This document shows, one piece after another, positions 1 through 64,000 of a stretch of 64,000 bases of DNA. The number at the start of each line of letters is the position of its first letter. Position 1 is the stretch's first letter. The DNA comes from Candidatus Nitrotoga sp. HW29 (GTDB taxonomy: Bacteria; Pseudomonadota; Gammaproteobacteria; Burkholderiales; Gallionellaceae): the NCBI RefSeq assembly GCF_924101635.2, contig NZ_CAKMAA020000072.1, positions 1-64,000 of the forward strand, in the 5' to 3' direction. The notes beneath the pieces were generated by a model. It worked only from the letters and a program-made list of their open reading frames with translations, was not told the origin of the DNA and ran no database searches. The translations under genes and the position numbers were made by a program.

Positions 1-5
1 AGCTC

Positions 6-53
6 GCCACCTAAATTCGCTTACAAAAGTTGCACTTCAGAGTTGAATCCGCC
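6..53. repeat. Left inverted repeat flanking the wrbA-hugZ-antiporter trio
   Basis: This ~48 bp stretch, containing GCCACCTAAATTC and TTGCACTTCAG, is the reverse complement of 3257-3303 with a handful of mismatches and a one-base indel. It ends five bases before the stop codon of the antiporter gene. It resembles the end of an insertion sequence, but I cannot assign a family, and any matching element would lie left of the window. Confidence 0.75.
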
Positions 54-57
54 TTAT

Positions 58-1776
58 TCAGTCAAAGTATTTTTTCTGTTTTTCGGCAATAAGCTCGAGT
101 ACATAACGTGTCATGCCAAGCGCAAGTTCGTGTTCACCCATAAATATTTTTCCTGCATGTTCTTTTTGGAGCAAAGCTGCATCTTCATCACTATGGGTGC
201 GCACGACTGTCTCGACGCTTGGATTGAGCATGCGTGCGATTTCGATTATCCGTCGTACATGAAAGGAATCTGGAGTCGCGATCACTAATATATGCGCCCG
301 CGCAATATGTGCCTGAATGAGTACGGCTGGATCAGAAGAGTTACCGGAGACAGCCAGTATGCCGTGTTTGCGTAATTCCTCGACCAGTTCGCGATTTTGC
401 TCGGCTACAACGAATGGTACTCTGCGCTTGGCTAGCGCTTCACCGATGCGACGGCCTACGCGACCATAGCCTACAAGTACAACGTGGCCTGTCAGGTGGG
501 CTTGATCAACACTCATGGGAAGTTCTGCCAATGGATCATCGGAGCGCTCCAAAAGGCGTGCTATTGTTGAGCGGGATCGAATCCACGCTTGTATAGGTTC
601 AATAGCGTGAAATAGCAGGGGATTAAGTGCGATTGAGATAATCGCACCCGCCAAAATAAGGTTTTGACCTTCGATTGGCAGAAGTCCTAAAGTAACTCCT
701 AACCCTGCCAGGATAAAAGAAAATTCACCGATTTGCGCCAAGCTGGCCGATACTGTAATTGCTGTATTAAGAGGGTAGCGAAACGCAAGGACGAGTAAAA
801 AAGCGGCTAATGATTTACCAAAAATTATGATTGAGACGACTATAAGAAGTTGCAAAGGTTCTTGTAACAAAATATCGGGATTGAATAACATTCCAACTGA
901 CACAAAGAACAGAACGGAAAAAGCATCTCTAAGCGGGAGGGATTCTTCAGCTGCTCGATGACTTAATTGAGATTCCCTCATGGCCATCCCGGCAAAAAAA
1001 GCGCCAAGCGCGAAAGAGACACCGAAAAGTTCGGCGGAACCAAAGGCGATACCGACGGCAACAGCAATGACGCTTAATGTAAAAAGTTCTCTTGAACCTG
1101 TTCGGGCGACTTGCCACAGCAACCAAGGGAAGAAGCGACGACCAACAACCAGCATGAGCACAACAAATATTGATACTTTCCCAATGGTAAGTGCAAGTAT
1201 TTTCAGAACATCGTGTTCTGATTTCTCGACAAGTCCATTTACATCGCCTCCTAACCATCCGGCTAATGGAGGTAGAAACACAAGCACCAAGACCATCACT
1301 AGATCTTCAACCACAAGCCAGCCGACGGCAATGCGCCCATTTACGGATTCAAGAACACTGTGATTTTCGAGCGCTCTGAGAAGTACTACCGTGCTCGCTA
1401 CGGAAAGCGCAAGGCCGAACACGATGCCTGCGCCAAGACTCCACCCCCAATAGTTAGAGACAGCCACGCCAAGTGCCGTTGCGACCGTGATTTGGATAAT
1501 GGCACCTGGCAAAGCGATTCGACGAACGGCCCAGAGGTCGTCCAGAGAGAAGTGCAGCCCAACGCCAAACATCAGTAGAATTACGCCGATTTCCGCAAGT
1601 TGGCTGGAAAGTCCAATGTCTGCAACAAATCCGGGCGTACCGGGGCCAAGAATCATACCGGCAATCATATAGCCGACCAGAACCGGCAGCTTGAAGCGTG
1701 CAGCAATGAAACCAAAAATTAACGCGAGTCCCAAACTGGCGGCAATTGTAGTGATCAGGCTAATGCTATGTGACAC
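58..1776 (-). CDS. Monovalent cation:proton antiporter of the CPA2 (KefB/YbaL-like) family
   Basis: This is an inner-membrane antiporter with a cytosolic nucleotide-binding domain. Residues ~5-395 form the hydrophobic CPA2 exchanger, with about twelve membrane segments and the family-typical LVGYMIAGMILGPGTPGF near the N-terminus. Residues ~431-545 are a TrkA-N/RCK Rossmann domain opening with VGYGRVG. The protein lacks the extra C-terminal part of longer Kef proteins and at 572 residues is nearest to YbaL. The start is GTG, preceded by AGGAAA at a suitable distance. It is the last gene of a same-strand trio after wrbA and hugZ. The ion (K+ or Na+) cannot be told from the sequence. A role in stress or electrophile response is suggested by the neighbouring quinone reductase, but that is inference. 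Confidence 0.9.
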   Translation of the reverse strand: MSHSISLITTIAASLGLALIFGFIAARFKLPVLVGYMIAGMILGPGTPGFVADIGLSSQLAEIGVILLMFGVGLHFSLDDLWAVRRIALPGAIIQITVATALGVAVSNYWGWSLGAGIVFGLALSVASTVVLLRALENHSVLESVNGRIAVGWLVVEDLVMVLVLVFLPPLAGWLGGDVNGLVEKSEHDVLKILALTIGKVSIFVVLMLVVGRRFFPWLLWQVARTGSRELFTLSVIAVAVGIAFGSAELFGVSFALGAFFAGMAMRESQLSHRAAEESLPLRDAFSVLFFVSVGMLFNPDILLQEPLQLLIVVSIIIFGKSLAAFLLVLAFRYPLNTAITVSASLAQIGEFSFILAGLGVTLGLLPIEGQNLILAGAIISIALNPLLFHAIEPIQAWIRSRSTIARLLERSDDPLAELPMSVDQAHLTGHVVLVGYGRVGRRIGEALAKRRVPFVVAEQNRELVEELRKHGILAVSGNSSDPAVLIQAHIARAHILVIATPDSFHVRRIIEIARMLNPSVETVVRTHSDEDAALLQKEHAGKIFMGEHELALGMTRYVLELIAEKQKKYFD

Positions 1777-1860
1777 GTATTTCCATTTCCTATTATGGGT
1801 TAGCTAAAATTGAATATATTTGTAGTGGGCAAAGAAAAATAGAGTCGTTGGTATGGATAC

Positions 1861-2556
1861 TTATTTGGCCGCTCGTGACATAGCGATTAAAGCATGGCGA
1901 GCTTGTTGCGCATCGAGCACCATGTCGGGAAAATCACAACGTAATATTTTTTCATCGGCGCGGACATCGAAACCATCACAGTCGATGCCTAGCATTTCTA
2001 CATGCCGCACTTCGATTTTATGAAAGTGTTGGCAGTAGCGACGCATTGTGTCGCGATGATCCGTGTTCATATGCGAAATCACGTCATTTTCTTGCTGGAC
2101 TAGCGGATAGGATGGCACTAAATAGCTACTTGCTTCGATCCAATGGATTTTGCTAAAGCCACCAATGTAACGTAATGACTGCGGCATGATGCGGTAAATT
2201 GAAAAATCATGCATGTCAAAATAGGTTTGTGCTTCTGGGAAGTAGCGCAAATAGCGCGAGTCAGCTTGGTTTTTATCCGTAATGATTTGCGCTGTACCCA
2301 CCACGGTGACGCGTCCTTGAGTTTGAATGTGTGGATTATCTTGGTTATGTGTTATTAGGCTCACACGTGAGTCATAATGGATATTTTTGGTGTGTTCCGC
2401 TAGTGTGCTAATCAGAATAAGCAGGCTGCCATCATGGTCAACCAGATAGGGCGTGATAGAGCCGAACGGATGACCATTAAATTTTTTAGATAGTGTGCAT
2501 AGCGCGCCGTAGCGATGAGCACGTAACATTTGGCGAGCTTCGTGCGCATTATTCAT
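1861..2556 (-). CDS. HugZ-family haem-utilisation / pyridoxamine-phosphate-oxidase-like protein
   Basis: Residues ~1-150 read as the split-barrel fold of pyridoxamine 5'-phosphate oxidase-like proteins, starting with a conserved segment (ARQMLRAHRYGALCTLS). Residues ~155-228 match the DUF2470 domain, which carries the MNTDH signature. This two-domain layout is that of HugZ, a haem-binding protein that in some bacteria degrades haem. At 231 residues it is close to family length. It sits between wrbA and the antiporter on the same strand. Haem activity itself is not shown by sequence, and a general flavin or haem stress function is equally possible. The hemP gene 2.7 kb away is the only other haem-related gene nearby. 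Confidence 0.8.
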   Translation of the reverse strand: MNNAHEARQMLRAHRYGALCTLSKKFNGHPFGSITPYLVDHDGSLLILISTLAEHTKNIHYDSRVSLITHNQDNPHIQTQGRVTVVGTAQIITDKNQADSRYLRYFPEAQTYFDMHDFSIYRIMPQSLRYIGGFSKIHWIEASSYLVPSYPLVQQENDVISHMNTDHRDTMRRYCQHFHKIEVRHVEMLGIDCDGFDVRADEKILRCDFPDMVLDAQQARHALIAMSRAAK

Positions 2557-2633
2557 ATATATTCCTGAAAATTAGTTATGTATTATTTCCGAGAAAGCGG
2601 GAATAAATACTTAAGGTATTTATTGTCCTAAGT

Positions 2634-3303
<670 letters not shown>

Positions 3304-3808
3304 TAGCCTGATTTTTACCACGTTGTTATTGGTGCAGTTGATCACCATAGTACTTACGAATAAACAAATTATTGCTTGTCAATATGACGGCGAAAATTGG
3401 CAGAAAAATAATCTCGGCCCTATGTGATTTGTAATGGGAAATTGCGATTATGGAGTCATGAATTTTACTACGTTTTTAGCATGGCGCTTGACCTGTAACC
3501 ATTTGGATAAAGGATATACCTGTTGCTCGTAAGCGATATTTCGTTTGTCACCGAAGATTTTAATAATGTGGACTTGTTCTGTTAGATATTTGGATTTGGT
3601 TTGTAATCTCGTCCGGGATCGGTCAACTATGGGTGATGTGACGTAGAGCAGCATATTCTTTGTTTGTATTTGCCTTTATCCCGGATTATCCATTAGAGCA
3701 GCGCATTATTGAAAAATAAGGGAAATTTCATCGATTTTATTGGATTCGTGCTTCCAATGGACAATCTGGGTTTATATAATTGCATCACTTCTGGTGCTCA
3801 CATAAAAC
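3304..3808. other. Non-coding stretch, no recognised gene
   Basis: About 500 bases of AT-rich sequence. A 68-codon minus-strand frame (3448-3654) begins with ATG, but it resembles nothing I know and has no clear ribosome-binding site, so I do not call it a gene. The region adjoins an inverted repeat and a transposase relic and is probably degraded accessory DNA. Confidence 0.4.
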
Positions 3809-4123
3809 TTATGGTGTTGGAATAAATGGAGGTGAAGCTTCTGGAATGGGAATGCTTTGATTCGAATTTGCTGGATTAGAGAACGTGTGAGGAATAAAGG
3901 TTGGTGGGGTAGAAAATTGCGGGGATGAAAGCAGGTGCGATGTAATATTTGGATTAGACAGCAATCCGGGAGTGATATTTTGGGTAGACAGCAGTCCCGG
4001 AGTAATGTTCGGAGTAGACAGCAATCCCGACGTGACATTAGGAGTGTTAGTTTGTGGAATAGTCCTTGCCGAGGCTGAAACAGCAACTATACTGAGTAGA
4101 GCCGACAATATAATTCTGTTCAT
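3809..4123 (-). CDS. Small secreted protein with decapeptide repeats, unknown function
   Basis: This 104-residue protein has a clear Sec-type signal peptide (MNRIILSALLSIVAVSASA, cleavage expected after SASA). Four tandem ten-residue units follow at residues 27-66, with the pattern TPNITPGLLS, then a Pro/Ser/Thr-rich tail without aromatic or charged clusters. The start at 4123 is chosen because AAAGG lies seven bases upstream; a second ATG at 4129 overlaps that site. I recognise no family. The mature protein is low-complexity and probably disordered, so an exported or surface role is the most that can be said. It stands alone between a gene-poor stretch and the IS5 relic. Confidence 0.55.
   Translation of the reverse strand: MNRIILSALLSIVAVSASARTIPQTNTPNVTSGLLSTPNITPGLLSTQNITPGLLSNPNITSHLLSSPQFSTPPTFIPHTFSNPANSNQSIPIPEASPPFIPTP
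3926..4045 (-). repeat. Four tandem 30 bp coding repeats
   Basis: Each 30 bp unit encodes one decapeptide of the secreted protein (TPNVTSGLLS, TPNITPGLLS, TQNITPGLLS, NPNITSHLLS). The units differ by several substitutions, many of them silent, which suggests an old duplication kept in frame. Confidence 0.8.
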
Positions 4124-4427
4124 TGACATCCTTTCTATAGTGAACTTTTGAACCAAGATAATAATATATCTAGTAAACAAAGAGCATCCATCTACATATA
4201 GCAAATTGGCGCTGCTCCGGTGCTATTTCTACGCCTAAATTTTATTGCTTTCTCGCTACATTTCTTGCTTTGTGTTATTCGCTCTTGCAGAGTAGCTCAT
4301 TTACAAAAGAAAAATTCTTGTTAGGTTTGACTAGAAATATCGGCCTGAGTTCACTGCCCATGGCCGTGCGGGTCAACAGATGTACCTTGATGCGGGTTTC
4401 GATTTGGTATGAAATCTAATAACCTAT
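4124..4427. other. Intergenic stretch between the secreted protein and the IS5 relic
   Basis: About 300 bases. It contains the putative promoter region of the secreted protein gene and the flank of the transposase relic. I see no gene, and I did not find a clear terminal inverted repeat of the insertion sequence. Confidence 0.3.
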
Positions 4428-5142
4428 TTACGATCTTCTGAGCAGCAGCCCCAGAAATGCGAAATGGATGAACTGCAGGCTGGTATTGAGCTTTCGCTCG
4501 CAGTTCTTCCACAGCCTTCTATTCTTCTCCAGCCAGGCAAAGCTGCGCTCCACCACCCAGCGCTTGGGGATCACCGCGAACTTGTGCAGTTCACTGCGCT
4601 TGGCAATCTGCACCGTGACAGCCTAGCCCAGTATCTCCTGCAGGCCTTGTGCGAAGGGTTGGCCCATATAGCCGCTTACTCCGGCAGTCGTGACGGCAAT
4701 GGCATGGGGCAACTCCTGTGTGTCCACTGCAATGTGGCGCTTGATGCCGGAGACTTTCTTGCCCGCGTCATAGCCCTTACTCCCGGCTGTGTCCGTGTTC
4801 TTCACGCTCTGCGCGTCCACGATCAATAGCGTCGGCTGTGCGTTGCGCACCTGTTTCTCGCGGGCCGCGCCAACCTGATTTTTTTTAAAACCCGCTCCAG
4901 TACGCTGATATCGTGCTCGTCGGGCTTACTCCATTTGGCAAAGTAGAAGTGCACCGTGCTGGAAGCTTTTTCGGTAGCATTTGCCACTGACAGCCGTTTT
5001 TGAGCAGGTATACTCCATACAAATCTACTGTGAGGGATTTAGTATTTTTACGCGCCCCTTCCAGCAAGGGGCTGACCTACTCAAACTGCGCGTAGCTGAT
5101 GTCGCTTGGGTATTTTTCTTGCGTATTCGGGCATTAATCTTG
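4428..5142 (-). pseudogene. Decayed IS5-family transposase
   Basis: Pieces of an IS5-type transposase appear in several frames. An N-terminal piece reads KYPSDISYAQFE and is then cut by a TAG stop at 5077-5079. It is followed by LLKNGCQWQMLPK, then LLIVDAQSVKNTDTAGSKGY with the first catalytic Asp, and finally WVVERSFAWLEKNRRLWKNC with the catalytic Glu region. Compared with intact relatives, about 25 residues are missing between AVTTAGVSG and GQPFAQG, which removes the second catalytic Asp (usually in CDGGY). Shorter deletions and frameshifts occur elsewhere. The element cannot move itself. No target duplication was identified. Confidence 0.88.
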
Positions 5143-5213
5143 AATTTCAGTAAGATCGTGACAGGCTCTAATGAGTCCCCGACTTTGCAGAGAGGCATTT
5201 AATTTAGTTGTGC

Positions 5214-5405
5214 TTATGCTGTTAAGATCATCTTGTTGCTTTGAGTTAACTGAAGCCGGTAAATGCGGCCTGCATGTTCAATTTCTATTTCACGCCTTAA
5301 TTGAAACAACTCCTCGCTTTTAATACGAATGAGTGAATTTTTTTTAGAGTTTGAAACCGATTCACACACAGGGCTAGCGGTTTCTGTTTTGTGTTGAATG
5401 GGCAT
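5214..5405 (-). CDS. hemP: Haemin uptake protein HemP
   Basis: The C-terminal half (SEELFQLRREIEIEHAGRI, followed by YRLQLTQSNKMILTA) is the HemP family signature, a small cytosolic protein of 50-70 residues usually linked to haem uptake under Fur control. The start at ATG 5405 gives 63 residues. A longer reading from a TTG at 5471 would add a segment rich in Ile and Leu, but that segment is encoded by the palindrome at 5415-5457 and is most likely regulatory DNA. No TonB receptor or haem transporter gene adjoins it. It sits 70 bp from the IS5 relic and may be separated from its original partners. There is no strong ribosome-binding site. Confidence 0.72.
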   Translation of the reverse strand: MPIQHKTETASPVCESVSNSKKNSLIRIKSEELFQLRREIEIEHAGRIYRLQLTQSNKMILTA

Positions 5406-5414
5406 AGCTACCAA

Positions 5415-5457
5415 AATAAAGATAATAATAAGAATGGTTCTTATTATTATCTTTATT
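5415..5457. promoter_or_regulatory. Fur-box-like perfect palindrome upstream of hemP
   Basis: Two 20 bp arms that match perfectly surround a TGG centre. The core reads AAAGATAATAATAAGAA on one side, with its complement on the other, close to the GATAAT-hexamer arrangement of Fur operators. It lies ten bases upstream of the preferred hemP start, so Fur bound here would block transcription of the gene. Its role is inferred from the motif and the gene it precedes. Confidence 0.7.
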
Positions 5458-5747
5458 AAAAGGGATTGCAAGTTTTTTGTATTGCTTAAATGATTGCCAT
5501 TGGTAAATATTCAGCACTTTTGTTAAACCTGGATGGAAGTGTGCAATGAAGTTGAGCTAAGGTAGAATTCGATATAGGTAGTTTTTGTCTGAGATTTAAG
5601 TTGTCCTCGGTACTTAATTTAGAAATATCCCGAAGTTCTCAATTTTTATTATAAATAATTTGCATATGCGAGCGATAAATTCGCATTCTTAATCTGATGG
5701 TAATTAAAGACATACAGTATGGACTTTAGTATGTGTGAGGAAGAATT

Positions 5748-6776
5748 ATGACCGCTTTTCAAGCTCTTAAGCAGCATCTTCCGCAAGAACCTTGTGTTTG
5801 GCTGGTTACTGGCGCGGCTGGATTTGTTGGGAGCAATTTGGTAGAGAGGCTTCTCCGGCTCGAGCAGCATGTTATTGGTTTGGATAATTTTTCTACCGGA
5901 TATAGAGAGAACCTGGAGGAGGTACAGCAATACGTCACTTCGCAGCAATGGTCTCGATTTCGTTTTATTGAGGGTGATATCCGTGATCTGGGTGTTTGTC
6001 GAGAGGCGGTGTCAGGCGTAGATTATGTACTGCATCAAGCGGCGCTTGGTTCGGTGCCTCGCTCGCTTGAGGATCCCATTCTTACTAATGAGAATAATAT
6101 TTCGGGTTTTCTCAATATGCTGGTGGCGGCGCGCGATGCCGCGGTAAAGCGCTTCGTGTACGCAGCGTCCAGTTCAACCTATGGTGACCATCCAGGGTTG
6201 CCCAAGGTTGAAGATCTAATAGGCAAGCCTTTGTCGCCTTATGCAGTGACAAAATATGTGAATGAGCTTTATGCCGATGTGTTTAGTCGATGCTATGGAT
6301 TTCATACAATCGGTTTACGCTATTTCAATATTTTTGGGCGTCGTCAGGATCCTAATGGTGCTTACGCAGCAGTAATCCCGAAGTGGGTGGCCAGCATGAT
6401 CAAGAATCAGCCTGTTTATATCAATGGCGACGGAGAAACGAGCCGTGACTTTTGCTACATTGACAATGCCGTGCAGGCTAATCTTCTTGCCGCGACTGTA
6501 GCGGATATCGCTGCCACCAATCAAGTTTACAATATCGCTGTTGGAGATAGAACTACGCTTAATAGCCTCTTTGAGCAATGTCGAATATTGCTCTTGCCGC
6601 ACTTTTCGCATTTGAAAGAATTTAAACCGGTTTACCGTGATTTTCGTGCGGGTGATGTGCGTCATTCTCAAGCGGATATTTCAAAAGCCAAGTCTTTCTT
6701 GGGGTATGTGCCTAGTCACTTGATTGCCCAAGGGCTGGAAGAGTCGATGGCATGGTATGTTAAAAACTTGGCTTGA
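5748..6776 (+). CDS. UDP-N-acetylglucosamine 4-epimerase-like SDR protein (WbpP/TviC type)
   Basis: This is an extended short-chain dehydrogenase of 342 residues. The NAD-binding GAAGFVG motif is at 22-28, a Ser-rich catalytic stretch ([10 protein letters not shown]) at ~140, and the YxxxK pair at Tyr165 and Lys169. The N-terminal extension before the Rossmann motif and the substrate region ([20 protein letters not shown]) fit the WbpP/TviC group, which interconverts UDP-GlcNAc and UDP-GalNAc. AGGAAG precedes the ATG. It stands alone here. A WbpO/TviB-like dehydrogenase at 38.6-39.9 kb could use its product to make UDP-GalNAc uronic acid for exopolysaccharide; that pathway link is inference. 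Confidence 0.85.
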
Positions 6777-6824
6777 ATGCAAGCGATGTTATTGAATATA
6801 CGGCCTTGATATGTAATGGCATCA

Positions 6825-8147
6825 CTAAGCGGTAATCGCTTCTTCCGCTGGCAATGTCAGACGTCGACTAACTGGAAATACTATGCTGAAGGTGCTGCCT
6901 TTGCCTTCCACGCTGGCAATTTCAAGCCGCGCCTGATGTCGGCTGGTTATGTGCTTGACAATGGCAAGTCCTAGACCCGTGCCTCCGGTTTCTCGTGAGC
7001 GACTGCGGTCTACTCGATAAAAGCGCTCGGTTAGGCGCGGAATGTGTTGCGGCGCGATGCCACTACCGCTGTCCTGTACACTGAAAACTGGCCGGTCGCC
7101 TTGTTCGTGCCAGCTCACCAAAATTTCGCCTCCTTGTGGAGTGTAATGGATGGCATTTGATATCAAATTACTGAAAGCGCTGCGCAACTCGTCGGTGTTG
7201 CCAAGCAGAGCGCAATGACTGGCCAGTTCCAGTCGCAAGGTGTGTTTTTTTGCACTTAAAGATTGTCCCTCTTGATGTAGTGTGCTCAAAAGTCTGGACA
7301 CATTCACGGTTTCTTCCTGCAAGGTATTGAGTGTATTTTCCAGCTTGGACAGAGTAAGTAAATCGTCTACCAGCCGCTCCATGCGGTGCGTTTGTTCGCC
7401 CATCAAGTGTAGCGCACGGCGCGTCATGCTGTTTTCAAGGTTGGGCATATCGTGCAGCGTTTCAACAAAACCGTTCACTACTGTAAGCGGTGTGCGTAGC
7501 TCATGCGATACATTGGCGATAAAATCACGGCGCATGGTCTCGATGCGTTCCAGATGTGTAATGTCGCGGCTGATCAATAGCAGTTTGTTGTTGCCGTAGG
7601 GAATTAATTTGATGGACAGGGTTAGCTCATCCTGTCGTGCACCACATAGAACCAGTGGTTCGCTGAATTCGTGCAGGGTAAGGTACTGCACGAATTCAGG
7701 CTGACGTGCCAGATAAGTGATCTGCTGGCCGATGTCACGCTTGCAGTCCAGGCCAAAATGTTGCTCGGCAAGTGGGTTGCACCATTCAATGTGGTAGGCT
7801 CCATCAAGTATAGTCACGCCTTCTGGTAGTGCCGAGGTGGCCTGCTCCATGTGTTGTAGTGCTGCGATATGTTGTTCATGTTCTTTGCGATGTTGACGTA
7901 CCATTCTGTTCAGTCGTGTAAATACCTCCTCCCACATCCCCGGACCATCAGGCACCATACGCTCATCAGAATTGGCCAGCCAGAAATCAAGTGCTTTGAG
8001 TTGGTGCAAGTGAAGAATTAAATGTATCAGCAGCAACAAACTAAAGAATAAGGAAGCGGGTAACGCTCCAACTGTTGCCCACACTAACAAAGAGAGAAAG
8101 AAAAAGACAAATGGAGAAAAAAGTGCACGCCGCCAAAAATAAAACAT
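6825..8147 (-). CDS. phoR: Phosphate regulon sensor histidine kinase PhoR
   Basis: This membrane-bound sensor kinase pairs with PhoB. Two hydrophobic segments lie within the first ~45 residues, followed by a PAS domain at about 95-190 and a HisKA domain with SHELRTPLT in which His215 is the phosphorylation site. The ATPase domain carries NAIHYTPQGG and [11 protein letters not shown]. At 440 residues it matches PhoR length. It follows phoB by 130 bp on the same strand and is presumably cotranscribed from the Pho-box promoter upstream of phoB. Confidence 0.93.
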   Translation of the reverse strand: MFYFWRRALFSPFVFFFLSLLVWATVGALPASLFFSLLLLIHLILHLHQLKALDFWLANSDERMVPDGPGMWEEVFTRLNRMVRQHRKEHEQHIAALQHMEQATSALPEGVTILDGAYHIEWCNPLAEQHFGLDCKRDIGQQITYLARQPEFVQYLTLHEFSEPLVLCGARQDELTLSIKLIPYGNNKLLLISRDITHLERIETMRRDFIANVSHELRTPLTVVNGFVETLHDMPNLENSMTRRALHLMGEQTHRMERLVDDLLTLSKLENTLNTLQEETVNVSRLLSTLHQEGQSLSAKKHTLRLELASHCALLGNTDELRSAFSNLISNAIHYTPQGGEILVSWHEQGDRPVFSVQDSGSGIAPQHIPRLTERFYRVDRSRSRETGGTGLGLAIVKHITSRHQARLEIASVEGKGSTFSIVFPVSRRLTLPAEEAITA

Positions 8148-8277
8148 GGTGTAGCCTTTAAAAATTACGCTGCGCCATTATGTAAGATGTGCAAAGCGGT
8201 AGAAAACCACATATCGGTAGGATGCAAATAGACTACAAGTGATGGGATAAGTTATCGCTATGATCTACTCATTTAAT

Positions 8278-8964
8278 TTAAGTGCATGAAAAACGGTAGC
8301 CGCTGCCGCGCACAGTTTGAATCAGTCCGTCGAGGCTGAAGGGCTCAAGTGCTTGGCGCAGGCGGCGAATGTGCACATCCACAGTACGTTCTTCTACAAA
8401 TACATGATCGCCCCAAACCTGGTCGAGTAGCTGCGAACGGCTATAGACTCTTTCGGGATGGGTCATAAAAAAATGTAACAACCGAAATTCAGTCGGCCCT
8501 AGGTCAATTATTGTTCCATTGGCGTTGATACGATGCATCGCTGGCGATAATTCCAGCCCGCCAGCCGCGACTGTTTCATCGCTCATCTGTGGCGCTCGGC
8601 GGCGTAACACAGCACGGATGCGAGCCATCAGTTCACGTGGCGAAAATGGTTTGGTTATGTAATCGTCGGCACCTGACTCCAGCCCCATAATTTTATCGCG
8701 TTCGTCGGTACGTGCAGTCAGCATTATAATGGGAATGTTACGTGTACGTTGATCGGCGCGCAGACGGCGTGCCAGTTCCACGCCACTGCTACCGGGCAGC
8801 ATCCAGTCAAGCAGGATTAGATCCGGCAGCGCATGGTTGATATGCGTCCAAGCGTTATCGGCATCATATGCCTCGATGGCGCGGTAGCCACATTGTGTTA
8901 TGTTGAATGTCAGCAGTTCCTGTATCGCAGGTTCGTCTTCCACTACCAAAATATTAGCGGTCAT
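8278..8964 (-). CDS. phoB: Phosphate regulon response regulator PhoB
   Basis: This is an OmpR/PhoB-type response regulator of 228 residues. The receiver domain has the acidic pair at Glu9/Asp10, phospho-acceptor Asp53 (LILLDWMLPG) and the conserved Lys in TKPFS near 105. The C-terminal winged helix includes the PhoB-typical GPTEFRLLHFFMTHPERVYS and VDVHIRRLRQAL. It activates phosphate-starvation genes when phosphorylated by PhoR, the next gene. The Pho box at 9006-9033 indicates autoregulation. Confidence 0.95.
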   Translation of the reverse strand: MTANILVVEDEPAIQELLTFNITQCGYRAIEAYDADNAWTHINHALPDLILLDWMLPGSSGVELARRLRADQRTRNIPIIMLTARTDERDKIMGLESGADDYITKPFSPRELMARIRAVLRRRAPQMSDETVAAGGLELSPAMHRINANGTIIDLGPTEFRLLHFFMTHPERVYSRSQLLDQVWGDHVFVEERTVDVHIRRLRQALEPFSLDGLIQTVRGSGYRFSCT

Positions 8965-9005
8965 TATTTTCCCGTTGTTTACATGACAAACAACTTGCGA
9001 TGGTA

Positions 9006-9033
9006 TGACAGAATTGTGACAGTAGTATGACGG
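9006..9033 (-). promoter_or_regulatory. Three-unit Pho box upstream of phoB
   Basis: On the plus strand TGACAG occurs at 9006 and 9017 and TGACGG at 9028, with exact 11 bp spacing. Read on the coding strand this gives CTGTCA units separated by AT-rich spacers, the layout to which PhoB dimers bind. The nearest unit is about 40 bp upstream of the phoB start codon. Confidence 0.85.
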
Positions 9034-9042
9034 CCATGTCTG

Positions 9043-10467
9043 TTATTCAATTTGATGAACAGCGTGGCGCTTCAAATCCGGTAACAGTGAGCCGACCAAC
9101 ATGCCTGTTGCACTCATCAGTAAGCCCGCGAGTTGTGGTGGCCACAGTCCTTCAGGATTAAAAATTTCAAGCAATAACCAGGAAGACAGTCCCGCGGCAA
9201 TTGCAAACAATGCGCCTTGCGTGTTTGCGCGCTTCCAGTACAGCCCGCACACCAGCGGAATGAATGCTGCCACTAAAGTTACCTTGTAGGCGTTTCCCAC
9301 CATTGAATAAATGCTCGATGTAGATTTTAGCGCGAACAAGGTAACGGCTACGGTGAAGCATATAACGACCATGCGCATGGTCCATAAAAAATGTCGATCG
9401 CTCTGGTGGCCGATAATGCCTTTCAGGATGTTTTCGGTAAAAGTCACGGACGGTGCCAGCAAAGTGCCGCTGGCAGTGCTCATAATGGCGGCAAGCAGCG
9501 CGCCAAAGAACATTACCTGCGCAAACACTGGTGTGTGATTCATGATCAGTGTGGGCAGAATCAATTGTGCATTTTCGTCGATCAACGTGGCGACCATTAT
9601 GGGATCAATTAACGTGGCGGAATAAGCCAGAAAAATGGGAATAAAGGCGAACAGAAAATACAGCATGCCACCAAGTAGCGCACCGCGTACGGCAGTTTTT
9701 TCATTTTTTGCGGACATTACGCGCTGGAATACGTCCTGCTGTGGGATGGAGCCTAGCATCATGGTTACCGCTGCGCCGATGAATGCGAGTACATCTCTGG
9801 TTTCAAGCTGTGGCCAGAAAATTAGCTTGTTGGCATGGGCAGCATGGTCTATGATTATTTCAGCTCCACCTGCTATACCGGATAGCAGCCAAGCTAGGTA
9901 CAACATGCCGACAACGATGATCGTCATTTGGAAAGCATCGGTCAATGCTACTGACCACATGCCGCCGAACAGGGTGTAAATCAGCACAATGCCAGCGCCA
10001 ACCACCATGCCTTCGCCGGGTGAAATCGCACCTTGGGTGATAAAGGAGAACACCAGGCCCAGCGCTATAATTTGTGCGGATACCCACCCCAAGTATGAAG
10101 CGATGATAGCCAAGCTGGTAAGCACCTCTACCGAGCGGTCGTAGCGTTTTCGGTAATAGTCGCCGATGGTTATCAAGTTCATCTTATAGAGTTTGGCGGC
10201 GAAGAATGCCCCCACCAAAATTAGGCACATACTGGCACCGAAAGGGTCTTCAACGATCCCTCTCAAACCTTGCTGGACGAACTTTGTGGATATTCCCAAT
10301 ACTGTTTCTGCACCAAACCAGGTAGCAAACACAGTGGCAGTTACAACATACAGCGGCAAGTGCCGGCCAGCCATTACATAATCTTTTACATTATGTACGC
10401 GCGTGGCGGCATACAAGCCAATTCCGATAGAAATCATCAAATACAGAATCACGAGCCAAATCAACAT
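9043..10467 (-). CDS. Sodium:solute symporter family transporter
   Basis: This integral inner-membrane protein of 474 residues has about thirteen hydrophobic segments. It opens with a short N-terminal helix and YVMAGRHLPLYVVTATVFATWFGAET, typical of the SSS family, and continues with the Na+-site region around TLFGGMWSVALTDAFQ. The substrate cannot be deduced: proline, pantothenate, acetate and sugar carriers share this fold. It is followed on the same strand by phoB, but the intervening Pho box suggests separate control. Confidence 0.88.
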   Translation of the reverse strand: MLIWLVILYLMISIGIGLYAATRVHNVKDYVMAGRHLPLYVVTATVFATWFGAETVLGISTKFVQQGLRGIVEDPFGASMCLILVGAFFAAKLYKMNLITIGDYYRKRYDRSVEVLTSLAIIASYLGWVSAQIIALGLVFSFITQGAISPGEGMVVGAGIVLIYTLFGGMWSVALTDAFQMTIIVVGMLYLAWLLSGIAGGAEIIIDHAAHANKLIFWPQLETRDVLAFIGAAVTMMLGSIPQQDVFQRVMSAKNEKTAVRGALLGGMLYFLFAFIPIFLAYSATLIDPIMVATLIDENAQLILPTLIMNHTPVFAQVMFFGALLAAIMSTASGTLLAPSVTFTENILKGIIGHQSDRHFLWTMRMVVICFTVAVTLFALKSTSSIYSMVGNAYKVTLVAAFIPLVCGLYWKRANTQGALFAIAAGLSSWLLLEIFNPEGLWPPQLAGLLMSATGMLVGSLLPDLKRHAVHQIE

Positions 10468-10534
10468 AAGTGCTTTGTAAAATCGTAACAGAATGGTCGA
10501 ATTGTAGCAGTCCTTGGCTGCGATTGAGATTACT

Positions 10535-10559
10535 AAAAAGGCTCCCGAAGGAGCCTTTT
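10535..10559 (-). terminator. Rho-independent terminator after the peroxiredoxin gene
   Basis: A nine-base-pair stem (AAAGGCTCC with GGAGCCTTT) closes a CGAA/TTCG tetraloop and runs into T-rich sequence on both strands. It lies about 20 bases past the peroxiredoxin stop codon and may work in both directions. Confidence 0.88.
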
Positions 10560-10578
10560 ATAATTTTAGAATAAGCGC

Positions 10579-11181
10579 TTATAATTTTTCAGCGTGTTCG
10601 GCCAAGTACTTCGCCACACCTTCAGAAGAGGCATCCATCCCAGCTTTACCTTTGCTCCAGCCAGCGGGACAAACTTCACCATGCTCCTCGTGAAATTGCA
10701 ATGCATCTACCATACGCAGCATTTCATCAATGTCGCGACCCAGCGGTAGATCGTTCACTACTTGATGGCGTACCACACCGTCACGGTCTATCAGGAACGA
10801 ACCGCGGAAAGCAACTCCATCGGTGTGTTCAACGTCATACGCACGGCAAATGTCGTGTTTAATATCGGCTACAAGCGGGTAGCCTACCTGACCGATACCG
10901 CCTTTATTTACGGACGTATTTTTCCAGGCCAAGTGTGTGAATTGTGAGTCAATGGAAATGCCGATTACTTCGGTTTTACGTTCTTTGAAGTCGTTTAGAC
11001 GATGATTGAATGCAATTAACTCGGAAGGACAAACGAAAGTAAAGTCCAGTGGGTAAAAGAATAGCACACCATATTTGCCCTTCAAGTGGCTACTCAAGTT
11101 AAAAGTTTCGTTTATTTCATTATTACCCATCACCGCAACAGCAGTAAAATCGGGGGCAAGCTTACCGACGAGAACAGCCAT
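10579..11181 (-). CDS. Typical 2-Cys peroxiredoxin (AhpC/Prx1 type)
   Basis: This cytosolic thiol peroxidase of 200 residues reduces hydrogen peroxide and organic peroxides. The peroxidatic cysteine is Cys51 in DFTFVCPSE, and the resolving cysteine lies in HGEVCPAGW at about 172, so it is the typical 2-Cys class. The C-terminal region after the resolving cysteine is long, as in Prx1-type enzymes. No ahpF or thioredoxin reductase gene is adjacent. It is transcribed alone, with the hairpin at 10535-10559 as terminator. Confidence 0.93.
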   Translation of the reverse strand: MAVLVGKLAPDFTAVAVMGNNEINETFNLSSHLKGKYGVLFFYPLDFTFVCPSELIAFNHRLNDFKERKTEVIGISIDSQFTHLAWKNTSVNKGGIGQVGYPLVADIKHDICRAYDVEHTDGVAFRGSFLIDRDGVVRHQVVNDLPLGRDIDEMLRMVDALQFHEEHGEVCPAGWSKGKAGMDASSEGVAKYLAEHAEKL

Positions 11182-11616
11182 GATTTTTTCCTTTTGTTGA
11201 CTGAATTACCAAGGTATGGAATTTAGCGAGTGATAGAGTAGCTGTCAACCATAATGCATTGAGATAAATTGGTCAGGAATCCAATATCTCTACAATGCTG
11301 ACGATAGAGGATGAAGATAGAACGGAGGCTTAAGCTAACCTATAGCCTAACGTTCTTTGTGGGGTTTGAGTATTGTTTGACACTGCAAGTTATAGTGGTA
11401 TTTCTGTTTCCTAAAATATAAAGGGGGCGCTATCATTTACCCGTATTAGTCTTCCAAGCAATATCCTGATTACCTTGAACAATCGCTGCCGGCCTTCCAT
11501 AGTGGGTAGCGCCCGCAAGGTCGGTTAAGAAAGGCGGAGTATGAGAAACACAAGGATAGATACTTTTTTAATCTCAACTTTATTTTTTGTAACCTTATCA
11601 ATACTCAGAGCACCTT
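11182..11616. other. Divergent intergenic region
   Basis: This separates the minus-strand peroxiredoxin gene from the plus-strand phospholipase D gene and should hold both promoters. An 8 bp inverted repeat (GGGCGCTA at 11425-11432, TAGCGCCC at 11507-11514) encloses 74 bases; its meaning is unclear. No gene is visible. Confidence 0.4.
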
Positions 11617-12996
11617 ATGGACTGTAGCCGGGTTATCCGTTTTGCCAGCGTGGTTGCGATCAGCCTGCTAGTCACTGCTTGCGCAGCACTTCCCGAAGTG
11701 CGGTATCTCAAAAGTTCGCTGGTAGCGCCGGAGAATCCCACGGTGACGAGTGCACAAGGTACGCTCAGTGCAAAAAAATCGAACTCTCTGTTGGTTAAAC
11801 GCTGGCGTAATTCACACTTGGATGTAGCAGCGTTGGCTGCACTGGAAGAGGCGGCTACCGGTAATCCTCTGATTGCCGGAAATAAAGTTACTTTGCTTTA
11901 TGATGGACCGCAAACCATGGCCGCGATGACCGAGGCGATCAGTGCAGCCAAGGATCACATTAATTTGGAAACCTATATTTTCGATCAGGATGAGTTGGGT
12001 ATTCGCTTTGCCGATCTTCTGATTTCCCGCCAACGTGCCGGAGTGCAAGTCAATATTATCTATGACAGTGTTGGCACGATTGGTACGCCGCAGGCATTTT
12101 TTGACAAAATGCGCGATGCTGGAATTCATCTGTTGGCCTTCAATCCTGTCAATCCACTGAAGCTGACGGGGTCGTGGGGGCCGAATAATCGTGATCACCG
12201 AAAAATTCTGGTTGTCGATGGTGTGGTTGCTTTTACGGGCGGTGTGAATATCAGTAATACCTATGCTAATGGTTCGCTATTTCGCTCGAAAGCCAAGCGC
12301 AATACCAAAATTGGCTGGCGCGATACCCATATAAAGATTGAAGGGCCAAGCGTTGCTGCATTTCAGTGGGCATTTTTAAATACTTGGGCCAGCCAACAAT
12401 CGCCTGATCTCCCGGATAATGATTTCTTTCCCCCTTTAGAAGAAGTCGGCAACAAGCTTGTTCGGGTGCTGGTTAGCGAACCTGGTGGCGATTATGATAC
12501 TTACAAGGCCTATGTGTTGGCGATACAAGAGGCAAAGAAAACAATATATATTACCTGTGCTTACTTTGTTCCGGACGCGCAAATTCTACAGGCGTTAATT
12601 GATGCTGCGCGCCGTGGTGTCGACGTTAAAATTATTTTACCTGGCGTAACGGACAGCGGCTTGGTTTTCCATGCGGCGCAATCTTTTTACAGCGAAATGC
12701 TAGCCAACGGGATCAAGATTTATCAGCTACAGATTGCAGTTTTGCATGCCAAGACAGCCGTGATCGACAAGGTTTGGTCGACGGTGGGATCAACCAATAT
12801 TGATACCCGTAGTTTTTTGCACAACAATGAAATCAATGTGGTGGTTTTTGGTGATGAATTTGGCAATGCGATGGAAAATGCATTTTTTGAGGATTTGCGT
12901 GATTCAGTCGAAATTACAAAGGAAACATGGGAGCAGCGTTCATTGGTCAGCCGGATTAAGGAATGGGCAGCCCGCAGATTTGAATATTGGTTGTAA
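11617..12996 (+). CDS. Phospholipase D / cardiolipin synthase-like lipoprotein
   Basis: This 459-residue protein of the phospholipase D superfamily carries two HKD motifs, HRKILVVD beginning at His194 and HAKTAVID at His377, so the full two-half active site is present. Family members transfer phosphatidyl groups (cardiolipin synthesis) or hydrolyse phosphodiesters. The N-terminus (SVVAISLLVTACAALPE) looks like a lipoprotein signal with a lipobox cysteine, which would place it on the periplasmic face rather than as a multi-spanning synthase. It is monocistronic. Cardiolipin synthase C-like activity is plausible but not proven. Confidence 0.85.
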   Translation: MDCSRVIRFASVVAISLLVTACAALPEVRYLKSSLVAPENPTVTSAQGTLSAKKSNSLLVKRWRNSHLDVAALAALEEAATGNPLIAGNKVTLLYDGPQTMAAMTEAISAAKDHINLETYIFDQDELGIRFADLLISRQRAGVQVNIIYDSVGTIGTPQAFFDKMRDAGIHLLAFNPVNPLKLTGSWGPNNRDHRKILVVDGVVAFTGGVNISNTYANGSLFRSKAKRNTKIGWRDTHIKIEGPSVAAFQWAFLNTWASQQSPDLPDNDFFPPLEEVGNKLVRVLVSEPGGDYDTYKAYVLAIQEAKKTIYITCAYFVPDAQILQALIDAARRGVDVKIILPGVTDSGLVFHAAQSFYSEMLANGIKIYQLQIAVLHAKTAVIDKVWSTVGSTNIDTRSFLHNNEINVVVFGDEFGNAMENAFFEDLRDSVEITKETWEQRSLVSRIKEWAARRFEYWL

Positions 12997-13157
12997 TGTG
13001 TTCCTCGCTGGTATATTCAAGTTTTGTATTTAACTGTGTGGGAGTAGTAGTGTGATTGGAGCTGAATGTTTTAAATTTGAGTATGCAGCACTTCTAAAAA
13101 CATTCCCCAGTCTATGCTGGAATAATGAATGCCAAGATTATTGACAATGTATTGTTT

Positions 13158-14219
13158 CTAATTGTCCTCCCCCCATAAGTCTTTGTTGCTAGTATTACGC
13201 GGCTGCACTAATCCGAAATGTTTGTAGGCATTAGCGGTCGCTACCCTTCCGCGCGATGTGCGTTGCAAGTAGCCCTGTTGAATCAAATAAGGTTCCAGCA
13301 CATCTTCAATGGTATCGCGTTCTTCGCCGATGGCAGCGGCAAGGTTGTCTACGCCTACTGGGCCACCGGTAAATTTTTCGATTACGGTTAACAATAGTTT
13401 CCTATCCATCGTGTCCAATCCCTGCATATCCACGTCGAGCATGGTAAGTGCGGCATCTGCCACGCTGCGTGTCGCTTCGCCTTGCGCTCTTACTTCGGCA
13501 AAATCGCGCACGCGGCGTAGCAATCGATTGGCAATACGTGGCGTACCGCGTGAACGCTTTGCAATTTCCAGAGCTCCATCGGACGAGATTGGTAATTCCA
13601 GTAAACCGGAAGAGCGCGTCACGATGCGCTGCAGTTCACTAATCGTATAAAACTCCAGGCGTGCCACGATACCGAAACGGTCGCGCAGGGGGTTGGTCAA
13701 CATACCGGCGCGAGTGGTTGCCCCAACCAGAGTGAACGGGGGCAAATCCAGTTTTACCGAGCGCGCCGCGGGGCCTTCGCCGATCATGATATCGATCTGA
13801 TAATCTTCCAGCGCGGGATACAGGATTTCTTCCACCACCGGCGACAGACGATGGATTTCATCGATAAACAGCACATCGTTCGGCTCGAGATTAGTTAATA
13901 GCGCAGCGAGGTCGCCGGCACGTTCCAAAACAGGCCCGGATGTTTGACGCATATTGACACCCATCTCGCGTGCGATGATATGCGCTAAAGTGGTTTTGCC
14001 AAGCCCTGGCGGGCCAAACAGTAGGACATGGTCAAGTGGCTCTTTGCGTTTACAAGCTGCTTCAATGAAAATTTCCAGTTGTCCACGTGTTTTTTCTTGG
14101 CCAATATATTCGTCCAGATGTTTAGGGCGTAATGCACGCTCCTGCATTTCCTCCTGTGAGGAGACAGGAGCGGGAGAAATAATGCGATCGGCAGTAGTCA
14201 GATTATCGTTTTGAATCAT
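13158..14219 (-). CDS. ruvB: Holliday junction branch migration helicase RuvB
   Basis: This AAA+ motor drives branch migration with Ruv[15 protein letters not shown] near the N-terminus, Walker [13 protein letters not shown] at about 68-79, Walker [10 protein letters not shown] and a winged-helix C-terminus are all present. The length of 353 residues is normal. Its start overlaps the ruvA stop by four bases, so the two are translationally coupled. It ends the yebC-ruvC-ruvA-ruvB set. Confidence 0.98.
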
Positions 14220-14794
14220 ACTTTGGATAATAGTTTAAGTGCTTGGCGGATACCGTCCGATACATTTGCATCGACGGGTAATTGTTTGGTTGCCCAATCC
14301 GCTTCTTTTCCGCTGTAGCCCAATGCTAGCAGCGCGTTGGTAATGTCGTTGCCATGTGGCGTCACAACGCTGCTTGCGCCACCCGACACGGATATGATGA
14401 ATTTATCTTGCAGTTCCAGCAACAGTCGCTCAGCGGTCTTTTTGCCAATGCCTGGGATTCTGGTTAACAGCCCTACCTCCTTGCTTGCCACGGCAATGGC
14501 AAGATCATTTAAGCTCAAACCAGACAGCACCGATAGTGCCAACTTCGGTCCCACGCCACTAATTTTCAACAAGAGACGAAACGCCGCGCGCTCGTCCTCA
14601 GAAGCAAAGCCATAGAGCAGGTGTGCATCCTCCCGAACGATAAGTTGGGTATATAACACCACACGTTCATGCAGTACGGGCAGGTTATAAAAGGTGCTCA
14701 TTGGTACATTCACCTCATATCCCACGCCTTGAACATCCAATAAAATTTGCGGTGGATTTTTCTCCAACAAGTTACCTGTCAAACGGCCAATCAT
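14216..14794 (-). CDS. ruvA: Holliday junction DNA-binding protein RuvA
   Basis: This is the tetrameric junction-recognition subunit of 192 residues. The N-terminal OB fold begins [12 protein letters not shown]. Helix-hairpin-helix motifs follow ([18 protein letters not shown] and [19 protein letters not shown]), and a C-terminal domain III contacts RuvB. It overlaps ruvB and follows ruvC by about 100 bp. Confidence 0.98.
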
Positions 14795-14898
14795 GTTTTC
14801 CTTTATTAATTTTTGGCTAATCGTGCAGACACGATAATTGTTGCATTAGATAAAGTTACGACCGTGTTTAATCCGTGGCCGGAGAAATTATCATGCTT

Positions 14899-15435
14899 TT
14901 AACTTAATCTGCCATTGCGCATGCGCAAGCCTTTGGTCGTCAGCTGGCCCAGCCCCATACCAGCGTGTGCATGACAAATTGCACATGCCAGTGCATCCGC
15001 TGCATCCGGGCTGGGCGAGCCGGACAATTCCAGCAATCGCTGTACCATATCTTGTACCTGCTCTTTTTTCGCATGGCCATTACCGACCACCGCTTGCTTC
15101 ACTTGCAACGCAGTGTATTCCGCAACTGGCAGGCTCGCCAGTACCGCAGCGCAAATCGCCGCGCCGCGCGCCTGACCCAGTAGCAAGGTTGATTGCGGAT
15201 TGACGTTAACGAATACTTTTTCTACTGCCACCAGCTGCGGCTGATGCATGTCAATCACTTCACGTAATGAATGGAGAATGACTTTAAGACGTTCAGGCAA
15301 TTCACCTACTGGCGTTTTGATAAACCCGCTGGCGACATAGATGAGTTTTTGCTCCACTTTGTCCAGTACACCAAACCCGGTGATCCGCAGGCCGGGATCG
15401 ATACCTAAAATACGTGCAGGGGAAGAATGTGTCAT
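14899..15435 (-). CDS. ruvC: Crossover junction endodeoxyribonuclease RuvC
   Basis: This Holliday junction resolvase of 178 residues has an RNase H-like fold. The first catalytic Asp is in [14 protein letters not shown] and the central Glu in [14 protein letters not shown]. The C-terminal acidic residues lie in [14 protein letters not shown]. It lies between yebC and ruvA on the same strand, the usual order in this class of bacteria. Confidence 0.98.
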
Positions 15436-15487
15436 CGGTGTAAGGAAAATTTATCTTTTTCACCTATGGCTTTCATTTTCTTTTCGT

Positions 15488-16213
15488 TCATTCCGCAATC
15501 ACGGCCGTTGTGTAAACTTCCTGCACATCATCAAGATTTTCCAGCGCGTCCAATAGCTTTTGCATGCGCACTGCGTCGTCACCTGTAAACATGACTTCGA
15601 CATCAGGTTTCATAATGATCTCTGCCATTTCTGATTTAAAGCCAGCGGCTTCCAAGCGCTGTTTAACCTCGATAAAATCATGGGGTGCCGTGATCACTTC
15701 GATACTACCGTCATCATTGCTCATTACATCCTCTGCTCCGGCGTCCAGTACCACTTCCATGAGCGCGTTTTCATCGGTGCCGGGCGCAAAAATCATCTGC
15801 CCGCAATGTTTAAACAGAAATGATACTGAACCATCTGTGCCGAGATTGCCACCGTACTTTGTAAAAGCATGGCGTACATCGGCCACGGTGCGTGTTTTAT
15901 TGTCGGTCATGCAATCTACCATCACCGCCGCGCCATTGATACCGTAGCCTTCGTAGCGAAGCTCAAGGTAGTCCACACCTTCCAGTTCCCCGCTACCGCG
16001 TTTAATGGCGCGCTCCACATTGTCTTTCGGCATGTTTTGGTCATAGGCTTTTTCCATTGCCAATCGCAGGCGCGGATTACTGGCCGGATCGCTGTCGCCC
16101 AATCTGGCTGCCACGGTAATTTCCTTGATCAAGCGTGTAAAAATTTTTCCCCGTCTTTCATCCTGGCGACCTTTGCGGTGCTGAATATTTGCCCATTTAC
16201 TATGACCCGCCAT
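15488..16213 (-). CDS. yebC: YebC/PmpR-family regulator
   Basis: This 241-residue protein starts [20 protein letters not shown], the invariant YebC N-terminus, which fixes the start at 16213 with GGAG upstream; an in-frame extension to 16426 is not used. Family members act as transcription regulators or as translation factors that help ribosomes through proline runs. It heads the ruv gene set, its usual place. Confidence 0.95.
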
Positions 16214-16508
16214 GACATTTTCTCCGTTGATTGATTCGTGCAATCTTGCGCCGTAAGGTTTGGTATCCTGATAATGTAGTATGGACTTAAATACGAAGTG
16301 CGATAGCCAAGGGTAAAGCAATTTTTCTATCATTTTAGTGTAGCGTACCTTATCCTTAAAGAATACCTGAAATAATGCTCTGTCTCCCGGCGTTTCGCGA
16401 GAATAATGCTGGAGATCGGCTGTCATACATTACACCCGTGCTAGATGTCCGTTGTCTCATGGTAGTCGGATGTTGACAATGATGTGTACCCGGTGTTAAT
16501 TTTACTTA

Positions 16509-16562
16509 TGCGCCGATTTGAGGAACAGCTTGCGGGCGCTTTATAAGTACAGCTAAAGCGGG
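16509..16562 (+). promoter_or_regulatory. SAM-II (SAM-alpha) riboswitch aptamer upstream of metZ
   Basis: A short stem GCGCC/GGCGC (16510-16514 with 16535-16539) encloses a loop beginning GATTTG and ending GCTTGCG. It is followed by an A/T-rich linker and AGCTAAAGCGGG. Order, spacing and the GATTTG, GCTTGC and AGCTAAA elements match the SAM-II aptamer, an H-type pseudoknot that binds S-adenosylmethionine. It stands directly before a methionine biosynthesis gene, the expected target. The assignment rests on remembered consensus, not a covariance search. Confidence 0.82.
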
Positions 16563-16567
16563 TGAAG

Positions 16568-16598
16568 CCCGGTTTAGCTTAAGCTATCCGGGTTTTTT
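16568..16598 (+). terminator. Attenuator hairpin of the metZ leader
   Basis: CCCGG (16568-16572) pairs with CCGGG (16588-16592) around an inner TAGCTTAAGCTA palindrome, and six T's follow. The upstream strand AGCTAAAGCGGG (16551-16562) can instead pair with 16568-16579 in eleven of twelve positions, forming an antiterminator. SAM binding should hold AGCTAAA in the aptamer and so favour termination. This leaves metZ off when SAM is plentiful. Confidence 0.8.
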
Positions 16599-16620
16599 AT
16601 TTTGCAAGAGGGAGTACGTT

Positions 16621-17814
16621 ATGCCAGAACAATCTAACCAGGCAGAAGAATCTTATCAGCTTGAAACACTCGCAGTACACGCGGGCACAAAGCGCAGCCA
16701 ATTTAATGAACATAGTGAAGCACTGTTTCTCACCTCCAGTTACGTGTTCGATAGCGCGGCTCAAGCCGCCGCACGTTTTATCAGCGCAGAGCCGGGTAAC
16801 ATCTATTCGCGTTTTACCAACCCTACCGTTACCATGTTTGAGGAGCGTTTGGCCGCGCTAGAAGGCGCGGAGCAGTGTGTGGCGACAGCGTCGGGTATGT
16901 CGGCGATTTTGGCGTGCTGCATGGGTTTGCTAAAAAGCGGGGATCACATCGTCGCTTCGCGCAGCATATTTGGCTCGACGGTAAATTTGTTTGGTACCAT
17001 CTTCAAACGTTTTGGTGTGGATACAACCTTTGTTTCTGCCACTGATGTGAACGAGTGGAGAGTTGCGATACGACCCAACACACGGCTATTTTTTTTGGAA
17101 ACGCCGTCTAATCCGCTTACTGAAATATCCGACATTGCGGGTATTGCGGCAGTGGCGAAGCAGCAAGGTGTGTTACTGGCAGTGGACAATTGTTTTTGTA
17201 CCCCCGCGTTGCAGCGCCCGCTGGATTTAGGCGCGGACATCGTGATTCATTCCGCTACCAAATATCTTGATGGGCAAGGGCGTGTACTGGGCGGCGCGGT
17301 GCTGGGCAACAAAAAAGTGATGGAATCTATCTATCAGTTTCTGCGTACGGCGGGGCCGACTATGAGCGCATTCAACGCATGGGTGTTTTTGAAAGGCATG
17401 GAGACGTTGAAGATTCGTATGGATGCGCACAGCGCTAATGCGCTGTCTGTGGCGCAATGGTTGGAGGTGCAGGATAATGTGGCGCGCGTGTATTACCCCG
17501 GTCTGCCGTCGCATCCACAACATGAACTGGCGATGAAGCAGCAAAAGTCAGGTGGCGGTATCGTATCGTTTGAAGTAAAGGGTGGTAGAGAGGAGGCTTG
17601 GCGTCTTATCGATAGTACGCGCATGGTTTCAATCACGGCTAATTTAGGCGATGCCAAGACCACATTAACTCACCCAGCCACCACCACGCATGCCCGTATA
17701 ACGCAGGAGGCCAGAGATGCAGCGGGTATTAGTGAAAGTTTGCTGCGTATTGCAGTCGGTTTGGAAGCGGTGAGCGATATCCAGGCTGATTTGGCACGAG
17801 GGTTGTACAAATAA
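16621..17814 (+). CDS. metZ: O-succinylhomoserine sulfhydrylase MetZ
   Basis: This PLP enzyme of the Cys/Met metabolism family (397 residues) makes homocysteine from O-succinylhomoserine and sulfide. LETLAVHAGTKRSQFNEHSEALFLTSSYVF is the MetZ-type N-terminal region (two conserved blocks). YSRFTNPTV binds the cofactor phosphate across the dimer, and HSATKYLDGQGR holds the PLP lysine, Lys214. MetZ is favoured over cystathionine gamma-synthase by the N-terminal pattern. GAGGGAG precedes the ATG. The SAM-II leader and attenuator upstream show control by methionine status. Confidence 0.93.
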   Translation: MPEQSNQAEESYQLETLAVHAGTKRSQFNEHSEALFLTSSYVFDSAAQAAARFISAEPGNIYSRFTNPTVTMFEERLAALEGAEQCVATASGMSAILACCMGLLKSGDHIVASRSIFGSTVNLFGTIFKRFGVDTTFVSATDVNEWRVAIRPNTRLFFLETPSNPLTEISDIAGIAAVAKQQGVLLAVDNCFCTPALQRPLDLGADIVIHSATKYLDGQGRVLGGAVLGNKKVMESIYQFLRTAGPTMSAFNAWVFLKGMETLKIRMDAHSANALSVAQWLEVQDNVARVYYPGLPSHPQHELAMKQQKSGGGIVSFEVKGGREEAWRLIDSTRMVSITANLGDAKTTLTHPATTTHARITQEARDAAGISESLLRIAVGLEAVSDIQADLARGLYK

Positions 17815-17902
17815 AAAGCTGCTATCTCTGTTTCACTATCTTGATGATGGCCAACTTGCTGTGCGATTAGTTCAAATCTGGGAATGACGAGCCAATGAAA
17901 GT

Positions 17903-18412
17903 ATGCTTGTGAGTCGTGATATTGAAAACATGGCAATTCAAATTGGCAGTGCGCTAAAGTCGCATGGTCTTGTGTTGACTACAGCCGAGTCATGCACGGG
18001 CGGTGCGGTGGCCAGTGCTATTACTGATATTGCGGGTAGTTCTGAATGGTTTGAGCGTGGCTTTATCACTTATTCAAATGAGGCTAAATGTGAGATGCTG
18101 GGTGTTGCTCAAGATACTCTGATACGTTACGGCGCGGTTAGCGAGGCTGTAGTGCGCGAAATGGTGGCAGGTGCGTTGTACCATAGTCATGCGCAGGTGG
18201 CATTGGCGGTCAGTGGTATTGCCGGGCCAGCAGGCGGCACACCGGACAAGCCTGTTGGTACAGTGTGGTTTGCTTGGGGGATCAAGGGGCGGCAATGTGT
18301 TGCACGCGTGTATCATTTTTCGGGTAACCGTGCAGAAATTCGCATGCAGTCGGTAGGTATGGCTTTTCAAGGAGTTTTGGAGTTGCTAAGTCTGGTAACG
18401 GAGGTAGTTTAA
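17903..18412 (+). CDS. pncC: CinA C-terminal-domain nicotinamide-nucleotide amidohydrolase (PncC)
   Basis: This stand-alone CinA-C domain of 169 residues deamidates nicotinamide mononucleotide to nicotinate mononucleotide for NAD recycling. TTAESCTGGAVASAITDIAGSS and AVSGIAGPAGGTPDKPVGTVWFAW (two motif blocks) are the family signatures. An alternative start at 17930 (MAIQIGS) would give a more typical N-terminus. It precedes recA, a common arrangement in proteobacteria. Confidence 0.93.
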   Translation: MLVSRDIENMAIQIGSALKSHGLVLTTAESCTGGAVASAITDIAGSSEWFERGFITYSNEAKCEMLGVAQDTLIRYGAVSEAVVREMVAGALYHSHAQVALAVSGIAGPAGGTPDKPVGTVWFAWGIKGRQCVARVYHFSGNRAEIRMQSVGMAFQGVLELLSLVTEVV

Positions 18413-18543
18413 GATCATGCCCCGGTTAAGTCATTCTGTTTTTAAATCAGGAAATTTTAAATTGGTCTAACCGGAGTCGTTCTAGTTTGGACTCGAATGG
18501 CTTATGCCATAATCAAGTGTCATTTTTGAAGGGAAAAAGTTGC

Positions 18544-19575
18544 ATGGACGATAATAAAAGCAAGGCACTCGCGGCGGCTCTGAGTCAGATTGAAAAGCAG
18601 TTTGGTAAGGGCTCTATTATGCGTTTGGGTGAGCATGATATTGCGCGTGATATTCAAGTGGTTTCTACTGGATCATTAGGGTTGGATATCGCGCTGGGCG
18701 TGGGAGGGCTGCCGCGTGGTCGTGTAATTGAAATTTACGGACCGGAATCGTCTGGCAAAACCACGCTCACATTGCAAGTGATCGCCGAAATGCAAAAATT
18801 AGGCGGCACGGCTGCATTTATTGATGCAGAACACGCGCTCGATCCGCAATATGCGCAAAAGCTGGGTGTGAATGTCAGCGATGTGCTCATTTCGCAACCG
18901 GATAACGGTGAGCAAGCGTTGGAAATTGCTGATATGTTGGTGCGTTCGGCTGCGGTGGATGTGGTGGTGGTTGATTCTGTGGCGGCATTGACTCCTAAGG
19001 CAGAAATTGAAGGAGAGATGGGTGAGCCGCAAATGGGTTTGCAGGCACGCTTGATGTCGCAGGCATTGCGCAAGCTGACAGCCAACATCAAGCGCTCTAA
19101 CACTACAGTTATTTTTATTAATCAGATACGTATGAAAATTGGTGTGATGTTTGGTAGCCCGGAAACCACGACCGGTGGTAATGCTCTAAAGTTTTATGCT
19201 TCAGTTCGGTTGGATATTCGTCGTGTCGGTGCGATAAAAAAGGGTGATGAGGTGATCGGTTCAGAAACCCGCGTGAAAGTGGTGAAGAATAAGGTGGCAC
19301 CGCCGTTCAAACAAGCGGAATTTGATATTTTGTATGGAGAGGGTATTTCTCGTGAAGGTGAAATCGTCGAATTGGGTGTACTACACAAGTTGGTCGAGAA
19401 AGCGGGCGCTTGGTACAGTTACAAAGGCGAGAAGATTGGTCAGGGAAAAGATAATGCGCGCGAGTATCTGAAAGAGCATCCCGAAATTGCAATTGATATC
19501 GAGAACAAAATCCGTGCTGCGGTTGGTGTAGTTGCACTCAATGATGGAATGGAAAGCGGTGTCAAAGAAGACTGA
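18544..19575 (+). CDS. recA: Recombinase RecA
   Basis: This is a 343-residue RecA. Walker A is [10 protein letters not shown], followed by the conserved [18 protein letters not shown] and the DNA-binding loop region [24 protein letters not shown]. The start at 18544 ([13 protein letters not shown]) is chosen by homology and an upstream GAAGGGA; an in-frame ATG at 18487 would add 19 unlikely residues. RecX follows with overlap. I did not find a convincing LexA box in the short upstream region. Confidence 0.98.
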
Positions 19576-20014
19576 GTTAAGTCTGCACACCCGCGCCATG
19601 AAATATCTGGTGCGGCGTGAATACAGCCGTGCTGAACTTCACGCTAAGCTTTTGCTTCAAGCTACACCAGACGACAATGTGGATAGGGTTTTGGATGAAT
19701 TAGCAGCGCGCGGTTGGCTGTCTGATTCTCGAGCAGTTGAGCAGTTGGTGCGGATGCGCCGCAATCGTTTCGGCATGCAGCGCATTACATATGAACTTCG
19801 CCAGAAAGGTATAGACGAAGATCTGATTAACGATGCCTTACCGCAAATGAGAGATACCGAACTGGATGCGGCGCGCAGCATCTGGCAAAAAAAATTTGGC
19901 ATTACTCCCGAGAATGCCAAGGAGAAAGCCAAGCAACTACGTTTTATGCAATCGCGCGGCTTTATGCCGGATGTGATTTTTAAGGTGTTACGAGGTGCAG
20001 ACGATGGCGGATAG
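19559..20014 (+). CDS. recX: Regulatory protein RecX
   Basis: RecX binds RecA filaments and limits their growth. The sequence [40 protein letters not shown] and [15 protein letters not shown] shows the repeated three-helix units of the family. The start is uncertain. GTG at 19559, overlapping the last codons of recA and preceded by GGAAA, gives 151 residues; ATGs at 19532, 19541 and 19544 are alternatives. Overlap with recA implies translational coupling. Confidence 0.92.
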
Positions 20015-20068
20015 ACTATCAGTAGGTATGTAATCGGAGTGGGCAGATTAGGGGGCGTTAACCCCGGT

Positions 20069-20656
20069 TTAGTGTGCTGTCTGTAGTAGCAACTTTATAT
20101 CCTGCACTAACAATTCGGCACGTTGGTTATAAGGAGAGAGCAATACAGGTTTGCCGCGTGTGCCAATTAGGTAGGTGCCATCGGAATGATCCAGTGTATA
20201 GCTTCCTTTTTCGACTCGTTTTTCGTAGCTGACGCCAAATGTCTTGGCTACCTGTGCAGTAGTTTGGGCATCACCGTACAAGCCAAGAAAAGACGGATTA
20301 AAAGAGGGGACATATTCAGCTAGTAGTTTTGGTGTATCGCGTTCTGGATCCAATGTAACGAATAGCACCTGCACCTTTTCTGCATCCTTATCAAGTAGGC
20401 GCATCACCTGCGCTAAATCAGCCAGCGTAGTCGGACAAATTTCGGGGCAGTGAGTGTAACCAAAAAATAATACCACTACCTTGTCTTTAAAATCAGATAA
20501 TTTGCGCGTTTTGCCGTTGGGGTCAGTGAGATTGAAATCCACAGGTTTTTCTATATACCGCCAACTGACATCAACAGCTTGGAATGGTGCAGGGGGCTTG
20601 GATTTTTCACAACTGACCAGCAGTGTCATAACTAACAGTAAAAGCAGGCTACGCAT
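20069..20656 (-). CDS. SCO1/SenC/PrrC-family copper chaperone lipoprotein
   Basis: This periplasmic thioredoxin-fold lipoprotein of 195 residues has signal and lipobox MTLLVSCEKS. The copper-binding CxxxC is in GYTHCPEICPTTL, and the partner histidine is in TLDHSDGTYLIG. Family members deliver copper to the CuA site of cytochrome c oxidase or sense redox state. It is a single gene, with no oxidase subunit in the window. It lies tail to tail with recX. Confidence 0.93.
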   Translation of the reverse strand: MRSLLLLLVMTLLVSCEKSKPPAPFQAVDVSWRYIEKPVDFNLTDPNGKTRKLSDFKDKVVVLFFGYTHCPEICPTTLADLAQVMRLLDKDAEKVQVLFVTLDPERDTPKLLAEYVPSFNPSFLGLYGDAQTTAQVAKTFGVSYEKRVEKGSYTLDHSDGTYLIGTRGKPVLLSPYNQRAELLVQDIKLLLQTAH

Positions 20657-20882
20657 TTATTTTTCCTTACAACAATCAGTAATTGCACCGATGGATAATT
20701 GTAGAATTACAAATAATGATATCAGTTTAAGCTGATGGAACAGATGATGGGTGCACAACGATCAATCCATTGTGACAGATTTTCATTGTGGTAATGTTGG
20801 TGGTTACAAGGAAAGCTATAGAGTTTATGTGCAGATTGAACAACAATATCGGGTACGTTATAAATAGTTGTCTGATATGTTA

Positions 20883-21611
20883 CTAGCGTGCACGCTTTCC
20901 TATACAAGCTTGTAGCCCGGGCAGGCACAGTATTTCCAATGATCTATTGCGTACATTGATCAGTTTACTTTCCTGCAGGTGTGACAGTGCGCGGCTGACG
21001 GTTTCCAGTTTTAATCCGAGATAACTGCCAATTTCTTGACGCGTCATGCGCAATTGGAATGAGGTGGGGGAATAACCGCGTATCGCAAAACGCTGCGATA
21101 GATTGAGCAGGAAAGCGGCCAAGCGTTCTTCTGCACGCATTGATCCAAGCAGCAGCATAATGTTTTGATCGCGGACAATTTCTCGGCTAAGGATGCGGTG
21201 CAGGTGTCTTTGTAGAGGAGGGAGCTCTCGGCCGAGATCCTCCAGGCGATTAAAGGGAATTTCACATATCTCACAGTCTTCAAGTGCTACTGCATCGCAA
21301 GTGTGTGTATCACTACTAATGCCATCCATACCGATGATTTCTCCAGCCATCTGAAAGCCGGTCACTTGCTCGCGTCCGTCTTCATTAAGGATCTGGGTTT
21401 TGAAAAAACCAGTACGAATTGCATACAGCGCCTGAAATTTGTCTCCGCTTCGATATAAGATGCTGCCATGACGGTAAACACCCTTGCGGGTGATTAAATC
21501 ATCCAAGAGCGCCATTTCGATATTACTCAGGTTAACGGGCAGGCATAGTTTGCGAAGATTACAAGTTGAGCATGCAGTTTTCAGTGAGTTGTTGGGAACG
21601 GGTTTGTGCAT
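20883..21611 (-). CDS. FNR/CRP-family anaerobic transcription regulator
   Basis: This 242-residue regulator has a cyclic-nucleotide-binding-type sensor domain and a C-terminal helix-turn-helix (MTRQEIGSYLGLKLETVSRAL). Cys14, Cys17 and Cys23 in ACSTCNLRKLCLP, with a further cysteine in the THTCDAVALEDCEIC region, fit the four ligands of the oxygen-labile [4Fe-4S] cluster of FNR. ETVSR is the FNR recognition helix. The start at 21611 (MHKPV) is preferred over 21668. An FNR site ~90 bp upstream points to autoregulation. Confidence 0.88.
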   Translation of the reverse strand: MHKPVPNNSLKTACSTCNLRKLCLPVNLSNIEMALLDDLITRKGVYRHGSILYRSGDKFQALYAIRTGFFKTQILNEDGREQVTGFQMAGEIIGMDGISSDTHTCDAVALEDCEICEIPFNRLEDLGRELPPLQRHLHRILSREIVRDQNIMLLLGSMRAEERLAAFLLNLSQRFAIRGYSPTSFQLRMTRQEIGSYLGLKLETVSRALSHLQESKLINVRNRSLEILCLPGLQACIGKRAR

Positions 21612-21701
21612 GGTATGGATTTTTATAAGGTATTTTGGTATGCGGCATTGATATGTTGATACGGGCAAAAAATTAATATAGGGAAAAATTATATGTTAAT
21701 T

Positions 21702-21715
21702 TTGACATATATCAA
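21702..21715. promoter_or_regulatory. FNR box upstream of the fnr-type gene
   Basis: TTGACATATATCAA differs by one base from the FNR consensus TTGAT-N4-ATCAA. It lies about 90 bp upstream of the minus-strand FNR gene start, a usual distance for an autoregulatory site. Confidence 0.75.
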
Positions 21716-21852
21716 GTCGTAAGTGAGAAATTTCCAATATACAATCATATTTTTTATAGGTTAGTCTTTGAATTAATATGGTTTTACAGTGTCTTACGGT
21801 GAGTATTATTTTTAATAAGCGTAATGATGAACTACAGGGAAGTTAGTTGAAA

Positions 21853-21889
21853 ATCCGTTTGTTCTGAAACTTGTCGAAGGATGGTCGAA
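21853..21889. repeat. REP-like hairpin repeat, copy 1
   Basis: TCCGTTTGTTCTGAAACTTG followed by TCGAAGGATGGTCGAA is an imperfect hairpin related to copies at 38457, 59652 and 60275. The core GTTCGTCCT...AGGATGAGC is recognisable in all of them. Confidence 0.65.
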
Positions 21890-22155
21890 TTGCTAGAAAG
21901 ATAGATGGGATGTTTTGTATGTACATACTCCGCTCGATGGTGGTTATTGCCTTGATTATCCGACAATCTTAAAAGCACATCAGTTTGTGACGGGGAGCCA
22001 GAAAATGGGGCTTGTGCCACATGCGCCCTTCAGTGGAACTTGCTTGGTTGTAAAATATGCCATACGAGAGATACGTTTGTCGCCAAGATGATCAAGATCA
22101 ATGGAAAGCTGCGATAAGCTCAAAACTTACATTGGAACTATGGATGTGACGCTAG

Positions 22156-22172
22156 TGTCGAAAATTTTTACA
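22156..22172 (+). promoter_or_regulatory. Putative activator box shared with the PEP-CTERM gene
   Basis: TGTCGAAAATTTTTACA matches TGTCGAAATATTTTACA (minus strand, 33027-33043) at 15 of 17 positions. It lies ~98 bp upstream of the -24 element at 22270, where enhancer-binding proteins of sigma-54 promoters bind. I infer it is a PrsR-type site. Confidence 0.6.
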
Positions 22173-22267
22173 TTTTGCTAATAATAGTATTAAGCAAAAT
22201 TAAAAATCGATAAGTATGTGCAATGTATAATTTTGTTTATTAGCATATTATATTTTATACGCAGAAT

Positions 22268-22284
22268 TTGGCATGTATTTTGCT
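22268..22284 (+). promoter_or_regulatory. Sigma-54 promoter of the HPr-rel-A cluster
   Basis: TTGGCATGTATTTTGCT has GG at 22270-22271 and GC at 22282-22283, with exactly ten bases between, and it fits the TTGGCAC-N5-TTGCT consensus at all but one base. Transcription would start near 22295, about 100 bp ahead of the first gene. Confidence 0.78.
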
Positions 22285-22397
22285 TGGGTTGTTTGAGTGT
22301 ATTCTACCGGCCTCCTCATTATTATTATTTATTTACGCTAAATAATTGAGTTGTAGCAGTGTGTGTAATGCAGGATACAACTTTAAAAGGATAATTA

Positions 22398-23126
22398 TTG
22401 ATGACTATCAATTTGGATCAAAATGATGAGCTGGAAAAGCAGCAGCTATCTCAGGATACAGATGATCAAATAAAATTTTCGGGCGAATCTCGTAGACGAT
22501 TTGCGGCGTCTGGTTTGGCTGTGTCAGGGATAATTCTAACTCTTGCGAGTCGACCCGTATTGGGTGATCCGTTTTGTATGTCACCATCCGGGTTTATATC
22601 GGGCAATACCAGTCAGCATGGCGCTTGTCCTCCAGCACCCATGGTTACCACTAAACTGGTCATCAATCCAGATGAAACATTTATGGCAGCATTTCCAAAG
22701 TCAAGCCAATCAAATACGTCATACAATAATAAACGCTTGTCAGATATGTTGACAATTCCTTGGCCAGAGCCTCAACTGCAAGTGGCAAAGAGTAAATTGG
22801 GGGCTGCGAGCTACATGACGGCATTTGGCACTTCATCAGGTTCAAATTCTTTGATGCAAAAGGGCAAGGGAACAAGTAATACAACGGCGTCAACTTCAAC
22901 AACTTCTGCACCGCCGAATCCCCCCTTTCAAACACAAGAACTATTACAACATCTTGTAAAAGCATTACAAAATGCGAGAGGTGGAGCAACGCCTTATTTA
23001 ACTGAAGATACAATTCGATCGATGTTTTATGAATGGCAGGATCATGGCAGCTTTTCTCCAACTGCCAATGTAAATTGGAATGCTTCAGAAATTATCTATT
23101 ATTTAAAACAAACTCAAAATAGTTGA
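22398..23126 (+). CDS. Tat-signal protein of unknown function, first gene of the HPr-rel-A cluster
   Basis: This 242-residue protein matches no family I recognise. Residues ~28-56 carry a twin-arginine-like signal (SRRRFAASGLAVSGIILTLA), preceded by an unusually long, charged, Gln/Asp-rich N-terminus. The exported part contains two cysteines (DPFCMSPSG and HGACPPAP), a Ser/Thr/Gly-rich low-complexity middle and a more ordered C-terminus (ELLQHLVKALQNARGG, then YLTEDTIRSMFYEW). AAAGGA lies ahead of the ATG. It begins the operon with the PqqD-like and kinase genes. It may be the substrate of their modification, but this is inference; it could also be an accessory envelope protein. Confidence 0.75.
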   Translation: MMTINLDQNDELEKQQLSQDTDDQIKFSGESRRRFAASGLAVSGIILTLASRPVLGDPFCMSPSGFISGNTSQHGACPPAPMVTTKLVINPDETFMAAFPKSSQSNTSYNNKRLSDMLTIPWPEPQLQVAKSKLGAASYMTAFGTSSGSNSLMQKGKGTSNTTASTSTTSAPPNPPFQTQELLQHLVKALQNARGGATPYLTEDTIRSMFYEWQDHGSFSPTANVNWNASEIIYYLKQTQNS

Positions 23127-23175
23127 ATTATTACTATAACCAGATTGGCTTTTCTTTTACACACTGTAATTAAAC

Positions 23176-23454
23176 ATGAAATGGCAAGTAATCCCCAATC
23201 AAGTGGTTAACTGCTGTTTATGGGATGATGAATTCGTGTTTTATAACAAATTTTCGGGAGATACGCACCTGCTTGGTTCAATGGCTACTCGAATACTCAT
23301 GGAATTACGACAATCGCCATCAAACGTGTTATCGTTAACAGCAATGCTTGCTCCATGTCGACAAGTTAAAATGGTAACGGATGAGGAATTTTCATTTCAA
23401 ATTGAACACTTTCTCAATGAGCTTAATACGCTTGGGTTGATAGAATTTAGCTGA
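23176..23454 (+). CDS. PqqD-family peptide-recognition protein of the HPr-rel-A system
   Basis: This 92-residue winged-helix protein of the PqqD/RRE type has a strand-rich N-terminus (VVNCCLWDDEFVFYNKFSGDTHLLGSMATRILMEL, here as two blocks). The DEFVFYNKFSGDTHLL region fits the HPr-rel-A PqqD subgroup. In RiPP pathways such domains bind leader peptides and bring them to modifying enzymes. No PQQ genes are nearby. The gene ends two bases before the kinase start, so the two products are probably made together and may act as one complex. Confidence 0.82.
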   Translation: MKWQVIPNQVVNCCLWDDEFVFYNKFSGDTHLLGSMATRILMELRQSPSNVLSLTAMLAPCRQVKMVTDEEFSFQIEHFLNELNTLGLIEFS

Positions 23455-23456
23455 TT

Positions 23457-24368
23457 TTGAATGTTTCTGCATTAACCTCATCAGAACTTAAACGCCGTCT
23501 TAAAAAGACGGGGATATTGCTGCAAACCGGTTCTTTTATCACCCATCTTAAAACTTCAATTTCCAGCGTGGCTGAAGGTATCGGTCTGCTTTATGCCGAT
23601 TACCCCTTAGTCGAACAGGATGGTTTTGCAGATTTTCATATTAGCCTGGTGCGCCCGCGTAACCTGCGGCGATGGTTTAAGCCTCAAGCGCTGTTTGTAT
23701 TTGATGGAAACACGATATTTAAACCCCTGCCGCTCGATCAGGCATTTCCTATGTTGGAGTGGGGGCTTAATTGGTGCGTATCAAATCATGTTAACCACTG
23801 TTTGATTATTCATGCAGCGGTGGTTGAAAAAGATGGTTATGCTGTAATTATGCCCGCCCCTCCTGGTTCGGGTAAGAGTACTTTGTGTGCAGCGTTGATA
23901 AACCGTGGATGGAGGTTGCTGTCTGATGAGCTTGCATTGGTTCGTGTTAGTGATGGAAAGCTCATCCCGCTTCCGCGGCCTGTTAGCTTAAAAAATGAAT
24001 CTATTGAAATTATCAGGCGCTATGAGCCCAATGCGATTTTCAGCCGCAAGGTGGCAGATACGATAAAGGGTACGGTTGCCCATATGAAAGCACCAGCTAG
24101 TAGCTTAGCTCGCGCTACAGAGGTCGTTCAAGTTGCGTGGATTATTTTTCCAAAATATCAGGCAGGGGCTAAGGCCTGTTTGGAGGCATTGCCTCAATCT
24201 CGCGCTTTTATGCGGGTCGCGGATAATTCGTTCAATTACAGTCTTCTTGGATTCAATGGCTTTAAGACCATGTCGAGTTTGATTGATGCGTCTCTGTGCT
24301 ATGATTTTACGTACAGTAAGTTGGATGATGCCATTGGCGTATTTGGTGCATTAAAGCCAAAAATTTGA
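23457..24368 (+). CDS. HprK-related kinase A
   Basis: This 303-residue P-loop protein resembles the C-terminal kinase domain of HPr kinase/phosphorylase. Walker A is PAPPGSGKSTLCAAL, with Lys140, and Asp157 in WRLLSDELALV takes the place of the catalytic acidic residue. The N-terminal ~100 residues are specific to this group (HprK_rel_A). Start is TTG two bases after the preceding stop, with no ATG nearby. The substrate is unknown. HPr itself is not encoded here, and related kinases in lasso-peptide clusters phosphorylate peptides. Function beyond ATP-dependent phosphotransfer is inference. Confidence 0.82.
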   Translation: MNVSALTSSELKRRLKKTGILLQTGSFITHLKTSISSVAEGIGLLYADYPLVEQDGFADFHISLVRPRNLRRWFKPQALFVFDGNTIFKPLPLDQAFPMLEWGLNWCVSNHVNHCLIIHAAVVEKDGYAVIMPAPPGSGKSTLCAALINRGWRLLSDELALVRVSDGKLIPLPRPVSLKNESIEIIRRYEPNAIFSRKVADTIKGTVAHMKAPASSLARATEVVQVAWIIFPKYQAGAKACLEALPQSRAFMRVADNSFNYSLLGFNGFKTMSSLIDASLCYDFTYSKLDDAIGVFGALKPKI

Positions 24369-24539
24369 GAGCGTAATTATCTGCATTCTAAATAGAATGC
24401 TATTTACGGTCAGGTTATTCTCAGCCTTCATTAGAGTGGATGGATTTGTTCTTCTGCGGGAAATTGAATCCGCCAGTTTATTATCTAGCATCTATTTTAC
24501 ATAGAGCACATTAATTATTTTTGACAGACATTATCAAAT

Positions 24540-25616
24540 GTGATCCAAAATTATTTAATATTGCAAGCGCTCCGAGAGCCAAAAACATTAACTTCCCTGA
24601 GTTTAACTGATTGGGATTTACTCATACGCCAAGCACGTCGCGCTAATCTGTTGGCGCGTATCTGTATTTTACTGGACGAATACGGCTTGCTCGAACAGGT
24701 GCCGCAAAAACCCCGGGAACATCTGGAATGGTCGCGTGTAATTTCTGAAAAGCACATTCAAGCTGTTCACTGGGAAATCACCCAAATTCGAAATGCATTG
24801 GTAAAAACTGGGATACCAGTTATTCTCCTCAAGGGCGCTGCTTATGTAATGGCAAAACTGCCGTCCGCCAAAGGAAGATTATTTTCCGATATCGATATAA
24901 TCGTACCTAAAGGGAGTCTCAATGCTGTAGAGGCCGCCTTGATGCTTCATGGTTGGGCTGCGACGCATCACGATGCCTATGACCAGCGCTACTACCGCAC
25001 ATGGATGCATGAGCTACCCCCCATGCAGCATATTAAACGGATGACTGTCATCGACGTGCATCATGCGATTCTGCCGGAAACGTCCGCTATTCATCCTGAT
25101 TCGGCAAAGCTTTTGGCTGCGGCACAATTACTGGATGGCTATGACGATTTAAAGGTGCTTGCACCGGTCGACATGGTGCTTCATAGTACAGTTCACCTAT
25201 TCTACAATGATCAACTGGATCAGGGTCTGCGTGACTTGGTTGATATTGATAGTTTATTGCGTCATTTTAATAGTTTGCCAGCATTTTGGTCTAATTTAGC
25301 CGTGCGAGCGCGGGAACTTGAGTTAAGTCGTCCACTTTTTTACGCCTTGCGCTATGCTACTCATTTTTTGAAGACTCCCATACCCGCAGGTATGATAGAG
25401 GTCGCTAACAATGGGCGTCCCAACTCATTAACCTTGATATTTGCAGATCAGCTTTTTGAACGTGCGCTCATGCCAGCCCACAAGAGCTGCTCTGATTGGT
25501 TGACTGGTGCAGCCCGACAGATACTTTATATACGCGCAACCTGGTTACGCATGCCCCCCTTGCTTCTTGCGCGTCATTTGTTCCATAAGGCCTTCATTTC
25601 ACCCAAGATTGAATGA
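24540..25616 (+). CDS. Nucleotidyltransferase family protein (NTP_transf_5 type)
   Basis: This 358-residue protein has a minimal nucleotidyltransferase core: PVILLKGAAYVMAKLP followed by GRLFSDIDIIVPKGSL, with the metal-binding Asp117 and Asp119. The long helical C-terminus carries HHAILPETSAIHP and DMVLHSTVHLFYND. This family accompanies HprK-related kinases in several peptide-modification clusters, and its reaction here is unknown. The start is GTG without a clear ribosome-binding site. The 171 bp gap before it contains a perfect short hairpin, GCATTCTA/TAGAATGC (24383-24400), that may be a processing or termination signal. Confidence 0.8.
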   Translation: MIQNYLILQALREPKTLTSLSLTDWDLLIRQARRANLLARICILLDEYGLLEQVPQKPREHLEWSRVISEKHIQAVHWEITQIRNALVKTGIPVILLKGAAYVMAKLPSAKGRLFSDIDIIVPKGSLNAVEAALMLHGWAATHHDAYDQRYYRTWMHELPPMQHIKRMTVIDVHHAILPETSAIHPDSAKLLAAAQLLDGYDDLKVLAPVDMVLHSTVHLFYNDQLDQGLRDLVDIDSLLRHFNSLPAFWSNLAVRARELELSRPLFYALRYATHFLKTPIPAGMIEVANNGRPNSLTLIFADQLFERALMPAHKSCSDWLTGAARQILYIRATWLRMPPLLLARHLFHKAFISPKIE

Positions 25617-25730
25617 TTGCATCCTGGCACTGTTGATTATTGTGCTATATAAATTGTTAGTTGTTTCTGTACATGAATCAGTAAAAACTGGGTTTCTGGA
25701 CTGCTTAATAGTAAACATAAGGATAATCAC

Positions 25731-26513
25731 ATGAGTGATGTAGAGACTTCATTGATCAAACTTCAGGATTTGTCTAATTTCTTAGAAAAGGGGAGTCTTA
25801 ATGACAACCTTGCACAACTAGCTGAAATGACGGCAAAAATATTGAGCGCTATAAATTGCTCAATCATGCTGCTCAATGATGATAAATCCGATAATTTACT
25901 GATGAGCGTGTTTGCTAGTTACGGTCCGCTACCGGCTGCAGCGTATAAAGAATTGATAGGGAAGGGCGAGGGCATTGCTGGCCATGTGATTGCAACCGGG
26001 CAATCATTGTTGATCGAAGATATTAATCGTTCGGAATTCGCCAAATTGGCCAGACGTGCAAATGAACCAGGTAAAAGTTTGATTTCCTCGCCTATCACCA
26101 TTGGTGGGCACATTATAGGTGTAGTTAATATAAGCGGTCACATGCGCAATTGTGCATTCAGTCTGGTTGACTTGAATCTTCTTAATGTGGTTGCTTTATT
26201 CATTGGTAAATCAATTCAAACAATCCAATTACAGAATATTTTGAATTCGCGGTTTGCCCAATTGGCGCTAGCTCAAGAAGCCCAAAATAATATGGGCGCA
26301 TCTTTGGGTAATGTTTTTCATAATCCGGATCAAGTGGCAAAAATATTTGCAAAATCTTTTTATAAAGAAATGGCCAGGGGAGGATTCGGCTCAAATCAAA
26401 TTATTAGTGTAGCTTCGGAAATTATTAGTCAGTTAAGTGATAATTTGCAACATCACAGCCAGAGAATGGAACGGAAGATGGCTAAACCATCAGACGATAA
26501 ACCATTATTATAG
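25731..26513 (+). CDS. GAF-domain protein
   Basis: This 260-residue cytosolic protein has a GAF domain at about residues 20-165 (SAINCSIMLLNDD, GKGEGIAGHVIATGQSLLI, SPITIGGHIIGVVNISG). Beyond it lies a helical tail without a kinase, cyclase or DNA-binding domain. GAF domains sense small molecules or mediate dimerisation; the ligand is unknown. AAGGATAATCAC precedes the ATG. It is the last plus-strand gene of the HPr-rel-A set and ends 49 bp before the convergent outer-membrane gene. Membership of the same transcript is likely but not certain, because of the 114 bp gap. Confidence 0.82.
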   Translation: MSDVETSLIKLQDLSNFLEKGSLNDNLAQLAEMTAKILSAINCSIMLLNDDKSDNLLMSVFASYGPLPAAAYKELIGKGEGIAGHVIATGQSLLIEDINRSEFAKLARRANEPGKSLISSPITIGGHIIGVVNISGHMRNCAFSLVDLNLLNVVALFIGKSIQTIQLQNILNSRFAQLALAQEAQNNMGASLGNVFHNPDQVAKIFAKSFYKEMARGGFGSNQIISVASEIISQLSDNLQHHSQRMERKMAKPSDDKPLL

Positions 26514-26562
26514 AAAGTTGTCCCATCTGGAGAATTTTAAGATTCGGATATTCTTTGTTCAA

Positions 26563-28206
26563 TCAGAAGCCGTATTTCATTTCTGCAAATAACAATGAGT
26601 TATCTCGCAGCCGCCCGAAGAACGTATTATTGTCTCCTCGATAAATATCTAAGCCAAGCGATCCTTTCACGTTGTCACTAAAGGCATAGACTAGTTTAGG
26701 CCTTATGAAATAATTGCTCTGTCCGAAAGAGCCAACAGCAGCAATTTCGCCTTCCAGTGTCTCATTAAACCATTTGTTGCTGATTCGAATGCTTACGCCA
26801 TGCTGGGAACGGCTGAACTGGTTCCATAGCGCACCTGTTTGGATTGCGACTGGGCGCAGGAGAGGGTCTGTTATCGCCTGTGGGTCGGAATAGTTTGTAA
26901 CATGACGGAGGTAATATTGAATATTGATGTTAAGGTAGTCAAGGAAAGTTCTGTCACCGCCCATTACCATATAGAGAAACGGCTTCTTTACAAGAAAATC
27001 GTTCTCACCGGTATTTGCTGTCCAAGTATATGCGGCTTCAGCACGCAATCCATAGCGCCCAATGACCGTAGCGGCATCCATTCCCAATACGTGGATGCGA
27101 TTGTGATCGAAGATTATATTTGTTCCAGACAGGGTTGTTGCTCCAATCGCGATGTCAGGAGTTAGATCTAACCCACTATAGTAGGAAGCTGACCAATCCA
27201 CATTACCTCCGCTGTGATCAAATTTGAGCGCAATCCGGTTGGTGTGGGGGATATGTTGCGTAAAAAAAATGCCTGGTGTTGTAGCGACAGGGAAGATATG
27301 GGGGTCCATACCAGGAAGCCAGATAGCGGTCAGTGAGTTTTCATGCGAGTGATAAGTTATTTTTGCTGCCAATGATCCTAATCTCTGATCATCTTCTTCA
27401 GCCGTTAGTAGCGTGAAGTTTCGAGGCGTCAAATTGTCAGTTGGGTTCAAGCGATCTGCCCGTCCCCAAACTATAATTTGCCTGCCGATTCGGTAATCAA
27501 CATTCTCAGTACTGAATTTTATATATCCCTCTTGTAATTTTTTAGAATCAGCGTCTGCTCTGAAAGTTTCGTCGTTACGAATCCATCCCTGAGCAACCAC
27601 GGAAACGTTTTCTCCGATATTTTGCGTAGCTTTAAGCCATATCGAGCTGGTACCCAAATCGTTTTTCCCATCCAGCTTGCGTGATGAACTGAAATATCCT
27701 GCTCGAATTGAACCACTCAGCTCCGGTTTTTGTAAAAAACTTACATCCACTTTCTCTGCTTGAGTTGAGACACTCTCTGCCTGTGGGAATAAAGTATTTG
27801 GCGCTGGTTTCAGTTCGAGATTGAATTCGCGGATAATTAGACCATGTGGAATACAGTGTGCTTTTAGCGGAAGCGTTAGCAAGCGTGTATTGATTGGGGT
27901 CGCTGTGGAAATTTTGATTCGTTGGCCAATGTTCCTATCTCCTTCCAGTTCTAAACTTGCAGCGGGCAAGTCAGGTTCCGCTTGTCCGACTTTTACCAAA
28001 GAAAAGCAGCTAGTCGTTATTTTTTCGTCAGGGTTTGAAGGGAATATCTGAACATACGCGAGTAGTGGTTCTCCCTCTCTACTGATACTTTCGATTTCAC
28101 CGATGATCAGTGCATGAGCCAGCTGTGTACTGAGCGATGCAAAGATAATTGCCAATGATAGAGCGCGCCTTGTGTAGCAGGAAATATTAATGCCCATTTG
28201 CAGCAT
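26563..28206 (-). CDS. Outer-membrane beta-barrel protein with FimV-like N-terminal domain
   Basis: This 547-residue exported protein has a signal peptide ending ...QLAHA. Residues ~33-140 (GEIESISREGEPLLAYVQIF, RIKISTATPINTRLLTLPL) follow the pattern of the FimV N-terminal domain. Residues ~160-547 consist of alternating strands, with aromatic girdles and a terminal aromatic (EMKYGF) as in porin-like barrels. Its start overlaps the end of the LolA-like gene by one base, in an operon with the MMPL exporter. Related exporter operons often encode a DUF1302-like barrel at this place. Substrate unknown. Confidence 0.7.
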   Translation of the reverse strand: MLQMGINISCYTRRALSLAIIFASLSTQLAHALIIGEIESISREGEPLLAYVQIFPSNPDEKITTSCFSLVKVGQAEPDLPAASLELEGDRNIGQRIKISTATPINTRLLTLPLKAHCIPHGLIIREFNLELKPAPNTLFPQAESVSTQAEKVDVSFLQKPELSGSIRAGYFSSSRKLDGKNDLGTSSIWLKATQNIGENVSVVAQGWIRNDETFRADADSKKLQEGYIKFSTENVDYRIGRQIIVWGRADRLNPTDNLTPRNFTLLTAEEDDQRLGSLAAKITYHSHENSLTAIWLPGMDPHIFPVATTPGIFFTQHIPHTNRIALKFDHSGGNVDWSASYYSGLDLTPDIAIGATTLSGTNIIFDHNRIHVLGMDAATVIGRYGLRAEAAYTWTANTGENDFLVKKPFLYMVMGGDRTFLDYLNINIQYYLRHVTNYSDPQAITDPLLRPVAIQTGALWNQFSRSQHGVSIRISNKWFNETLEGEIAAVGSFGQSNYFIRPKLVYAFSDNVKGSLGLDIYRGDNNTFFGRLRDNSLLFAEMKYGF

Positions 28207-29021
28207 TATTCTTTTTCCATGTACCGTGTAGTAAAGAACTCATCTTTTACCTGTTGGTTTGCCTTGAAGTTATCGAATTTAATCACCGTGCGGTGGCCGG
28301 TCTGAACGTTGTTTGCTTCAAGACGCATGGCCTGCCATTTGCCATGCGCTTTGTCTACTAGTTGAATATCGGTATAGGTCGAGGTTTTTAACAGCTGCCC
28401 TGTTTCATCCCAAAAATCCATTTTTACTGCCATTAAATTATCTTTGCGTAGCCAGCCAATACGTTTCGAGTAGCCATTACTGGTTTTAATTGCGTCAGAC
28501 TTTGGTAATGATTCAATAACGTAACAGGGTTGTCCTTCTACCAGCTCTTCTTTGAGCAGCTTGTAATTCCATTCACCCACTTTATAACCAATCACGTCGG
28601 CATAAGAGAAATCCGTGCCTACAAAACTATCTTTCTTATTGTTGGAAACAAGACGCCGCACTTTTTTTAGTGCAGGTAGGTATATCCAAATGTCGTCATC
28701 CTTCTCGGCATGTTCAATTAGTAACGATACCGTTCCTTTCACATCCGGAGGTGACAAAAATCGCGTCATACGCATATTGTCGATACCGTTTTCTTCGAGC
28801 TTGGTCGTGCCGAAGGTTTTACGCACTCTTTCTTGCCCAGTTTTGTTGATTAGGGTAAACGTAGCATTAGCCACCGAATCATAAACTTTTGAAACGACGA
28901 AATTCTTTTGCATGATCTGGGCTAGATCAATTTCTGCTGTCCATACATTTTGTGACTGCATTGATAGGCCAAAAACAAGTGCCAATACGACGATAGGTAT
29001 AGGTAATGGATTATGTTTCAC
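28206..29021 (-). CDS. LolA-like outer-membrane lipoprotein-sorting protein
   Basis: This 271-residue periplasmic protein has a signal peptide (PIPIVVLALVFGLSMQSQ...). The mature part reads as the LolA-like fold found next to MMPL transporters: DDIWIYLPALKKVRRLVSNN, FVGTDFSYADVIGY and MRLEANNVQTGHRTVIKFDN. Such proteins are thought to carry lipids or lipid-linked molecules between the two membranes. Its start overlaps the stop of the exporter gene by four bases, and the beta-barrel gene follows with one-base overlap, so all three should be coupled. Confidence 0.85.
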   Translation of the reverse strand: MKHNPLPIPIVVLALVFGLSMQSQNVWTAEIDLAQIMQKNFVVSKVYDSVANATFTLINKTGQERVRKTFGTTKLEENGIDNMRMTRFLSPPDVKGTVSLLIEHAEKDDDIWIYLPALKKVRRLVSNNKKDSFVGTDFSYADVIGYKVGEWNYKLLKEELVEGQPCYVIESLPKSDAIKTSNGYSKRIGWLRKDNLMAVKMDFWDETGQLLKTSTYTDIQLVDKAHGKWQAMRLEANNVQTGHRTVIKFDNFKANQQVKDEFFTTRYMEKE

Positions 29022-31351
29022 GGCGTTCTCCTGAAAATAAAATCGGGGCGGAATGTAAGAATAAGCGCGGGGATAAGCAATAGCGCAGACAGAGAGCTCA
29101 TGATCATGGCTTCAGCAATCAGAATTGCCAGCCACTTGTGGATATTATACCCAAATGACAACAACAGCACTCCGTAACCCGCTGATACGGAGATCGCAAC
29201 GAACAGAATAGCTTGCCCCGCTGTTGCAATGACGTTTCGAACCGCTGTAATTTCGTCTGTTCCTCTACTAAGCTCTTCGCGTAAGCGGTAGATTAGATAG
29301 ATTGCATAATCCGCCCCTATTCCAACGGCCATTGCTGAGATAAGCGAAGTTGAAATGTTTAGTGGAATTCCACTCCATCCCATCAGGCCAAAATTAGCCA
29401 GCACAGCAACCAGAAGAGGAAGAAGAACCAGCATTCCTGCTATAAATGAACGGAAAATTAGGCTGGAAATAATGAATACAACAACAATGATTTGTAGAAT
29501 ATTGAGTATTTTTCCGTAAACCATGACCTCATTGAGTGCTGCACCTTGGGGGACACTGCCGCCGATCCCAATATGTACATTTTGATCGAAGTGTAGTGCT
29601 GTAAATGCATGAATTTTTTCTACCAACTTTTCTATATAAGCGCTGCTATCTGTCCGCAGAAACACCGTCAGATTGGCGGAGCGGTAACCATAATCGACAT
29701 AGGAATCGAAATCTCCCGGTTCGCCAGACATTGAATAAAGTAGTAAATATTGTGAAATCAATTCCTGGCTGTCCGGAATTTTATAATAAGCGGGATCGTC
29801 TCCGTGCATAGCCTGATTCATGCGCATGATAAAGTCGGCTAACGAAATAGTCTTGCCAACATAGGGTTGATTTTCAAGAAAACGTTGCAGCTCTCCCATG
29901 GCTTGGAGCGTTTTTGGATTCTTTATAGCATCGTCACTTGTCCCCTCAACCAGCAAATACATTGTATTGGTACCACCAAGGCGCCCATTCAAAGCTTTAT
30001 CGTCTTTTTCGAAAATCAGTTCGGGAGAAAAAAAACTCTTGGTAGAGTTATCCACAGTAACCCTACCCATCCCTATTAGGGTAATAATGACGAAAAGCAA
30101 AACCCCTCCGTACACCCTGCGCCGACTGGTGCCGGTTACCCAGTTCGCTATTGCGTTGGTTACTTTGTCCCAAATCCGTTTCTTTTGTTCACGTTTTCTT
30201 TCAACATCACTTGGTGGCGCAAGTATGGAGCGCAAGGCCGGGATAAAAGTCATTTCAAGAATCAATGCCGCAAGAATTCCAATACCGGTAAAAATTCCAA
30301 AAGTACGCACCGTGCTGATCTTAAAAATCACCAAAGAAAAAAAGCCCAAAGAAGCGACCGCTCCGGCGGCAATCATGACTGGCCCAACACGGAGAAGAGA
30401 GGAAATAACTGCCTGATTATTTGCAACCTTGGGCGAAAGATCCGTTGTTTCCCGTAAGTGGAAATAGTCTTCGTAATAGCGCTTAAGTAACTGCACCGCA
30501 TGGCCTGTTGCCACCGCCAGAATCAAAATAGGGGTCGCGGAGTTAAATACATCCATTGGAATGCCGGAAGCGCCCATCACGCCTATCCCCCAAGCGACAG
30601 CCAAACCCGCTGTAACCAATGGCAAGATAAGCCCTTGCTTCGTGCGAAAGGCTTCAAAAAGAACCAGGCTTAAAACCAGGATAGCAATTGGGAAGAGAAA
30701 TCCGATACGCTCCGAGTAAATTTCAATGCGGGCAAGAAAACTTGGAATTCCTCCTATGTTGATTTCAATTCGAGGATCTCGTTCATGTTCAACGACAGCA
30801 TCCACTTTATCCATGATTGCCCGGAAACCACCCGGCCCGTCTTTAAACTCCACGAGAAGGGCTGTTGTTTTTGCATCAGTAGAAACGATGGAATTTAAAT
30901 AAACAGGATTTTTCCCGACTGCTCCTTTTAGTTCAGTCATTTGTGCGGCCGTAGCTGGGACCGTTGACATTAACGGTTTGACTTCCAAACCTTCCTCCGT
31001 ACCGGCAATATTTTTGGCGCGTTTCGAGGAAAGGCTTAGTAAATTTTCTTTAACCACGCCCGGTGTCTGAAGAAAAGCTGCTGTCATGCGCTGGATTTTT
31101 TCCAAAACGACAGGTTGATAGATATCGCCTTCTTTCGGAGTGATTCCTACCATGACAACATACTTCGACCCAAAAACCTTCTCAACCTGGTTGCTCGTCG
31201 TCACATAGGGGTGAGACTGGGGAAGCATGGTATTAGGATCGATAATGATACTCAGGTTTTTTGCCTGAATGATTGCTGCAATTGTGACTATTAATGTCAA
31301 GGCAATGACTACGAATCGGTAGCGAATAATCCATTCTATGTAACGTTGCAT
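29018..31351 (-). CDS. MMPL/RND-superfamily exporter
   Basis: This 777-residue inner-membrane protein has the HpnN/MmpL-type plan. One N-terminal helix is followed by a periplasmic domain, a group of helices ending near residue 390, a second periplasmic domain and a second helix group. Motif AMAVGIGADYAIYLIYRLREE in helix group two is the proton-relay signature of this superfamily. No membrane-fusion protein is present; a LolA-like protein and a barrel follow instead, suggesting a lipid or hydrophobic cargo. It is the first gene of a three-gene operon transcribed towards the HPr-rel-A cluster. Confidence 0.88.
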   Translation of the reverse strand: MQRYIEWIIRYRFVVIALTLIVTIAAIIQAKNLSIIIDPNTMLPQSHPYVTTSNQVEKVFGSKYVVMVGITPKEGDIYQPVVLEKIQRMTAAFLQTPGVVKENLLSLSSKRAKNIAGTEEGLEVKPLMSTVPATAAQMTELKGAVGKNPVYLNSIVSTDAKTTALLVEFKDGPGGFRAIMDKVDAVVEHERDPRIEINIGGIPSFLARIEIYSERIGFLFPIAILVLSLVLFEAFRTKQGLILPLVTAGLAVAWGIGVMGASGIPMDVFNSATPILILAVATGHAVQLLKRYYEDYFHLRETTDLSPKVANNQAVISSLLRVGPVMIAAGAVASLGFFSLVIFKISTVRTFGIFTGIGILAALILEMTFIPALRSILAPPSDVERKREQKKRIWDKVTNAIANWVTGTSRRRVYGGVLLFVIITLIGMGRVTVDNSTKSFFSPELIFEKDDKALNGRLGGTNTMYLLVEGTSDDAIKNPKTLQAMGELQRFLENQPYVGKTISLADFIMRMNQAMHGDDPAYYKIPDSQELISQYLLLYSMSGEPGDFDSYVDYGYRSANLTVFLRTDSSAYIEKLVEKIHAFTALHFDQNVHIGIGGSVPQGAALNEVMVYGKILNILQIIVVVFIISSLIFRSFIAGMLVLLPLLVAVLANFGLMGWSGIPLNISTSLISAMAVGIGADYAIYLIYRLREELSRGTDEITAVRNVIATAGQAILFVAISVSAGYGVLLLSFGYNIHKWLAILIAEAMIMSSLSALLLIPALILTFRPDFIFRRTP

Positions 31352-31931
31352 GCTTACCCTTTGCTAATGAGATGCCCAAGAATTATTCAAGAGTTGGTAA
31401 TGTTGAAATCAGCATGCCTGACCTAAGCCAGCTTAAAGGATTATTATTGTCTTAGCTTGTTGATTTATGAATGAGCAACGAATTCTATGATCGGCATATA
31501 TGGATAAATTCTTTACCCTTGCAGCTAAACTTATTGTAGCTTAATTATTGCGGGTTAAATTTCCCTATCCTGAAACGCTGGCTCACAGAAAGGTAGCGAG
31601 TGGTAAGCGCGCATGTGCTGCTTCGTAGCTTGCTGTGGGGGGGTATTGAAATGATGTCGGAAAAGTTTACGCCTAAAATTTAAGAGAGAATTAAAAGTAA
31701 ACATTGAGTAAAGTGAAGGGGACAAATTTTAACTTCACTGTTCTTACCTCCACGCCTAATGATTTTGATCACCGCAGAGTAGTGTGCTTCAGCACGGTGA
31801 ACACTTGCCATCATGGCTATATAGCCAACCAAGATCACAATATAGGTGTCTAGTACTATGCGTTTGTGGCAGGTGTAACTTTGAATCGTGGCTTTTCTGC
31901 AACCTTACTCCATGGCCTGACGGCCCAAAGA
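31352..31931. other. Long intergenic stretch between the PEP-CTERM gene and the exporter operon
   Basis: About 580 bases with no convincing gene. It should include the exporter promoter on its left. Around 31607-31645 a GTAGCTTGCTGTGGGG motif resembles the terminal hairpin of the dispersed repeats at 44935 and 54207. AGTGAAG and CTTCACT near 31711-31738 form a short inverted repeat. No sigma-54 element was found for the exporter operon. Confidence 0.4.
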
Positions 31932-31933
31932 AA

Positions 31934-31961
31934 AACCCAAAGGCACAAGGCACTTTGGGTT
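31934..31961 (-). terminator. Terminator after the PEP-CTERM gene
   Basis: AACCCAAAG (31934-31942) pairs with CTTTGGGTT (31953-31961). On the minus strand the stem is followed by a T-rich run. It lies 28 bases beyond the stop codon of the PEP-CTERM protein gene. Confidence 0.82.
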
Positions 31962-31988
31962 AGTCAGTAAAATAATTACGGGAGTAAA

Positions 31989-32858
31989 TCAGGCTTGGTT
32001 AAGATCTTTCTTACGACCACGTTTAGCCATGCACATACCTAACAGACCAAAGCCCAAGAGTGCTATGGTTCCTGGCTCAGGAACGGTGGCCCTAGCGAAG
32101 TTAACATCAAGCGAACCACTAATTTCTTGAGTACCGGCCACATCAAAACTCTTGAGTTGCCCAGAATTAAACGACAAATTGTAAAACGGCGAAGGGGATG
32201 TGAAATAAAGAGGCCCATTTGGATTTGTGAGATCAAAAGACGTATTCACACCAAAACTTCCACAAAAATTACCGACTCCACCTGGATTTAGCGGATTGTT
32301 ACAAGTAGAAAGGAAAGGGTTAAGCGATCCTGTTCCACCGAGTGCAGCGCCAGACGCAACTTGATAGTCATCGGTAGTTACGCCGCCTGGCGTCCAAGCT
32401 GTACTACCGTTTGCAGGAGCTGTCGTTAAATCTGTATTTCTGTCAGGATCAATATAAAGACCTAAAGACCCGCCTGGATTAAATGTGAAGGTTGTTACAC
32501 CAGCCACAGTTACATAAGTTCCGCCAGCCACAAAGAGACCATACATTCCGTATCCAGTAGTGCCGATGGGATAGTTTAGTTGGCTACCTATAACGGTGTT
32601 ACTAGTATCATAGATGCTGCCGGCAGTCCATTTGATACTGGTAGAAAAATTGCCAGCGCCATCAAAGGTGGCTATTTCAGTATAAGCACCTGAGAACCCG
32701 CCAGCGTTAGTAATTATATTAGGACCAGCACCCGGAACTGAGCCTTCATTCACTGTGAAGGGATTCAGAACCAGAGCCATTGCACTAGTGCCACCAAGAC
32801 CCATGCCAGCAGCTAACGCAACAGCCAGCACAGTTTTGTTCATGGATAAATTTTTCAT
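31989..32858 (-). CDS. PEP-CTERM sorting-domain protein
   Basis: This 289-residue exported protein has an N-terminal signal peptide (KTVLAVALAAGMGLGGTSAMA) and a C-terminal PEP-CTERM tag: VPEPGTIALLGFGLLGMCMA and a basic tail (KRGRKKD). Exosortase recognises this tag, cleaves at it and sorts the protein to the envelope or exopolysaccharide. The middle is Gly/Asn/Thr-rich and without catalytic motifs, so a structural or adhesive role is likely, by family analogy only. A sigma-54 promoter and a 17 bp box lie upstream and a terminator downstream, so it is monocistronic. Exosortase itself is not in this window. Confidence 0.93.
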   Translation of the reverse strand: MKNLSMNKTVLAVALAAGMGLGGTSAMALVLNPFTVNEGSVPGAGPNIITNAGGFSGAYTEIATFDGAGNFSTSIKWTAGSIYDTSNTVIGSQLNYPIGTTGYGMYGLFVAGGTYVTVAGVTTFTFNPGGSLGLYIDPDRNTDLTTAPANGSTAWTPGGVTTDDYQVASGAALGGTGSLNPFLSTCNNPLNPGGVGNFCGSFGVNTSFDLTNPNGPLYFTSPSPFYNLSFNSGQLKSFDVAGTQEISGSLDVNFARATVPEPGTIALLGFGLLGMCMAKRGRKKDLNQA

Positions 32859-32946
32859 GTCGCTATCCCTTAATAAAATATTACTTTTTAAAAAAATTGC
32901 TTATTTGAGTGAGCATTTGAGAGCGTATCACTCACGCCAATATATA

Positions 32947-32964
32947 AAGCATGTTCCGTGCCAT
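32947..32964 (-). promoter_or_regulatory. Sigma-54 promoter of the PEP-CTERM gene
   Basis: On the minus strand ATGGCACGGAACATGCTT gives the GG-N10-GC spacing of sigma-54 promoters with the full TGGCAC -24 element. It is about 90 bp upstream of the start codon. PEP-CTERM genes in related bacteria are known to use RpoN together with PrsR. Confidence 0.8.
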
Positions 32965-33026
32965 ATTCATTTATATGAGTATATATAGTACCTTACTAAA
33001 TAATTAAATAAATTAATTAAGTGCTG

Positions 33027-33043
33027 TGTAAAATATTTCGACA
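33027..33043 (-). promoter_or_regulatory. Putative PrsR-type box upstream of the PEP-CTERM gene
   Basis: On the minus strand TGTCGAAATATTTTACA lies ~65 bp upstream of the -24 element and matches the box at 22156-22172 at 15 of 17 positions. Assignment to PrsR is inference from the shared promoter type and the presence of prsR in the window. Confidence 0.6.
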
Positions 33044-33209
33044 AATATTTTTGATGTCAATGTAATGGTGTACAAGGTTTTTTGAGTGAGTCGCACTTAA
33101 AATACAAGGCGCGTCAATAATGAACCGTAACATACTTAATAGGTTGGAGAGAAAGATTAGGAAAGTGATACAACCCGTTACTTGCTGAAGAGCGTACGTA
33201 TTTTGCTAT

Positions 33210-34088
33210 TCAGTTATCGTTTGAAGGTTTACTCTTTTTGAGTCGATTGTTAACGTAGGCGATCGCCAATCTTTGAAGGGGATGCGCATTTCCCCCAGGC
33301 CGCCAACATTTCTTGAATTTACCTGTATAGCCATCGAACTGGAGGGAATGGGGGGCACCACTGACTTTTCCGCGCCCTAGAAGCAGTTTTGCGGCAGTCG
33401 TGCCAGCCATACCTGCACAGAATTGGCAGGCGATACCCGTGGAGGGGACGCGATGGGTTGGAAAATCAACGAATTCTGGTGCGGCCAGGTAGTGGCGGTG
33501 CAAAAGCCCGGGAGCAACACCGACCAAGAAGCGAACGGGCCATTCCCATTCCTGGTGGCCTTGTAGGTGAAAATAATCCTCGAAGCTGGGGCCGTGCGGC
33601 AAAAAATTAATGAGCGATGCGCCCATACCCAAAGGCACGGCAAAGGTAATTGGTATGCCACGTTCACGACAAGCCGCGTATACCATGCGTCTGGCGTCGA
33701 AAACGAAATAGTCGAGGCCGTCAACGTAGACATCAACTCCGTCCAGAAACGCATCGATATTGTCAGGTTGGACACCGTTGATGAAAATATTAAGGTCGAG
33801 CTCGGGATTAATGTCTCTGGCCATGTTGGCCATGGTCTCAGCTTTACTATGTCCAATGGTGGACATAGCTGCTCCTGCTTGACGGTTAAAGTTGGCTAAG
33901 GCGAAAGTATCGAAATCAGCCAAATTAAAAGCTCCAATTCCGAGGCGAGCCAATGTCAATAAATGTACCCCACCAGCGCCACCCAAACCGGCTATTGCAA
34001 CTCGTTTTTTTCGAAGAAGTGACTGTTCATCCGGGGTCAACCAGCCAATATTGCGTGAAAATGCAGTGTGGTAATCAAACTCGGTCAT
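33210..34088 (-). CDS. ThiF/E1-like adenylyltransferase
   Basis: This 292-residue protein has the E1/ThiF/MoeB Rossmann core. VAIAGLGGAGGVHLLTLARL binds ATP, followed by LADFDTFALANFNRQAG with the conserved Asp and Arg, and DVYVDGLDYF in place of the usual D(A/G)xDN region. Only one Cys pair (CQFC) is left of the usual two zinc-binding pairs, so zinc binding is doubtful. Such enzymes adenylate a carboxyl terminus of a protein or peptide. No ThiS/MoaD-like partner is adjacent. It lies nine bases after the FeeM-like gene, its likely functional partner. Confidence 0.82.
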   Translation of the reverse strand: MTEFDYHTAFSRNIGWLTPDEQSLLRKKRVAIAGLGGAGGVHLLTLARLGIGAFNLADFDTFALANFNRQAGAAMSTIGHSKAETMANMARDINPELDLNIFINGVQPDNIDAFLDGVDVYVDGLDYFVFDARRMVYAACRERGIPITFAVPLGMGASLINFLPHGPSFEDYFHLQGHQEWEWPVRFLVGVAPGLLHRHYLAAPEFVDFPTHRVPSTGIACQFCAGMAGTTAAKLLLGRGKVSGAPHSLQFDGYTGKFKKCWRPGGNAHPLQRLAIAYVNNRLKKSKPSNDN

Positions 34089-34097
34089 GGCATGCGT

Positions 34098-34898
34098 CTA
34101 GTCATTGCGTAGTAGACGCTGCATGATACCCTCTTCATCTATTTTTGAGAAAAAGTAAGCATAGAGCGAACGTGTATCAGCCTTTGCACCCAAGCCACCA
34201 TAGGTTTTTATCATTTCATCCATGTATGATCCACTTAATCTGAGTAAATTCACGGGAAAGTTGACTCTGGGATTCAGCTTCTCCTCTCCACAAACTTCAC
34301 AACCGAGCATCTTTACGTAGTAGTCAAGGTGATGTGGAACGACTTCCAGTACTACATCCGTATAGTCGTAGATACGCTTGGCATAGATATATGCCACGTG
34401 TAGCAAGCTACCAAATATAAACTTGCTGCCAGAATGACGGTCAATAGCTAACTTGGTAAGTTCACACACTCGCAGCTTCTCAGCTCGCAATTTGTCAATA
34501 TTCTCTTTATAAAGTTGGTCAGCCGCCAGTCCTTGCTCTGAATCCAAGGTTAAGGTAACGGTGCCCACCGGTTTATCTCCATAGTAAGCTACCAAGGTAA
34601 ACATTTGCGGGCCGCTTTTTATGGGATTAGCGGGATAACCGCGCGTAGCGTACATTTTTTGTACGAGCAAGCTAGCGGATCCCACATGTTTTTCTGTATC
34701 AGCAAGACGTATGTTGAAGCGATGCTCATCAATACCATAACCATCTTCAGTTCGTCTGAATATTGGACTTTTTCGTGCATCGTTCGGTGGATCAAGTTGT
34801 TTGTAGTCCCTCGTAACGATAGTCTCATCCTTTAACCGATCGGTACGGCGGCGATTATGGGGTTGAGGTATATCTTGCAAGTTTTGAGATGATTTCAT
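34098..34898 (-). CDS. N-acyl amino acid synthase FeeM-like acyltransferase
   Basis: This GNAT-fold acyltransferase resembles FeeM, which transfers fatty acyl groups from acyl carrier protein to an amino acid. Visible family blocks are FNIRLADTEKHVGSASLLVQ, VAYYGDKPVGTVTLTLDSEQ, ICELTKLAI-type KLRVCELTKLAIDRHSGS, and VVLEVVPHHLDYYVKMLGCE. The start at 34898 is chosen for GGAG upstream; 34925 and 35003 are in-frame alternatives. The first ~60 residues are polar and probably disordered. The ThiF-like gene follows at once. Acyl donor and acceptor are unknown. It is not the exosortase-associated acyltransferase TIGR03694 as far as I can tell. Confidence 0.78.
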   Translation of the reverse strand: MKSSQNLQDIPQPHNRRRTDRLKDETIVTRDYKQLDPPNDARKSPIFRRTEDGYGIDEHRFNIRLADTEKHVGSASLLVQKMYATRGYPANPIKSGPQMFTLVAYYGDKPVGTVTLTLDSEQGLAADQLYKENIDKLRAEKLRVCELTKLAIDRHSGSKFIFGSLLHVAYIYAKRIYDYTDVVLEVVPHHLDYYVKMLGCEVCGEEKLNPRVNFPVNLLRLSGSYMDEMIKTYGGLGAKADTRSLYAYFFSKIDEEGIMQRLLRND

Positions 34899-35502
34899 TT
34901 CTTGATTCTCCAGCAAAGTCAGCATGGGAAAATACCTTGTTTTAGATTGTAAAGTTGCCCGACAATTGACATGTTTAAAACTAATTATATCAACTGATCT
35001 CATGCTTGACGTTTTAAGAAAGTCGGGGCAAATTCGCCTGAAAATCGAAAAAATCGCAAGAGTGTAGTTAAGTTATCCAGTATTGAGTGCTCATACTATC
35101 TCCACATGCCCAAGCATTATTTGTGCCAATATTGATTATGCTGACTAATCAATTAGATATTAAATATAATATTAACTGCCCTGTAGTAGTTTAACGACAG
35201 CATTTATTAAATATTTAATGTTATTTACTAAAAATATGATTTATATATATATTATATTGTCGTCAATAGGTGACAGTTGTAATTGGGTACGTCAAGACAA
35301 AAGAGTACAACCACCATATCAAGAAGCAGAGGATGAACGATACGGCCAGATAAAACTGGATCACCTACAACCGTCTTGGACGGTTCACGGTTTTATCGGC
35401 CCCCTTTGGGAGGCTCATGTAATAAATCCCCAGTTTTGTCGGTGGGCATTGAACTTATATTGGAAGTGGCGGTGTTTTGTCACATAGTAAACGTTGATAT
35501 TG
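34899..35502. other. Intergenic region upstream of the FeeM-like gene and after prsT
   Basis: About 600 AT-rich bases. The FeeM promoter must lie on its left side. The right part holds a strong nested hairpin at 35344-35401. A 89-codon plus-strand frame at 35218-35487 runs through the hairpin, has an AT-rich low-complexity start and resembles no protein, so I do not call it a gene. Confidence 0.4.
35344..35401. ncRNA. Candidate structured RNA or regulatory hairpin
   Basis: An outer stem pairs GGCCAGATAAAAC (35344-35356) with GTTTTATCGGCC (35390-35401), with a single bulged A. Inside it AACCGTC (35369-35375) pairs with GACGGTT (35379-35385) over a three-base loop. No T-run follows on either strand, so it is not a simple terminator. 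Strand and function are unknown. Confidence 0.45.
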
Positions 35503-38286
35503 TTAATGCAGTTGTTCAAGTAATGTTTTGGCTTCCTCAATCATAGGGAAAGTATTCCCTGTGGCGATCAATTTCTCAAGTTCTTTACGCGCCTTAATTT
35601 TATCGCCTGATTTAAATAATCCTAGCGCTAGATGATATTGAATTTCCATATTTTTTGGCGCCAATGAGTTTGCTTTTTGTAGAAACGGCAGTCCGCGTGA
35701 TGCGTTACCTTGTTCCATCAGTATCCAACCTAGGGTGTCTAGTGTTTCGGGATTGTCCGGTAATAATTGATTGGCTTTTTCGGCATATTCTAGGGCACGC
35801 GGGTTTTTTTCCTGTTGATAAAGCCAAGCGATGTTGTTGAGTGCCGGAACGTATTTGGGCTCTTGGCGGAGGATGGTATTGTATTGTTCAATGGCTTCCT
35901 TATTTTTTTTGTTGGTAAGGTAAATCCCGGCAAAGTAGGTTCGAGTTGTAATATCGGTAGGGTGTTCTGTTAACCATTGAGTCAGGCGGGCGTTTGCTTC
36001 TTTGTCTTTCCCTGCGTGGCTGAGCGATGCATGCAACTTCACAATCAATGGTCCAGTTTTGCTAATAGTGAATGCCTGTTCGTGGGCCTTTACTGCAAGA
36101 TCATATTTTTTTTGCGCCATCAATATGTCACCTTCCAGCACGTAGCCTGTGGGTAGTTTTTCATTTTTTTTCTGAATTTGCCGGGCAATTGTGAGAGCTT
36201 GCTCATAATTTCCTTTGTCGGTCTCCAAAGAAGCTAGAGCCAATTGTGCTTCCAGATAATCTGGTTGCAATGAGAGCGCTTTTTTGAGGGCATCTGATGC
36301 TGCTGGTTTGTTTTGCATTGACATGTAAACGGCGGCTATCAGGAATTGGGCAGGTGCGGAATCTGGTTTTAGGGCGGCAAGCCTGTTATAAGTTTCCAAA
36401 GCGGCGGGCTTATCTTCGTTGGCGAGTTGCGCTTGTCCGAGTATATTTAGAACTTCTGGATCGGCGGAGTTGGAACCTTGAAGTTTCTGGGCGAGGGTGA
36501 GTACCTTCTGTTTTTCACCAGTGCGTAAATAATGAGCCGCCAGCAGCATGGCGGGTTGTAATGCATCCGGATTTTCTTTGCTGGCGTTCTCCAGCCAAGT
36601 GGTGGCTTCTTTGGTCTGCCCTTGAGAGATCGCAAGATTGGATAACGCGGTCATGATTTGAGCGTTTTTCTTGTCTTTCTCGAGGATAGTTTCAAGCCGC
36701 TTTTTGGCTACTTCTGGTTTTTTGTCCTGCAGATCAAGTTGCACAAGGCTTATCACAGCAGGTAAATTGGCGGGTTGAATGGAAAGCGTTTTTTCGAAGC
36801 TTGCGCGTGCGGCAGCGTTATCTTTTTTACCCAAGTAGGCAGCACCTTTGAGATTGTAAGCTAAGGGGTTGTCAGGTTGTTCTTTTTCAAGAGTTTTCGC
36901 TGTTGCAAGTGCTTTATCATACTGTTTAAGGCGAAGGTGAGTCATCACCAGTAAGATGCTTGCCTTGGGTGATTGGGTGTCCAATGTTGCTGCTGTTTCC
37001 ATTTCGGCCACCGCGCGGTCATTCTCGCCTAGCGCCAATTTGCTCAAGCCCAGAGCAGTATGAAGCTCTGCCGCTTTTGGAGCAAGCGCACTGGCTTTTG
37101 CAAAATATTCCGTCGCTTTTGTATAATCGCCAGTTTGCATATATGCTTCACCTGCGAGGGCAAGTAATTGCGCATCCTGTTGTGTGTCTTTAAGTGCCGG
37201 GGACAATACATCGATTGCGTATTGAGTACTGCGGCTTTTCAATAAACTGAACGCCAGTAATTTACGAGCGTACAAATTACCCGAATCTTTTTCCAGATAT
37301 TTTTTCAAGTGTTGTTCGGCTTGCGGTAGTGATCCAAGTGCGAGTTGCACGGCTCCTGCTAACAGAATGCTGGGCATATGTTCTGGTGCTACACTTAAAA
37401 CTTTCTGCAGGGCTTCCAATGCTGCAGTATTTTTTCCTTGGCGAAAATCAAGTAGTGCTTGTGCGTAGATAACGATTAGATTGTTCGGAGTTGTTTTACG
37501 GGCCGCGTCAATGTCTGTCTTGGCTGCATCGAATTTTCCTGTACCAATTTCCAGGAAGGCTTTGTTGATATGAGCCGAGTTGTTATCAGGCTGTAATTTT
37601 AAAACTTGGTCATAAGCGGCAAGAGCAAGCTCGATTTTTCCTTGGGCACGTAGAAGATCGCCTTTAAAGAGTAATACGTCCGTGTTTTGTGGATTTTGGG
37701 TTACAGCTTGCTCGGAGAAACTTGTTGCGGCATCAATGTTTTTCTCCGTAATTGAATGTCTGGCTAGCCCAATGAGTGCCTCCGGGAAACCAGGTTGATC
37801 CTTTAAAACGTGTTCAAACGATTCTTTTGCTTCCTGGTTTTTGCCTAAGGCTAGGTAGGCATTGCCGCGTGAAATTGATATCTCAGCAGATTCCTTTTCT
37901 CCTGGGGTCTGTTTTATGTCATCCAGAATTACCTGGAATTTCCCTTGCATAAGTAAGGTTTTGGCCAAGTCAGGGAATACCTTGGTGGGGGTCATGCCCA
38001 GACTCAATGCTTTACGGAGTTCTTTCTCGGCTGACGGGAAGTCTCCTGTTTTATTATAAATGGTGCCCAAAAGATAGCGGGCTTCGACATCATCCGGGTT
38101 CTTTTGTAATGCATTTTTCAATTGAATGATGGCTGCCTTGTTGTCGCCTTTCTGTTGATACTGCTTGGCTTCAGTAATCAGTGTCTCGGAAGTTTGCGTT
38201 TTGCCGCAGGCGGTAACACCACCTATGAACAGGATCGTTCCAAAAATGATAATGACTGTGGTCCTTTTCCTGTTTATGTTTGGCAT
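35503..38286 (-). CDS. prsT: PEP-CTERM system TPR-repeat lipoprotein PrsT
   Basis: This 927-residue lipoprotein carries about twenty tetratricopeptide repeats (for example AAIIQLKNALQKNPDDVEAR and AIEQYNTILRQEPKYVPALN). The signal IIIFGTILFIGGVTACGK ends in a lipobox cysteine. The length, the lipoprotein signal and the terminal block match TIGR02917, the PrsT of XrtA/PEP-CTERM loci, thought to act as a periplasmic scaffold for exopolysaccharide secretion. AAGGA precedes the ATG at 38286; an upstream in-frame extension is rejected. It is transcribed in the same direction as the dehydrogenase gene to its right. Confidence 0.93.
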   Translation of the reverse strand: MPNINRKRTTVIIIFGTILFIGGVTACGKTQTSETLITEAKQYQQKGDNKAAIIQLKNALQKNPDDVEARYLLGTIYNKTGDFPSAEKELRKALSLGMTPTKVFPDLAKTLLMQGKFQVILDDIKQTPGEKESAEISISRGNAYLALGKNQEAKESFEHVLKDQPGFPEALIGLARHSITEKNIDAATSFSEQAVTQNPQNTDVLLFKGDLLRAQGKIELALAAYDQVLKLQPDNNSAHINKAFLEIGTGKFDAAKTDIDAARKTTPNNLIVIYAQALLDFRQGKNTAALEALQKVLSVAPEHMPSILLAGAVQLALGSLPQAEQHLKKYLEKDSGNLYARKLLAFSLLKSRSTQYAIDVLSPALKDTQQDAQLLALAGEAYMQTGDYTKATEYFAKASALAPKAAELHTALGLSKLALGENDRAVAEMETAATLDTQSPKASILLVMTHLRLKQYDKALATAKTLEKEQPDNPLAYNLKGAAYLGKKDNAAARASFEKTLSIQPANLPAVISLVQLDLQDKKPEVAKKRLETILEKDKKNAQIMTALSNLAISQGQTKEATTWLENASKENPDALQPAMLLAAHYLRTGEKQKVLTLAQKLQGSNSADPEVLNILGQAQLANEDKPAALETYNRLAALKPDSAPAQFLIAAVYMSMQNKPAASDALKKALSLQPDYLEAQLALASLETDKGNYEQALTIARQIQKKNEKLPTGYVLEGDILMAQKKYDLAVKAHEQAFTISKTGPLIVKLHASLSHAGKDKEANARLTQWLTEHPTDITTRTYFAGIYLTNKKNKEAIEQYNTILRQEPKYVPALNNIAWLYQQEKNPRALEYAEKANQLLPDNPETLDTLGWILMEQGNASRGLPFLQKANSLAPKNMEIQYHLALGLFKSGDKIKARKELEKLIATGNTFPMIEEAKTLLEQLH

Positions 38287-38456
38287 AACTTTTTTCCTTT
38301 TTATCTCATGTTGGCTTAAATTGATAAGAAAACAGCGCGATATATAATGTGCTAGTAATGTGTACAAATTCTTCCAAGTCTTAAATTTTATTGGTTTTAC
38401 ATAAACTGTCTACAGCGAGTAATTAATTTTACAATCTTCCTTCTTGGAAGAAAAAA

Positions 38457-38494
38457 ATCCGTTCGTCCTAAGCTTGCTTAGAGGATGAGCGGAT
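38457..38494. repeat. REP-like hairpin repeat, copy 2
   Basis: ATCCGTTCGTCCTAAGC and GCTTAGAGGATGAGCGGAT form a nearly perfect hairpin. It is the best-preserved of four related copies in the window. It sits between the dehydrogenase 3' end and the prsT promoter region and could act as a transcription or RNA-processing signal between them. Confidence 0.75.
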
Positions 38495-38571
38495 TTCTAG
38501 TAGATTATTATTGTATATTTTGCACTTATCGAAGTATTACTACTACGAATCATATAGAGATTAATTACTTT

Positions 38572-39852
38572 TTAGAGTCTCCAGACATTAATGCCGGCCG
38601 TACGTAACGCGGTCTGATCAAAATGAGATTTTACATCTATAAAACAACCATTTGGAACAATTTTTGTTTGCAAGTCGGTGAGAGGTCTGGCAAGAAATTC
38701 ACGGTGTGAAACTGCGGCAATAAGTGCATCTGCGCGTGGCAGGTTTTCCCAAGTTTTAAGCTCTAAGCCATATTCATGAAGAGCGTCTGTGGCGGTAGCT
38801 ACAGGATCGTGGATATGTACTTCTACACCGTAGGAACAAAGTTCGTGGATGATGTCTATGACCTTTGAATTTCTCAGATCGGGGCAGTTTTCCTTGAATG
38901 TCAATCCAAGTATGTTTACCTTTGAGCCTTTTACGTTGAGGCCAGCCCGAATCATCTCCTTCACAGTTTTTTCTGCAATAAATTTTGCCATTCCATCATT
39001 TATTCGGCGTCCGGCCAGTATCACTTGTGGATGATAGCCAATCATATCTGCTTTGTGGGTAAGATAGTAAGGATCCACACCAATGCAATGTCCGCCGACT
39101 AGTCCAGGACGGAAGGGAAGAAAATTCCATTTAGTGCCGGCGGCCTGTAGTACCTGTAGTGTGTCAATTTCAAGTTTATCAAAAATGATAGCTAATTCAT
39201 TAATTAATGCAATATTCAGGTCACGTTGGGTATTTTCGATTACTTTTGCTGCTTCTGCGACTTTGATACTGGATGCTCTGTGTACACCGGCACTAATGAT
39301 GGTTTCGTAAAGTTTTGCTACTTTTTCCAAAGTATTTGTATCATCGCCTGATACTATTTTTACAATGGAAGTGAGGGTACGCTCTTTATCGCCGGGATTA
39401 ATTCTTTCTGGAGAATATCCAATGTGGAAATCTTTTTTCCATACCAAACCAGAGTTTTTCTCCAGAACTGGGATACATACTTCCTCAGTAGCTCCAGGGT
39501 AAACTGTGGATTCATAGATAATGATTGCGCCGCGCTTCATATTCTTTCCAACTGTTTCGCTGGCGCCAACAAGAGGGGAAAAATCGGGTTGATGGGCACT
39601 GTCTACGGGCGTTGGAACTGCGATTACAATATAGTCGGCAAGAGATAATTCGGCTGGGTCGGAACTGACAGTAAGATGTATTGCCGTCTGCAAGTCCTCT
39701 GTTGATAATTCCCCGGTTGGATCGACATGCCGTTTGTAACTCTCAATTTTGGTGGTGGAGAGATCAAATCCGATAGTTCGCTGTTTTTTCCCAAACTCTA
39801 CAGCCAGAGGCAAACCCACATAGCCAAGCCCGACTACGGCAACAATGTCCAT
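38572..39852 (-). CDS. UDP-N-acetyl-D-galactosamine/glucosamine dehydrogenase (WbpO/TviB-like)
   Basis: This nucleotide-sugar dehydrogenase of 426 residues oxidises the C6 hydroxyl of a UDP-HexNAc to a uronic acid. The NAD motif VGLGYVGLP is at 7-15. The catalytic Cys256 lies in GGHCIGVDPYYLTHKA. ILGLTFKENCPDLRNSKV marks the UDP-binding domain. It is nearest to the Vi antigen enzyme TviB and to WbpO, so UDP-GalNAc or UDP-GlcNAc is the likely substrate. It stands divergent from the TIGR03013 sugar transferase, within the PEP-CTERM exopolysaccharide area. The epimerase at 5.7 kb could supply its substrate. Confidence 0.88.
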   Translation of the reverse strand: MDIVAVVGLGYVGLPLAVEFGKKQRTIGFDLSTTKIESYKRHVDPTGELSTEDLQTAIHLTVSSDPAELSLADYIVIAVPTPVDSAHQPDFSPLVGASETVGKNMKRGAIIIYESTVYPGATEEVCIPVLEKNSGLVWKKDFHIGYSPERINPGDKERTLTSIVKIVSGDDTNTLEKVAKLYETIISAGVHRASSIKVAEAAKVIENTQRDLNIALINELAIIFDKLEIDTLQVLQAAGTKWNFLPFRPGLVGGHCIGVDPYYLTHKADMIGYHPQVILAGRRINDGMAKFIAEKTVKEMIRAGLNVKGSKVNILGLTFKENCPDLRNSKVIDIIHELCSYGVEVHIHDPVATATDALHEYGLELKTWENLPRADALIAAVSHREFLARPLTDLQTKIVPNGCFIDVKSHFDQTALRTAGINVWRL

Positions 39853-40024
39853 ATTAAACTCACTTTGCTATTATCATAATTTTTTGAATCTAGCAGATAT
39901 GCTGCAAAGCTTCAATCTTATTCTCAACAATTATCGGTTTATTAACATCTCTAATGTTCTTGCTGTAAAAGTCGATATGATGTGAGTATGGCTTAAAATA
40001 TTAGCAAATTTTTGGAGTAAATTA

Positions 40025-41425
40025 ATGCTGTTTAGAATTTCCAATCACTATGTCTCCAAGATAGTGTCCGTTTTGCTTTTTGTTGAAACTCTTGTTTTTA
40101 TGACCTCAGTTTATCTTGGGGCGACTATTCGTTTTTTTGATAGCAATTTTCCACATTTCGTCAAGATGGAGAATTTTTTTCTGACGGCATGTGCTTTTGC
40201 ATTAGTGATGGTTTTTAGCATGAGTGCATTTGGCATGTATAAGCATAATTACAGAGAGGATATGAGGAATACCTTTCTCCGGCTTATGCCTTCTTTTGCC
40301 TTAGGGTTCGGCATCATAACTTTGGCATTTTATATCGTGCCAGATATTTATATTGGCCGCGGTATTTTAGGTATCGTAATTGTTATCGCTGTTGTTTTGG
40401 TTTTATTGGTGAGGACTGTTTTTTATCAATTGTTCAAATTGAAGTATTTGGAGTCACGAATTATTTTTATAGGATGCGGTACGCTAGCGAAGGAATGCAG
40501 TGATTTGGCCATGCATAATATTAGCTATCATAAATATAATATCGTTGGCTTTGTGCAGTTGCCAGGCGAAGCAAGCTGTATGCTACCGTCTACAATTCTA
40601 CCGGCTGGCAATTCATTAATAAGTTTAACTAGTCAGTATGATGCGAACGAGGTGATTGTCGCGGTAAATAATCGGCGAGGTGAAAGTTTCCCCATTCAGG
40701 AGTTATTAGTATGTAAATTAAATGGAATTAAAGTGACGGATGCAGCGTCTTTTTTTGAGCGTGAAGCGTGTCAGATCAGAGTAGATTCTCTACAACCAAG
40801 TTGGTTGGTTTTCGGTGGCGGGTTTGATCAGAGTTTTCTGCGATCTTTTATTAAAAGAATTTTCGATTTATTCGCCAGCACTATTATTTTGATTGCTTCG
40901 TTTCCGGTCATGTTGGTTACGGCGCTATGTATCTATTTCGAAGATCGAACTCCTATTTTTTATCAACAAGAACGAGTTGGCATGGATGGGCATACTTTTA
41001 TGGTGCTGAAGTTTCGTAGTATGCGAAATGATGCCGAGAAAGGGATGAAGCCTCAATGGGCGGCTGCAAATGACACACGTACGACAAAAGTAGGGCGGAT
41101 TATTCGCAAACTGAGAATCGACGAGCTTCCACAAATTCTAAACGTTTTTAAAGGGGAAATGAGTTTCGTTGGGCCACGCCCGGAAAGACCTTTTTTCGTA
41201 AAGCAGCTTTGCGAAGAAGTCCCTTATTATAACGTGAGGCATAGTATAAAACCGGGCATAACCGGTTTAGCTCAAGTACGTTACCAGTATGGAGCTTCAG
41301 TTGAGGACTCTATTCAGAAACTTCAATATGATTTGTACTATGTGAAAAACAATAGCTTGTTTCTGGATGTACTCATATTGATCGATACTTTCCAGGTCGT
41401 TATATTGGGTAAGGGTAGCAGATAA
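40025..41425 (+). CDS. XrtA/PEP-CTERM system undecaprenyl-phosphate sugar transferase (TIGR03013 type)
   Basis: This 466-residue membrane enzyme starts exopolysaccharide repeat units by moving sugar-1-phosphate to undecaprenyl phosphate. Four N-terminal membrane helices (to ~135) are followed by a CoA-binding-like domain and the C-terminal bacterial sugar transferase domain from ~270: [40 protein letters not shown] and [20 protein letters not shown]. It is followed after 18 bases by prsK, the arrangement of XrtA loci. TTTGGAG lies upstream of the ATG. Confidence 0.92.
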
Positions 41426-41443
41426 CCCAATGGAACAACCTTA

Positions 41444-43528
41444 ATGTTGACAGGTATCGCTGTATATAGCTATGGCATAGCTGCTATAGCTTTTTTTATA
41501 CTAGCCCTTCTATTGTTGACCAGTTGGCGTGCCCGTATCTTCGGGACAGCGCTGACCGTTGCGTGTGTGCTGACCACATGTTGGGCAGCATCGATTGCTT
41601 ACCAAGCAGCTAGAGGAATTTCCTTGCCGTTACTAACGGATATTCTGGAAACGCTACGAAATGCAGGATGGTTTATTTTTCTGTTAATGCTATTGGGGCC
41701 TTTCCAACAAACAAATTCTGTACCTCCTTTTAAATTTAAATTAAAACTCTATGTGGTTGGTATCGCAGCATTTTATTGTTTATTCTTACTTGTAAATATT
41801 TATACCTACTGGAAGCTTGAATCTCCTCAAGGCGAAATAGGTTTTATGACGGACATCGTTGGCCGTGTGGTAATTGCGGTTATGGGCATGCTCTTGGTAG
41901 AACAGCTTTACCGCAATACGCCCGCCAAAGGACGGTGGGGAATAAAGTTTGCTTGTTTTGGAATCGGGGGGATGTTTGCCTATGATTTTTATTTATATAG
42001 CGATGCTATGTTGTTCAGGCAAATTAATATGGAAATTTGGACTGCCAGAGGCGCAGTCAATGCCCTGATTGTTCCTTTAATTGCCGTGTCGGCAGCACGT
42101 AACCCTAAGTGGTCATTGGGTATTTCAGTATCGCGCCGTATGTTATTTCATTCTGCAACACTGCTAGGCACGGCGCTATATTTATTGGCTATGTCAGCCG
42201 CTGGCTATTACCTGCGTTTTTTCGGGGGGAGCTGGGGAGCTGTCATGCAAGTGACTTTTTTGTTCGGTGCTGTGGCTTTGCTCGTTGGTATATTATTCTC
42301 GGGAGTTTTTCGCTCATGGCTTAAGGTGTTCATCAGTAAGCATTTTTATAATTATAATTACGATTATCGTGAGGAATGGCTAGGCTTTACACGTACACTT
42401 TCCGAGCACGGTCATGGGCTTGGCGAACGTACCATTCAAGCGATAGCCGCACTCGTGGAAAGTCCAGGGGGCGTATTGTTCATTAGCCGGGAATCAGGCA
42501 ATTGCGAACCTGTGGCGCATTGGAATATAAGTTTGCCCAATGAGTCCGAATCTGCAAGTAGCTCGTTTTGTCAGTTTCTGGAAAACAAGCAGTGGGTGAT
42601 AGATCTGCAGGAATATGAAGAAAACCCTGAAAAGTACGGCGCAATTTTTATTCCTCAATGGTTACGAGATATCCCTAAAGGTTGGCTAATAGTTCCGTTA
42701 ATACTGCTGGGGAAACTGTTTGGTTTTATGATATTAACGCAGCCCAGAAGTAAAATTAAGTTAAATTGGGAAGTGATTGACCTGCTCAAAATTGCGGGTA
42801 GTCAAGCTGCGAGTTATCTTGCCCAACAGGAATCGACTGACGCTCTCATAATTGCACGTCAATTTGAGTCGTTCAATCGCATGTCTACTTTTATCGTGCA
42901 TGATTTGAAAAATTTGGTTTCTCAGTTATCACTATTACTTTCCAATGCCGAAAAGCATAGGAATAATCCTGAATTTCAGAAGGATATGCTTGATACGCTA
43001 GACTTTTCTGTTCAAAAAATGAAACTGCTTTTACATAAACTGAGCAGAGATTCTTCCATTGAGCATTCTGCCCCGCTTTTTATTGACAAATTATTACGGC
43101 AGACATTGGCATTGAAATCTGTCTTTGAGCCTAAGCCCGAGCTTGAGATACTAGACCATGACCTGATGGTGGCAGCTAATTGGGATCGTCTTGAGAGAGT
43201 GATTGGTCACATTATTCAGAATGCTGTTGAAGCCACACCCAGGGATGGAAAAGTAACAATCCGTATTTTGAAGCAGGAGACTTTTGTGGTCATTGAAATC
43301 AAAGATACCGGTCAAGGTATGAGTGAGGAATTCATTCGTGAGCGGCTATTCAAACCCTTTGAGTCTACGAAATCGGCAGGTATGGGAATTGGTATGTTTG
43401 AAAGTCGTGAATATATCCACGAACTGGGTGGTCAAATTGAAGTCTCCAGTTGTCAAGCTGTCGGTACAACTTTCCGGGTGATTTTGCCATTTCATCGGCA
43501 TGTTGATTATGTCAAGGACGCCGCGTAA
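41444..43528 (+). CDS. prsK: XrtA/PEP-CTERM system histidine kinase PrsK
   Basis: This 694-residue membrane kinase has about eight to nine N-terminal helices (to ~290) and a GAF-like domain at ~310-460. The atypical phospho-acceptor block STFIVHDLKNLVSQLSLLL is followed by an ATPase domain with HIIQNAVEATPRDG and SAGMGIGMFESREYI. The layout matches TIGR02916 PrsK, which pairs with PrsR to control PEP-CTERM genes through RpoN. prsR starts 16 bases downstream. The signal sensed is unknown. Confidence 0.93.
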   Translation: MLTGIAVYSYGIAAIAFFILALLLLTSWRARIFGTALTVACVLTTCWAASIAYQAARGISLPLLTDILETLRNAGWFIFLLMLLGPFQQTNSVPPFKFKLKLYVVGIAAFYCLFLLVNIYTYWKLESPQGEIGFMTDIVGRVVIAVMGMLLVEQLYRNTPAKGRWGIKFACFGIGGMFAYDFYLYSDAMLFRQINMEIWTARGAVNALIVPLIAVSAARNPKWSLGISVSRRMLFHSATLLGTALYLLAMSAAGYYLRFFGGSWGAVMQVTFLFGAVALLVGILFSGVFRSWLKVFISKHFYNYNYDYREEWLGFTRTLSEHGHGLGERTIQAIAALVESPGGVLFISRESGNCEPVAHWNISLPNESESASSSFCQFLENKQWVIDLQEYEENPEKYGAIFIPQWLRDIPKGWLIVPLILLGKLFGFMILTQPRSKIKLNWEVIDLLKIAGSQAASYLAQQESTDALIIARQFESFNRMSTFIVHDLKNLVSQLSLLLSNAEKHRNNPEFQKDMLDTLDFSVQKMKLLLHKLSRDSSIEHSAPLFIDKLLRQTLALKSVFEPKPELEILDHDLMVAANWDRLERVIGHIIQNAVEATPRDGKVTIRILKQETFVVIEIKDTGQGMSEEFIRERLFKPFESTKSAGMGIGMFESREYIHELGGQIEVSSCQAVGTTFRVILPFHRHVDYVKDAA

Positions 43529-43544
43529 CGGCAGGAAGAATGTC

Positions 43545-44906
43545 ATGAGTCAAGATAAAAAAAAGCTACTGGTTATTGAAGATGATCTTGGGCTGCAAAA
43601 ACAATTGCGTTGGAATTTTGATGCTTACGAAGTACTGTTGGCGGGAGACCGTGAAAGCGCGCTGGCACAGATTAGACGGCATGAACCTGCGGTTGTCACC
43701 ATGGACCTTGGACTACCTCCCGATCCCGATGGTGCGTCGGAAGGATTGGCAACATTACAACAGATTCTTGCACTTGCCCCTGACACCAAATTGATTGTAC
43801 TTTCAGGGAATCAGGATCATGTCAATGCGGTGAAAGCGATTGGTATGGGTGCGTACGATTTTCATCAAAAACCGTTCGACCCAGAGATACTTGGGTTAGT
43901 GATTGAACGTGCTTTTTATCTCTACGCTCTGCAGCAGGAGAATCGCCGAATTTTGCAGATTCAGGCAGATTCTCCCTTGTCTAGTATTATCAGCCGTGAT
44001 CCCGGTATGTTAAAAGTGTGCCGTAGTATTGAGAAAGTGGCACCATCCTCGGCCTCGGTAATGTTACTGGGTGATAGCGGAACGGGTAAAGAGCTGTTGG
44101 CGAAAGCGCTGCACCAGATGAGCCCACGTCAGGAGAAGCGCTTCATGGCAATCAACTGTGCTGCAATCCCGGAAAACCTTCTGGAAAGCGAGTTGTTTGG
44201 ATATGAGAAAGGCGCGTTTACTGGAGCCGCCAAGCAGACATTAGGCAAAATTGAACTTGCCGATGGAGGTACTTTTTTTCTTGATGAAGTAGGGGATATG
44301 CCCATGCTTCTACAAGCGAAACTTCTGCGATTTTTACAAGAAAGGGTGATCGAAAGAATAGGAGGGCGCCAGGAAATTTCTGTTGATGTTCGGATTATCT
44401 GCGCAACCCATCGTAATCTAAAGGAACTGAGTGTCGCAGGGCGCTTCCGTGAAGATCTTTATTACCGTTTAAGCGAGATTGCGGTCATCATCCCGCCACT
44501 GCGGGAACGTGTGGGGGACGCTGCATTATTGGCGCATCACTTTAAAAACAAATTCAGCGTTAATGAGGGGCGTTCTTCACTAAACTTCAGTCAGGAAGCT
44601 CTGGCTATGATAGAAGGGTATTCTTGGCCAGGAAATGTGCGCGAAATGGAAAACTGCATCAAGCGTGCTGTCATCATGGCTGAAGGTTCTCAAATCAGCG
44701 CTGAAGATATTGGTCTGTTAACTTCATCTAAAATGATAGAGTCCATTAATTTGCGCCAGGTACGTGATGACGCTGAGTACAATGCCGTAGTTAAAGCACT
44801 GGCGAGAGTAAATGGTAATATTGCCAAGGCGGCTGACTTGCTCGGTATTAGTCGTCCAACACTCTACGATTTAATAAGCCGTCATGGTATTGTAAGCAAG
44901 GCATAA
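43545..44906 (+). CDS. prsR: PEP-CTERM-box response regulator PrsR
   Basis: This 453-residue NtrC-type activator of sigma-54 promoters has three domains. The receiver carries the phospho-acceptor Asp in VVTMDLGLPPDPDG. The AAA+ domain has Walker A GDSGTGKELLAK, the sigma-54 contact loop YEKGAFTGA and the arginine-finger region. The C-terminal Fis-type helix-turn-helix is NIAKAADLLGISRPTLYDLI. AGGAAG lies before the ATG at 43545. It follows prsK. The two sigma-54 promoters with shared upstream boxes in this window (22.2 and 32.9 kb) are natural targets. Confidence 0.94.
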   Translation: MSQDKKKLLVIEDDLGLQKQLRWNFDAYEVLLAGDRESALAQIRRHEPAVVTMDLGLPPDPDGASEGLATLQQILALAPDTKLIVLSGNQDHVNAVKAIGMGAYDFHQKPFDPEILGLVIERAFYLYALQQENRRILQIQADSPLSSIISRDPGMLKVCRSIEKVAPSSASVMLLGDSGTGKELLAKALHQMSPRQEKRFMAINCAAIPENLLESELFGYEKGAFTGAAKQTLGKIELADGGTFFLDEVGDMPMLLQAKLLRFLQERVIERIGGRQEISVDVRIICATHRNLKELSVAGRFREDLYYRLSEIAVIIPPLRERVGDAALLAHHFKNKFSVNEGRSSLNFSQEALAMIEGYSWPGNVREMENCIKRAVIMAEGSQISAEDIGLLTSSKMIESINLRQVRDDAEYNAVVKALARVNGNIAKAADLLGISRPTLYDLISRHGIVSKA

Positions 44907-44934
44907 GAAAAGTTGCGGATATAGCTGAACATTT

Positions 44935-45047
44935 AATCTCTGTGGGTTCAATTCCCCGCTCCTTGGAGTGAAGGCTGGTTGAAAACCAGTGTGGATTGAA
45001 AAGTGTAGTTAATACTCCGCAGCTTGCTGTGGGGTGCTTTAGTTGAC
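44935..45047. repeat. Dispersed structured repeat, copy A
   Basis: This ~110 bp element is alignable along its whole length with 54207-54315. It starts AATCTCTGTGGGTTCAATTC, includes the hairpin CTGGTTGAAAACCAG and ends in a GC-rich hairpin around CCGCAGCTTGCTGTGG. It lies just after prsR and may serve as its terminator. The GGGTTCAATTCC box looks like a tRNA T-arm, but no tRNA can be folded. Confidence 0.7.
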
Positions 45048-45369
45048 CATTGATTGATCAGGTAAGATTTATTTTGTATTAGAAGCCAGTTTTAGTCTGC
45101 TCCATCTCCCCGCTATATGGAATATGAAATTGACGCTTAGGTATAGTTTATAAAAATTAGACCTCCGGTTGATTGATTTTTTATTTGCAAATAAAAAATC
45201 AATCAACCGATATTAAAACATGGGCGTTCTTCCATAAGTCTGGTGAATGGAGTTTGATGTTGACCAGCGATATATTTGGAGCGGTAATGAAAATTGAGCA
45301 ATTATTAAAAGTCGCCGGCATTTTTTCTTCGGCCAGTACCTCACTACTACCCCGAAAACGGGTACGTTA
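45048..45369. other. Leader region of the arn operon
   Basis: About 320 bases between copy A of the repeat and arnT. It holds the perfect palindrome at 45166-45209 and must contain the operon promoter. A 65-codon frame (45173-45370) starts inside the palindrome and ends at the arnT start; I see no support for it as a gene. Confidence 0.4.
45166..45209. repeat. Perfect 44 bp palindrome
   Basis: Twenty-one bases (CGGTTGATTGATTTTTTATTT plus its exact complement) flank a central GC, so both strands read the same. It could be an operator, a bidirectional terminator (the T-run in each arm argues for AT-rich folding) or a recombination product. It lies 160 bp upstream of arnT. Confidence 0.85.
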
Positions 45370-47016
45370 ATGGCAAAGATGGAGATTAAACGCTGGTGGT
45401 GGTTATTGTTAATGGTCGTCATGATCTGGTTTGGCACGTTGGAGTATCGTAAGCTAATCAAGCCAGACGAAGGACGTTATGCCGAAATTCCGCGCGAAAT
45501 GGTAGTGAGCGGTGATTGGGTAACGCCACGCCTGAACAACCTGAAGTATTTCGAGAAACCACCGCTACAATATTGGGCGACTGCGACTGCATATACCTTG
45601 TTTGGTGAGCATCATTGGACGTCACGTTTGTGGCCTGCATTGACCGGTTTTGCCGGTTTGATATTGGTGTGGTTTGCCGGTGTACGCTTATTCGGGCGCG
45701 AAGCAGGACAGTATGCAGCCTTGATTCTTGGCAGCAGTTTATTGTATGCGGTGATCGGGCATATCAATACGCTTGATATGGGGGTCACATTTTTCCTAAC
45801 CCTTGGTATTGTCGGACTGCTACTTGGTCAGCAGGCCGAAGCAGATCCGCGTACCCGGCGTAATTGGCTCTATTGCGCATGGATAGCATTGGGGTTGGCA
45901 GTATTGAGCAAGGGGTTGATAGGGCTGGTGCTACCGGCTGCCGCGTTGGTGATTTATTCTGTATTACAGCGTGATTTGACACCATGGAAACGTCTCAATC
46001 TGGTGACTGGGCTATTATTGTTTCTATTGGTCACTGTACCTTGGTTTATTCTAGTGATGAAAGCCAATCCCGAATTCTTTGAACGTTTCTTCATCTACGA
46101 GCACTACACGCGATTTTCTACCAAAGATTTGGGGCGCTATCAGCCTTGGTATTACTTTATTCCCATCCTGTTGGCAGGTATGTTGCCATGGACTATTTTA
46201 ATGTTTGACACTTTACGACGTACTTGGAAAAGTACCACGTATGTAGGCACGACATTTAACCCGGAACGTTTTTTACTGATATGGGTGGTCTTCATTTATG
46301 TCTTTTTTTCGGTGTCCGGATCAAAACTCCCGTCCTATTTGTTGCCGATGTTTCCGGCTCTGGCATTGTTAATGGGCAAACGGTTGGCAGAGATACGCGA
46401 GCGAGTATTATTGTGGCAGCTCACTCCCGTCTTGTTGGTACCGCTGGGGACGTTGGGATTCGCACCGTTTACAGCGCAATTGGCAGATACTCCGCTAAAA
46501 TTAGAAATGTATAGCAATTATGCAACTTGGGCTGTGGTGGCAGCACTGGTTTATTTGTTTGGATTGATTTCCGGCATGGTGTTGTTGGCACGTAGAAAAA
46601 AATCTCTGGCGGTACTGGTGGTGGCATTGAGCACTTTGATTGGGGCACAGATTGTTTTATCCGGGCATAATACTGTAGCCGTATGGCGTTCTGCGTACCA
46701 CATTGCCGAGTCAATCCGTCCGTATGTTAAACCCGAGACCTCGTTGTATTCGGTGGGCACCTACGAGCAGACTCTGCCATTCTATCTGAAGCGCACTTTT
46801 ACCTTGGTTGATTATCAGAATGAAATGGGATTCGGTATTATGCAGGAGCCGCAGCGTTGGATACCAGACACCGTCAGTTTTGCGAAAGTATGGGATAAGC
46901 AACCAGTAGCGTTGGCGATTATGCCGGTTCAGTTATACCCGCAACTTAAACAGCAAGGATTGGCAATGAAGATTATTTTCGAGGACACGCAATATGTCGT
47001 CGTGACTAAACCATGA
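45370..47016 (+). CDS. arnT: ArnT-like glycosyltransferase family 39 protein
   Basis: This 548-residue polytopic inner-membrane transferase of the GT-C fold moves 4-amino-4-deoxy-L-arabinose from undecaprenyl phosphate to lipid A in ArnT systems. KPDEGRYAEIPREMVVSGDW near residue 33 contains the conserved acidic motif of the family, and about a dozen helices follow. The final ~100 residues form a periplasmic domain. Its stop overlaps the next gene by four bases. Assignment to ArnT rests on the arn genes that follow. Confidence 0.87.
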   Translation: MAKMEIKRWWWLLLMVVMIWFGTLEYRKLIKPDEGRYAEIPREMVVSGDWVTPRLNNLKYFEKPPLQYWATATAYTLFGEHHWTSRLWPALTGFAGLILVWFAGVRLFGREAGQYAALILGSSLLYAVIGHINTLDMGVTFFLTLGIVGLLLGQQAEADPRTRRNWLYCAWIALGLAVLSKGLIGLVLPAAALVIYSVLQRDLTPWKRLNLVTGLLLFLLVTVPWFILVMKANPEFFERFFIYEHYTRFSTKDLGRYQPWYYFIPILLAGMLPWTILMFDTLRRTWKSTTYVGTTFNPERFLLIWVVFIYVFFSVSGSKLPSYLLPMFPALALLMGKRLAEIRERVLLWQLTPVLLVPLGTLGFAPFTAQLADTPLKLEMYSNYATWAVVAALVYLFGLISGMVLLARRKKSLAVLVVALSTLIGAQIVLSGHNTVAVWRSAYHIAESIRPYVKPETSLYSVGTYEQTLPFYLKRTFTLVDYQNEMGFGIMQEPQRWIPDTVSFAKVWDKQPVALAIMPVQLYPQLKQQGLAMKIIFEDTQYVVVTKP

Positions 47017-47384
47017 ATCTGACTAGCTTCAGTCTGATTTTCGTTGGTGTGATGCTCAATGTTGCTGCGCAGCTCCTGATCAAGGCCGGTACCAACAGTA
47101 TTGGCTATTTTGAATTTAGTCGCAGCAACGTTCTGCCAATCGGTGTGCGCTTTGCCACCGAGCCTCACATCATCGGGGCAATAACCTGTTATGGGCTTAG
47201 TGTGGTGATTTGGATATTGGCGCTATCACGCGTGCAGGTCAGCATTGCTTATCCGCTGCTGTCCATGGGTTACGTAGTAAATTTGGTGGCAGCGTGGTGG
47301 TTTTTTAACGAATCAATCAACCCGGCTAAAGTGGCCGGTATCAGCATTATTATTTTAGGTGTCATCATTATTTCTCGAGCATGA
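47013..47384 (+). CDS. ArnE/ArnF-like SMR-family flippase subunit
   Basis: This 123-residue small membrane protein has four helices of the SMR/EamA type (VGVMLNVAAQLLIKAG, SVVIWILALSRVQVSIAYPL, IILGVIII). In arn operons two such proteins, ArnE and ArnF, flip undecaprenyl-phosphate-aminoarabinose to the periplasm; only one is present here, so it may act as a homodimer. It overlaps arnT and arnB by four bases on each side. Confidence 0.83.
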   Translation: MNLTSFSLIFVGVMLNVAAQLLIKAGTNSIGYFEFSRSNVLPIGVRFATEPHIIGAITCYGLSVVIWILALSRVQVSIAYPLLSMGYVVNLVAAWWFFNESINPAKVAGISIIILGVIIISRA

Positions 47385-48502
47385 ACGAATTTCTCCCATT
47401 TTCTCGCCCATCAATTGATGAGGCTACTATTACTTCTGTAGCGGAAACACTACGTTCAGGCTGGATTACCAGTGGCCCCAAGGTACAGGAATTCGAGAGA
47501 CAACTCTCCGAGTATTTCGAAGGTCGGCCGGTGCGCACCTTTAACTCCGGTACTTGCACCATGGAAATTGCCCTGCGTATTGCGGGTATAGGGCATGGTG
47601 ACGAAGTGATCACCACGCCGATTTCCTGGGTGGCTACCGCCAATGTCATACTCGAAGTCGGTGCAATCCCGGTGTTCGCTGACGTTGATTCGATCACACG
47701 TAATATTGATTTGAACAAGGTTGAGGCGGCGATCACGCCGCGCACCAAGGCAATCATCCCAGTCTACTTGGCGGGTAAACCGGTCGATATGGAGCGTCTC
47801 TATAAGATAGCTGCCAGACATAAATTGCGTGTAATCGAAGATGCCGCGCAAGCAATTGGTTCAACATGGCAAGGCAAGCCCATCGGCTCGTTCGGTGATT
47901 TTGTTTCGTTCAGTTTCCAGGCCAATAAAAATATCACCACTTCGGAAGGTGGTTGTCTGGTGTTGAACAACGCAGAGGAAGCTGCGCTCGCCGAAAAGTA
48001 TCGGCTGCAAGGCGTCACACGAAGTGGCTACGACGGTATTGAAGTGGATGTGCTAGGCGGAAAATTCAATATGACTGACATCGCCGCTGCCATCGGCTTG
48101 GGCCAGTTTGCGCAATTAAATGTTATCACCGCGCAACGCCGTAAATTGGCGCGGCATTATTTCGCGATACTCGGTAAAGATTTCGAAGTAGAAACTGGCG
48201 CGCAATTACCTCTGGCTGATTTCGAAAATACCAATTGGCATTTATTTCAGGTAGTGTTACCAGAACGTATTACTCGTGCTGATTTTATGGCGCGCATGAA
48301 AGACAAGAATATCGGCATTGGTTATCACTATGCACCTATTCATCTATTCAAGCTGTATCGGGCACTGGATTTTAAGGAAGGTATGTTCCCAATTGCAGAG
48401 CGTATTGGGCGCCAGATTGTCTCCTTGCCAATGTTCTCGGCGATGAGTGAACATGAGGTCGAGCGCACGTGTGTTGCGATGTGTGAAGTATTGAAAAACT
48501 AG
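47381..48502 (+). CDS. arnB: UDP-4-amino-4-deoxy-L-arabinose aminotransferase ArnB-like (DegT/DnrJ/EryC1 family)
   Basis: This 373-residue PLP aminotransferase begins FLPFSRPSIDEATITSVAET, like ArnB, and has the PLP lysine in SFQANKNITTSEGG (Lys183). VIEDAAQAIGSTW carries the cofactor Asp. In the arn pathway it transfers an amino group to UDP-4-keto-arabinose. Translationally coupled to the preceding gene. Confidence 0.88.
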   Translation: MNEFLPFSRPSIDEATITSVAETLRSGWITSGPKVQEFERQLSEYFEGRPVRTFNSGTCTMEIALRIAGIGHGDEVITTPISWVATANVILEVGAIPVFADVDSITRNIDLNKVEAAITPRTKAIIPVYLAGKPVDMERLYKIAARHKLRVIEDAAQAIGSTWQGKPIGSFGDFVSFSFQANKNITTSEGGCLVLNNAEEAALAEKYRLQGVTRSGYDGIEVDVLGGKFNMTDIAAAIGLGQFAQLNVITAQRRKLARHYFAILGKDFEVETGAQLPLADFENTNWHLFQVVLPERITRADFMARMKDKNIGIGYHYAPIHLFKLYRALDFKEGMFPIAERIGRQIVSLPMFSAMSEHEVERTCVAMCEVLKN

Positions 48503-48597
48503 CATGCGCATAGCACGCGCTATGCGAACCATACCTTATTTTGCTTATCTCTATCCCAATTTCGCTAACCTCACCCTCTGCGGTAAAATGCTGCGCC

Positions 48598-49536
48598 ATG
48601 AGCACCCCCCAACTTTCTGTTGTCATTCCTGTTTATAACGAAGAAGAAGGTCTGCAAACCTTGTTCGACCGGTTATATCCGACACTGGATAATCTTGGTA
48701 TCAACTACGAGATTGTGTTTATCAATGATGGTAGTCGTGATCGTTCGGCAGCTATTTTGCGCGAGCAATTTCAGCGTCGTTACGATGTAACGCGGGTGAT
48801 TCTATTCAATGGCAATTTTGGTCAGCATATGGCGATTACTGCGGGTTTTGAGCATGCACGCGGTGCGCGCGTGGTGACATTGGACGCCGATTTGCAAAAT
48901 CCGCCGGAGGAGATAGTCAAGCTGCTCGCCAAGATGGATGAAGGATACGATTACATCGGTTCAATCCGTAAACAGCGTAACGATAGCTGGTGGCGGCATA
49001 TAGGCTCACGCGCCATGAATCGGCTGCGCGAACGTATTACGAATATCAAAATGACTGATCAGGGTTGTATGTTGCGTGCGTATGATCGTCCTCTTATTGA
49101 TGCGATCAATAGTTGTAGGGAGGTGAATACTTTTGTTCCGGCATTGGCCTACACTTTTGCGCGCAATCCTACCGAGGTGATGGTAGAACATGAGGAGCGT
49201 GCGCTGGGTGAATCAAAATACTCGTTGTACAGTCTGATTCGTCTTAATTTTGACCTGATGACCGGATTTTCTGTTGTACCTCTACAATGGTTCTCTATGG
49301 CCGGTATTGCAATTTCATTGATGTCAGCATTCTTTGTAGTTTTTCTGCTTGTTCGTCGTTTATTCTTCGGTCCCGAAGCGGAAGGACTATTTACTTTGTT
49401 CGCAGTCGCTTTTTTCCTGATTGGTCTGACCTTGTTTGGTATCGGTCTGCTGGGGGAATATATTGGCCGCATTTATCTGCAAGTGCGCCATCGTCCACGC
49501 TACCTGATTCAGGCCGTATTGGATAAGACTGTATGA
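48598..49536 (+). CDS. arnC: Undecaprenyl-phosphate Ara4FN transferase ArnC-like (GT family 2)
   Basis: This 312-residue GT2 enzyme has an N-terminal GT-A domain (LSVVIPVYNEEEGLQTLF, DADLQNPPEE with the metal-binding acidic motif, MTDQGCMLRAYDR) and two C-terminal membrane helices. The start at 48598 (MSTPQLS) is preferred to 48541. It would move formamido-arabinose from UDP to undecaprenyl phosphate on the cytosolic face. Overlaps the formyltransferase gene by four bases. Confidence 0.9.
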   Translation: MSTPQLSVVIPVYNEEEGLQTLFDRLYPTLDNLGINYEIVFINDGSRDRSAAILREQFQRRYDVTRVILFNGNFGQHMAITAGFEHARGARVVTLDADLQNPPEEIVKLLAKMDEGYDYIGSIRKQRNDSWWRHIGSRAMNRLRERITNIKMTDQGCMLRAYDRPLIDAINSCREVNTFVPALAYTFARNPTEVMVEHEERALGESKYSLYSLIRLNFDLMTGFSVVPLQWFSMAGIAISLMSAFFVVFLLVRRLFFGPEAEGLFTLFAVAFFLIGLTLFGIGLLGEYIGRIYLQVRHRPRYLIQAVLDKTV

Positions 49537-50459
49537 CGCGCACGGTAGTTTTTGCTTACCATAACGTGGGCGTTCGTTGCCTGTCTGTATTGCTGGCGCA
49601 CGGTATGGAAGTGGCGCTGGTGGTTACTCATCATGATAATCCAAAAGAAAATATCTGGTTTGCCAGTGTGGCCGAATTGGCTACGCTACACGGCATTCCG
49701 GTCATTAAACCGGACAATCCTAATAATGTGGAGGTGCTTGAGCAGATTCGAGTGCTACAACCGGACTTTCTTTTTTCCTTCTATTATCGCGAAATGTTTA
49801 AGCGCGAGTTGCTGGAAATTCCTAAACAGGGTGCGCTCAATATGCACGGTTCGCTGTTACCGAAATACCGAGGCCGAGTGCCGGTAAATTGGGCCATCAT
49901 TAAAGGCGAAACAGAAACTGGCGCGACCTTGCATTACATGACTGAAAAACCGGATAACGGTGCGGTGGTAGCGCAACAGGCTGTACCCATTTTGCCTGAT
50001 GACACCGCATTTGAAGTATTTCAAAAAGTCACTGTGGCGGCTGAAATTGCACTAAATTCTTGCTTGCCCGCTTTACTTGCAGGTACGGCAAAACCAGTAG
50101 TGCAGAATTTGAGCCAAGGTGCATATTTTGGTGGACGCAAACCGGAGGATGGCATTATTGACTGGTCGCAAGACGCGCGCAGTATTCATAATTTAGTGCG
50201 AGCTGTAGCCCCTCCCTATCCGGGTGCAACCACCCAACTTTTGGGCAAACCCATGCGTATCCTGCAGACACTGGTTACAGCTTGTGCTGCAACGGGTGAG
50301 GCACCAGCCTTCTACGTCAAGGAAGGCAATGCATACGTTGTTTGCAGACAAGGCAAACTGCGCGTAGTACGTTTTGAGCTGGATGGTATAGAGATGAGCG
50401 CCACAGAATTTGTTACGCAGTACGGGGCAGCGAAGTTTGAATTTGGTATGTGCCGATAA
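49533..50459 (+). CDS. Formyltransferase corresponding to the N-terminal half of ArnA
   Basis: This 308-residue formyl-THF-dependent formyltransferase has catalytic signature LNMHGSLLPKYRGRVPVNWA and GATLHYMTEKPDNGAVV, giving the Asn, His and Asp expected for ArnA residues 102, 104 and 140. It formylates UDP-aminoarabinose. The decarboxylase half of ArnA (about 350 further residues) is absent; the reading frame ends and arnD follows at once. UDP-glucuronate decarboxylation must be supplied by another gene. Confidence 0.9.
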   Translation: MTRTVVFAYHNVGVRCLSVLLAHGMEVALVVTHHDNPKENIWFASVAELATLHGIPVIKPDNPNNVEVLEQIRVLQPDFLFSFYYREMFKRELLEIPKQGALNMHGSLLPKYRGRVPVNWAIIKGETETGATLHYMTEKPDNGAVVAQQAVPILPDDTAFEVFQKVTVAAEIALNSCLPALLAGTAKPVVQNLSQGAYFGGRKPEDGIIDWSQDARSIHNLVRAVAPPYPGATTQLLGKPMRILQTLVTACAATGEAPAFYVKEGNAYVVCRQGKLRVVRFELDGIEMSATEFVTQYGAAKFEFGMCR

Positions 50460-51388
50460 TGATTGAAGAATCCGGGAATACAATTTCCATACCCCAATTA
50501 GCGCTTAAAATTGACGTGGATACTTATCGCGGCACGTGCGAAGGGGTTCCGCGTTTAGTAGAAACGCTGAAGCGACATGGTGTACAAGCTACATTCTTTT
50601 TTTCTCTAGGTACTGACCATACGGGGCGTGCTATCCGGCGTGTATTCCGCCCCGGTTTTTTGGGCAAGGTATCGCGCACTTCAGTACTTGAACACTATGG
50701 CCTTAAGACGTTACTGTATGGCACTTTATTGCCCGGGCCGGATATTGGACGCAACTGCGCGCAGATATTACGCTCGGTACGTGATGCAGGGTTTGAAGTC
50801 GGTATTCATTGTTACGACCATATTCGCTGGCAGGATTATGTCGCGGGTAAAGATAACGAGTGGACAAGGCACGAAATGCAGTGCGCCGTGGATAGATTCA
50901 TCGAAATTTTTGGCGTAGCGCCCAAGGCACATGCCGCCGCCGGTTGGCAGATGAACCGGCATGCTTTACGCTTGATGCAACGACTAGGGTTTGATTACAG
51001 TTCCGATACACGTGGTACACATCCTTTTCTCCCTACTTGGAATGCAGAGCTTGTTGACTGCCCGCAATTGCCTACCACCTTGCCTACGTTGGATGAAATC
51101 ATCAATCGAGAGGGGGTCACGGTGGAAAATGTGGCGCAGTATTTATTGGGGTTGACCGCAGATCCCCCAGCTATGGGTCACGTATTTACACTGCATGCCG
51201 AGCTGGAAGGCGGCAAGTGGATGCCAGTATTCGAACAGCTCATCATAGGCTGGAAAGAGCAGGGCTACGAGCTTGTCTCCTTGCGCCAGTATTTGGAAAA
51301 TCTTAAAGGTATTCTGCCACGAAATGAATTGGTAATAGGGACAGTGGATGGCCGTAGCGGGACACTGGCCATGCAGGGGAAATCATAG
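50459..51388 (+). CDS. arnD: Ara4FN-undecaprenyl deformylase ArnD-like polysaccharide deacetylase
   Basis: This 309-residue protein of the polysaccharide deacetylase family has KIDVDTYRGTCEGVPRLVETL with the metal-ligand Asp, HGVQATFFFSLGTDHTGRAI, VGIHCYDHIRWQD with the His ligands, and AAAGWQMNRHALRL. It removes the formyl group from the lipid-linked sugar so that it can be flipped. ATG at 50459 overlaps the preceding stop codon. Last gene of the arn set. Confidence 0.92.
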   Translation: MIEESGNTISIPQLALKIDVDTYRGTCEGVPRLVETLKRHGVQATFFFSLGTDHTGRAIRRVFRPGFLGKVSRTSVLEHYGLKTLLYGTLLPGPDIGRNCAQILRSVRDAGFEVGIHCYDHIRWQDYVAGKDNEWTRHEMQCAVDRFIEIFGVAPKAHAAAGWQMNRHALRLMQRLGFDYSSDTRGTHPFLPTWNAELVDCPQLPTTLPTLDEIINREGVTVENVAQYLLGLTADPPAMGHVFTLHAELEGGKWMPVFEQLIIGWKEQGYELVSLRQYLENLKGILPRNELVIGTVDGRSGTLAMQGKS

Positions 51389-51498
51389 GCGGCTCTAAAT
51401 TTTAAATTTAGTTGCGGGGAGTTTGAGTGGTTGCTTACAAGAGGGACTGGATGTAATTGTGTGCAAACGCGTTATGGTTTTGCCTTTTCATTATTTCA

Positions 51499-52302
51499 TC
51501 AGTCACCAAATCGATATGAAGCCATAGCGACATTAAATACTTTATCTACAAAAACACGGCGCCCAACATCATCACCCGCTGCGCCTACTACTACCATTAA
51601 CGGAATGAGGTGGTCTTCTCGTGGATGAGCCAGTCGAGCTACCGGTGCTGTTTCCCAATTAATTAATTTCTCAGCGCGGTTAACAGGGTTTGGTTCGGAA
51701 ATTGCTTTGTTGAGATATTGCTCGAATTGTTCAGACACAGGTGTCGCATTGACTTGTCCGAATCCTTGCATGTTGTGGTAAGTAAGACCGCTTCCGATGA
51801 TCAGAATACCTTCATCTCGCAGAGGCTTTAAAGCTTCGCCAGCCTGAATATGCTCCAAGGGATCGTAATTTGATTTCAATGAAAGCATTACTACTGGAAT
51901 ATTTGCATCTGGATACATTAAGAATAAAGGAACAAAGGTTCCATGATCAAATCCTTGATGTGGATTTTTTTTGCTGCTGATTCCCGCTTGACCAAGTAGC
52001 TCGCGAACGCGGCTTGCGAGCGCAGGTGATCCCGGTGCCGGGTATTTGATCTGGTAGGTATGTTCAGGAAAGCCAGAATAGTCATATCTCATTGGAGGGC
52101 TGGCTGCAGTGGATACTGTAAATTCGCTTTCCTCCCAATGACCCGTAATAACCAAAATCGCTTTTGGTTTGCAGGGGAGGTTTGCCGGAAGCTGACTCAA
52201 TTCCCGGGCAGTTTTTGCAAATTGTTTTTTCATGTCGTCAATATATGGCCAAGGGCCACCGCCATGCGAGATGAAAAAAGTTGGAAGTTTGGTGTTGTTC
52301 AT
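51499..52302 (-). CDS. DODA-type extradiol ring-cleavage dioxygenase family protein (YgiD-like)
   Basis: This 267-residue LigB-superfamily protein has metal-ligand and active-site histidines in FFISHGGGPWPYID, VITGHWEE and GFDHGTFVPLFLMYP, and SGLTYHNMQGFG near the C-terminus. Members are 4,5-DOPA dioxygenases or of unknown substrate. It stands alone, convergent with arnD. A catabolic role is not supported by any neighbour. Confidence 0.88.
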   Translation of the reverse strand: MNNTKLPTFFISHGGGPWPYIDDMKKQFAKTARELSQLPANLPCKPKAILVITGHWEESEFTVSTAASPPMRYDYSGFPEHTYQIKYPAPGSPALASRVRELLGQAGISSKKNPHQGFDHGTFVPLFLMYPDANIPVVMLSLKSNYDPLEHIQAGEALKPLRDEGILIIGSGLTYHNMQGFGQVNATPVSEQFEQYLNKAISEPNPVNRAEKLINWETAPVARLAHPREDHLIPLMVVVGAAGDDVGRRVFVDKVFNVAMASYRFGD

Positions 52303-52367
52303 ATGTTTATTAATGATTTGGGCGGAGTCAATAGTTACTGTAATTGTAAATAGAATGTCAGGTTAAA

Positions 52368-54011
52368 CTAAGCTGCATAGTGTGCTCGGTTGCGTCCAGC
52401 ACGTTTTGCCTCATAGAGAGCGCTGTCGGCGCGGGAAAACATTGCTGTCGGTGTAACGTCGTCGGGCTGGGTGCATTGCACGACACCGATACTTACTGTT
52501 ACGGAGACTATCTGGCCGTTGGTACTGTAGCGCATGTCATTAACCTGAGAGCGGATGCGCTCTGCCGTTTTGAGAGCCATATCTGCCGTTGTTTCAACCA
52601 TGATAATAATGAATTCATCGCCACCATAGCGCGCAGCGTAATCTACGCTACGAATCGATTGGCTAAGTATATTGGCTACAGCTGTAATTACTTCATCACC
52701 CGCAATATGACCGTGGTTATCATTAAGCGCCTTAAAATAATCAATATCCATCATGAGCACCGCAAAGGGCCGTAGGTTACGCTTGAATCGGGCTATTTCA
52801 TCTATCAAAATCGTATCGAGTTTACTGCGGTTATACAGGCCGGTCAGGCCATCGGTAATTGAAAGCGTTTCAAGTAGCTGGTTTTGTTGCTGCATAGCTT
52901 GATTGGTAGCCACTATTTCGGCATGACTATGGCGTAGTTTGTCCGCCATCTGGTTAAAAATGCGAGTGAGGTGGCCGAATTCATCATTTCGTGTTACCGG
53001 CAGCCGTACATCAAGATCGCCGCGAGCGATGCTATTGGCTGCATTGATCAAATGCTGTAGCGGTGTGACGATTGAGCGCCCCATCCGAAAAGCCACCGCT
53101 GTTACTATCAAAACTATGATGCACACTAGTGCCAGGTACAGATTGCGCAACTTCACCCAAGTGTCGTAGACATCGGCACGATCTTGTTCTGCCACTATTG
53201 TGACCGGTAGCGCAGTAGGGATATCTGCTAGTCCGATGACTTCACGATGCATCAGTCCTTGAAAGACTAGGGATTTGCCCGGCTGCGACAGCATTTGCTG
53301 CAATACCGCCGCATCCAGTGACCTTAGCTTGGTTGTACTAGTAGCGCGACTACTAAGCAGTTCTCTGCCGTTTTGGTCCAGCAGTGATACCTCACCTGGT
53401 GGAGGTTTCGTCGAGCTTTTTAGATAGGGCTGTGCGGTACGAAGATCAAGCACCGCTACTAATGCTCCCATCAGTGCATTGTCGTACGACAACACAGGAA
53501 CCGCAACGCTAAGCGTCGCGGTGGTGCGCTGCTTTTCCCAATGAGGTGGCACGAGAACAATACCTTCGGTGAGTGCATTCTCTGGCCAATTTTGCGGTAA
53601 AGTTATAGTGGAGGGGGCCGCAGCGCTACTGGCTAAAATCTGTCCGGTAGCATCCACCACGGTTAATTCCAAGATGGTGTCAAGTTTTGATTGCACCGAA
53701 CTCAGATAATACGTTAAGGCCTGCGGAGTATTGTGGGATTTGCTCGCAAGCGGGTGAGCGGTTGCAGACAGTCCGTCGATAACCGCATTGGATGTGGATA
53801 ATGCGCGAACGGTGCGGATGTGCTTATTGATCCACAGCTCTAGTTCGCGACTGGCTTGACTTGCCAGGGCGCCTAGTTCGCGAGTCACATTTTCGCTAAT
53901 TTGCGCTTCGTTTTGACGAAATGACAGCAGCCCCAAGCCCAGAGACGGGGTAAGCGTGGCTATGATGGCAAAAACAAAAATTTTGCTTTTAATGCTTTTC
54001 AACAATACCAT
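52368..54011 (-). CDS. Membrane-bound diguanylate cyclase
   Basis: This 547-residue protein has a membrane helix at ~10-30, a periplasmic Cache-like sensor domain to ~280, a second helix, a HAMP domain (LQHLINAANSIARGDLDVRL) and a C-terminal GGDEF domain. The active-site loop is intact (ARYGGDEFIII), and SITDGLTGLYNRSKLD marks the domain start. It makes cyclic di-GMP in response to an unknown periplasmic signal. No EAL domain. Cyclic di-GMP would fit the exopolysaccharide genes of this region, but the link is inference. Confidence 0.93.
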   Translation of the reverse strand: MVLLKSIKSKIFVFAIIATLTPSLGLGLLSFRQNEAQISENVTRELGALASQASRELELWINKHIRTVRALSTSNAVIDGLSATAHPLASKSHNTPQALTYYLSSVQSKLDTILELTVVDATGQILASSAAAPSTITLPQNWPENALTEGIVLVPPHWEKQRTTATLSVAVPVLSYDNALMGALVAVLDLRTAQPYLKSSTKPPPGEVSLLDQNGRELLSSRATSTTKLRSLDAAVLQQMLSQPGKSLVFQGLMHREVIGLADIPTALPVTIVAEQDRADVYDTWVKLRNLYLALVCIIVLIVTAVAFRMGRSIVTPLQHLINAANSIARGDLDVRLPVTRNDEFGHLTRIFNQMADKLRHSHAEIVATNQAMQQQNQLLETLSITDGLTGLYNRSKLDTILIDEIARFKRNLRPFAVLMMDIDYFKALNDNHGHIAGDEVITAVANILSQSIRSVDYAARYGGDEFIIIMVETTADMALKTAERIRSQVNDMRYSTNGQIVSVTVSIGVVQCTQPDDVTPTAMFSRADSALYEAKRAGRNRAHYAA

Positions 54012-54206
54012 CTGTATTAATTTCCTCGCTACAACAAAAACTGTCGAATGTGGTGTACCCGATCATAGAATAATTATCTGACAAATGGCGTTGAACCTAG
54101 CTATAAATAAAAAATCGTAAATAAATATAGATTAGCAACTGTTTTGTAGTACAGCATTAAATGCTAACTTGCAAAGAAACTTCCATCCAGACTGATCGAA
54201 GTACTG

Positions 54207-54315
54207 AATCTCTGCGGGTTCCATCCCCCGCTTTTGGAGCGGGAGATAGTTGAAAGCCGTGGATTAAAAAGCGCAGTTAATACCCTGTAGTTCTTGCTAC
54301 GGGGGGGCTTTATTT
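54207..54315. repeat. Dispersed structured repeat, copy B
   Basis: Homologous to 44935-45047 along its length. It starts AATCTCTGCGGGTTCCATC, contains the hairpin CCCGCTTTTGGAGCGGG and ends in CCCTGTAGTTCTTGCTACGG followed by G and T runs. Paired positions of the stems differ between A and B while pairing is partly kept. It lies at the 3' end of the hybrid kinase gene, whose stop codon touches the repeat. Confidence 0.7.
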
Positions 54316-57300
54316 TATACCAACCACTTATTGATACTCTCCGAAATCCGTGCCAGCAATGGTCTCATTTGAACAACAATGTCCCGCGCTTGTTCAGTAT
54401 CTTCGCTACTCTTGAGCTGTTCTAATGCCTGACATAGCTCACCAAAACCCATTGCGCCCACAGTTCTAGCCGATGATTTGGTGCGATGTCCCAGGGCGCT
54501 CAGCGTGACCATGTCTTTATGTGCTAGCGCAGTTTCGATTTCAACTATTGCTTCTTGAGTCAAATCTAAGAACATCATGACATATTTACGGATTTTATCC
54601 GGGTGATTTCCTAATACTTTGGTTAGTATTGATAGATCGATGATGCTTGGGTCGCTCGTGCTGTCGATTGCAGTCGTTTTTATAGGTGCAGATTCTAGGA
54701 GTGAATCTGTCGCGGATATTGGTATAACCTGATCGGATCGCTGTACAAGCCATTTGGCAAGCGTTGTAAGAAGTAGCTGGAATTCAATCGGTTTAGTGAT
54801 GAAATCATCCATGCCGGCGTCGGAACAACGTGTCCAGTTTTCACGTCCTGCATTGGCAGTCATGGCAATTATGCGTGTGGTCACGAGCTCAGGATTGGCT
54901 CGAATTCGACGAGTGGCTTCAAGACCATCCATCACGGGCATTTGCATATCCATCAGAACGCAGTCAAAATGTTTTTTAACGAGCAGATTGAGGGCTTCTT
55001 TCCCGTTGTTGGCAATGACAACGGTTGCGCCAGCCGCGTCCAACAATTCTTTAGCTACTTGCTGGTTAAAGAGGTTGTCTTCAACCAACAAGATGCATGA
55101 GCCTTGGATTATACTTAGATCAACCGAGGGTACGGTTTGATTAGCTGTAATAGGCTTTTCGCCTCTACCCAACCTGGCAGTAAACCAGAACGTGCTACCT
55201 TTGTCGGGCTGACTCTCTACGCCAACTTCGCCGCCCATCATTTCGGCTAGTTGCCGGCTGATGGCCAGCCCCAGTCCGGTGCCGCCATATTTACGAGTGG
55301 TTGAAGCATCAGCCTGATGAAATGGTTGGAAAAGTTGAGCGATTTGTTCCGTGCTTATGCCAATACCGCTATCCTGCACTTCGAAGCGTATCAGACTGTC
55401 TGTTTCAGGAGTTTGATTTTCGATAATGCGGGCACGGATGATTATTTCACCTTTATCAGTAAATTTAATGGCATTGTTGGTGTAATTAAGCAACACCTGG
55501 TACAACCGCAATGAGTCTCCACGGAGCGGATGGGACAAATCAGGGCCAACGTCAAACACAAGCTTCAGGCCTTTGCTTGCAGCGCTCTCGCCAAGTTGGT
55601 TGGAGATGTTCTCTAATATGGTACTTAGTTCAAAATCCAGTACATCCAGCTCGATTTTGCCCGCTTCTATTTTGGAAAAGTCGAGCATTTCATTGATCAG
55701 GCTTAACAGATGCTGCGCTGAATGATCAATCTTTGAAATATAATCGAGCTGTTTTGGATTAAGTTCTGTACGTCGTACCAGTTGTGTCATGCCAATGATG
55801 CTGTTCATTGGAGTGCGAATTTCGTGGCTCATGTTGGAAAGAAATTCGCTCTTGGCCTGATTGGCAGTTTCAGCTTGTTGCTTGGCTTGTTCGAGTTCGA
55901 AAGTGCGCTCTTCAACCCGAACTTCGAGACTTGCATTCAAATTGAGTAAATCTTGTTCGGCACGCTTCCGTTCGGTGTGATCAATTCCGACTGACAGAAT
56001 CATTGCGGTTTCGCCTGGCTGGCTGGAAAGACGCGAATGATTCCAGGTAATTTGGTATTGTTCGCCCGACGTGCTGATCAAAATTGATTCACGCTGAATG
56101 TGCCGATGTTCTCCTGTAGCGAGTTTTTGCAATGCTTGTTGTGTTTCTGTTTCAGTTGTTTCAGGACGAATAGTTGCCTGAATAAAAGATTTGCCCAACA
56201 ATGCTCCTTCACTGCAACCGGTTAATAACTCGCCATATCGATTTAAACTGTGAATCGACCCACTGGCTGACTGAGTTAAAACGATGACCTGTGCAGTATC
56301 GAGCAGGCTCTTATTAAAATCTCGCTCAATTGAAATGCGATGTAGCATGCCCTGTAACTCTTCAGCATGTGCTGCCACTTCTTGCTCTAGCGTTTCCAAC
56401 CGAAAGGACAAGGCAATTGCAGCTTCATCCAAGCTATCAATTTCGTCATCCACAAAGCGTCGGCCCCGTGGGGCAATTTTTGTACGTGCTTCGGCAAAAG
56501 CACTTCGACCCAGCAAGGGAATTGCCCGTACTGCTCGCGTCATGCGTTGCAAGGGCGCATTCACAAGAAAAGCTAATAACAGTAAAGAGAGTAATGATGT
56601 CGCTAACTCGGCTTGTAAGCGGCTCGCTACTGATTTGCGAATTTCGGCCAAGGATTGAGTCAAATCATCGATTACCACTAGCGTGGCACCGGAATATGTG
56701 TCACTGCCATCATCCATACTTACAAACGATAATTCGAATTGCTTGTTCTGGTAAGGTACCAATTGCCAATTTTTTTTACTTTGTTTTGGTGGTAAACCCT
56801 TTAGTTGATGAAGTAACGGAAGATTATGTTCGGAACCGCTTAGTGCGACTACCTGTAAACCTAAGTTGGACAGCGAATTTTTATTCTTAATGAAGCCATC
56901 TGGGGCTAGTACGCCAAGATCGGCCCCGGATAAACGATTAAAGGAAACGATCACTTCTGTCAGAGAGCTACCCAAAACAACCACTCCCGCTACTTGGCCC
57001 GCCGATAGAATTGGCGCTGCAGCGAACTGCGTACATGTCTGTTGACAGTGCGTCCAATGCATAGCGCGTTCTTGCGAAATTACGGCATGCACACGGTCAT
57101 TCTGTTCTATATTGGAGGGGGCATCTGCATGCCAAGCGGCCAGCGTGTCCCCCGTTTTGGAGTACACCTTCATGGAATTGATGTCTAGATCGAGCTGCAA
57201 GACAGGCCAGTAATTATCGAGGTGCTCATGAAGCTGGCGGAATTTCGGCTTCAACTGTGATGCATCTCCTGCACCAACTGTTGCGAGCATGCTGGCCATC

Positions 57301-57533
57301 GTTTGTAAACGTAGAGCAGAGTCAGTGCGTACAGCGATAGCTTCAGAAATTAGCCGTTCGCGTGAAGCGGTATGTTGTTCTTCGAAGCGTGTCTTCAAGT
57401 CATAAAAATGTAGCCAGGAAAGTGTGCCGTTAACCGAAATCATCACCACGCCTAGCGTTAGCAGTACTTTCCATTTCAGGCTCAAGAATCTGAATGTACT
57501 ATGTGGTGAATCAGAGAGCCGACTATCCGACAT
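54315..57533 (-). CDS. Hybrid sensor histidine kinase with receiver and HPt domains
   Basis: This 1072-residue protein of BarA-like layout has a helix at ~24-44, a periplasmic sensor domain to ~300 and a second helix. It continues with PAS/PAC (~395-515), a coiled coil, HisKA with His570 ([14 protein letters not shown]), ATPase ([13 protein letters not shown]), a receiver with Asp862 ([13 protein letters not shown]) and a C-terminal HPt domain with His1016 ([13 protein letters not shown]). It forms a full phosphorelay up to HPt. The gene starts eight bases after the porin gene and is cotranscribed with the binding-protein and porin genes. The output regulator may be the lone receiver at 59.8 kb. 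Confidence 0.93.
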
Positions 57534-57541
57534 AGTAGCTA

Positions 57542-58753
57542 CTAAAACCGAAAGGACCCCAGTAGCATGAACATATCCCAGCGGCGCTCCAGAGTACGAG
57601 GATCAGGGTTATCCTGAACTGGCAAATAAGCTGTGCCGTCAACGTGATGATATTCGGCACGCAGCATTAATTCGGGGGTTAAGTCAAAACGTACGCCTGT
57701 AGTCCAATCTTTGGAAAAGCGAGAAAAACCCGGCCGATGTGTGGCCGCAGCATATGCCTGACCATCACGATCTTTGCTATCGGTGTACAACACATCGTAA
57801 CGTAGCAACGCTTCCCATTTTGGAGCCAATCGATAGCTACCCTGAATATAATAGCTTTCGCCATGAGTAGTGGAATCTGGAGCGTTTGGGCCAAAGTTCC
57901 GGGTTGAAATTGGACGTAGGGCATATTCACTGGTCAGACTCCAGTTCTCGGCGTTGTATTGGGCAGATAATATTTGCACCGTAGATTTCAGTTGCCCCGC
58001 CTGTAGCACATCCTTTGCGCCGGGGTTATAGTGCGTATCGTATCGTAATGCGGTATATCCCAAACGATATTTACCACCGTCCCCCTCGTACATCACTTGG
58101 GAAATTTGCGCCACTTTGGGTTCGAATCTTCCATTGGGAAGTAAGCCAACCAAGGCCACTTTGCTAGCCTCACTACCAATCTGGGGTTTGCCAAGCGCGA
58201 ATGTCACAAATAAATTGCCAGCTTCATAATTACGGTCAAAATAAAACTCTGCTCCATCACCCGCAAGGGTAAGGTTACGTGAGCGCTCGAAATAAATGGA
58301 TTGCGGCAAAAGAACACTGGGGCGAGTAAATGCGACATCACGTGTTTTGTTATATAGCCCATAAGAATTTTTCACGCGCCCCAAGCGAACCCCACTACGA
58401 CCTTGTTCGTTTGATGATATTGTCCAGTCGATAAACCCATAATCCAGTCGTATTTCGCCGTTATCGGTCGCTCCGGCCTTATGTGAAAGCAATCCGGCAG
58501 ACACCTGCACATCGGTAGTTGCACGCAGAGAGGCATTCACTCCTATTTCCCTGAAATCTGTACTCGCTTTATTGTGACTCTGACCGAGAAAATTATTGTC
58601 GCTGGTAGTCACTACACCTTGCGTAAGAAATCCATGTAGTTGTATGTCGTTACCCATTAGATTTACGGCATGGGCAACCGTAGTCCAAAGCAGTAGAACA
58701 CTCGGGACAAATCTTCTAATTACAGTTTTAGCGAATTTGAAGGATACGCACAT
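57542..58753 (-). CDS. Porin-like outer-membrane protein
   Basis: This protein of about 403 residues has a signal peptide ([18 protein letters not shown]) and an all-beta mature part rich in alternating and aromatic residues, ending in Phe (MLLGSFRF) as outer-membrane barrels do. The start at 58753 places the signal peptide properly and overlaps the preceding gene by 26 bases. It lies between the binding-protein-like gene and the hybrid kinase, a set that recurs as a signalling cassette. Its transported molecule is unknown. Confidence 0.82.
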
Positions 58754-59198
58754 TATTTGTGACCTCGCTTGTTTTGATATAGCCAATCGCTCCCGGAGTT
58801 GAAGCTACTTTTGATAGCATTTCTTGTGGAGAGGCGACTTGCTCTGGATATTGACCCTGTCCGGAAAATACTTGTCGATCCCACGCTAATCGCAACTGGT
58901 GGGGGAATACTTGCAGAATATTTTTGCTGAATGCGCCGTGCTCAGATATATCATCCTTCATCACGAAAACCTTGACGGGTGTATCTGCCGGCCATTTGTT
59001 CAGGCGCATGCCAAAAATAGCCCGTAACGAGCTTCGGGAAATTGTGTTTTCACTGGTTGATGGGAACGCAATGACAACAATAGTGGGTTCTTGATTGTCG
59101 GCATAAGAATTTGCAGTAATCAAGAATGCCGTCAGTATGTAAAGCGAACACGCTCGCCAAAACCACGTAAAAATATTGATACTGAAAAGGTTTTTCAT
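58728..59198 (-). CDS. Periplasmic phosphate-binding-like (PstS-related) small protein
   Basis: This 156-residue exported protein has a signal peptide ending ...ITANSYA. The mature part resembles a truncated PBP-like domain: LRAIFGMRLNKWPADTPVKV, then the C-terminal PGAIGYIKTSEV motif typical of PstS-like proteins. Only one lobe-sized domain is present, so it probably acts as a signal-input component rather than a transporter subunit. It heads the operon with the porin and hybrid kinase. The ligand is unknown. Confidence 0.8.
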   Translation of the reverse strand: MKNLFSINIFTWFWRACSLYILTAFLITANSYADNQEPTIVVIAFPSTSENTISRSSLRAIFGMRLNKWPADTPVKVFVMKDDISEHGAFSKNILQVFPHQLRLAWDRQVFSGQGQYPEQVASPQEMLSKVASTPGAIGYIKTSEVTNNVRILQIR

Positions 59199-59199
59199 C

Positions 59200-59435
59200 G
59201 TTGAAATGGGATACAGCCGAATAGATTCGAATATAGGTTGATAATCGTCGAGTTTAGTACGCTGTCTTTCACGTCAATTGTGCCTGCCGGATTTTGGCAT
59301 AAAGGCCACGCAATGGTAGAAGAAGGCATATGGCCCGTGCGTAATAATGGCGTCTCCACCATATTGATCGAATATGTGCCCAAGAAAATCCCACGGCACG
59401 TGCTTCATGATTTGTGAAAGCAGTATTTTGTTCAT
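59200..59435 (-). pseudogene. Fragment of an IS4-family transposase (DUF4372 N-terminus)
   Basis: MNKILLSQIMKHVPWDFLGH followed by IFDQYGGDA matches the start of IS4-type transposases with the DUF4372 domain. After that the reading continues in another frame (AKIRQAQLT, where intact relatives have AFAQLTYRESL) and then meets stops. Only ~70 codons remain. The relic sits upstream of the sensory cassette. Confidence 0.62.
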
Positions 59436-59750
59436 GCATTCCACTAGATCTATCAAACTCATATTTAGCGTAAATATGCAATGTTAAATTCAAATTGCGG
59501 ACACTCATGAATCATTCAGAAAATATTGTCAGTAATGAATTTGTAGTGGGCTAAGCTTTGGATGAAGCAAATACAACTATCTGATTAATCATCTTGGTTT
59601 TATGTGGAATAGAGTCGGTAATCAACTATTAACTTTCTGTAGAATACGTAAATTCGTTCGTCTTTAAACGATCTGTTGAAGGATGAGCAAATTTATTTTT
59701 CGCCAAGTGGAAAATGTTATCTACTAGTCGCGTGTCAAGGGGATCAATTT
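59436..59750. other. Intergenic region with REP-like copy
   Basis: About 310 bases between the IS4 fragment and the receiver gene. Apart from the hairpin repeat at 59652-59691 I see nothing recognisable. Confidence 0.4.
59652..59691. repeat. REP-like hairpin repeat, copy 3
   Basis: ATTCGTTCGTCTTTAAACG followed by ATCTGTTGAAGGATGAGCAAAT shares the outer arms of copy 2 with a diverged loop. It lies 60 bases after the stop of the receiver gene. Confidence 0.65.
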
Positions 59751-60191
59751 TTATTTGCCTTGGCAAAATCGGGTAATAACGGCTGCCAGCTCATCACGTG
59801 CAATTGGCTTTATCAGCGTCCCCAAAGGAACCAAGCCAAGCTTGCTGGAATACATGTCCATTCCGGACAACAGATGCTGTTGGGCTCCAGAGATTAGGAT
59901 GACGTCGCCAACGTAACCCTGCATACCAAGATGCATCAGAAAGCCAACACCATCCATTCCAGGCATGCTGAGGTCGCATATCAATATATCCGGCTGTGAC
60001 GATAATCCGGCTAACATAGCGAGCCCCTGTTCACCGTTTTCCGCTCTAATGACTTCGGAAACACCCAGTTCAAGCAGCATATCGCCGACAAATTCGAGTG
60101 TAAATTTGTCGTCATCTAACAACAGTACCCGTAGATTTTTTGCCGCTATCATTTGTGCTGTTCCGTTTTTATTCGTGCCAATTTCAACCAT
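59751..60191 (-). CDS. Stand-alone receiver-domain response regulator
   Basis: This 146-residue CheY-like protein has LRVLLLDDDKFTLEFVGDML, phospho-acceptor Asp73 in DILICDLSMPGMDG, and the conserved Lys in GTLIKPIARDEL. There is no output domain. AAGGAG precedes the ATG. It may receive phosphate from the HPt domain of the hybrid kinase encoded 2 kb away, but it is separately transcribed and the pairing is inference. Confidence 0.9.
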   Translation of the reverse strand: MVEIGTNKNGTAQMIAAKNLRVLLLDDDKFTLEFVGDMLLELGVSEVIRAENGEQGLAMLAGLSSQPDILICDLSMPGMDGVGFLMHLGMQGYVGDVILISGAQQHLLSGMDMYSSKLGLVPLGTLIKPIARDELAAVITRFCQGK

Positions 60192-60704
60192 GCAAACTCC
60201 TTAATTAATATTTTGATCTGGCCCTACGAGAAACAGAGTGGGTAATTAACTTTAAATTACTTACAGCAGAAGTAAATTTGTTCGCCTTGAACGTGTTGAA
60301 GGATGAACAGATGTTTTCGTTAAGCGAGAAATTTTCGTCCAATTATCGTGCGTCACGGCTTCGTTTCTTCTGCTCTATCCCGGTTGATCTTACTTGCCAG
60401 TTTGTACAGTGTATATGGTTGATTTAGTATTTAATCTAAGATTTAGTCAAAATACGCCTTTCTGGAGAACCTGCTCTAAATTTACGTGGTTTAATTTAAA
60501 AATTTTCACTCAATAGATTGAATATGTAATGATTTAATGTAGCTTGAATATCCCTGAAAGAAATATAAAGAATCACTTTTTCAGTGTTGTGCAGGTGAGA
60601 TTTATCTCGGCTGTGCAATGGAAAGCTTTAGAAAGTATTTATAAAATTTATAATAATTCAAACATAAAGTCCATCAACCTGTGATGTGCCGGGTCAGTAA
60701 TAAC
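60192..60704. other. Intergenic region with REP-like copy
   Basis: About 510 AT-rich bases between ybdD and the receiver gene. It contains the repeat at 60275-60312 and the receiver promoter. No gene or clear terminator for ybdD is seen. Confidence 0.4.
60275..60312. repeat. REP-like hairpin repeat, copy 4
   Basis: AATTTGTTCGCCTTGAACG followed by TGTTGAAGGATGAACAGAT is a diverged member of the same hairpin family, upstream of the receiver gene. Copies 3 and 4 thus bracket that gene. Confidence 0.65.
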
Positions 60705-61031
60705 TCAGCAACAGCGCTGGATGCCGTTCCATTTTTGCTGTTGCCGGTAAAGGAAAAAATCTTTGCGTGCTAGCGGTGGTGTATTAGGATAATTGATGAC
60801 ATGTTGTGCAATGTAGCGTTCGTAAGCATCATCTCCACTCAATTCACGAATTGCGTGCCATATATATGACCACAATGGCAGTAGTTTGATACAGATTTCG
60901 TTTGTTCTTGGTGTAGAGCTTTGTGTGATATGCATATCTACATCCCGGGTAGTTTCCAAGATAGGCAAACTAGGATTATTTACCGCGGACAATAATCCAT
61001 TCGTGCTTCTTTTGATCAATTTCGTCTCCAT
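60705..61031 (-). CDS. YbdD/YjiX-family small protein
   Basis: The C-terminal ~65 residues (WHAIRELSGDDAYERYIAQH, PPLARKDFFLYRQQQKWNG) match YbdD/YjiX, a partner protein of CstA-type transporters. From the ATG at 61031 the protein would have 108 residues, about 40 more than usual; the extra part is not conserved in my memory and a later start at 60935 is possible. It overlaps the end of the cstA gene, which supports joint expression. Confidence 0.85.
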   Translation of the reverse strand: METKLIKRSTNGLLSAVNNPSLPILETTRDVDMHITQSSTPRTNEICIKLLPLWSYIWHAIRELSGDDAYERYIAQHVINYPNTPPLARKDFFLYRQQQKWNGIQRCC

Positions 61032-63088
61032 GTTTTCTCTATTCCCGCCAAATGGTGTGATACTTCCGACAAAGGAGGCACTGGTTTGCCCGTGAGGTAG
61101 CGGACACAAACACGCAGCATATCGAAAACGATCAACCATAGCATACAGACAAAAAATAGGGTCAGTACCGCATCAAGACGCTGGTTAAAGATGAGCTGTG
61201 GAGCGACGGCTGCTTTTTCTGGAGAAAGAAGACCTGATGCAAGTTTTGTGGCGAGATCATTGGCAGCAGCGAGGAAGCCGATACGTGCATCTGTGCTGGT
61301 GATTTTTTCCCATGCTGCACTGCTGGTAATTATGATCAACCAGGTGAGTGGTAAAGCTGTGATCCAAGCATATTTTAGCTTGTCGGATTTAATCAGGATG
61401 CCAGTGGCGACACATAGTGCGATGGCGGCCAGGATTTGATTCGAGATGCCAAATAGCGGCCACAGAATATTAACTCCGCCATTGGGGTCGATCACGCCAA
61501 TATATAAAAAATAGCCCCACGCAGCCACAATGATGCCGCTACTCAGTAATACCGAGGGATACCATGAGGTGCGTCCCAGCGGTTTCCAAATATTGCCCAG
61601 CATGTCTTGCAGCATAAAGCGGCCGACACGCGTACCCGCATCCAGCGTTGTAAGAATAAAGATGGCCTCAAACATGATGGCGAAGTGATACCACATGGCG
61701 AGCATGCCTTGACCAAAGGCACTACCAAAAATACTGGCCATTCCCACCGCCAGTGAGGGCGCACCGCCCGTGCGGGCGAACAGAGTTGCTTCACCCATTT
61801 GCTGCGCCAGCAAATTCATCTGTACTACCGTAACCGGAAAGCCCCAACTGGAAATTTTTGCCACCGCATCTGCCGCTTCTTTGCCGACTACGCCAGCAGG
61901 AGAATTGATGGCGAAAAATACACCGGGGTCTAACACCGTGGCTGCAATAATTGCCATTATTGCAACGAAAGATTCCAGTGCCATACCTCCGAAGCCGATC
62001 ATGCGGATGTCACGTTCATTGCTAAGCAGCTTGGGTGTAGTGCCGGAGGCGATCAGAGCATGAAAGCCAGAGATTGCGCCACAGGCGATAGTGATAAATA
62101 CAAAAGGAAATAACTTACCTCCAAAAATAGGGCCGGTCCCGTCGATGAACTGGGTGAACGCGGGCATTTTTATGTTCGGCTGTATCCACACGATGGCCAG
62201 CATTAACAGTATGATAGTCCCGAGTTTTATGTAGGTAGACAGATAATCGCGTGGTGCGAGCAACAGCCATACTGGCAGGATAGCTGCTGCAAAACCGTAA
62301 GCAATGATCATCCAAGCTAATGGTAGACCGGGATAATCAAAAAACTCGCGTAGATTCTGTTGGTGCTCAATCCAGCCACCACCCGCCACAGCTAACAGTA
62401 ACAAGATGACGCCAAGTAACGAACCTTCGAGCACGCGGCCCGGACGGATGGTACGCATGTATAGGCCCACCAACATAGCGATGGGGATAGTGGCAGCCAC
62501 GGTAGAAGTAGCCCAGGGGCTGTGTTTCATGGCATTCACCACTACCAAGCCCAGCACCGCGATAAGGATAATCATGATAAACAGTGTGGTGGTTAGCGCG
62601 GCAATACCACCGATGGCGCCCAGTTCATCTCTCGCCATTTGACCTAAACTACGGCCATTACGACGAGTAGAACAAAATAACGTGACCATGTCCTGCACAC
62701 AGCCGCCGAGTACTGCGCCAAATAATATCCATAGTGTACCTGGCAAGTAACCAAACTGGGCAGCCAGAGTTGGCCCGACCAGAGGCCCTGGTCCCGCAAT
62801 GGCGGCGAAATGGTGCCCAAATACGATCCAACGATTAGTTGGAATATAATCCCGACCGTTATTGAGTCGTTCTGCGGGCGTAGCACGAGTTGGATCAATG
62901 AGTAGGACTTTGGTGGCAATCCATGTTGCATAGAAACGGTAGGCAATCGCATATACGCACAGTGCGGCTGTGACAAACCACAGCGCATTGATCGATTCGC
63001 CGCGATTCAGTGCTATACCGCCTAATGCGGCGGACCCAAGTAAAGCGATGGCAATCCAGACAAGAATAGCCACCAATGAATTTTTCAT
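61016..63088 (-). CDS. cstA: Carbon starvation protein CstA-type transporter
   Basis: This 690-residue polytopic inner-membrane protein shows the CstA signatures: NNGRDYIPTNRWIVFGHHFAAIAGPGPLVGP (two blocks), AQFGYLPGTLWILFGAVLGG and GTTPKLLSNERDIRMIGFG. Family members take up pyruvate or peptides on starvation. Start at ATG 63088 (MKNSLVAIL) is preferred over the TTG at 63121. ybdD follows with overlap, the usual pair. Confidence 0.93.
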   Translation of the reverse strand: MKNSLVAILVWIAIALLGSAALGGIALNRGESINALWFVTAALCVYAIAYRFYATWIATKVLLIDPTRATPAERLNNGRDYIPTNRWIVFGHHFAAIAGPGPLVGPTLAAQFGYLPGTLWILFGAVLGGCVQDMVTLFCSTRRNGRSLGQMARDELGAIGGIAALTTTLFIMIILIAVLGLVVVNAMKHSPWATSTVAATIPIAMLVGLYMRTIRPGRVLEGSLLGVILLLLAVAGGGWIEHQQNLREFFDYPGLPLAWMIIAYGFAAAILPVWLLLAPRDYLSTYIKLGTIILLMLAIVWIQPNIKMPAFTQFIDGTGPIFGGKLFPFVFITIACGAISGFHALIASGTTPKLLSNERDIRMIGFGGMALESFVAIMAIIAATVLDPGVFFAINSPAGVVGKEAADAVAKISSWGFPVTVVQMNLLAQQMGEATLFARTGGAPSLAVGMASIFGSAFGQGMLAMWYHFAIMFEAIFILTTLDAGTRVGRFMLQDMLGNIWKPLGRTSWYPSVLLSSGIIVAAWGYFLYIGVIDPNGGVNILWPLFGISNQILAAIALCVATGILIKSDKLKYAWITALPLTWLIIITSSAAWEKITSTDARIGFLAAANDLATKLASGLLSPEKAAVAPQLIFNQRLDAVLTLFFVCMLWLIVFDMLRVCVRYLTGKPVPPLSEVSHHLAGIEKTWRRN

Positions 63089-63440
63089 AGTAATTTTTTT
63101 TTCATGATGAAATTCTGGCAAGTAATTTTTATGCAGGAATATAACTGTAAATTATGACATGCCTCGCACCTATTTACTGTCTTCTATAATTTTAAGTCAT
63201 GCAACGGTCTGCCTTATCAATTGGTATGATGGACTTTATTAAAAGCGATAAGCTTCATCAAGATAGTGTTGCCGAAGGTTATGATTTATAATTTCCATAT
63301 CAATTCAATTTGATAGAAATATTTTCGGTACGTATTTGAATCAGTATTAAGATTGGCTTTAAATTGAACGCTTGAACCCCTTTGCCTGACTTACAAACAC
63401 TGTCAGAATGTTTGAATCATTCATCGTGTAGGAGATTGCT
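63089..63440. other. Divergent promoter region of cstA and mdh
   Basis: About 350 bases between the two divergent genes. It must contain both promoters. I recognise no operator or RNA element. Confidence 0.4.
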
Positions 63441-64000
63441 ATGAAAGCACCTATCCGCATCGCTATTACTGGTGCTGCTGGTCAGATCAGTTACAGTCTT
63501 TTGTTTCGCATCGCCAATGGTGACATGCTGAAACACGAACAGCCCGTCATTTTGCAACTGTTGGATGTACCACAAGCACAGCAAACATTGCGCGGCATCG
63601 CGATGGAACTGGAAGACTGTGTATTTCCCATGTTGCAGCAGGTGATTATTACCGATGACCCCAAAGTTGCCTTTCGTGATGCAGAAATTGTTCTGCTGGT
63701 TGGTGCGCGTCCACGTAGCAAAGGCATGGAACGCAATGAACTAATCGAGATTAACGCTGGTATTTTTGCCGAACACGGCAAAACACTCAATGCGTTCGCC
63801 GCACCTCATGTCAAAGTTTTAGTGATAGGCAATCCGGCTAATACCAATGCACTAATTGTCATACATAACACCCCCGATCTTAATCCAAAAAATATCAGCT
63901 CTATGATGCGGCTTGATCATAATCGCGCTATCGCGCAAGTGGCGCGTAAGCTGTCCCAGCCCATTAGTAACATCAAAAAAATGGTGGTATGGGGCAATCA
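63441..64000 (+). CDS. mdh: Malate dehydrogenase, cut by the window end
   Basis: The first 186 residues of a malate dehydrogenase of the cytosolic-type subgroup (MalateDH-SF1) are present. [19 protein letters not shown] is the NAD-binding motif, and [15 protein letters not shown] is the substrate loop with its arginine. [14 protein letters not shown] and [17 protein letters not shown] follow. AGGAG lies before the ATG. The catalytic His and the C-terminal half lie beyond the window. TCA-cycle enzyme, converting malate and NAD+ to oxaloacetate. Confidence 0.95.

Follow-up and report, generated by a model that had tools for sequence, protein, structure and literature searches.

A widespread proteobacterial gene set for a kinase, a PqqD-like protein and a nucleotidyltransferase suggested to tag a neighbouring, probably exported protein

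A gene set encoding an HprK-related kinase, a PqqD-like protein and a nucleotidyltransferase was found to be widespread, occurring in many proteobacteria, among them Candidatus Nitrotoga sp. HW29 and the cultivable Massilia, Duganella and Thiobacillus. A gene for a protein featuring a conserved signal and a conserved serine motif accompanies the set almost without exception, which suggests that the set chemically tags this neighbouring, probably exported protein before export. The novelty resides in the likely substrate, namely an unnamed precursor family encoded beside kinase and PqqD families that have already been named.

Gene content of the locus

The window, i.e., the whole stretch of 64,000 nucleotides analyzed (contig NZ_CAKMAA020000072.1), carries between positions 22156 and 26513 the five consecutive plus-strand genes described in a sequence-only reading; all five open reading frames (ORFs) were recovered, four of them featuring family matches above the cut-off. 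Positions 22156 to 22400 represent the stretch located 5' of the first gene. The features are as follows:

22401 to 23126, plus strand: substrate candidate, a precursor of 241 amino acids with a twin-arginine-type signal, belonging to an unnamed family with homologues upstream of the kinase
22491 to 22568, plus strand: twin-arginine signal region, residues 31 to 56 (RRRFAASGLAVSGIILTLASRPVLGD), with R31 and R32 invariant and conservation near the kinase level
22575 to 22616, plus strand: motif C-x(2,3)-S-G-x-x-S-G-N-x-S, residues 59 to 72, with S63 and S67 as candidate acceptor serines according to the alignment
23176 to 23454, plus strand: PqqD_rel_X, a RiPP-recognition-element-like protein (TIGR04353 above cut-off; model best matching lasso B1 proteins)
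23457 to 24368, plus strand: HprK-related kinase A (TIGR04352; invariant catalytic residues H119, Walker-A K140, D157 and E158)
24540 to 25616, plus strand: NTP_transf_5 nucleotidyltransferase (PF14907; invariant residues G112, R113, D117, D119 and D172)
25731 to 26513, plus strand: GAF-domain protein (PF01590), not core

The first gene has an ATG start at 22401, with AAAAGGA just 5' of it, and its stop codon ends at 23126. The ORF reported earlier for the Tat-signal protein was thus recovered, but with 241 residues, since the previously given length of 242 would need a TTG start at 22398. Family membership was assigned to the kinase (HPr-rel-A family, TIGR04352, 405.4 bits; cut-off 200), the PqqD-like protein (HPr-rel-A family, TIGR04353, 56.2 bits; cut-off 35), the nucleotidyltransferase (PF14907, 191.3 bits; cut-off 31.2) and the GAF protein (PF01590, 47.7 bits; cut-off 22.4). 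The PqqD-like and kinase genes are separated by two bases. Inclusion of the GAF protein in the system was not upheld: relatives were detected at only 18 of 125 kinase loci, and it was dropped as a core component.

Synteny across kinase loci

The list of relatives comprised the best 80 of 272. The set of 133 kinase loci included 19 of the 27 kinase-positive genomes among 274 genomes of the class and 36 of the 61 kinase-positive genomes of the phylum (two shared); 125 loci remained after clustering at 95% kinase identity. From the remaining 25 phylum genomes, 24 provided the held-out loci, and one (G434), in which the kinase is cut by the contig end, was omitted. Eight class genomes lay outside all counts.

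At 119 of the 125 non-redundant loci, the kinase is closely preceded by an unnamed ORF featuring a twin-arginine signal. Two loci (L096 and L077), with only 255 and 176 upstream bases, were not assessable for the precursor; among the 123 assessable loci, the ORF was present at 119, positioned 209 to 803 bases upstream of the kinase, and was not found at four (L076, L175, L166 and L190). Absence of the Tat-protein gene from most kinase clusters was thus not observed, and the anticipated co-occurrence of nucleotidyltransferase and kinase was seen at 123 of the 125 loci. Precursors at 110 loci were retrieved by a model for which these loci had also served as training data, and nine more were accepted by eye. 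Among 17,531 ORFs at the 125 loci, the iterated precursor model matched 111, all of them in the place upstream of the kinase. Between precursor and kinase, a PqqD match was found at 113 of the 119 precursor loci, six being without such a match. At the genome level, a precursor match was present at the kinase locus in 22 of the 27 class genomes carrying the kinase; moreover, inspection by eye of seven loci from the eight uncounted class genomes revealed an ORF with an arginine-pair signal and a class-A-like motif (see below) at six of them.

The precursor family and its signal

The precursors are 74 to 287 amino acids long, and those scanned are covered by no Pfam or NCBIfam family; for the window's protein, no family of either collection was matched at E 0.1, the Pfam Tat-signal model included. 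Two classes were distinguished, the window's protein belonging to class A. In the A1 alignment (68 rows), R31 and R32 were invariant, and T47 and S50 were present in 90% or more of the rows; the twin arginines occurred in 89 and 90 of 90 class A precursors. The signal region was conserved nearly as well as the kinase and the precursor body far less (L072, L177, L178 and L179 also being left out of the class-A part of this comparison). Residues ahead of the arginine pair showed a mean identity of only 0.13–0.15 at kinase identity below 0.65; as they are hardly conserved, only the signal itself would qualify as a leader.

A loose AxA pattern was detected in 118 of 119 precursors, and TatC is encoded in the genome (228.7 bits). 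With the Pfam TAT_signal model, no match at E 0.1 was obtained among 68 class-A members and a single one, below the cut-off, among ten class-B members. The model thus does not confirm the signal, and the Tat assignment is based on the arginine pair, the hydrophobic stretch and the loose AxA test. Judged by these sequence characteristics, the precursor is a candidate for Tat export. A signal HMM built from the 26 class-B precursors was applied to the held-out precursors, because a strict Tat-signal regular expression failed to pick them up.

The earlier emphasis on a folded substrate was not borne out. Judged by eye, the precursors of L151 (a short class-B protein of 74 residues) and L056 possess only about 12–20 residues after the signal, and the model of the window's own protein is mostly of low confidence, being confident only at about residues 172–240. 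The fold search with this model returned nothing at E of 0.001 or less, and profiles of the precursor and of the nucleotidyltransferase found no useful match among PDB sequences.

Serine motifs in two precursor classes

In class A precursors, the signal is followed by the motif Cys-x(2,3)-Ser-Gly-xx-Ser-Gly-Asn, with C59 present in 88, S63 in 88, S67 in 89 and S71 in 68 of 90 sequences (counted without L138, with a mis-set start, L119, a broken ORF, and L125, with masked bases); S63 and S67 were invariant in the 68 aligned class-A rows. In class B, a C-terminal [C/A]-hydrophobic-x-Ser-[F/L/I] motif was found in all 26 precursors, versus a mean of 0.27 and a maximum of 3 in 1000 shuffles. The motif is common to bodies that lack detectable similarity. 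It also occurred in all 20 precursors recovered from held-out loci, most of them closely related to those used: redundancy was kept in the set of 24 held-out loci, four of which (L048, L055, L194 and L199) yielded no precursor, and 19 of the 20 precursors fall into one body group with used class-B loci. Within the last 25 residues, the Cys form of the motif was detected in 13 of 1764 predicted locus genes, all 13 being precursors, in a background generated by a crude ORF picker that retained only 13 class-B precursors. A Cys residue two or three positions ahead of the Ser is shared by 88 of 90 class A and 24 of 26 class B members. Since the two classes carry their motifs at opposite ends, a single acceptor rule is not proven.

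Enzymes and comparison with known systems

The kinase residues H119, K140, D157 and E158 (His-Lys-Asp-Glu) were invariant in 112 of 112 aligned sequences, and G112-R113, D117, D119 and D172 of the nucleotidyltransferase in 38 aligned rows. For the PqqD-like protein, the best structural counterpart was the lasso-peptide B1 recognition domain (RRE): its predicted structure (pLDDT 88) matched TbiB1 (5v1v, E 1.2e-4, TM 0.75) and TfuB1 (6jx3, E 2.1e-3). Its sequence profile gave weaker matches (6jx3, E 0.0039; 5v1u, 0.007), with designed helical proteins scoring alike (8cwy, 0.0022; 5h7c, 0.0033).

The parallels previously drawn with RREs and with lasso peptide tailoring agree with these results. 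As in the paeninodin and pseudomycoidin systems (PadeK/ThcoK and PsmN), an HPr-kinase-like enzyme is combined with a nucleotidyltransferase, and the RRE model is closest to lasso B1 with leader. According to excerpts of the literature, PadeK phosphorylates the C-terminal Ser of the lasso precursor, PsmN is needed for hexoses on phosphoserine in lasso clusters (PMC9266682), and the group is accepted by the precursor's conserved C-terminal Ser (PMC9266682, PMC7533575). Lasso tailoring kinases are described there with a catalytic His-Lys-Asp-Asp (PMC9266682), whereas the kinases studied here feature His-Lys-Asp-Glu; unlike lasso precursors, those of this family possess a twin-arginine-type signal and span 74 to 287 residues. 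The B2 leader peptidase (PF13471) had no match in the window's own genome, and a lasso peptide cluster was accordingly rejected. No asparagine-synthetase-like cyclase was found among the ten ORFs scanned at 20069–31351. An asparagine-synthase-like gene is located nearby at 9 of 125 loci, the scanned member representing an XrtA amidotransferase (1017.9 bits; cut-off 816.9) that reached 239.5 of 525 bits with the lasso cyclase model. The enzymes are best read as a lasso-type tailoring set without peptidase or cyclase.

The kinase resembles HprK (HPr kinase/phosphorylase) in its P-loop domain and a weak profile match, but remained far below the HprK cut-offs (TIGR00679, 20.7 of 240 bits; PF07475, 19.1 of 33.3). 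Its second-best NCBIfam match was the likewise HprK-like kinase ScmC of the SynChlorMet cassette (TIGR04249, 34.1 bits; cut-off 125). That cassette also includes a PqqD-like protein as well as radical SAM enzymes; none of the ten ORFs scanned at the locus was assigned to a radical SAM family. Kinase and PqqD-like protein are members of the NCBIfam HPr-rel-A system (TIGR04352, TIGR04353) by curated cut-off; neither the precursor nor its motifs are covered by a model of the library searched. In the limited literature collection searched, the name 'HPr-rel-A' was not met, nor anything on PF14907, NTP_transf_5 or HprK-related, nor anything joining exosortase with PqqD or HPr kinase; a word search of the main text of two RRE surveys returned no word beginning with 'HPr'. 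HPr kinase, PqqD and nucleotidyltransferase were mentioned together in papers on lasso peptides.

Exosortase association and alternative explanations

Exosortase was detected in 25 of 27 kinase-positive versus 59 of 247 other class genomes, and, more weakly, in 31 of 61 versus 46 of 337 genomes of the phylum sample (counts not corrected for phylogeny). Furthermore, XrtA/PEP-CTERM-type exopolysaccharide genes lie within 8 kb at 53 of the 125 loci (each cluster being named after a single scanned member). Both associations would fit enzymes whose substrate is a small molecule or a precursor of exopolysaccharide, the Tat-signal protein being a binding or structural partner of the polymer and no substrate. 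This explanation appears unlikely, because lasso-type kinases and nucleotidyltransferases use peptides where studied, and because it is hard to square with a C-terminal motif common to dissimilar bodies.

Even less probable is a quality-control chaperone system, in which binding and reversible phosphorylation by the three proteins would time the export of one cognate protein without lasting modification. Conservation near kinase level of the signal, and not of the residues ahead of it, fits this idea, which leaves unexplained the far C-terminal Ser motif of class B and a nucleotidyltransferase with invariant catalytic residues. A lanthionine-like thioether ring in an exported peptide, formed by addition of the neighbouring Cys to dehydroalanine with Ser phosphate only as the leaving group, would agree with the Cys–Ser spacing of both classes but is very improbable, as the named cassette genes include no lyase or cyclase, the motif Cys is replaced by Ala in class-B precursors L145 and L171, and 25 of 26 class-B precursors possess an even number of Cys residues after the signal, in better agreement with disulfides.

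Proposed mechanism and implications

With modest confidence, we favor a four-gene export-tagging cassette performing RRE-guided Ser phosphorylation, then nucleotidylation or glycosylation, of an exported protein. The gene set, its synteny, the motifs, the catalytic residues and the RRE fold of the model are results of the analysis; the binding and chemical steps, the export and the function of the cassette are inferred. In the cytoplasm, the PqqD-like protein (lasso-B1-type RRE) would bind its cognate precursor at the conserved twin-arginine signal region and hand it to the kinase, which would phosphorylate a conserved Ser beside Cys: S63 or S67 just after the signal in the window's class, and the Ser of the C-terminal Cys-hydrophobic-x-Ser-[F/L/I] in the other. 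The nucleotidyltransferase would then put a nucleotide or sugar onto the phosphate. Once modified, the protein or peptide may exit by Tat, followed by signal removal and disulfide formation, and the mature product may act in the envelope, perhaps together with exosortase-type exopolysaccharide.

A bolder version of the export-tagging proposal, possible though doubtful, is that in a widespread system the twin-arginine signal itself serves as a RiPP-type leader on which the RRE docks, and that a phospho-linked nucleotide or sugar, built by kinase and nucleotidyltransferase on the Ser of the fixed Cys-Ser motif behind the signal or at the C-terminus, allows the disulfide-bonded exported protein or peptide to be joined to exosortase-type exopolysaccharide.

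With the precursor family, its signal and its serine motif at hand, mass spectrometry can test the function directly. If the proposal is true, RRE-guided, RiPP-style modification would extend to exported proteins or peptides about 74 to 287 residues long, and exosortase bacteria would gain a possible phospho-linked connection between protein and polysaccharide.

Composition and Occurrence of the Cassette

The five genes in a row described in the sequence-only reading were all found in the window, among them that of the 242-residue Tat protein, whose length was revised to 241 residues (ATG start at 22401). Relatives of the GAF protein occurred at just 18 out of 125 kinase loci, and this protein was consequently dropped from the cassette. 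The features considered are:

22401 (ATG start), plus strand: precursor, a putative exported protein with a twin-arginine (RR) signal
23176–23454, plus strand: PqqD-like protein
23457–24368, plus strand: kinase
24540–25616, plus strand: nucleotidyltransferase
20883–21668, minus strand: Fnr-type regulator, divergent from the cassette
26563–31351, minus strand: consecutive genes for an MMPL transporter, a LolA-like protein (sorting of outer-membrane lipoproteins) and a protein weakly similar to DUF1302; likely a lipid export set without relation to the cassette

The cassette enzymes are already named: the kinase and the PqqD-like protein exceeded the cut-offs of TIGR04352 and TIGR04353, respectively (both NCBIfam 'HPr-rel-A system'), and the nucleotidyltransferase exceeded that of PF14907. 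No family in NCBIfam or Pfam matched the window's Tat-signal protein. Among the best 80 of 272 kinase relatives from named genomes, which were taken for analysis, the closest belonged to Candidatus Nitrotoga (91% identity). The kinase was found above the cut-off in 27 out of 274 genomes of the class sample and in 61 out of 398 genomes of the phylum sample. Neighbourhoods were retrieved for part of the kinase relatives, yielding 133 loci that were reduced to 125 at 95% kinase identity.

An iterated precursor model matched 111 out of 17,531 ORFs, distributed over 110 loci, every match being situated just upstream of the kinase; nine further precursors, at loci belonging to other classes within the phylum, were accepted by eye. 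The proposed co-occurrence of the Tat-protein gene with the kinase was thus borne out at 119 of the 123 assessable loci, and that of the nucleotidyltransferase at 123 out of 125 (same strand in 119, upstream on the opposite strand in four). The distance between precursor end and kinase ranged from 209 to 803 bases across the 119 loci, 113 of which featured a PqqD match in between; counted irrespective of position, a PqqD match was present at 115 of all 125 loci. No precursor was found upstream of the kinase at the loci L076, L175, L166, and L190, where the flank was sufficient; the first three also had no PqqD match.

Two Precursor Classes with Conserved Serine Motifs

In class A, to which the window's protein belongs, the serine motif directly follows the signal. 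The 90 aligned rows share the RR, then a conserved T-L-x-S-R-P ahead of the cleavage region and the motif C-x(2,3)-S-G-x-x-S-G-N-x-S, with Cys kept in 88, the first Ser in 88, and the second in 89 rows (C59, S63, and S67 in the window's protein).

In class B, the motif lies at the C-terminus, and blastp detected no match between the 26 class-B bodies and those of class A (E 1e-3). All 26 carry [C/A]-[WFYLMNI]-x-S-[FLI] in the final 25 residues; 1000 shuffles gave 0.27 on average and 3 at most. Since the motif was defined on these same precursors, held-out loci were tested: a precursor was found in 20 out of 24, each with C-[WL]-x-S-[FL], and as 19 of these 20 fall into a known body group, they confirm the motif within that group more than in new ones. 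The resulting 46 bodies form eight groups without a blastp link at E 1e-3 (30, 9, and 2 members and five singles, of which L151 and L056 are too short for this separation to mean much). By eye, these shortest precursors retain about 12 (L151) and 18–20 (L056) residues after the signal. Among 1764 predicted genes of the loci, 13 had the Cys form of the motif within their final 25 residues, all 13 being precursors. The Cys count after the signal was even in 25 out of 26 class-B precursors, which is what would be expected of disulfides formed after export.

The Signal as a Putative Leader

For class-A pairs with 55–65% kinase identity, mean identity was 0.48 for both the signal and the Ser motif, compared to 0.28 for the body and 0.15 for the residues preceding the RR. 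The signal nearly keeps pace with the kinase while the mature protein does not, a pattern typical of leaders that are recognised by their enzymes; the signal itself would accordingly serve as leader. TatC is encoded in the window's genome. Speaking against a straightforward Tat signal, Pfam TAT_signal matched none of 68 class-A members at E 0.1 and, among ten class-B members, a single one (18.4 bits, below the cut-off of 22.7).

When the class sample (274 genomes) was searched with the class-A alignment, matches were obtained in 30 genomes, from some of which the alignment includes rows, so that the test is not wholly independent: 22 at the kinase locus, two beside a weaker HprK-like kinase, i.e., below the TIGR04352 cut-off (genomes G101 and G184, the former with one more match on another contig), five to the body domain alone, and one weak (G022). 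The kinase-positive genomes without a class-A match at the kinase locus were G015, G091, G213, and G134, which encode class-B precursors, and G259, whose contig stops 639 bases upstream of the kinase. The body domain (SPGYW...W) without the signal was observed in G015 (contig C37), G215 (C152), G080 (C1), G099 (C48), and G084 (C6), with no kinase match adjacent; no Pfam model covered it among the 68 class-A members scanned. The signal tracks the cassette, and the body domain is also found in other proteins.

Small RR-signal ORFs ('RRxFIKKAAYxAPVVLTL'-like) were also observed near the weaker kinases in four out of 12 loci, and perhaps represent a wider family of such peptides; in L204, one kinase is flanked by two of them:

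L204: 4576–4746
L204: 6200–6388
L205: 3934–4206
L209: 1741–2187
L210: 1964–2233

Exosortase Setting and Neighbouring Genes

With relatedness ignored, exosortase was encoded in 25 out of 27 kinase-positive class genomes versus 59 out of 247 others (Fisher p 1.8e-12), and in 31 out of 61 kinase-positive phylum genomes versus 46 out of 337 others, leaving 30 kinase-positive phylum genomes without it. XrtA/PEP-CTERM-type exopolysaccharide genes, named by one member per cluster, lay within 8 kb of 53 out of 125 loci (45 of the 98 having full 8 kb flanks). The window's genome encodes one exosortase, and no such exopolysaccharide genes were found within 8 kb of its locus. An HtrA/trypsin-type serine protease gene (one member scanned) was observed near the cassette in 30 out of 125 loci (e.g., L097: 7425–8231) and is a possible processing enzyme; at 20 of these loci it precedes the precursor on the same strand.

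Relation to Lasso-Peptide Tailoring and Proposed Mechanism

The best structural matches of the modelled PqqD-like protein (pLDDT 88) were the RiPP-recognition elements (RREs) of the lasso B1 proteins TbiB1 and TfuB1, whose structures were determined with leader peptides; the sequence profile also points to lasso B1 RREs, with designed proteins scoring alike. H119, K140, D157, and E158 were kept in all 112 aligned kinases, Glu replacing the second Asp of the His-Lys-Asp-Asp that the review PMC9266682 gives for lasso kinases. According to this review, the kinase PadeK phosphorylates the C-terminal Ser of a lasso precursor, and hexose transfer onto the phosphoserine requires the nucleotidyltransferase PsmN (PMC9266682). 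The cassette nucleotidyltransferase retained G-R and three Asp in 38 out of 38 aligned rows. No match to the leader peptidase PF13471 was found in the window's genome, and no cyclase among the ten ORFs scanned at 20069–31351. The cassette thus resembles the tailoring part of a cluster for a phosphorylated lasso peptide, with neither peptidase nor cyclase, and would act on a putative exported precursor.

The most likely mechanism, favoured here with moderate confidence, is that the RRE would steer the kinase to phosphorylate the motif Ser of the precursor, which would then receive a nucleotide or sugar. The kinases group by precursor class, the nearest neighbour being of the same class in 111 out of 112 cases, and together with the different motif placement this suggests that acceptor choice may have shifted between the classes. 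No name for the substrate family or its motifs was found in Pfam, NCBIfam, or the literature searched, the class-B scan covering 10 out of 26 precursors. As far as these searches tell, the novelty thus lies in an unusual substrate for lasso-type tailoring, with a family and motifs unnamed so far.
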